Origin: a virus
Virus record (IMG/VR): IMGVR_UViG_3300005842_000120
Coordinates: 1 to 21,350 of that record
Length of the DNA stretch: 21,350 bases
Reading direction: 5' to 3' (one strand)
The first letter of the stretch is position 1; the number at the start of each line of letters is the position of its first letter. The notes beneath the pieces are model-generated. The model worked only from the letters and a program-made list of their open reading frames with translations, was not told the DNA's origin and made no database searches. A program made the translations under genes and the position numbers. Positions 1 through 21,350 of this stretch are shown in pieces.

Positions 1-2
1 TT

Positions 3-737
3 CGGGGCGGGGAGGAACTTCAGTCTTGGTACATACCCATCGGGTCTGCTGTCCATGACAAGATAGAGGCTCGCCTTAAGGGCGAGCCTGACCGTCCGAT
101 GGAAGAGTACTTCTATCCACTGGTGTCTAAGCAGATGCGCATCGAGCCGGATCTTTCAAGCTGGCTTGCTGGTGGTCCGAAAGATGCGCCTATCACTGAG
201 GGGCTTGCCCTTCAGAGGGCCGTGGACTGCTACGAGAAGGCCGTTGAGGAGCTCGATGACATCGATGTATGGGAAGTCGAGTACAACGCCTCAGGCAGGC
301 TTCCAGGCCTGTCTGTGGAGGTAAAGGCGTTCATCGACATCATCGGTGAGCACAAGACCAAGGGTCCGGTGATCGTGGACTGGAAGACCGGCAGCACCAA
401 GCCCGACAACTTCCAGTTGATCACGTACGCAGCCCTGCTGATGAGCAACACCCACAAGGATCCGGCGCTGAACTACCCTGGCTTCCATGGCAGGTACGTC
501 ATGCTGGCCCCGGGCTCAGCGAACACCAGGTACGTAGACCTCTCAGGGATCGACGCGCTAGGGGTTGGCAAGAAGTACCAAGCCGTGGTAGACAGGATCG
601 ACGGCAAGCACTACGAAGCCAACGCTGGCTTCGGCTGTCGGTTCTGCTTCCAGTCCGAGAACTGCATGGTCAACAGTGGAATCAACAAGAGGACCGAGTA
701 CTATGACAAGTCAGCTGAAGACGGATACCCGTTCTGA
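3..737 (+). CDS. PD-(D/E)XK (Cas4/RecB-like) nuclease, 5' partial
   Basis: The reading frame is open from the left edge, so the true start lies outside the window; an internal ATG at 99 is not the likely start because the in-frame residues before it (GSAVHDKIEARLKGE) fit the family's early helix. The nuclease core is visible as FIDII, then DWKTG about nt 378-392, then the Q..TYAALL helix. This is the usual D, (D/E)xK and Q-x-x-x-Y arrangement of RecB/Cas4 exonucleases. Near the C-terminus (nt ~635-665) is C-x2-C-x5-C, which resembles the three C-terminal Fe-S cysteines of Cas4/AddB proteins; the fourth cysteine would lie upstream. In related phages such enzymes act in DNA end processing and recombination. 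The family is well supported; the exact substrate is not. Confidence 0.85.
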   Translation, partial: RGGEELQSWYIPIGSAVHDKIEARLKGEPDRPMEEYFYPLVSKQMRIEPDLSSWLAGGPKDAPITEGLALQRAVDCYEKAVEELDDIDVWEVEYNASGRLPGLSVEVKAFIDIIGEHKTKGPVIVDWKTGSTKPDNFQLITYAALLMSNTHKDPALNYPGFHGRYVMLAPGSANTRYVDLSGIDALGVGKKYQAVVDRIDGKHYEANAGFGCRFCFQSENCMVNSGINKRTEYYDKSAEDGYPF

Positions 738-903
738 CCGTGAGGTCTTGCTCAACCGGCATGCTAGCGACATCTGGTGGGCCATCCAAGCCGCGCGCAA
801 GGACGGCTTCCACCTGGAGGTCAAGGGTGGCTGGGCTCTGGACCTGGCGGACTCGGACGGCACCAGCACCCCGATCGCTGGCATCCAGGCAGGCGAGGAC
901 TGA
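703..903 (+). CDS. Small hypothetical protein (66 aa), paralogue-like to the next gene
   Basis: The ATG at 703 follows a purine-rich AAGAGGA stretch and overlaps the end of the nuclease gene by 35 nt. The protein has one recognisable block, DIWWAIQAARKDG, which recurs in altered form in the next protein (NIGAAIQAAKDSG). The stop overlaps the next start as TGATG. I do not recognise a family. Position suggests co-expression with replication genes. Confidence 0.6.
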   Translation: MTSQLKTDTRSDREVLLNRHASDIWWAIQAARKDGFHLEVKGGWALDLADSDGTSTPIAGIQAGED

Positions 904-1100
904 TGACACCGGCCGAGCATGCGGCAAACATCGGGGCCGCCATCCAGGCGGCCAAGGACAGCGGCTGTCAGGTGGGGTTCTATTCGGCCGACTGGGATGA
1001 TCCTCAGGTGTTCGTCACGATGATCCTGTTCGTGAACCGTCGAGAGGGCGGGATCATGCGTCGCAAGTTCGAGGAAGAGATCGAGAGTGGGTGGACCTGA
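903..1100 (+). CDS. Small hypothetical protein (65 aa)
   Basis: The start at 903 is chosen because ATG overlaps the previous TGA (TGATG); longer in-frame starts would run deep into the previous gene. The N-terminal half (AIQAAKDSG, then a short strand and SADWDD) aligns by eye with the preceding protein, suggesting a tandem duplication. The C-terminus is a charged helix (MRRKFEEEIESGW). No family is recognised. Confidence 0.6.
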   Translation: MTPAEHAANIGAAIQAAKDSGCQVGFYSADWDDPQVFVTMILFVNRREGGIMRRKFEEEIESGWT

Positions 1101-1285
1101 TGGGCAGCCGCGAGGACGACGACTACTGGAACGAAAGGCAGTGGTTCGACGAAGTGTCCGAAGTTGAAGCGTCGTGCTACGTGCACGGTGCGGACAGCAT
1201 GGAGTACGATCCGGTCGAGGAAGAGTGGATCTGCTGGGACTGCGAAGATGACAAAGAGAACCTGGGAGCGTACAAGAATGGCTGA
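1100..1285 (+). CDS. Small acidic CxxH/CxxC protein (61 aa)
   Basis: The start at 1100 overlaps the preceding TGA (TGATG); a GTG nine bases upstream is less economical. The protein is strongly acidic and has C-Y-V-H around residue 26 and C-W-D-C around residue 46, a spacing that could bind one zinc ion. Such one-zinc-ribbon proteins are common in actinophage early regions, but no specific function can be assigned. Confidence 0.6.
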   Translation: MGSREDDDYWNERQWFDEVSEVEASCYVHGADSMEYDPVEEEWICWDCEDDKENLGAYKNG

Positions 1286-1679
1286 GATGATCTTCCGGAT
1301 TCCGAGCCGGGTCGTGCAGTACGGATACGTTGAGCTGCCGTTGGCCATGGAGCCGGGCATGTCCCCCGAGATGATCGCTGCGGCGTACGTGAACTACGTC
1401 CACGCCTTCCAGAAGGAGGAAGAGGCCACCATCGAGCGCCTCAAGGAGGCCGTGCGTGCCCCTGTGGCAGCCTCGCAGAGCGAGGTGGACCAGGTCATCG
1501 ACGAGACCCTGAAGAGGGCTCAGGAGCTCATGCAGGAGGCTCTGGGCGCCGCCGAGATCCGCGAGGAGATCGATGAGCGCGAGGACAACCCTGCACCCTG
1601 GGACACCGAGGCTGAGGCTCCCAAGCCGAAGCCCTGGGAGCAGAAGGAGACGACCGTAGTCGTCTCTGACGAGTGGTAA
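1278..1679 (+). CDS. Hypothetical protein with acidic coiled-coil-like centre (133 aa)
   Basis: The ATG at 1278 is preceded by GGGAG and overlaps the previous gene by 8 nt. The N-terminus looks folded (MAEMIFRIPSRVVQYGYVEL). Residues ~45-105 are a long charged helix (KEEEATIERLKEAV through REEIDERED), and the tail is Pro/Glu-rich. It sits directly before the ssDNA-binding-like gene with one base between the stop and the next ATG, so the two are probably translated together. Family not recognised. Confidence 0.65.
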   Translation: MAEMIFRIPSRVVQYGYVELPLAMEPGMSPEMIAAAYVNYVHAFQKEEEATIERLKEAVRAPVAASQSEVDQVIDETLKRAQELMQEALGAAEIREEIDEREDNPAPWDTEAEAPKPKPWEQKETTVVVSDEW

Positions 1680-1680
1680 G

Positions 1681-2199
1681 ATGGCCTTCAAGCGGTTGAG
1701 CGACATGACTGCAGAAGATCGACAAGAAGCAGACAAGAGACTCGAGGAGATACTAGAAAACATGGCTACTCTCAACGATCTGTTCGGTGGTTCCGGCGAG
1801 AAGCGCCCTCCGGTTGCCAACCTGAAGGTGGAGGGCGAGTTCGTCAAGGGTGTCATCACCGACATCTCGACGGACGCCCCGGTGTTCGAGTGGGACCAGG
1901 CGAACAACAAGCCCGGCTTCCAGAAGTTCTGGGTGGACGGCAAGCCCAAGGGTGTCGCGAAGGATGAGGCCACCAAGGCTGGCCTCCAGCCGGTGCACCA
2001 GATCATGATCACCGTCGAGACCAACGATGGCCTCAAGCGGATCCCGATCAACTCCAAGCAGGAGCGGGAGGAGTTCAAGCGTGCTGTCACTGAGGCCGGT
2101 GGGTCCATCGACAACGGTGACGTGTTCGGCAAGAAGCTCGACAAGCGTGTCGGCAACATCAAGGAGCACTCGATGAAGGTCACGAAGGCGGAGTCCTGA
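1681..2199 (+). CDS. Putative ssDNA-binding / OB-fold replication protein (172 aa)
   Basis: After a helical N-terminus (residues 1-40) the protein has a strand-rich core. GEFVKGVITDIS, a PGFQKFWVDGKPK block, a QIMITVET strand and a final FGKKLDKRVGN strand occur in the order seen in OB-fold proteins that actinophages carry beside their nuclease and helicase genes. In those proteins a W-x-D/G-K-P turn precedes an xxITLQT strand and a regulatory K/R strand. This is a pattern match by eye, not a search result. Position between a Cas4-like nuclease and a helicase fits single-strand binding in replication or recombination. Confidence 0.55.
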   Translation: MAFKRLSDMTAEDRQEADKRLEEILENMATLNDLFGGSGEKRPPVANLKVEGEFVKGVITDISTDAPVFEWDQANNKPGFQKFWVDGKPKGVAKDEATKAGLQPVHQIMITVETNDGLKRIPINSKQEREEFKRAVTEAGGSIDNGDVFGKKLDKRVGNIKEHSMKVTKAES

Positions 2200-2354
2200 T
2201 GCCGCTGATCGACCTGATCATCACCGATCTCTACAAGGAGATCGATAACCATATCAGTGAGGAGCCTGAGTACGAGGGCTCTTACGCTGAGGGCGTGGCC
2301 GACGCCCAGGCTGGCGCCGAGGCTTACCTCCGGAAGATCTTCCCGGACAGCTGA
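2199..2354 (+). CDS. Small acidic hypothetical protein (51 aa)
   Basis: The ATG overlaps the previous TGA (TGATG). The peptide starts MPLIDLIITDLYKEIDNH and ends DAQAGAEAYLRKIFPDS, so it is mostly helical. It is the last gene before the structured non-coding stretch 2355-2481. No family is recognised; the start overlap and coding-like codon use are the evidence. Confidence 0.5.
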   Translation: MPLIDLIITDLYKEIDNHISEEPEYEGSYAEGVADAQAGAEAYLRKIFPDS

Positions 2355-2358
2355 GTAA

Positions 2359-2380
2359 GGGTGGCCCTTCGGGGCCACCT
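2359..2380 (+). terminator. UUCG-tetraloop hairpin before the tmRNA-like RNA
   Basis: The stem 2360-2367 / 2372-2379 is 8 bp, plus a terminal G-U at 2359/2380, closed by a TTCG tetraloop inside C(UUCG)G. It starts five bases after the TGA of the preceding gene. No T tract follows, so this may be an intrinsic terminator of the U-poor actinobacterial kind, or a processing or insulating hairpin that frees the 5' end of the RNA beginning at 2385. Confidence 0.55.
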
Positions 2381-2384
2381 CCCC

Positions 2385-2463
2385 GGGCCTGGAATGGTTT
2401 CGACATCCGTGAAAGCCGCACGCGGAACACGGATGGACAGGGGTTCGAATCCCCTCAGGTCCA
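2385..2463 (+). ncRNA. Compact tmRNA-like RNA: tRNA-like domain without mRNA domain
   Basis: The acceptor is 2385-2391 with 2456-2462: 7 bp, including G3-U70, the alanyl-tRNA synthetase identity pair, with discriminator A at 2463. Bases 2392-2403 carry GGTTTCGA followed by C, the conserved tmRNA D-loop block (GGUUUCGAC in actinobacterial ssrA). An 8-bp helix (2404-2411/2428-2435) matches tmRNA helix 2, but it is closed by a 16-nt loop rather than opening into pseudoknots and a tag ORF. A GGAC linker (2435-2438) and a perfect T arm (2439-2443/2451-2455, loop TTCGAAT) complete the tRNA-like domain. CCA is not encoded (CGC follows A73). No 5-bp anticodon stem with a 7-nt loop can be drawn, so an ordinary tRNA is unlikely. 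Expected function, by inference: an alanylated, SmpB-binding RNA without a message. Confidence 0.75.
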
Positions 2464-2481
2464 CGCATCAAGGAGGTGCAC

Positions 2482-2652
2482 ATGCACGCATACAATCGCA
2501 CGGAAGCGGACGGGTCCGACTCGATCGCAGTGTGCGCCACGAAGGATGAGTGGCAGCAGGTCATCGACGACATCATCAAGGGTCATCCGGAGGACGCTCA
2601 ACCAGCGACTCACCGGCTGTTCACAGTCCTCGATCAGATGGGACTTGTGTGA
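2482..2652 (+). CDS. Small hypothetical protein (56 aa)
   Basis: A strong AAGGAGG at 2470-2476 lies 5 nt before the ATG, the best ribosome site in this block. This suggests fresh initiation after the structured RNA. The protein has a central acidic helix (KDEWQQVIDDIIKG) and ends at a GTGTGA junction, where the helicase GTG overlaps the stop. Not recognised. Confidence 0.65.
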   Translation: MHAYNRTEADGSDSIAVCATKDEWQQVIDDIIKGHPEDAQPATHRLFTVLDQMGLV

Positions 2653-3506
2653 AGACACTCGCACGACAGGTCAGGCGCGGCGTCTCCGCAGGGGAGCCGC
2701 TGCCTAGTCCCTGGTCCGTATTCGATGAGAACAAGATGACCTTCCGGCGGGGGTCGCTCAGTATGATCGCCGGTCCCCCCGGCTCGATGAAGACCGTGCT
2801 CGCACTGAACATCGTGCGACAGATGGGAGCCGAGGTTCCCACGATGTACCACTCGTCGGACTCGGATGACTTCACCATGGCCAGCCGAACCCTGTCGATG
2901 CTGACAGGAACGCCGACCGAGGAGACCGAGCTCTGGGTGATGGGTCAGAAGGCCTTGGCCTATGAGACGCTCAAGGACATGGACCACATCAGGTGGTCGT
3001 TCCGCTCCAGCCCTACACTGGAGCACATGTGGCGGGAAGCGGAAGCTTTCCGTGAGCTGAACGGCGAGTACCCGCATCACACCGTCATCGACATCATGAT
3101 GGACATCGATTATGAAGGGGCGGGTGAGCAGAACTACTGGGCCCTCATGGCAGAGCTGAAGGACATGGCCCGTGAGCAAGAGACGGCGATCACGATCGTG
3201 CATCATACTTCTGAGTCAGCGAAAGGGGGATCTCCACCCCCTCGAAGTGCGATCATGGGGAAAGCGAATCAGCTCCCAACGCTCATTCTCACTCTTTGGG
3301 GTGACGCTTACGCTGGTACGCTGGACGTCGCCACAGTGAAGAACCGCTTCGGCCCTCAGGATGCGATGGGCAAGAAGTATTTCAAGATGAGTGCTTCCCC
3401 CGCCATCTGCCTGATCGAGGAACGAGAGCAGCAAGAGGTTCCGTTGCTCTTCAAGGATGGTCCCGACGTGGATTCCGAGGATAAGATCAATGCGTGGGAG
3501 GACTGA
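2649..3506 (+). CDS. RecA/DnaB-type ATPase, putative replicative helicase (285 aa)
   Basis: The GTG at 2649 overlaps the previous TGA. Walker A is GPPGSMKT at residues 42-49, Walker B is TVIDIM at 145-150. A sensor-like IVHHTSES segment at 184-190 is followed by a Pro/Ser/Arg loop and MGKANQLP, which parallels the H4-type DNA-binding loop of DnaB/Gp4 and KaiC-like ATPases. It lacks the N-terminal primase-interacting domain of full DnaB (about 450 aa) and is a core-only form, as seen in other actinophages. With the primase at 4850-5753 it would make up the phage replisome, probably with host polymerase or a polymerase outside the window. Confidence 0.85.
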   Translation: MKTLARQVRRGVSAGEPLPSPWSVFDENKMTFRRGSLSMIAGPPGSMKTVLALNIVRQMGAEVPTMYHSSDSDDFTMASRTLSMLTGTPTEETELWVMGQKALAYETLKDMDHIRWSFRSSPTLEHMWREAEAFRELNGEYPHHTVIDIMMDIDYEGAGEQNYWALMAELKDMAREQETAITIVHHTSESAKGGSPPPRSAIMGKANQLPTLILTLWGDAYAGTLDVATVKNRFGPQDAMGKKYFKMSASPAICLIEEREQQEVPLLFKDGPDVDSEDKINAWED

Positions 3507-3595
3507 TGTGCTGTGACCAGCCGTGCATCGTAGCCGTCTGGATCGACGGCAAGTACGTCAACCAGTGCATCAACTGTCAGAAGGTGGTGGGCTGA
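3506..3595 (+). CDS. 29-aa cysteine-rich miniprotein
   Basis: Start and stop are both coupled to neighbours by TGATG. The peptide begins MCCDQPC and ends QCINCQKVVG, giving two cysteine groups about 16 residues apart, a minimal zinc-ribbon layout. Its codon use resembles its neighbours and the frame fits exactly between the helicase and the next gene, so I regard it as real despite its length. Confidence 0.5.
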   Translation: MCCDQPCIVAVWIDGKYVNQCINCQKVVG

Positions 3596-3762
3596 TGCCC
3601 GAAGAGATTACGATCTCAGTCGAGGAGTACGCCGAACTCCTCACGATCAAGCAGTCGGACGACTACGTGTGGGGCATTGTCCAGCACGTGGCCCACAGCT
3701 CGCACTCCGCTCCCGAGGTGGAGCAGTTCGCCCTCAAGCTCCTTGACGAATGGACCAAGTGA
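3595..3762 (+). CDS. Small hypothetical protein (55 aa)
   Basis: The ATG overlaps the preceding TGA. Short strands (EITISVEEYAEL) are followed by a helix with several His residues (IVQHVAHSSHS) and a final helix (EQFALKLLDEW). No family is recognised. The stop overlaps another ATG (TGATG at 3760-3764) that opens a 14-codon ORF. Confidence 0.6.
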   Translation: MPEEITISVEEYAELLTIKQSDDYVWGIVQHVAHSSHSAPEVEQFALKLLDEWTK

Positions 3763-3806
3763 TGTACTGCCACTGCGGCAGGCCGTACCCGTGTCTTGAA
3801 CACTAG
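3762..3806 (+). CDS. 14-aa Cys/His ORF, possible leader peptide
   Basis: The ATG is coupled to the previous stop by TGATG, and the peptide MYCHCGRPYPCLEH has three Cys and two His. It overlaps the next reading frame, which has only a TTG start (3796). It could be a genuine zinc miniprotein, a leader whose translation delivers ribosomes to that TTG, or chance. Confidence 0.3.
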   Translation: MYCHCGRPYPCLEH

Positions 3807-3987
3807 CCAGCCGTACCCGAACTGGCACTGCGTTACCATCGAAGAGACCCCAAGTGGGTGGATGGTGGTCTGCGTACCACATGGGATGGTGTGCGACTCG
3901 ACGCCCACCCACTTGGCGGCCTTCGAGGCAGCGTTGCAACACGACTTCGACACCGGAGCGTTCAACTATGGGAAGGGTCATGAATAA
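3796..3987 (+). CDS. Hypothetical protein (63 aa) with TTG start
   Basis: The frame opens after the TGA at 3760, and TTG at 3796 is the only start codon ahead of the clearly protein-like part (WHCVTIEETPSGWMVVC, then THLAAFEAALQHDFDTG). There is no clear Shine-Dalgarno, so initiation probably depends on coupling from the 14-codon ORF before it. Two Cys and several His suggest metal binding. A 12-bp inverted repeat lies inside it. Family not recognised. Confidence 0.55.
   Translation: MNTSQPYPNWHCVTIEETPSGWMVVCVPHGMVCDSTPTHLAAFEAALQHDFDTGAFNYGKGHE
3850..3916 (+). repeat. 12-bp perfect inverted repeat inside a gene
   Basis: CCAAGTGGGTGG at 3850-3861 is matched by its exact reverse complement at 3905-3916, with 43 nt between. 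The inner ATGGTGG...CCACATG segment can also fold. It lies within the 63-aa gene, so it could be an mRNA stem or a protein-binding site on DNA. Confidence 0.6.
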
Positions 3988-4393
3988 ACCCTGCAAGGGC
4001 TGCGGTTCGGTCACCCGCAAGGTGACCGCCCCCGGTCCACGCTGTGCCACCTGCCATAGGGACCGCAAGGCGGCCCTCAAGGAGGCCTCTCACGGCCGAT
4101 GGATCCTCAAGACCTACGGGATTACCTCGGAGCAGTACAAGGCTCTCTACGAGGCGCAGGGAGGCTCGTGCTACATCTGCCAGCGGGCCAAGGGGATCAC
4201 CAAGAAGCTCGCGGTAGACCACGACCATAAGAGTGGCTTCGTTCGAGGCCTGCTGTGCTCGACGTGCAACAAGATCCTTGGTCACTTCCGGGACGACTGG
4301 GAGACCAGCCACAGGGTATGCAAGTATCTCGAACTGCCCCCAGCGTGGGGCGCAATAGGAAAGGTGAAGCCCGATGGCGAAGATCGAGATTGA
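3980..4393 (+). CDS. Recombination endonuclease VII (HNH-like, 137 aa)
   Basis: The ATG at 3980 has GGAAGG upstream and overlaps the previous gene by 8 nt. The N-terminal C-K-G-C and C-A-T-C pairs (residues 5-8, 22-25) look like an added zinc ribbon. The core is complete: C-Y-I-C at 64-67, the catalytic D-H-D-H at 80-83, R-G-L-L-C at 89-93 and C-N at 96-97, the typical Endo VII order. The family resolves branched DNA such as Holliday junctions and replication forks before packaging. The C-terminus overlaps the next gene by 20 nt. Confidence 0.9.
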   Translation: MNKPCKGCGSVTRKVTAPGPRCATCHRDRKAALKEASHGRWILKTYGITSEQYKALYEAQGGSCYICQRAKGITKKLAVDHDHKSGFVRGLLCSTCNKILGHFRDDWETSHRVCKYLELPPAWGAIGKVKPDGEDRD

Positions 4394-4559
4394 ACTTGAC
4401 CTGGAAGACCTGCCGTACGAGCTGGCAGATCAGCTCACCGACACCGCATGGCTGAAGTTCATGAAGGAAATGGACGAACAGCGTGCGGACATCGGTCTCA
4501 CCAAGCGTCTGCACGAGTACCTGGGTGAGGCTATCGAGGAAGATGAGGAGCGAGGATGA
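4374..4559 (+). CDS. Small acidic helical protein (61 aa)
   Basis: The ATG lies 20 nt inside the endonuclease VII gene, with AGGAAAGG upstream. The sequence begins MAKIEIELDLEDLPYELADQ and is almost entirely acidic helices, ending in EEDEERG. It stops at ATGA, coupling to the next gene. Not recognised; an adaptor or inhibitor role would be a guess. Confidence 0.6.
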   Translation: MAKIEIELDLEDLPYELADQLTDTAWLKFMKEMDEQRADIGLTKRLHEYLGEAIEEDEERG

Positions 4560-4717
4560 GTCCCAACCCTGAGATGCCGCCCGTTGAGCAGCGCAAGGAT
4601 GCGCTGAAGCACGCCTTCGAGGCGGCCAACGGACGCAAGCCCAACGACACCGAAGCCGCCCGTATCGACAAGGCTGCGGAAGACCGCAGCGTTCGGGGAA
4701 GGCCGAAGAAGAAGTGA
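4556..4717 (+). CDS. Small basic protein ending in an AT-hook-like motif (53 aa)
   Basis: The start overlaps the previous stop (ATGA) and the stop overlaps the next start (GTGA). After a helical middle rich in Ala, Lys and Asp it ends in VRGRPKKK, the RGRP core of AT-hook minor-groove DNA-binding motifs. A single hook on a 53-aa protein suggests DNA association, but this is inference from one motif. Confidence 0.55.
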   Translation: MSPNPEMPPVEQRKDALKHAFEAANGRKPNDTEAARIDKAAEDRSVRGRPKKK

Positions 4718-4881
4718 ACTTCACTAACGAAGAACTCGACGCCGTGCACTCCTGCTTGTACGACGAGGCGTACTACGGCAACGATGAAGTGGTGTACGGT
4801 AACGGCGAGTACGCCGTCAACCTCCGGACCGCACTAGCCAAGGTGGAAGATGAGGCGAAGAGGCGCAAGCTCTGGGGATGA
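4714..4881 (+). CDS. Small hypothetical protein (55 aa)
   Basis: The GTG at 4714 overlaps the previous TGA. The peptide is acidic and Tyr/Asn-rich (DEAYYGNDEVVYGNGEY), followed by a basic helix (KVEDEAKRRKLWG). Its end overlaps the first 32 nt of the primase frame. No family is recognised. Confidence 0.55.
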   Translation: MNFTNEELDAVHSCLYDEAYYGNDEVVYGNGEYAVNLRTALAKVEDEAKRRKLWG

Positions 4882-5269
4882 CTTCCCCTTGTACCCGATC
4901 GTCCCGGTCATCGAGGCACTGAAGGGCGTCACGCTAGGCTTCGGGGAAGGGCGGGGCTGGACTTCGGTCCGGTGCCCGTTCCACCCGGACTCAGATGCTT
5001 CAGCGTCGATCAACACCACACTGCAAGTCTTCAACTGCCACGCGGACGACTGCCCGACAGGGACAGCGACTCAGATCATCATGCAATGGGAACAGGTGAG
5101 CTACGCTGAAGCTAAGCAAAGAGCAGAGACAATATCTGGAGCGAGCCTGGGAAACGTACAGCCCGCACCTGGGAGACGCGGAAGGATGGCTGGCGGCACG
5201 AGGTCTGGATCTGGAGTTCGCTCGGACCAGAGGACTTGGCGTCGTCCGGGACGCTCTTCCGGGTCATGA
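4850..5269 (+). CDS. DnaG-like primase, N-terminal CHC2 zinc part
   Basis: The ATG at 4850 is used; TTG at 4889 (then YPIVPVIEALKGV) is an alternative start. Residues ~40-70 carry the zinc-binding domain: C-P-F-H, a DASASIN strand, then C-H-A-D-D-C. A helix follows (IIMQWEQVSYAEAKQRAE). From about nt 5120 the translation becomes Gly/Arg/Ser-rich and unlike a protein, while the +1 frame becomes clearly primase-like. The genuine protein therefore most likely changes frame between 5100 and ~5145 and continues in the next feature. It would synthesise RNA primers with the helicase at 2649. Confidence 0.8.
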   Translation: MRRRGASSGDDFPLYPIVPVIEALKGVTLGFGEGRGWTSVRCPFHPDSDASASINTTLQVFNCHADDCPTGTATQIIMQWEQVSYAEAKQRAETISGASLGNVQPAPGRRGRMAGGTRSGSGVRSDQRTWRRPGRSSGS

Positions 5270-5753
5270 GCCTGCGACTGGGTACCTGGCTATCCCGTAC
5301 CTCACCAGGACCGGGCCGGTGAACTTCAACTTCCGGTGCATTCAGAACCACAACTGCAAGGAAGTCCCGCACCACTCCAAGTACTGGAAGCGGAAGGGGT
5401 CCAAGACCAACCTGTACGGCGTTCTCTCGGTGGCTCAGGCCACCGACTGGATCGTTGTCACCGAAGGGGAGATCGATGCTCTGACGTGGCAGCAGGCGGG
5501 CGTACCGGCACTCGCGGTGCCGGGAGCGGAGAACTGGCAGCCCTACTGGGCGAACCTGCTGGAAGATTTCAGCCGTGTATACTTGGCTGAAGACGGAGAC
5601 AACGCAGGCAAAGACCTGTGGATCGCGATGTCCGAGCACATCGATCAGGGCAACACGATGGTGGTCCGCATGAGAATGCCGGACGGTGAGGACAGCAACA
5701 GCATGTTCCTCAAGCAGGGCAAAGAGTATCTTCTCGGAAGGATCAAGAAGTGA
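5100..5753 (+). CDS. DnaG-like primase, TOPRIM part in the +1 frame
   Basis: This frame opens after a TGA at 5097 and contains no ATG, GTG or TTG before GTG 5319. Yet it is convincingly coding well upstream of that codon (GWLAARGLDLEFARTRGLG, then GYLAIPYLTRTG). The TOPRIM catalytic pieces follow: VVTEGEIDAL, then LAEDGDNAGKD holding the D-x-D metal ligands. Starting at 5319 would remove the linker that belongs to the primase fold. The simplest reading is one ~300-aa primase made by +1 frameshifting from 4850; a split gene or an indel in the sequence are alternatives. Confidence 0.8.
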   Translation, partial: ATLKLSKEQRQYLERAWETYSPHLGDAEGWLAARGLDLEFARTRGLGVVRDALPGHEPATGYLAIPYLTRTGPVNFNFRCIQNHNCKEVPHHSKYWKRKGSKTNLYGVLSVAQATDWIVVTEGEIDALTWQQAGVPALAVPGAENWQPYWANLLEDFSRVYLAEDGDNAGKDLWIAMSEHIDQGNTMVVRMRMPDGEDSNSMFLKQGKEYLLGRIKK

Positions 5754-5905
5754 GTCAGCAGTTCAAGTTCGAGTGCGTCATCACCTTCGAGGACGATGGC
5801 CACGAGGTTGACGAGGACTATCTTGACCTCGTGGCCCTGTACTACGGCGACAAGCACCAGGAGTTCACGCTTACCAGCGTGGCGGACTCGATCGAGGAGA
5901 TCTGA
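5750..5905 (+). CDS. Small acidic hypothetical protein (51 aa)
   Basis: GTG 5750 overlaps the primase TGA (GTGA). The protein begins MSQQFKFECVITFEDDG and has a strand-helix-strand look with many Asp/Glu. Unrecognised; its coupling suggests co-translation with primase. Confidence 0.55.
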   Translation: MSQQFKFECVITFEDDGHEVDEDYLDLVALYYGDKHQEFTLTSVADSIEEI

Positions 5906-5906
5906 A

Positions 5907-6143
5907 GTGAACACCGTGTTCGTCATCATCAACGAGTGGACCGACATCGCCGGTAACACGTCGTCCGAAGTGGTCGGCGGCTCGTTCTTCGAGACGGAGA
6001 GCGACGCCTGGGAGGCCCTGGCTGTCATCGCCGAGTCCTTCGGGGACACCCTGCTGCCCCAGGAGACCGCCATCACCTTCGAGGGCAACATCCATAACCT
6101 CCAGACCGATGAGTACTACATCGAGGAGCTGACCCGTGGCTAG
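5907..6143 (+). CDS. Hypothetical protein (78 aa)
   Basis: The GTG at 5907 lies one base after the previous stop, with GAGGAGATC upstream. It begins MNTVFVIINEWTD and has the layout strand, GGSFFETESDAWEALAVIAESFG helix, strand, and an ITFEGNIHNLQTDEYYIEEL end. This resembles small phage proteins that process an 'FET.SDA' turn, but I cannot name a family. It overlaps the next gene by 8 nt. Confidence 0.6.
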   Translation: MNTVFVIINEWTDIAGNTSSEVVGGSFFETESDAWEALAVIAESFGDTLLPQETAITFEGNIHNLQTDEYYIEELTRG

Positions 6144-6417
6144 GAAGTACACCGAGGACACCACGAACGTGTTCCGGCAGAAGGTAACCCGCAAGGGTTA
6201 CCGCCCGCCGTCTCCGTACAACTCGAACGACACCGGCAACGAGTACCAGACCGTGGAGTTCTACGGTCCGTACCTCACCCGGAACGTCGGCGGGAATCCG
6301 TGGATGAACGTCACCGACAAGACGGTGACCGTCGAGATCCAGAAGCTGAGCACCACCGAGCACGGCCTTGAGTGGCTCACCGAGAAGAGCAGGGTCATCG
6401 AGCGAGAGGAAGACTAG
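6136..6417 (+). CDS. Hypothetical basic/beta-rich protein (93 aa)
   Basis: GTG start at 6136, within the previous gene's last codons and preceded by GAGGAG. The N-terminus is basic and Tyr/Pro-rich (RKGYRPPSPYNSN). A strand-rich centre (YQTVEFYGPYLTRNV, KTVTVEIQKLST) and an acidic end follow. No family is recognised. The TAG stop overlaps the next GTG (TAGTG). Confidence 0.6.
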   Translation: MARKYTEDTTNVFRQKVTRKGYRPPSPYNSNDTGNEYQTVEFYGPYLTRNVGGNPWMNVTDKTVTVEIQKLSTTEHGLEWLTEKSRVIEREED

Positions 6418-6605
6418 TGGGCAAGCACAGCGGGCCCAGCAGCGACGAGGATGCCACGACCCCTTACGGCCCTGGTCCTCACCCGACACCCGAGGAGAGC
6501 GCGGCTCTCGCCGCGTCCTTCGATGCGCAACTGAAGGCTTCGCCCGGCAACAACTGCACGAACCCTCCCCACTATCCCCCGCACTGCGGTTGCCCCGCAG
6601 GCTAG
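6417..6605 (+). CDS. Small Pro/His/Cys-rich protein (62 aa)
   Basis: The start is coupled through TAGTG. The first half is disordered and Pro/Ser/Asp-rich. The end contains NNCTNPPHYPPHCGCPAG, where three Cys and two His could hold a metal. Unrecognised. It ends 8 nt before the SsgA-like gene. Confidence 0.5.
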   Translation: MGKHSGPSSDEDATTPYGPGPHPTPEESAALAASFDAQLKASPGNNCTNPPHYPPHCGCPAG

Positions 6606-6613
6606 GAGCAGAC

Positions 6614-7024
6614 ATGAAGGCGATGTCTTACGGCAAGGTCGTCGAGGCTCACGGTCAGCGCATGGACAAGCTCGTAGCCGTCAGCTACGAGTACCACAAA
6701 TCTGATCCGCTGATCGTGGACGTTACGTTCTACGAGACCGACCACGACACCGGCGTGGTCCACGTGATTCCCTGGCAGATCAGCCGGGAGCTGTTCGCCA
6801 CCGCCCTGAAGTCGGGATGGGCGGGTGGGGCTGACGTCACTCTGGAGGACAGTGACCGCAAGGTCGCTATGAAGCTGGAGACTGACGAGTTCAAGACGGT
6901 CATCGAGCTGAACCGCGAGCACCTGGAAGAGTTCATCGAGAAGACCGACTCGGTCATCCCCATCGGCCGAGAGCCAATGGACGACATCATCGACGCATTG
7001 GTCAAGGAGATCTTTGAGGCCTGA
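6614..7024 (+). CDS. SsgA-like protein (SALP family), phage-encoded (136 aa)
   Basis: ATG 6614 with TAGGAG upstream. By eye the whole protein follows the SsgA/SsgB layout: SYEYHKSDPLIVDVTFY (residues 24-40) matches the family's 'DPYAV-MTF' strand, W-Q-I-SRELF (54-61) the 'W-F-ARELL' segment, GGADVTL (71-77) the 'GDGDVRV' strand, and FIEKTDSVIPIGRE (107-120) the 'FL-RTD-LVPPGTE' signature, before a final DDIIDALVKEIF helix. In Streptomyces, SALPs control sporulation-linked cell division; SsgB helps place FtsZ. A phage copy could alter host septation or development (inference). Length is normal for the family. The end overlaps the deaminase TTG start. Confidence 0.8.
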   Translation: MKAMSYGKVVEAHGQRMDKLVAVSYEYHKSDPLIVDVTFYETDHDTGVVHVIPWQISRELFATALKSGWAGGADVTLEDSDRKVAMKLETDEFKTVIELNREHLEEFIEKTDSVIPIGREPMDDIIDALVKEIFEA

Positions 7025-7400
7025 ATGGGATGAGACCTTCGCCGCGATAGCGGAGATCTGGTCCCAGCGATCCACGTGCTCCCGCCGCAAGGTGGGGGCC
7101 GTGGTGGTCAAAGACAAACAGGTGATAGGACAGGGATACAATGGAGTTCGCTCAGGTGCACAGCATTGTGTGGACGGAGGATGCCCACGGGGACTACTGT
7201 CTTACGCTGAAGTTCCGGCCGGGGCTGACTACAATGCTTCGCCATGCTACGCAATTCACGCCGAACACAACGCGATCCTCGCTGCCGGTCTGGGACCCTG
7301 CGCGGGAGCAACCATCTACGTCACAGACAAGCCCTGCCAGCAGTGCACCAACCTCATCGAACACGCAAGGATCGGAAGGGTCGTTGTCCTCAACAAGTAA
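7014..7400 (+). CDS. dCMP/cytidine deaminase (128 aa)
   Basis: The TTG at 7014 has AAGGAG at 7004-7009 and gives the family's usual opening, M-R-P-x-W-D-E; no in-frame ATG would keep it. Zinc and catalytic residues are present: H-A-E at 82-84 and P-C-Q-Q-C at 107-111, plus the early R-S-T-C-x-R-R-K-V-G-A-V-V-V block. Two further Cys (52, 57) fit the extra zinc site of T4-type dCMP deaminases. The enzyme converts dCMP to dUMP, feeding dTMP synthesis for phage DNA. It pairs functionally with the next gene. Confidence 0.9.
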   Translation: MRPEWDETFAAIAEIWSQRSTCSRRKVGAVVVKDKQVIGQGYNGVRSGAQHCVDGGCPRGLLSYAEVPAGADYNASPCYAIHAEHNAILAAGLGPCAGATIYVTDKPCQQCTNLIEHARIGRVVVLNK

Positions 7401-7692
7401 CCCAGACTCCTGGATCGAGGCTGCCCTCAAGTACCTGGAGACCACCCTCGAATCGAAGAACCAGGACTACCGCATCGATGGAGAGTTCAGCAACTTCGAG
7501 TACACCGCAGCCTTGGTGGATGCCAAGGTTGAGGACGTGATCCTCACCCAGATCGGCATCAAGATGGGGCGCCTCAACGGCCTCCGCCGCAGCGGAGGCA
7601 TCCCCGACAACGAACCCCTGCTCGACACGTACAAGGATCTCGCTGGGTATGCGATCATCCTGTACGCTTACGCACTGAAGGAGTCCGAGTGA
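7384..7692 (+). CDS. Probable MazG/DUF1599-like nucleotide-associated protein (102 aa)
   Basis: The in-frame TTG at 7384 (GGAAGGG three bases before) lies just inside the deaminase end; the frame is open upstream but reads as a shadow of the deaminase. The motif order E-x-K-N-Q-D-Y, then a long helix with V-E-D-V-I-L-T-Q-I-x-I-K-M-G-R-L, N-E-P-L-L-D-T-Y-K-D-L-A-G-Y-A matches all-alpha NTP-pyrophosphohydrolase-like (DUF1599/DUF6378-type) proteins. These often stand beside nucleotide-metabolism genes in phages. Role: probably nucleotide-pool maintenance; the substrate is unknown. Confidence 0.65.
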   Translation: MSSTSNPDSWIEAALKYLETTLESKNQDYRIDGEFSNFEYTAALVDAKVEDVILTQIGIKMGRLNGLRRSGGIPDNEPLLDTYKDLAGYAIILYAYALKESE

Positions 7693-7757
7693 GCGACAGC
7701 AAGTGGCCCATCCTGGAACCGAAGCCGAAGCAGCCGGGAGACGAAGATGATCGATAA
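7689..7757 (+). CDS. 22-aa Pro/Lys/Asp-rich ORF
   Basis: The GTG at 7689 overlaps the previous TGA (GTGA) and the frame ends inside the next gene. The product is short and disordered (PILEPKPKQPGDEDD). The junction style matches real genes here, but the length leaves doubt. Confidence 0.35.
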   Translation: MSDSKWPILEPKPKQPGDEDDR

Positions 7758-7926
7758 GGTCGGGCTGGTCTGGCTCATCGTGATGAGCCTGATCAACATC
7801 CTTGCTGCGGTGGCTATGATCGACAAGCCCCGCAAGCCCCTGACTCGCACGGTTGCAGCGGGGCTCATCCTGTGGTCCCTGCTGTACATCGCGTTCTTCG
7901 TCCACCTCTTGGTGGTGCTCTCGTGA
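7747..7926 (+). CDS. Small two-helix membrane protein (59 aa)
   Basis: ATG 7747 has GGGAG a few bases upstream. There are two clear membrane segments: VGLVWLIVMSLINILAAVAM (residues 5-24) and AAGLILWSLLYIAFFVHLLV (residues 37-56), joined by a basic loop (DKPRKPLTR). That layout puts the loop inside and both ends outside by the positive-inside rule. The size fits a small holin or an early superinfection or membrane-modifying protein. It lies in the early/replication block, away from the lysis-like genes, so holin is not preferred. Confidence 0.65.
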   Translation: MIDKVGLVWLIVMSLINILAAVAMIDKPRKPLTRTVAAGLILWSLLYIAFFVHLLVVLS

Positions 7927-8180
7927 CCAAGCGGATCAAGGCCGAAGGGTCTATCCGCGTCGAGGGCGAGCGTCACGGCATCGCTGCTGGTGTCGATCTG
8001 TACTTCGTGTTCGACGGGGACTGGTCCAACCTGTACGAGGACTTCCCGGAGAGCGAGGAAGAGGCCCGACACTGGTTCGTCCTGGAGGTAGACAAACTTC
8101 TGAAGCAGGCGCACAATGAGGCACGTGAGAGTCAAGCGCCTGCCGACGGGCAGGCTTCAACTGAGGATCGAGGAGAGTAG
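7923..8180 (+). CDS. Hypothetical protein (85 aa)
   Basis: The GTG at 7923 overlaps the previous TGA. The strand-rich N-terminal half (GSIRVEGERHGIAAGVDLYF) is followed by an acidic helix (SEEEARHWFVLEVDKLLKQA) and a disordered tail. No family is recognised. Confidence 0.6.
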   Translation: MTKRIKAEGSIRVEGERHGIAAGVDLYFVFDGDWSNLYEDFPESEEEARHWFVLEVDKLLKQAHNEARESQAPADGQASTEDRGE

Positions 8181-8181
8181 C

Positions 8182-8346
8182 ATGGGCGACAAGTACGAGG
8201 CATACGAGAAGGCCGTCAAGGCTGAGGACATGGCGAAGCAGACGCTCGCCCTGAACAACACCGAAGAGACCTACGAGAACGCGCGGCAAGCAGAGATCAT
8301 TGCCAACGCGATGTTCCGTGACATGCTGGAGGACCCCCAGGGATGA
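8182..8346 (+). CDS. Small helical protein (54 aa)
   Basis: ATG 8182 has GGAGAG ahead of it, so it is preferred over an upstream in-frame ATG at 8116 that overlaps the previous gene. It is two Ala/Glu-rich helices (YEKAVKAEDMAKQTLALN; YENARQAEIIANAMFRDML). Unrecognised. Confidence 0.55.
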   Translation: MGDKYEAYEKAVKAEDMAKQTLALNNTEETYENARQAEIIANAMFRDMLEDPQG

Positions 8347-8399
8347 TACTTCTGATCTGCGCCATCGTGTTCATCGGGTACATCGTCTTCAAGGACTAG
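8343..8399 (+). CDS. 18-aa single-span membrane miniprotein
   Basis: The ATG overlaps the preceding TGA (ATGA). The product MILLICAIVFIGYIVFKD is one hydrophobic helix with a charged C-terminus. It is the last frame before the terminator at 8413. The coupled start and the hydrophobic content suggest a real membrane miniprotein. Confidence 0.45.
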   Translation: MILLICAIVFIGYIVFKD

Positions 8400-8410
8400 G
8401 CACAAAAAAA

Positions 8411-8441
8411 GGGCCCCAGCCGAAAGGCTGGGGCTTCTTTT
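8411..8441. terminator. Bidirectional intrinsic terminator between convergent blocks
   Basis: The stem is 9 bp, 8413-8421 with 8426-8434, closed by a GAAA loop. A T-rich run (TTCTTTT) follows on the plus strand, and the preceding A-run (8404-8410) becomes a U tract on the minus strand. It sits exactly between the last plus-strand gene and the last minus-strand gene, so it can end both transcripts. Confidence 0.9.
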
Positions 8442-8444
8442 CAT

Positions 8445-8693
8445 TCACTTACCTTCAGGGTCCGACCCATCCGAAGGGGTGGGGAGGTTCGAATCCAGCC
8501 GAAGAATCGACAGGAGTCTCTCCACTGACGGGGTCTGCATAACCGCCGACGCCAGTGAAGCTCCCGTCACCAAACTGGCACCCACTCCCGCTGTCGCACT
8601 CAGGCCAAGTGCAGGGACCAGAAGCGGAACCACAGGGATAAGGGCGATTGCCGATTGGATCGATGTCCTCAGGGGTTTCGTCCACTTGCTCAT
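8445..8693 (-). CDS. Holin-like membrane protein (82 aa)
   Basis: ATG 8693 has GGAG at a good distance, overlapping the stop of the previous gene. After a short basic start (MSKWTKPLRTS) residues ~13-52 are hydrophobic: a Pro-rich IALIPVVPLLVPALG segment and an Ala/Gly/Ser-rich segment to SAVM. A polar, acidic tail follows. This fits small phage holins and related membrane proteins at the end of actinophage structural operons. An overlapping frame (8455..8712) is also protein-like, see findings. Lysis function is inferred from shape and position. Confidence 0.6.
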   Translation of the reverse strand: MSKWTKPLRTSIQSAIALIPVVPLLVPALGLSATAGVGASLVTGASLASAVMQTPSVERLLSILRLDSNLPTPSDGSDPEGK

Positions 8694-8704
8694 CTATCGT
8701 CTCC

Positions 8705-8956
8705 TCAGACATATCGGTTGCGCAGCCTTTCGATCTGGATCGCGGTCTCGAGGTCGATGACCCCGGTCGGCTTGATGTCTAAAACGTGTTGCAGCCCACG
8801 GATGTGGGACGTGGTGCGTGCATCAAGCACGCCCGTCGAGGGAACCTGGAGCGTACGCTGAATGTCCCTGATGACATCCGGTGAGTACACCGTGGCCGGA
8901 CTGAACGGCTGAGGCTTGTACCACGTGGGCACTAGATCCTCATGGTCGTGTTCCAT
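8705..8956 (-). CDS. Stand-alone peptidoglycan-binding-domain protein (83 aa)
   Basis: ATG 8956 lies one base after the previous TGA with GGAG six bases ahead; a TTG at 8968 is possible but weaker. After a short acidic/His N-terminus, residues ~28-80 hold the PG_binding_1 pattern: VIRDIQRTLQVPSTGVLDART, a helix, then a second LDIKPTGVIDLETA half. No catalytic domain is attached. It could anchor a lysis or tail component in the cell wall; no endolysin is seen in this window. Confidence 0.6.
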   Translation of the reverse strand: MEHDHEDLVPTWYKPQPFSPATVYSPDVIRDIQRTLQVPSTGVLDARTTSHIRGLQHVLDIKPTGVIDLETAIQIERLRNRYV

Positions 8957-8957
8957 C

Positions 8958-9269
8958 TCATGCTCCAACCTTCACTGCGATCTTGTCCAGCACCACTCGG
9001 GCGCCGCGAACCTCTTCGTGCACCAATTCTACCTCGGCACGCTGGGTCACGAGACTCTCAAGAGTAGACACTCGGGTGCGCAGTTCCGCAAGCTCATCGT
9101 CGCGGTCCTGCTTGTCATCCTTTAAGGCTTCGATCTGAGCTTGGAGCATGTCAACCGTGTCGGCCGCTATCTGGCTGGCACTGGTGCGGGCGGTCATCCG
9201 CCCTGAAACGTGCCCACCAACAGCGATCCCGATGTACATCGCTGCGGTGGTGAGCAGAGTTGAATCCAT
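8958..9269 (-). CDS. Membrane-anchored coiled-coil protein (103 aa)
   Basis: It has an N-terminal weakly hydrophobic segment (LLTTAAMYIGIAVGGHVSG, residues 4-22), then a long heptad-like region (MLQAQIEALKDDKQDRDDEL through LVTQRAEVELVHEEV). The layout resembles phage spanin or holin-partner proteins, and the gene lies beside holin-like and PG-binding genes. ATG 9269 is preceded by a GGGGGGTAGGA stretch. A spanin role is unproven, and actinomycete hosts have a different envelope. Confidence 0.55.
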   Translation of the reverse strand: MDSTLLTTAAMYIGIAVGGHVSGRMTARTSASQIAADTVDMLQAQIEALKDDKQDRDDELAELRTRVSTLESLVTQRAEVELVHEEVRGARVVLDKIAVKVGA

Positions 9270-9279
9270 TCCTACCCCC

Positions 9280-11226
9280 CTAGGTAGACTCGGCGACCGT
9301 CCGTAGTATGACGGTGAGGTATCCGCCGAGAGTGGATGCGTTCGGACCGGGTGGTCCGAGCTGTGTGTACTTCCAGTCGTCGATCATCACCAAGGTGGAG
9401 ATGTTCTCTGCCAGTTCCTGAAAAACTGTTACGTCTCCGATCTTGGCTAGGTTCTGGAACGCCTGGAGTCTCTGACGTGCATAGCCATCGGTGCCCACCC
9501 TCTGCCCGCCCTTGTCCATTTCCTCATCGAACAGCAGGAACGTCTGCGTGATGAGACGTTGGCGAGTAGCGCCAGGCAGGGCCTTGACTTGCCATCCGTT
9601 GAGGACGCCACCGAGAGTGGCGTCGGACTGGTTACGGGTGAGCGTGAACTTGAGAGCTATCCAAACCTGCCGAGTAGCAGGCTGAGGTGTTGAAACGTCT
9701 CCCACGTTAGGCCCGAACGTGGGACCGTACGTGATGTACGGAATCTCTTGCCCATCCTGAGTGAGGAGCGAGAAACTGACGTTGCCCTGAAGAGGGGTGG
9801 GGGTGCGGAGAGAGACGAACCGATACAGCTTGGGCTCTTCGGTGTTGTACCGTATCCGCCCCGTCTTCAGGTAGCCACTGGGTACCAATGTGTTGGCATC
9901 GGTGAGTAGAACTGCGAAGCTCTTGACTGTGAAGATCGGGCGAGAACTGGCCCCGAGGATAGATACGGACTGCACCGGCCCGGTGCCGGTGCGAGTATAG
10001 ACATCACGGGCGTAGGCGTACCTCACAGCCTGCGTAGACTGTTCCTGGATAGCGGCGCCCAGGTCCACCCTGAAGAGCCCTGACGTGCCATCGTGGGCGG
10101 TATCAGAGCCTACGTACATAAACCGGTCGTAGCCCGTGATGCCGGTGCAGCCACCAGCGGGGGAGAAGAGGAGTGGTCCGTAGACCACGTCACCGTTCGA
10201 GTCGAACTCCCCGACCCTGAAGCCGTGGTCGGTAGCGATGCCCATGAACGAGCCGATGTACCCGTAGATGCTGTTGATCCGCTCACCGATGGGCATACTC
10301 GCCGTGGTGGTAGGCAGGATCTGTTCGGTGGTTCCGGAGAACTCGACACTGAACTTGAAGATGTTCGACTGGGTGGAGTTCTTGCCTGATGCGTAGATCG
10401 CGGTAGGGCCCTCGGCTACCGAGGTCCACTTCCAGGTGGTGTCGACAGCGGTGTACGTGAACGTAGCTGCCGTGCTGAGAACCTGGGTGGCTCCGGTGTT
10501 GAGCGGCACGAAGTAGATCACATTGTCGATGGCCACCACGACACGGTTCTTGAAGTAGCCGATCGCTCCAGCGGTAGGCGTCGACGGGAAACTGAACATC
10601 TTGGTAGGTGCTCCGTTGTCCACCCCGCTCCAGACGCCGTCGGTCATCAGGATCAGGCTGCGGTTGCCGACGCCGGACAAGTCGAGCAGCGAGCCGACCG
10701 AGGTGAACAGGACTCCAGCCGTGCCAGCGTTGTTGATCGTGTAGTAGTTACCACCATCGACGGCCCAAGCAGAGTCCACTCCGGTCGAGCTGACGTACCC
10801 CTGGGTCTTGGCGATAGTCGAGATCAGGTTCAGCTTGTTGGTCACGTCACGCAACAGCGTGAGCTGACCACCGGTCCACGGGTCGACTCCCAAAGAGTCG
10901 GCGTACCTCAGGTCGAACGCTCGGGTGTACGGGTTCTGAATGTCCGGGTCCTGGTAGATCAGCCCTGCACCACCGGTGAAGTTCTGCTGGGACCGGAGCC
11001 ACCAGCCGTACAGGGACTGCTCTCCGGGCTCCGCACTGGCGTCGTACTGCTGCTTACGGATCTCGGCCATGCCCTCGGTGTACGGCCACTGGTCACGCGT
11101 GGCCGACATGAACGGGATGCCCCCGAGAGCGTAGTCGAATCGGTAGTCCTTGAGGGAGTAGCTACCCCCACCACCTGTACCGAAGCTGCTGATTTCGAAT
11201 GGTATCCGGTTGACGATGTCGGCCAC
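9280..11226 (-). CDS. Large tail protein / tail spike, beta-rich (648 aa)
   Basis: GTG 11226 has TAAGGAG ahead, whose TAA is the fibre gene's stop. The N-terminal ~110 residues (DYRFDYALGGIPFMSATRDQ, WPYTEGMAEIRKQQYD) look like a virion attachment domain. Residues ~110-430 form many repeated short strands with W/Y turns, like a beta-propeller, and a strand-rich C-terminal domain follows. Size and place after the fibre fit a receptor-binding or baseplate-like minor tail protein. No catalytic motif was found by eye. Confidence 0.65.
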   Translation of the reverse strand: MADIVNRIPFEISSFGTGGGGSYSLKDYRFDYALGGIPFMSATRDQWPYTEGMAEIRKQQYDASAEPGEQSLYGWWLRSQQNFTGGAGLIYQDPDIQNPYTRAFDLRYADSLGVDPWTGGQLTLLRDVTNKLNLISTIAKTQGYVSSTGVDSAWAVDGGNYYTINNAGTAGVLFTSVGSLLDLSGVGNRSLILMTDGVWSGVDNGAPTKMFSFPSTPTAGAIGYFKNRVVVAIDNVIYFVPLNTGATQVLSTAATFTYTAVDTTWKWTSVAEGPTAIYASGKNSTQSNIFKFSVEFSGTTEQILPTTTASMPIGERINSIYGYIGSFMGIATDHGFRVGEFDSNGDVVYGPLLFSPAGGCTGITGYDRFMYVGSDTAHDGTSGLFRVDLGAAIQEQSTQAVRYAYARDVYTRTGTGPVQSVSILGASSRPIFTVKSFAVLLTDANTLVPSGYLKTGRIRYNTEEPKLYRFVSLRTPTPLQGNVSFSLLTQDGQEIPYITYGPTFGPNVGDVSTPQPATRQVWIALKFTLTRNQSDATLGGVLNGWQVKALPGATRQRLITQTFLLFDEEMDKGGQRVGTDGYARQRLQAFQNLAKIGDVTVFQELAENISTLVMIDDWKYTQLGPPGPNASTLGGYLTVILRTVAEST

Positions 11227-11235
11227 GGTGACTCC

Positions 11236-12753
11236 TTACACAGTCTCGTAGGTGAAGCTGATCCGCACAGAGTTAGTGTTGGCCAGCGTGAACGGTACTG
11301 CGTCCGTCTGCTGAACTATCCGGGCATCGGTCTGGCTGGTGGTCACGAACGGCGCCACGGTGGTTGAGTTGGCTCCGATCTGGGCCACACCGCCGAAGCG
11401 GTTGGTGCCCACGACCTGGACAGCACCGTTGGCTATGAGCACCTGGTTGGCCGCGATGAACGGAATGTCGAACGAGTAGGTACCAGTGCCCACGGTGGAC
11501 GTGGTGCCCAGCGTGAGGATGATCCCGCCGACGATGGTCTTACCGAACTGGCGGTACCGGCCCACTAGGGTTCCGTTACCAACCACGGGCTGAGTGCCAG
11601 ATGAGCGCCAGGTAGGCGTGTACGAGGTCCACGCTGCCCCGCCGGTCCACAGGAAGTCGTTACCCGAGAAGTTACCGAGGTGATCCACCTGAGCAACGAT
11701 CGAGTTGGCAGGGCCAACCCACTGCTCAAGGTTGCCGGTGTACCCGACGTTCGATCCGCCCACCTGAAGCACAGGGCCAGAGGTGACGCCAGGCTGAGCT
11801 ATCGTGGCGCCCACGTTGGCCAGCAGCTTGCCGTTGTTCTGCACCGAGACCCACGTGTTGTTCGCGGAGTCGGTAACCCTGAACGTGTCCACCGTAGGGG
11901 AGCTCGGGGTCTTCACTGTGAGGGTGGTCTGGCCGCCAGTGAATCCGGTGATGTTCGTGTGACCGTCATTGAAGACGGTGAACCTCTCATTGGCGCCGCC
12001 TGAAGCGGCGATACGAACAGCCCTCTTGGTTGCACTGGTGTCCGGAGCAACGATGTCGAACCCAACGAACGTAGTGGTAGACGTCGGAGTGATGGCCAGC
12101 GTGCCACCGGCGAGCAGGCCGACCCTGTCGGTCGTACCGTCGTTGTCTGTCACCCTGAACTTGTAGGTGGAGTCCGTGTCGGACACGTTCTTCACGGACT
12201 TGATAGCACCAGTGGACTGCACGAACAGCATGGTGTTCAGCGCTACCTCGTTGTCCTTGATCTCAAGGCGAGAGGCAGTCGGGTTGGCCGAGTCACCGAC
12301 GATCGTGGTGATACCCGAGGGGCCCACGTTGAACGCGGTGATGTTCTGCACGCTGCCGAGTGCACGGATCAGCGTCTTGTTGCTCAGGGACTGCGTGTCA
12401 GACGTGCCCACCACGGCCCCTGTAACGCCGTGTACGCCCGCACTGGAAGCCTCGTGGGTCCTACTGTCAGTGAAGTCAATCGCGGAGCTTACGTGACGAA
12501 CCACGGCTCCGGTGTTGTGGCTACTGCCAGCCGTGCCGTCGTAGGCGCGGGTCACCGTGAGGGTAAGGCTGGCTACGTTGGTGACCAGCACCAGCTCCTC
12601 GGTGGCGGTGCCGTAGTCGAGCGCCAGGATGTACGGCAACGAGCCGGGGAATCCCGACGTGCTTGCCACGGCGATGCTGGTTCCCGAGTTGGTCACACCA
12701 CCCGTAAGGGTGGTGGGCAGCGCGATAGACGAGTAGTAACGAGAGTTGGCCAT
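11236..12753 (-). CDS. Tail fibre protein (505 aa)
   Basis: The first ~150 residues carry the common phage fibre entry domain: an ALDYGTATEELVLVTNV strand pair, TRAYDGTAGSSHNTGAVVRH, AIDFTD, a His-containing turn and VVGTSDTQSLSNKTLI, a signature seen in many actinophage fibres. The rest is low-complexity beta-rich sequence ending in a small globular domain (YTPTWRSSGTQPVVGNGTLV onward), like the C-terminal head of collar/fibre proteins. ATG 12753 has TAAGGAGG. Likely host adsorption. Confidence 0.85.
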   Translation of the reverse strand: MANSRYYSSIALPTTLTGGVTNSGTSIAVASTSGFPGSLPYILALDYGTATEELVLVTNVASLTLTVTRAYDGTAGSSHNTGAVVRHVSSAIDFTDSRTHEASSAGVHGVTGAVVGTSDTQSLSNKTLIRALGSVQNITAFNVGPSGITTIVGDSANPTASRLEIKDNEVALNTMLFVQSTGAIKSVKNVSDTDSTYKFRVTDNDGTTDRVGLLAGGTLAITPTSTTTFVGFDIVAPDTSATKRAVRIAASGGANERFTVFNDGHTNITGFTGGQTTLTVKTPSSPTVDTFRVTDSANNTWVSVQNNGKLLANVGATIAQPGVTSGPVLQVGGSNVGYTGNLEQWVGPANSIVAQVDHLGNFSGNDFLWTGGAAWTSYTPTWRSSGTQPVVGNGTLVGRYRQFGKTIVGGIILTLGTTSTVGTGTYSFDIPFIAANQVLIANGAVQVVGTNRFGGVAQIGANSTTVAPFVTTSQTDARIVQQTDAVPFTLANTNSVRISFTYETV

Positions 12754-12762
12754 CGGTCCTCC

Positions 12763-13695
12763 TTATCCGTTGAAAGCCTGGGTGTTCTCGAAGATACGGA
12801 ACAGACGGTCACGCTCTTCTGTCAGTCGTCGCTGGTACAGCGACAGGTAATACTGGGCAGCCTGGGAGCCAGCACCGGTCGGGACCAGAGGGGCTCGCTC
12901 GGTCGCTTCGATCTGGGACTGCTGAAGCCTTGCGGCTTCGTACGCGGGGAGGAGACGCCAGCACGAGCCGTACACGATCAGGTCGATGTACCTGTCCGGG
13001 TAGCCGGTGGTCGTCTCGAAGTCGTCGCTCAGGTTGGTCAGGGTGTTCGGCTTCTTCGAGTAGGTCACCCGGATGTTCCGGCCCGGCACGATGAAGTCAC
13101 GCATGATCTGGAGAGTCTTGCCGGTCGGCGCCGGAGTGGGCTTCACCTGGCCAGCGGTCGTCGAGGCCTGAGGGTTGAATCGCCACGAGGAGAGAGGGAA
13201 CCATACGGCCGACGGGCCGATGGTGTTGACGTACACCTTGTACACGTCCTCGACCTCTTCGGGCAGAGGGTACTCATACCGTGCTGCGATCTTCGGGAAC
13301 TCGAACTCACCGAACACCCAGAGGTCCGGGTGGGTACCGTTGATCGTGTCGTTGATCGCTTCCATGATCCGGGCCTTCGGGTACATCGGGTCGTCGGTAA
13401 CGAAGTCGTTGACCGAGTGGGTAGCAGCGGAAGTCCCTTCTACTCCCCGCCCGTTGACGCCACCGAGAACGGTGACGTTCCCCGAGGACTGATCGAAGGA
13501 CTTGACCAGGATCAGTTCAGATCCGATCTCGACCAACCCTCGGGATATGTTTGTCACCGTAGACGGGTCCACCTGGAAGGTGGTGTCCGTCGCTGTCATG
13601 GGAGCAGCGAGGTACGAGATCGAAGCCTGATCCCTCGTGTACCCGAGAAGCTGTTGCTTGACTCGCGAGACAAGCTGATCGAAACTCGTAGCCAT
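12763..13695 (-). CDS. Head-tail adaptor / tail-tubular-like virion protein (310 aa)
   Basis: ATG 13695 follows TAAGGAG, whose TAA is the stop of the previous gene. A beta-rich N-terminal domain (residues ~28-90, FQVDPSTVTNISRGLVEIGS) is followed by helices (YPKARIMEAINDTINGTHPD), a strand block and long C-terminal helices (AAQYYLSLYQRRLTEERDRL). This resembles proteins at the connector of short-tailed phages, placed between capsid genes and the fibre. The adaptor call is inference from layout. Confidence 0.5.
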   Translation of the reverse strand: MATSFDQLVSRVKQQLLGYTRDQASISYLAAPMTATDTTFQVDPSTVTNISRGLVEIGSELILVKSFDQSSGNVTVLGGVNGRGVEGTSAATHSVNDFVTDDPMYPKARIMEAINDTINGTHPDLWVFGEFEFPKIAARYEYPLPEEVEDVYKVYVNTIGPSAVWFPLSSWRFNPQASTTAGQVKPTPAPTGKTLQIMRDFIVPGRNIRVTYSKKPNTLTNLSDDFETTTGYPDRYIDLIVYGSCWRLLPAYEAARLQQSQIEATERAPLVPTGAGSQAAQYYLSLYQRRLTEERDRLFRIFENTQAFNG

Positions 13696-13704
13696 GTGTA
13701 CTCC

Positions 13705-14058
13705 TTAGATGAAGTAACCGTGAAGACTTGCAGAGCTGGTGCCGGTAGCACCAGCCGTGAACTCGATGGTGATGTCATTCGTGGTAGCCACCACGAACAC
13801 TTCGTGGGCGATCGAGTCGGCCACGGTGGTCAGCGCCAGGCCGTTCAGGTTCAGGCGGGAGATGACGGTACCGGAAACCGGGGCAGCCCCGGTTCCATTG
13901 GTGGCAACAGTCGGGTTAGAAGTGCCTGCCACCGAGACGCTGGCAGACAGCACCAGGTCACCAGTGAAAGCCCGTCCGGCGGGGACGGTGATCAGAGTTC
14001 CAGTGGTGGTGCGAGTAAGTCCAGCTACGTCAACAGCGTCGGGAAGTCCAGCGAACAT
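13705..14058 (-). CDS. Small beta-rich virion protein (117 aa)
   Basis: ATG 14058 has TAAGGAG ahead, with TAA the stop of the upstream gene. It consists of Thr/Val-rich strands (VAGLTRTTTGTLITVPAGRA, VFVVATTNDITIEFTAG) with no charge clusters, typical of head decoration or fibre-like domains. Third of three consecutive beta-rich proteins. Confidence 0.55.
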   Translation of the reverse strand: MFAGLPDAVDVAGLTRTTTGTLITVPAGRAFTGDLVLSASVSVAGTSNPTVATNGTGAAPVSGTVISRLNLNGLALTTVADSIAHEVFVVATTNDITIEFTAGATGTSSASLHGYFI

Positions 14059-14067
14059 GATGTCTCC

Positions 14068-14652
14068 TTAGATCTCAAGCCAAGTGAAGCCGAGTGACCA
14101 GCGTTCATCGACGTCGCCACCAGCGGGCATGCGGACCACGACGCCTTCGCCGGGGTGGCACACGAACAGAGAAGCTGAAGGGGGGATGATCGCGACGCTC
14201 GCACTGGCTCCTGCCGCAGCAGCGGTGATCGCCGGGGGGATAGCCAGGATCGGGAGAGTTCCCGTCAGGGTAGCGGCAGGGTTGCCGGTCCTGACTTCGC
14301 AGATAGAGTTGGGCTGAAGGGTGTCGAACTTGTTGATGTTCGCCGCAGCGAGCTGGGTACCACCGCTGACGAGCGTGGCTCGCCAGACTTCCATGTTGAC
14401 CGTGGGCCCAGTGGCCCCGGTCGCGTAAGGGAACGCGGTGAACTGAGCGAACGTGACGTTCTTCCCGGAACCGATCGGGTTGAACACCGACAGATAGTTG
14501 TTGGCCGTGGTCACCACGGCAGTATCCTCGATCAGCGTGGTGTACGGAAGTGCGCCCTCGGGGATGTTGGACACGGTGAGAGATCCGTCAGGCCTTACGC
14601 CGACTACATCCCCCGCTAGATCCTGGATAGAGACATTCATCTGAGCTGACAT
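14068..14652 (-). CDS. Beta-rich virion protein (194 aa)
   Basis: ATG 14652 is preceded by AAGGAG. The protein begins MSAQMNVSIQDLAGDVVGVR and continues as alternating strands with Asn/Thr turns; residues ~35-75 contain TTANNYLSVFNPIGSGKN. The C-terminal VDERWSLGFTWLEI looks like a packed edge strand. Probably a capsid decoration or minor structural protein; family not named. Confidence 0.55.
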   Translation of the reverse strand: MSAQMNVSIQDLAGDVVGVRPDGSLTVSNIPEGALPYTTLIEDTAVVTTANNYLSVFNPIGSGKNVTFAQFTAFPYATGATGPTVNMEVWRATLVSGGTQLAAANINKFDTLQPNSICEVRTGNPAATLTGTLPILAIPPAITAAAAGASASVAIIPPSASLFVCHPGEGVVVRMPAGGDVDERWSLGFTWLEI

Positions 14653-14681
14653 ACTTACTCCTTGTGGGGGTTAGGAGTTCA

Positions 14682-15188
14682 TCAGGCAGCGGCTACCGTA
14701 ACGGTGACGGAGCCACCTCCCGTGACCGTAGTTCCGACTACGGCACGAGCGAATCGGTACGCGACACCAGACTTGCTGACGTCCTGATTGACGCCGGTGG
14801 CCAGGGTCGCGGACGTAGTCAGAGGGATCCAGTTGCTGTTGTCATGGGAGCCCTCGAGCCGAACCGTTCCGGCGGTAACGGTTCCGTTGACCAGCACTGC
14901 GGCACTGATGTTCGCTCGGGCCGACCCAAAGTCATAGGCCGTACCGTTGCCGGTCGTAGCGGTGGTCAGCGAGGTCACCGCCGCAGTGGTACCAGTAGCC
15001 ACCAGGAGAGATGAACCACCAGTGCCGGGCACCGCCACGCTGGCGGTAGCCGTACCATCTGTGATCTTGACGAACGTGGCGGTACCTGCCGTACCGCCCG
15101 TGGTGTTGGTCACCGAGAGGGAAGAGGAGACAACGCCGGGCGCAGAGCCCGGCGTGTAGCCTTCGAGTCCTACCCTTAGTTCAGACAC
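14682..15188 (-). CDS. Beta-rich virion protein, decoration-like (168 aa)
   Basis: GTG 15188 has GGAGG seven bases ahead and overlaps the previous stop by 8 nt. It is Thr/Val/Ala/Gly-rich; residues ~85-160 (GTVRLEGSHDNSNWIPLT, YRFARAVVGTTVTGGGSVTV) have the 'SxDNxxW' jelly-roll-like pattern of phage surface domains. A 9-bp hairpin lies in codons ~12-18. A 41-nt gap follows before the next gene. Exposed virion domain is likely; exact role unknown. Confidence 0.55.
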   Translation of the reverse strand: MSELRVGLEGYTPGSAPGVVSSSLSVTNTTGGTAGTATFVKITDGTATASVAVPGTGGSSLLVATGTTAAVTSLTTATTGNGTAYDFGSARANISAAVLVNGTVTAGTVRLEGSHDNSNWIPLTTSATLATGVNQDVSKSGVAYRFARAVVGTTVTGGGSVTVTVAAA

Positions 15189-15468
15189 TGTCGGCCTCCT
15201 TGATAGCCTTGTCTACCTGCCAGCGCTGAGTACCCTCAGGCTGCAAGCCCTGGTTGACAGCGGACTCGTAGTGATCGAGATCCTTGTCCCAGGTCTTCTG
15301 CTTCTTGCCGTACTCCCCGTTGACGTGGGGCGACAACTGGATACCCTTGGCCCTCAGACATTCGCCGTAGGTCCGGTGATCCCTGGTGGCGCACGTGGCG
15401 GAGCAGTTGGCCCCCTTTACACGTGCAGGCCTCGAAGATGTTTCCGCACGTCGGACACGTCGGCTCAT
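15181..15468 (-). CDS. Hypothetical protein with C..C..TRDH motif, possible frameshift product (95 aa)
   Basis: ATG 15468 overlaps the previous TGA (ATGA). From residue ~22 it is convincing: NCSATCATRDHRTYGECLRA, then a basic helix, W-D-K-D-L-D-H-Y-E-S-A and Q-G-L-Q-P-E-G-T, a pattern I associate with small actinophage structural-region proteins. The first ~20 residues are Arg/Ser-rich and look non-native. A GTG at 15475 in another frame gives a zinc ribbon with CPTCGNIFEACTCKGG that would join this protein through a +1 shift at the five-G run (see findings). Confidence 0.6.
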   Translation of the reverse strand: MSRRVRRAETSSRPARVKGANCSATCATRDHRTYGECLRAKGIQLSPHVNGEYGKKQKTWDKDLDHYESAVNQGLQPEGTQRWQVDKAIKEADSV

Positions 15469-15689
15469 CGCTCACCTACCAGTCCGATCGCTTCGATCTT
15501 CACCCAGGGGATGAGGACGACCTCGGCCTGCGGTGAAGTGTGGATGTCCCAGCGGAACTTGACGAACGTGTCGTCCCAGTCCATGACCTCAAGGCCGGTC
15601 AGGGTCCGGCCCCCCTTCTCCAGGGAGACGATGGAACCCTTCTTGAGCAGCCCTTCAGGGGCTGCGGTCTTCTTCTGTGCGGGCGGCAT
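15465..15689 (-). CDS. Small beta-barrel-like protein (74 aa)
   Basis: ATG 15689 follows the previous TAA by one base. After a Lys/Pro start, strands follow in the order GSIVSLEKGG, RTLTGLEVMDWDD, TFVKFRWDI, AEVVLIPWVKIEAIGLV. This could be an SH3- or Sm-like small barrel. The Sm-like resemblance is only a strand pattern. Its place in the structural operon suggests a virion or assembly role. Confidence 0.55.
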   Translation of the reverse strand: MPPAQKKTAAPEGLLKKGSIVSLEKGGRTLTGLEVMDWDDTFVKFRWDIHTSPQAEVVLIPWVKIEAIGLVGER

Positions 15690-15690
15690 G

Positions 15691-15885
15691 TTAGTTCAGG
15701 TATCCTTCGGAGACTCGGAAGATGTCGGGACGGAACACGTTGTGGCTCGAAGCCGCAGCAGCCGTTCTAATGGCCTTAGCCTGGACGGCAGCAGCTTCCC
15801 CGGGCATCGTGCTAGATCGGGGCTTAGGCGTGCGCTGGAAGCCCTTCACGGGGGCAGGGGAAGCAATGCCGATCCAGCTGGGCAT
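15691..15885 (-). CDS. Small basic protein (64 aa)
   Basis: ATG 15885 follows the upstream TAG by one base, so it is preferred over starts further upstream that would overlap the neighbour in full. The first half is basic and Pro-rich (VKGFQRTPKPRSS), the second half an Ala helix (GEAAAVQAKAIRTAAAAS) and an aromatic end. Unrecognised small virion-block protein. Confidence 0.5.
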   Translation of the reverse strand: MPSWIGIASPAPVKGFQRTPKPRSSTMPGEAAAVQAKAIRTAAAASSHNVFRPDIFRVSEGYLN

Positions 15886-15886
15886 G

Positions 15887-16150
15887 CTAGTCACGGTACT
15901 TACCCCCATCGGTCTCGCCGTACACGCCCTGAGTGTGAGCGTCATGGGTAGACGTGAGAGCAGCGAGCTTGTACGGATCCATCGTCCGGAAGACGATGGC
16001 CTCAAGGATGCCCTTCTCGTTGTTCTCCGTCAGGGTTGCCTTACCGCCAGGACCAGCGATCTCGGTCGGGTAGTCGGCAACGTCGTTGTTGCGAGGCTCG
16101 AACAGTTCATCCTGCGGAGTGGTGACCGCGTTGCGGTAAACGTCGCTCAC
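15887..16150 (-). CDS. Small virion-block protein (87 aa)
   Basis: GTG 16150 overlaps the TGA of the previous gene (GTGA). Acidic, soluble; residues ~33-60 (GGKATLTENNEKGILEAIVF) include a helix, and the tail is Gly/His/Asp-rich. Not recognised. Confidence 0.55.
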   Translation of the reverse strand: MSDVYRNAVTTPQDELFEPRNNDVADYPTEIAGPGGKATLTENNEKGILEAIVFRTMDPYKLAALTSTHDAHTQGVYGETDGGKYRD

Positions 16151-16320
16151 TTGCCCTTCCTTCCCTTGGCGGCCATCGAGGCCATCTTCTTGGCGCCGTA
16201 CTTCTTGCGGCCAGCAGCAGCGGCGATAGCCGCTCCCTTCTTGCCTCCACCGGCCGCCTTAGCGACGGCGGCGAAGCGCCCACCCTGACCGAGGGGAGCT
16301 TTCTTGTTGGGCTTAGCCAT
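16147..16320 (-). CDS. Lys/Ala/Gly-rich, highly basic protein (57 aa)
   Basis: ATG 16320 has AAGGAG at a standard distance. The chain is dominated by K, A, G and R (KAAGGGKKGAAIAAAAGRKK, then MAAKGRKGK) with no acidic residue that I can see, like the tails of histone H1 or small DNA-condensing proteins. In the structural operon it may be packaged with or bind the genome, or interact with the capsid interior. Confidence 0.65.
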   Translation of the reverse strand: MAKPNKKAPLGQGGRFAAVAKAAGGGKKGAAIAAAAGRKKYGAKKMASMAAKGRKGK

Positions 16321-16328
16321 GGTTCTCC

Positions 16329-17000
16329 TTAAGAGAGGGCGCCCCAAGTGGCGCCACCTGCGAGTGCCCTACCGGACATGGTTACGGATGGAGGCAGGGC
16401 CGTAAGCCCTGACCCGGAGGTTGCCCATCTTGCCGTCGATACGGAAAGGTTCAGGTTGATGGTCGCTGCCTGAGCGGCGGAACCGAGGGATCTGAGCAGC
16501 GACATGGGCGTAGTCCCGTTGGACAGGAAGCCAAGGTGGTACGTGCCAGCGGGGATAGGAACCGAAGAGACGAACGGCGTGACCTTCAGGCCGGTGCTGG
16601 TCCAGCTGGCAGACTGATCGGCAGAAGAGGCCAGCAGGGTTCCCGTGGAGTTGTACAGTCCAACCAGGTTCTGCCCGGAAGTCAGGGTTGATCCTGCTGT
16701 CATCACAGCGTAGATCGCGTTGATCGCGGTGGTAGCGGTCATTACGTCGATACGTGCCATGTAGAGCTGGCCAGTCACCAGGCCGGTAGATCCCTGCCCG
16801 AGGGCGGGATCGTAGTTCCATGCGATCCATCCTGCATCGGGAGCCTGAAGCTGTTCGTTGCCTTCGATCAGCGTGAGCCTGCTGTCTTGCGTTACGTTGG
16901 TGGCCGTGTTCGCGGTGATCCTGGTGTCCTGATCGACGAACGCGGCGTTGACCGGAACATCCCAGGTGAGCGTCCCCGGAGCGATAGGTGTGTACGTCAA
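16329..17000 (-). CDS. Beta-rich virion protein (223 aa)
   Basis: TTG 17000 is chosen. It overlaps the upstream TGA (TTGA) and has AAGGAGG nine bases before; earlier in-frame sequence is an Arg-rich shadow. It starts MTYTPIAPGTLTWDVPVN. Residues ~40-100 include WIAWNYDPALGQGSTGLV and residues ~130-165 have VGLYNSTGTLLASSADQS and IPAGTYHLGFL. This is a jelly-roll pattern found in phage fibre and decoration domains. Likely surface-exposed. Confidence 0.6.
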   Translation of the reverse strand: MTYTPIAPGTLTWDVPVNAAFVDQDTRITANTATNVTQDSRLTLIEGNEQLQAPDAGWIAWNYDPALGQGSTGLVTGQLYMARIDVMTATTAINAIYAVMTAGSTLTSGQNLVGLYNSTGTLLASSADQSASWTSTGLKVTPFVSSVPIPAGTYHLGFLSNGTTPMSLLRSLGSAAQAATINLNLSVSTARWATSGSGLTALPPSVTMSGRALAGGATWGALS

Positions 17001-17380
17001 GAGCCGAAGCCTCCTTCTCCGAAGCCGCCCTGACCGAAGCCTTGGTTGGGTGCTAGAACGAAGTTGCTGTTGTCTGCTACGCCTGAAGAGATCAGGCAAG
17101 CCTTGGTTGCGTCGTCCACGAGGTGTTCGTATCCCCCGCGAAAGTAGTGAAGGCCAGCCGAAGGGGCTGGCCAGAAGTCAGTGTCCTGTGCGTTCGGATT
17201 GACCGGGAGATTGACTGCGCCGATCTCGTTGGTGTACGCGTCGTATCGAGTTGTTTCGTACACGCAGGGCGAGACTTCAACGACAGACAATCCCCGGTTC
17301 ATCCTGTAGCGCTCCATGAGCGGGTTCCACGCGAAGGGAGCCTCAGCAACCGTAGGCGTGGTGAAGATCCATGTAGCCAC
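16997..17380 (-). CDS. Virion-block protein with Gly/Phe repeat tail (127 aa)
   Basis: GTG 17380 has GGGAG ahead (and GGAGG slightly further). The folded part includes PFAWNPLMERYRMNRGLSVV, Y-E-T-T-R-Y-D-A-Y and D-T-D-F-W-P-A-P-S-A-G-L-H-Y-F-R-G-G-Y, rich in aromatics. It ends in GFGQGGFGEGGFGS, a near-repeat of a GFGxG unit. An 8-bp hairpin is present in the coding sequence at 17152-17172. Not recognised. Confidence 0.55.
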   Translation of the reverse strand: MATWIFTTPTVAEAPFAWNPLMERYRMNRGLSVVEVSPCVYETTRYDAYTNEIGAVNLPVNPNAQDTDFWPAPSAGLHYFRGGYEHLVDDATKACLISSGVADNSNFVLAPNQGFGQGGFGEGGFGS

Positions 17381-17402
17381 TGAAGCTCCCTTTCCTCCTT
17401 GC

Positions 17403-17723
17403 TTAAGCGCCCGGCGCCTTGTCGGTGAGCCAGGTCGTACCGTTGTTGTACACTTCGGTGGCGCTGATGGCGCCAGCCGCACCAACCGCATGGGTGGCGA
17501 CACCCACACCATTGATGTTTCCGGTGATGTTCACGACGTTGGTCGCAGTGGCATCACGGCGAATGACGTAGTTGCGACCGGGCTGAACCGTTGTGGGGTC
17601 AGGAAGGGCAACGTTCGTCGGGTTGGCGCCAGGCGAAACCGCGATGACGTAGTCGTTGTTCGTTGCTGTCGTCGCGGCGGTAACCGAACGAACCGTGTAG
17701 CTCGTATTGTCGAGACCAGACAT
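17403..17723 (-). CDS. Small capsid-associated beta-rich protein (106 aa)
   Basis: ATG 17723 has AAGGAGG. It is the first gene after the major capsid gene, separated by a hairpin-bearing 78-nt gap. Strands such as YTVRSVTAATTATNNDYVIA and GRNYVIRRDATATNVVNIT make a decoration or head-stabilising role likely, by position and fold style only. Confidence 0.55.
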   Translation of the reverse strand: MSGLDNTSYTVRSVTAATTATNNDYVIAVSPGANPTNVALPDPTTVQPGRNYVIRRDATATNVVNITGNINGVGVATHAVGAAGAISATEVYNNGTTWLTDKAPGA

Positions 17724-17741
17724 TTATCCTCCTTGGATGGA

Positions 17742-17795
17742 GAGGGGCCGCTCAGAGTTTGACGACCGTAGCCCCCTTGCGAGACTCGGCCCCTC
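17742..17795 (-). terminator. 9-bp inverted repeat after the major capsid gene
   Basis: GAGGGGCCG at 17742-17750 pairs with CGGCCCCTC at 17787-17795, enclosing 36 nt that can add partial inner pairs. It lies wholly between the capsid stop and the next gene's ribosome site. There is no T tract, so it may be an mRNA 3'-end stabiliser, an attenuating terminator or a processing site that lets the capsid message outnumber downstream ones. Confidence 0.45.
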
Positions 17796-17801
17796 GGTTC
17801 A

Positions 17802-18806
17802 TCAGGTAGTCGGGCGGGCCGTCGAGGACGTCTGCGCCACGATCAGGGACTCCGGACGGTACAGGCTCCAACCGGCCACGCCGTACCAACCGAGAGGCTG
17901 GAAGCGGGTGAGCTTGTCGACGACCGGACCACGGACCGTGTGGAACTCTTCAGCGACCGCTTCAGCAAGAGCCTGCTGACCAGTGAAGTACGTGTTGAAC
18001 ACACGAACCTGGGAACCACCAGCACCAGCACCGGCCTGGACGTTCTGGGCACGAGGCGTCTCGATGTAGCAGGCACCCTCGTACTCGCCCAGCTCGGACG
18101 CCCAGATGTTGCCGGGAGCCGAGTACTCGTGCGGCTGACGCCACGAGCCAGCGCCGGTCTCCTTCTTCAGGTCGAAGGAAGCCTGCGGGTGAACGTAGGC
18201 CGTGTAGTACGAGCCCTTGTTCGGGTGGACCTTGTTGGTGCGAAGCTGAGTGACAGCGAACCGGGCCATGTCGGAAGACAGGGTCGAGTTACCGGCAGAA
18301 CCAGAGGTGCCGATAGAGGTCAGGGCAACCGGGTTGGTCGGCGTAGAGCCGAAGCCATAGCCGATAGCGCCAGTCGTACCGTCGCGCCGAAGCGTCTGCG
18401 TACCCGCAGCAAGGACGTTCTGGACCAGAAGGTCAACCGAGTCGATCAGGTTCCACGCCACCTGGTTGACGAGACCGGCGGTCACGTCGGTGAACGAGAA
18501 CAGGTCGAGCTTGTTGGACACGAGGATCGCGTTACCGTACTCGTTCAGAGTGACGGACACGGTCGTCGGGTTACCGGCCGCAACGGCGTCCGGGTCAACC
18601 AGCTCGTTGAGCGGGGTGATCGACTGAGCAAGGTCCTGGTACAGAGAGAAGACGACGGACGAACCCGGCATCGACTGCTGGACAGGTCGCTTGTCAGCGA
18701 TCATGCGGAACATGGGCTGGGCACGGAGGGCGAACTCAAGAGCGCGGTCGTACGCGGTCTGGACGAGGTTCGCCATTGCCGTAGTGCCGGTAAAGGCGTT
18801 AGCCAT
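17802..18806 (-). CDS. Major capsid protein, N4-gp56-like (334 aa)
   Basis: ATG 18806 has AAGGAG. Family-like features are the N-terminal YDRALEFALRAQPMFRMIAD, the long internal strand VTLNEYGNAILVSNKL, residues 205-213 VHPQASFDL followed by a G-x-W-R segment, and GEYEGACYIETPRAQN at ~240-254 as in N4-gp56/P22-like coats. Scaffold lies directly upstream. The stop is doubled (TGATGA). The capsid call is firm; the exact HK97-fold subfamily is a by-eye match. Confidence 0.88.
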   Translation of the reverse strand: MANAFTGTTAMANLVQTAYDRALEFALRAQPMFRMIADKRPVQQSMPGSSVVFSLYQDLAQSITPLNELVDPDAVAAGNPTTVSVTLNEYGNAILVSNKLDLFSFTDVTAGLVNQVAWNLIDSVDLLVQNVLAAGTQTLRRDGTTGAIGYGFGSTPTNPVALTSIGTSGSAGNSTLSSDMARFAVTQLRTNKVHPNKGSYYTAYVHPQASFDLKKETGAGSWRQPHEYSAPGNIWASELGEYEGACYIETPRAQNVQAGAGAGGSQVRVFNTYFTGQQALAEAVAEEFHTVRGPVVDKLTRFQPLGWYGVAGWSLYRPESLIVAQTSSTARPTT

Positions 18807-18824
18807 TACAACTCCTTAGGTATG

Positions 18825-19322
18825 TCACATGCGGTTCAATCGTTCGAAAGCCGCGATGATGTCAGCGTTACTGGAAGCGTCACCGATGGAAGCCTGAGCA
18901 GCCTCGAGGTTCCCCGTCGGGGTACCGTTCTGACCTGCTTCACTCATCCGCTGGAACTGGGCCTGCATGGACGCAGGCAGTACCGGTTCAGCGGCCTGGC
19001 TCGTGTCGGCAACGGACGGGGTCTCCCCCTGATTGCCACCAAAGACGCCACGCATGGATTCAACCCACGCCTTGGCCTTCTCCGGATCGGCCTCACCGGT
19101 GTACACGTTCTGTGCACCCGGGACGCCCAGGTTCTCGAAAACGGAAGCAAGCTTGGCCTTCTCTTCGCGCTCCATGAAGCTCGTCAGCTTCGAAGTGAGA
19201 TCGTCGATCTGCGCCTTCTGCTTCTCGTAGGCGGTTCGCAGTGCCTTAGGGCCGTTGAGTTCGGTGTCGTTGCCCAGGCTGCTGCCGTCGTTGTCGTTTT
19301 CGTCGAAACCCCAGTTGGTCAT
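18825..19322 (-). CDS. Capsid scaffolding protein (165 aa)
   Basis: ATG 19322 has GGAGAGG ahead. The sequence is acidic and low-complexity at the start (GFDENDNDGSS), has a heptad helix (ALRTAYEKQKAQIDDLTSKL through MEREEKAKLAS), then a Gln/Ala/Thr-rich part and a short C-terminal helix (ADIIAAFERLNRM) that would contact the coat protein. Position directly before the capsid gene and length fit scaffolds. Confidence 0.8.
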   Translation of the reverse strand: MTNWGFDENDNDGSSLGNDTELNGPKALRTAYEKQKAQIDDLTSKLTSFMEREEKAKLASVFENLGVPGAQNVYTGEADPEKAKAWVESMRGVFGGNQGETPSVADTSQAAEPVLPASMQAQFQRMSEAGQNGTPTGNLEAAQASIGDASSNADIIAAFERLNRM

Positions 19323-19358
19323 AGTGACCTCTCCCTTTGAGTGTGACGCCAAGAGACA

Positions 19359-19444
19359 TACGCAGGGGTGCGTAAGCTCCGCTCGTCGATGATTGGTGTT
19401 GCGCCCGGTCTTAGCTACATCGCAAGGGGCCGGTCGATCCTTGC
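19359..19444 (-). other. Structured intergenic leader with two hairpins
   Basis: In the 161-nt gap 19323-19483 there is a 6-bp hairpin at 19359-19374 (TACGCA/TGCGTA, 4-nt loop) and another of 6 bp at 19422-19427/19439-19444 (11-nt loop) just after the tRNA-like element. No convincing -35/-10 pair or reading frame was found. It is the 5' leader of the scaffold-capsid message. Confidence 0.45.
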
Positions 19445-19446
19445 AA

Positions 19447-19489
19447 TGGTGGATGGGGCGGGAGTCGAACCCGCCCTACACCATCATCC
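19447..19489 (-). ncRNA. tRNA-like acceptor/T-arm minihelix with encoded CCA
   Basis: On the minus strand, GGATG (19489-19485) pairs with CATCC (19455-19451), and GGGCGGG pairs with CCCGCCC around a canonical TTCGACT T-loop. Total 12 bp, exactly the acceptor-plus-T length of a tRNA, followed by A and CCA at 19450-19447. Only eight bases (19484-19477) replace the D, anticodon and variable parts. No GGATGGG-like 5' acceptor is present further upstream, so a whole tRNA cannot be built. Minihelices of this form are known minimal RNase P substrates. The 5' part overlaps the stop of the 372-aa gene. Confidence 0.6.
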
Positions 19490-20602
19490 TGTTCGGTTAG
19501 CCTGAGACAATCCGCCTCGACCTGTGGCCGAACCTGCGTTGCCCGAGAAGGCGCCTCGCTCCTGCGAGAGCAGGCGCCCCTGCTTCTTCTGTGCTGTTGC
19601 GGCACCAGAGGTTCCGAAGGTCGCAGCCTCTGACTGCTGCTGGTTCCACTCCTCGCCGTAGTAGCCACCCAGGGCCTTCATGGTGTCCAGTTCACCGGCG
19701 ATCTGCTGGTAGCCCTGGCGTGCCTGGTCGGCCGAGATACCCATAGTCGCAAGCTGCTCCGCGTAACCCTGATCGAACTGGAGGTTCTGACGAAGGGCCT
19801 CAGCGCCCACCTGAGCGGTGGCCGCAGCCTTCTGGAGGTACGGCAAGGCCTTGGTGGTATCGAGGAAGTACGCAGTCAGGTGAGCGTCATCTATGCCCAT
19901 CTGGTTCAGCGCCTGACGGTACTGAGGGTTGGACAGGATCGTAGCCTGCGAGGCCAGGTCAACCCTGGACTGGATCTCCGAGGGCGAGATGTTCTTCCCG
20001 ATCCAGTTGTTGAAGTCCGAGGGCTGATCGTAGAAGCCGGACGGGAGTCCGGCCTGCTGCATGATCTGGTGGTAGCTCGCCTCGGTGGCGAGGTAATCGG
20101 CGGGGGAAAGGACAGGAAGGCCAGCAGCCTTTCTCGCTTCATTGCCTGCGAACCTCTGCTTGTACTCCGGGGTGTCCTGGAGTTCGATCGAGATGGTGTC
20201 CGCAGACTCGCCGTTCTTCACGTAGTTGTAGATCTTGTCCGCCAGTGAGCCGAGCCCGTACGAGGTGAACACCGACTTGAGCGCCATGTAAGCGTCTCGA
20301 TTGGTCCCGGTCAGAAGCTTGTCGTACTGCCCGGTCTCCTCGTACACCTTGTTCTGGAGCTGAGGGATCGACTTGACCAGGGCCGCGTTGTTCGCCGACA
20401 GCGCCTTGTACTGTGCGGTGTACGCAGCCATCTGGGCCTTGTACCGTGCGACCGCAGCGAAGTTGTTCGCACTCGGCTTCTTCAGGTGGCTCTGGTTGAT
20501 CTGGAGGATCTTGAGCCTAGCCTCGTTGGCCTTCTGCTGGGCCTTAGCTGCGTCGAGCTGCTGTTGCGTGGACAGCTTGACCGGAGCATCGGTGGTTGCC
20601 AT
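19484..20602 (-). CDS. Large helical virion / internal protein (372 aa)
   Basis: ATG 20602 has TAAGGAGG, with TAA the stop of the upstream gene. Residues 1-90 are a Gln/Ala/Lys-rich coiled coil (QQQLDAAKAQQKANEARLKI). The middle has repeated 'hinge' segments (LADKIYNYVKNGESADTISI, SYHQIMQQAGLPSGFYDQPS, ISPSEIQSRVDLASQ) and the tail is Gly/Ser/Gln-rich. Its neighbour at 20613 has similar 'DAGQSVADLANPY' segments. Such proteins fit an internal or ejected virion protein of a short-tailed phage; no enzyme motif is seen. Confidence 0.6.
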   Translation of the reverse strand: MATTDAPVKLSTQQQLDAAKAQQKANEARLKILQINQSHLKKPSANNFAAVARYKAQMAAYTAQYKALSANNAALVKSIPQLQNKVYEETGQYDKLLTGTNRDAYMALKSVFTSYGLGSLADKIYNYVKNGESADTISIELQDTPEYKQRFAGNEARKAAGLPVLSPADYLATEASYHQIMQQAGLPSGFYDQPSDFNNWIGKNISPSEIQSRVDLASQATILSNPQYRQALNQMGIDDAHLTAYFLDTTKALPYLQKAAATAQVGAEALRQNLQFDQGYAEQLATMGISADQARQGYQQIAGELDTMKALGGYYGEEWNQQQSEAATFGTSGAATAQKKQGRLLSQERGAFSGNAGSATGRGGLSQANRTG

Positions 20603-20612
20603 AGATACCTCC

Positions 20613-21350
20613 TTAGTACTTCAGGCCGAAGTCAGACAGAACCTGGTGCGCCACCTGCATCAAGCTGTCCTGTGCGTTCTGCGTCTTCTTCCAGCGAGGA
20701 TCACCACGGAGTTCGTTCTCGAACTGCCAGAGAGGTTTGACCGTGCTCTGCCCGGTTGTCGGATCCTTGTACTGCAATGCCTTCTTGACCGTCGGGTCGA
20801 ACAGATTGATGCTGCCTCCAGGCAGCTCGAGGATCTGGCTCATCGTGGTCAGGTACGGATTGGCCAGGTCGGCTACCGACTGGCCAGCATCGATCTGCTT
20901 GGACCAGTTCGGGAACAGCGCCTTAGCCTGCTTACGGATCTGCGACTGGAACGTCTGTTCCGTAGCCTTGCCTCGGATGATGTCCCGAGAAGAGTTCGCG
21001 TACCACGTGCCGGACATGGTGACGCCCATCGAGTACGCGTAGTCGTGCAGCTTCTGTTGCTCTTCCCCGCCCTGTCCGTTCCAGTTGTCACCATCGAAGT
21101 AGACATGCTTGCCCATCTCCATGCGGAGCTGGTCATCAGACCAGCCACGGGCAGCCACGTTGTAAGCCATGGCGTTCAGGAACTTCTTGTTCTGGTCGTT
21201 CACCTGGATACCGAGCTGTCCAGCCATCTGCTGGATATGCGTGTACGCAGTATGGAACTCCTGCTTGGCCGTAGCGGGATCCCCGTACTGCTTGGTCAGG
21301 TAGTCGCGCTCCTGCTGGGAGTGCGTCTTCCACCAGTTGGTATCCCTGAT
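20613..21350 (-). CDS. Large helical virion protein, 5' partial (at least 245 aa)
   Basis: The frame stays open to the right edge, so the gene begins beyond the window; an internal ATG at 21227 is not its start. Visible parts are helical and Gln/Asn/Trp-rich (KQYGDPATAKQEFHTAYTHI, FLNAMAYNVAARGWSDDQLR). A KQIDAGQSVADLANPYLTTM segment parallels the neighbouring 372-aa protein. Possibly internal core or portal-region protein. No catalytic motif found. Confidence 0.6.
   Translation of the reverse strand: MRDTNWWKTHSQQERDYLTKQYGDPATAKQEFHTAYTHIQQMAGQLGIQVNDQNKKFLNAMAYNVAARGWSDDQLRMEMGKHVYFDGDNWNGQGGEEQQKLHDYAYSMGVTMSGTWYANSSRDIIRGKATEQTFQSQIRKQAKALFPNWSKQIDAGQSVADLANPYLTTMSQILELPGGSINLFDPTVKKALQYKDPTTGQSTVKPLWQFENELRGDPRWKKTQNAQDSLMQVAHQVLSDFGLKY

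What the first reader, a model, noticed from the sequence alone, without database searches (positions are those of the whole stretch)
2385..2463. A 79-nt tmRNA-like RNA that keeps the tRNA-like domain but has no message
Seen directly: 7-bp acceptor with G3-U70, discriminator A, a D-loop block GGTTTCGAC as in actinobacterial ssrA, a helix-2-like 8-bp stem, a GGAC linker and a perfect TTCGAAT T arm. Normal bacterial tmRNA is roughly 350-400 nt, and helix 2 opens into pseudoknots and a tag ORF; here the stem closes on 16 nt. Known: G3-U70 directs alanylation, and SmpB binds this elbow. Inference: a tag-less, alanyl-charged RNA that could act as a decoy or inhibitor of host trans-translation, add a single alanine to stalled chains, or serve another rescue role. 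Reduced tmRNAs without an mRNA domain have been reported in some mitochondria; I know of none described in phages.
Basis: partly seen in the sequence, partly recalled or inferred. Interest (0 to 1): 0.92.

Follow-up and report, generated by a model that had tools for sequence, protein, structure and literature searches.

The report
Message-less tmRNA widespread in phages
The window's phage makes a tiny RNA that keeps only the tRNA-like half of the bacterial ribosome-rescue RNA (tmRNA); more than 200 other phage sequences, including dozens of laboratory Streptomyces phages where nobody annotated it, carry the same thing, which points to a common viral way of interfering with, or borrowing, ribosome rescue.

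Summary
Window 2385-2463(+) is a 79-nt RNA gene made of a complete tmRNA tRNA-like domain (TLD) with no tag frame and no pseudoknots. Rfam tmRNA matches it end to end at 63.3 bits with the message domain deleted. It is not a chance find. 171 IMG/VR hits match the strict consensus at the right size, others have drifted D-loops, and 82 Streptomyces BE-type phage records carry a form of it, unannotated. Across 98 distinct sequences the helices covary strongly, while G3-U70 is invariant (98/98) although neighbouring acceptor pairs change freely. The 16-nt loop is not plain: it holds a conserved cap hairpin, typically AAAGCC-NNNN-GGA. The class is viral (about 1% of sampled Actinomycetes genomes carry one). 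No phage checked encodes SmpB, and at least two carry it beside a full-length tmRNA. Most likely mechanism (inferred, about 50%): a host-alanylated mimic that competes with tmRNA for SmpB, EF-Tu and stalled ribosomes. Tag-less rescue is the main rival.

The parts
2385..2463 (+). TLD-only tmRNA (message-less tRNA-like RNA), 5' end to discriminator A73; CCA not encoded (CGC follows)
   Evidence: Rfam RF00023 63.3 bits; family model R1 89.9 bits
2385..2391 (+). acceptor 5' strand GGGCCTG, with G3 of the G3-U70 pair
   Evidence: pairs with 2456-2462; G3-U70 in 98/98 distinct family members
2396..2404 (+). tmRNA-type D loop GGTTTCGAC, no D stem
   Evidence: sequence; Rfam alignment
2405..2411 (+). 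helix 2, 5' strand (7 bp; 8 with C2404-G2435)
   Evidence: pairs with 2428-2434; all 7 pairs have double changes in relatives
2412..2427 (+). cap replacing the message domain: AAAG + hairpin CCG(CACG)CGG + AA
   Evidence: a scan with this 15-mer alone gave 95 loci, at least 54 of which hold a whole TLD RNA; hairpin enriched also in members lacking the 15-mer
2428..2434 (+). helix 2, 3' strand CACGGAT
2435..2438 (+). GGAC linker typical of tmRNA
   Evidence: sequence; Rfam alignment
2439..2455 (+). T arm, loop TTCGAAT
2456..2463 (+). acceptor 3' strand CAGGTCC with U70, then discriminator A73
2360..2379 (+). GC-rich UUCG hairpin directly upstream; terminator-like or processing stem (role inferred)
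   Evidence: sequence; similar stems upstream in several near relatives
2482..2652 (+). 56-aa ORF directly downstream with AGGAGG ribosome site just before it
   Evidence: read from the sequence
2550..3506 (+). DnaB-like helicase gene of the same early operon (start probably 2649)
   Evidence: PHROG 243, E 4e-77

Best explanation
The locus makes a small stable RNA that is the tRNA-like half of tmRNA with helix 2 capped off, so it has no message. Shown: structure, family, covariation, invariance of the alanine identity pair, viral distribution. Inferred: host RNase P/Z and the CCA enzyme mature it, host alanyl-tRNA synthetase charges it, and host SmpB and EF-Tu bind it. It then competes with host tmRNA for SmpB and/or enters the A site of ribosomes stalled on broken mRNA, and may take the nascent chain onto its single alanine. 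Because it carries no tag frame or stop codon, normal trans-translation is blocked or short-circuited. During infection this would keep host rescue from tagging and destroying nascent phage proteins or from recycling ribosomes on cleaved mRNAs.
For: End-to-end tmRNA match lacking only the message. In 98 distinct sequences 95.5% of pair cells are standard against 67.0% shuffled, with 625 double-change cells against 187. G1-C72, G2-C71 and G3-U70 are invariant in 98/98 while acceptor pairs 4-6 show up to five standard pair types; G3-U70 is 34/34 in the set found by the cap 15-mer only, and U70 serves no pairing purpose that a C would not serve better. tmRNA D-loop and GGAC motifs are kept in most members. 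No SmpB in 42 phage records, with all bacterial controls positive, so host SmpB would be used. -10-like boxes are enriched just upstream, and nearby tRNA genes lie on the same strand 132 to 1. A TLD-only RNA of this kind (phage DS6A) is reported to inhibit tmRNA in E. coli (PMC4131195, PMC11915505).
Against: No transcript, charging or SmpB binding was measured. Riptide and Daubenski carry this RNA beside their own full-length tmRNA, which a plain inhibitor would also hit unless timed differently. Their copies have lost the TTCGAC and GGAC motifs while keeping G3-U70 and the cap, which argues against SmpB titration as the only role. The inhibitory TLD reported worked whether chargeable or not (PMC4131195), so pure titration does not explain the absolute G3-U70 conservation.
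Confidence: 0.5

Rival explanations
1. Tag-less rescue RNA: charged with alanine it enters stalled ribosomes with SmpB, accepts the nascent chain and lets the ribosome be released without a degradation tag, perhaps helped by a release factor or peptidyl-tRNA hydrolase. It would be a positive factor that spares phage proteins.
For: Absolute G3-U70 and A73 mean charging matters; it coexists with full-length phage tmRNA, as expected of an accessory rescue factor; tag-less tmRNAs persist together with SmpB in mitochondria (PMC11915505).
Against: No known step frees a ribosome after a message-less TLD; the DS6A form is reported as inhibitory in E. coli (PMC11915505).
Confidence: 0.2
2. Alanyl-RNA with a job away from stalled ribosomes: a substrate or decoy for host AlaRS or another enzyme that uses Ala-tRNA, or regulation through the cap hairpin bound by an unknown protein.
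For: In BE-type Streptomyces phages the SmpB-contact motifs decay while G3-U70 and the GAAAGCC cap stay fixed.
Against: Most members keep the tmRNA D-loop and GGAC motifs, which AlaRS is not known to need.
Confidence: 0.12
3. Bait or spare for host defence nucleases that cut tRNA or tmRNA.
For: Often placed in phage tRNA arrays (27 of 102 loci have a tRNA within 1 kb); phage tRNAs are known from general literature to counter tRNA-cutting defences.
Against: Many carriers have no tRNA nearby; it has no anticodon loop, the usual target.
Confidence: 0.07
4. Inert remnant: a tmRNA pseudogene, an attP copy of host ssrA, or an assembly deletion.
For: Phages do carry ssrA 3' ends near integrases (Gordonia Yeezy and Tsukamurella TPA4).
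Against: Both halves are present, helices covary, the length is sharply held at 49-55 nt between fixed motifs in 171 of 172 viral hits, and it occurs in at least 22 unrelated DNA backgrounds. The integrase-side copies score only about 22 bits with the family model.
Confidence: 0.02

Closest known systems
Mycobacteriophage DS6A TLD-only tmRNA (Mao et al. 2009, as cited in PMC4131195 and PMC11915505)
   Same: Phage-encoded, little more than the TLD, no tag frame
   Different: Single reported case; its sequence was not in the collections held, so presence of the cap hairpin could not be compared
Canonical tmRNA / ssrA (Rfam RF00023), including full-length phage tmRNAs
   Same: TLD with G3-U70, D-loop block, helix 2 start, GGAC, T arm
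   Different: No tag reading frame, no pseudoknots, about 80 nt against 268-400; helix 2 closed by a conserved hairpin
Mitochondrial tmRNA of jakobids and relatives (RF02544); ~65-bp plastid forms of Mallomonadaceae
   Same: tmRNA without tag frame
   Different: Organellar, mitochondrial ones mostly permuted; nuclear SmpB partner; no capped helix 2 described in the papers read
Two-piece permuted tmRNA of phages (e.g. Melnitz, Stenotrophomonas and Pseudomonas phages; RF04321)
   Same: Phage-borne tmRNA-type RNA
   Different: Permuted gene with a coding piece; the family model scores them at about 31 bits or less against at least 51 for confirmed members

Membership tests
tmRNA (RF00023) | tRNA-like domain with G3-U70, A73, stemless D loop, GGAC, T arm | tested here: met
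tmRNA (RF00023) | message domain with resume codon, tag frame and stop | tested here: not met
   304 of 374 model positions absent; 16 nt in their place
tmRNA (RF00023) | pseudoknots PK1-PK4 | tested here: not met
   only a 3-bp cap hairpin lies between the helix 2 strands
tmRNA (RF00023) | alanylation and SmpB binding | not testable with these tools
   identity pair invariant in 98/98, but no biochemistry
TLD-only tmRNA (DS6A type) | complete TLD and no message | tested here: met
TLD-only tmRNA (DS6A type) | sequence homology to the DS6A RNA | tested here: inconclusive
   DS6A record not held under JN698994 or NC_023744
TLD-only tmRNA (DS6A type) | inhibits endogenous tmRNA | not testable with these tools
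   published for DS6A only (PMC11915505)
tRNA | anticodon arm of 5 bp and 7-nt loop, D stem | tested here: not met
   7-8 bp helix with a 16-nt capped loop and no D stem; ARAGORN finds no tRNA, best clan match is tmRNA
Permuted/two-piece tmRNA | 3' acceptor piece precedes the 5' coding piece | tested here: not met
   5' and 3' TLD halves are in normal order within 82 nt

The most novel reading that the evidence does not exclude
A large virus-specific RNA class, not just decayed tmRNA: an alanyl-charged TLD whose capped helix 2 was selected for an active task (tag-less rescue or ribosome control) that works alongside full-length phage tmRNA, with the cap as a binding site for a host or phage factor.
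Probability: 0.3. Interest if true: 0.9.

Novelty: new variant of a known kind. Interest (0 to 1): 0.76.

Why it matters
Trans-translation is nearly universal in bacteria and a drug target, yet how phages deal with it is little known. A common viral RNA that mimics its entry half would show that phages manipulate ribosome rescue. It would also give a natural test of what a message-less tmRNA does, a question open for mitochondrial tmRNA too. About 80 records of sequenced Streptomyces phages carry it unannotated, so it can be tested now in laboratory hosts.

Tried and rejected
tRNA with odd anticodon arm: rejected (no D stem, no 5+7 arm). Host ssrA attachment-site remnant: rejected; integrase-side ssrA-like ends exist (TPA4, Yeezy) but score only about 22 bits. 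ARAGORN 'tmRNA' calls in L101 and L148 joined a chance 5' domain upstream to the real TLD, so they are false long calls. Gammaproteobacterial phage hits by BLAST proved to be permuted two-piece tmRNAs, not this class. Bacterial pattern hits: 42 of 45 were 3' halves of ordinary tmRNA or chance; 3 are real. DS6A could not be fetched. Plasmids: no full match. Idea that the cap is a remnant of pseudoknot 1 (AAA..CCGC just before the tag in tmRNA): only a few bases in common, left as a lead. Literature searches for a described phage family of this RNA found only DS6A; subscription papers and preprints were not covered.

Full report
What is there. Window 2385-2463(+) folds as a complete tmRNA tRNA-like domain: 7-bp acceptor with G3-U70, discriminator A, stemless D loop GGTTTCGAC, helix 2 of 7-8 bp, GGAC and a TTCGAAT T arm. 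Rfam's tmRNA model matches from first to last position at 63.3 bits (cut-off 47), with 304 positions replaced by 12 nt. ARAGORN misses it.

Setting. The window is a 21,350-base IMG/VR virus record. Its capsid gene matches Streptomyces phages at about 80-86%, and the left half is an early/replication operon: exonuclease, this RNA, DnaB-like helicase, endonuclease VII, primase. By reading, a 51-aa ORF (2199-2354) and a UUCG hairpin (2360-2379) precede the RNA, and a 56-aa ORF with its ribosome site follows directly.

It is a family. BLAST found the same short RNA, not annotated as an RNA, in tRNA arrays of LuckySocke, GiJojo, pSt2308, BRock and Alone3, in the otherwise different 45-kb phage Shaeky, and in Riptide. 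Two independent IMG/VR scans were run. One used only the cap 15-mer AAAGCCGCAYGCGGA (95 loci); one used only the flanking TLD motifs with a free gap. At least 54 of the 95 cap loci hold a whole TLD RNA. In the search true members scored 55.9 bits or more and the next matches 34 or less, mostly tRNAs. The strict motif census by next base gave 53, 54, 52 and 6 loci. In the loci fetched, 171 of 172 viral hits span 49-55 nt although the pattern allowed much longer gaps, whereas hits in bacterial contigs spread over 43-72. A more diverged copy in Daubenski (51.9 bits) found 82 Streptomyces phage records with a match over at least 80% of its length (some are GenBank/RefSeq duplicates), none of those listed annotated; abstracts on BE phages list one tmRNA each.

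Selection on structure. On 98 distinct sequences, 95.5% of cells form standard pairs (shuffled 67.0, sd 0.7; slid by one column 48-51), with 625 double-change cells against 187 and covariation 0.686 against 0.138. That alignment was fitted to the model, so helix 2 was retested without alignment, counting inwards from the fixed GAC and GGAC motifs in non-redundant members: 0.91 paired against 0.43 shuffled, maximum 0.52. Among 81 members lacking the cap 15-mer, 72 still have a hairpin of at least 3 bp there against 45 in shuffles (maximum 54), and 56 keep AAA before it; loops are mostly CNNG or GNRA types.

Alanine identity. G1-C72, G2-C71 and G3-U70 are invariant in 98/98, although acceptor pairs 4-6 vary through up to five standard types. 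In the set found by the cap alone G3-U70 is 34/34, with D-loop T(C/T)GAC in 25 and GGAC in 22. G3-U70 is the alanyl-tRNA synthetase identity pair, completely conserved in tmRNA (PMC3985003). I infer that charging matters for function.

Where it occurs. In 84,980 species genomes the TLD pattern gave 45 hits, of which 3 are true members (Acidimicrobiales, Mycobacterium and Phycisphaerales MAGs). R1 found 4 of 395 Actinomycetes genomes, the centre genome included. Several of these neighbourhoods hold phage genes (head morphogenesis, exonuclease, replication initiation, two phage families of unknown function); the proteins tested from L234 and L259 matched no phage family, so those two are not shown to be prophage. 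The three bacterial genomes tested also have a separate longer tmRNA match. No SmpB was found in 42 phage records, while all ten bacterial controls matched. Riptide has this RNA and a 269-nt tmRNA with tag ANSKFAFALAA; Daubenski likewise has both. It is therefore not simply a decayed substitute. Members lie in 22 to 49 unrelated DNA backgrounds depending on the threshold, with the caveat that loci are fragments. TANNNT boxes at -18 to -11 occur in 20 of 82 non-redundant loci against 8.9 (sd 2.6) in shuffles and not in two other windows; tRNAs within 1 kb are on the same strand 132 to 1.

Known work. Hudson et al. 2014 (PMC4131195) list mycobacteriophage DS6A as 'TLD only' and cite Mao et al. 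2009 that a similar molecule, chargeable or not, strongly inhibits tmRNA, perhaps by titrating SmpB. Nawrocki et al. 2025 (PMC11915505) state that the DS6A form inhibits endogenous tmRNA in E. coli, and report CDS-less forms in plastids and mitochondria. The kind is therefore known from one phage. The breadth, the conserved cap, the coexistence with full-length phage tmRNA and the absolute G3-U70 are what I did not find described in the papers held.

Mechanism. Shown: a selected, viral, message-less TLD. Inferred: maturation, alanylation and entry into the rescue pathway. The DS6A result makes interference with host trans-translation the best guess. Two facts keep confidence at about one half. 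Pure SmpB titration does not need G3-U70. And in BE phages the D-loop and GGAC motifs have drifted while the GAAAGCC cap and G3-U70 stay fixed in the isolates examined, in phages that also carry a full-length tmRNA. This favours a charged RNA that acts on ribosomes, either blocking or tag-less rescue, and leaves open a factor that binds the cap.

Noticed in passing
L091, L043, L058, L049 (GCC/GTAC), L036, L069, L013 (GTC/GCAC) against most members (GAC/GGAC): The middle base of the D-loop triplet and the second base of the GGAC linker change together in several members, as if they touch in the fold; a few members (L040, L057) break the pattern.
   Followed up: partly
L107, L126, L164, L190, L179 upstream of the RNA: Good -10 boxes, some with a terminator just before them, sit right at the 5' end of the RNA, suggesting a dedicated promoter in some environmental phages.
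   Followed up: partly
L248, L249, L250, L257 (phages SM1, DLP_6, Rb1, XacN1): Permuted two-piece tmRNA genes, not annotated in these records.
   Followed up: yes
L004 1-335: Riptide has a Ro-like RNA-binding protein gene about 2 kb upstream of its message-less tmRNA; bacterial Ro partners are RNAs with tRNA-like parts (from general knowledge).
   Followed up: no
L101 5386-5670 and L148 5905-6228: ARAGORN makes long false tmRNA calls by joining a chance 5' domain to this RNA, so annotation may hide the class.
   Followed up: yes
L203 2190-2276 and L214 6794-6880: Microvirga lenta carries two near-identical short tmRNA-like stretches (41.8 bits) on different scaffolds; not counted as members because the acceptor strands do not pair by eye; nature unclear.
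   Followed up: no
window 2360-2379: A strong UUCG hairpin stands directly before the RNA in this phage and in several near relatives.
   Followed up: partly
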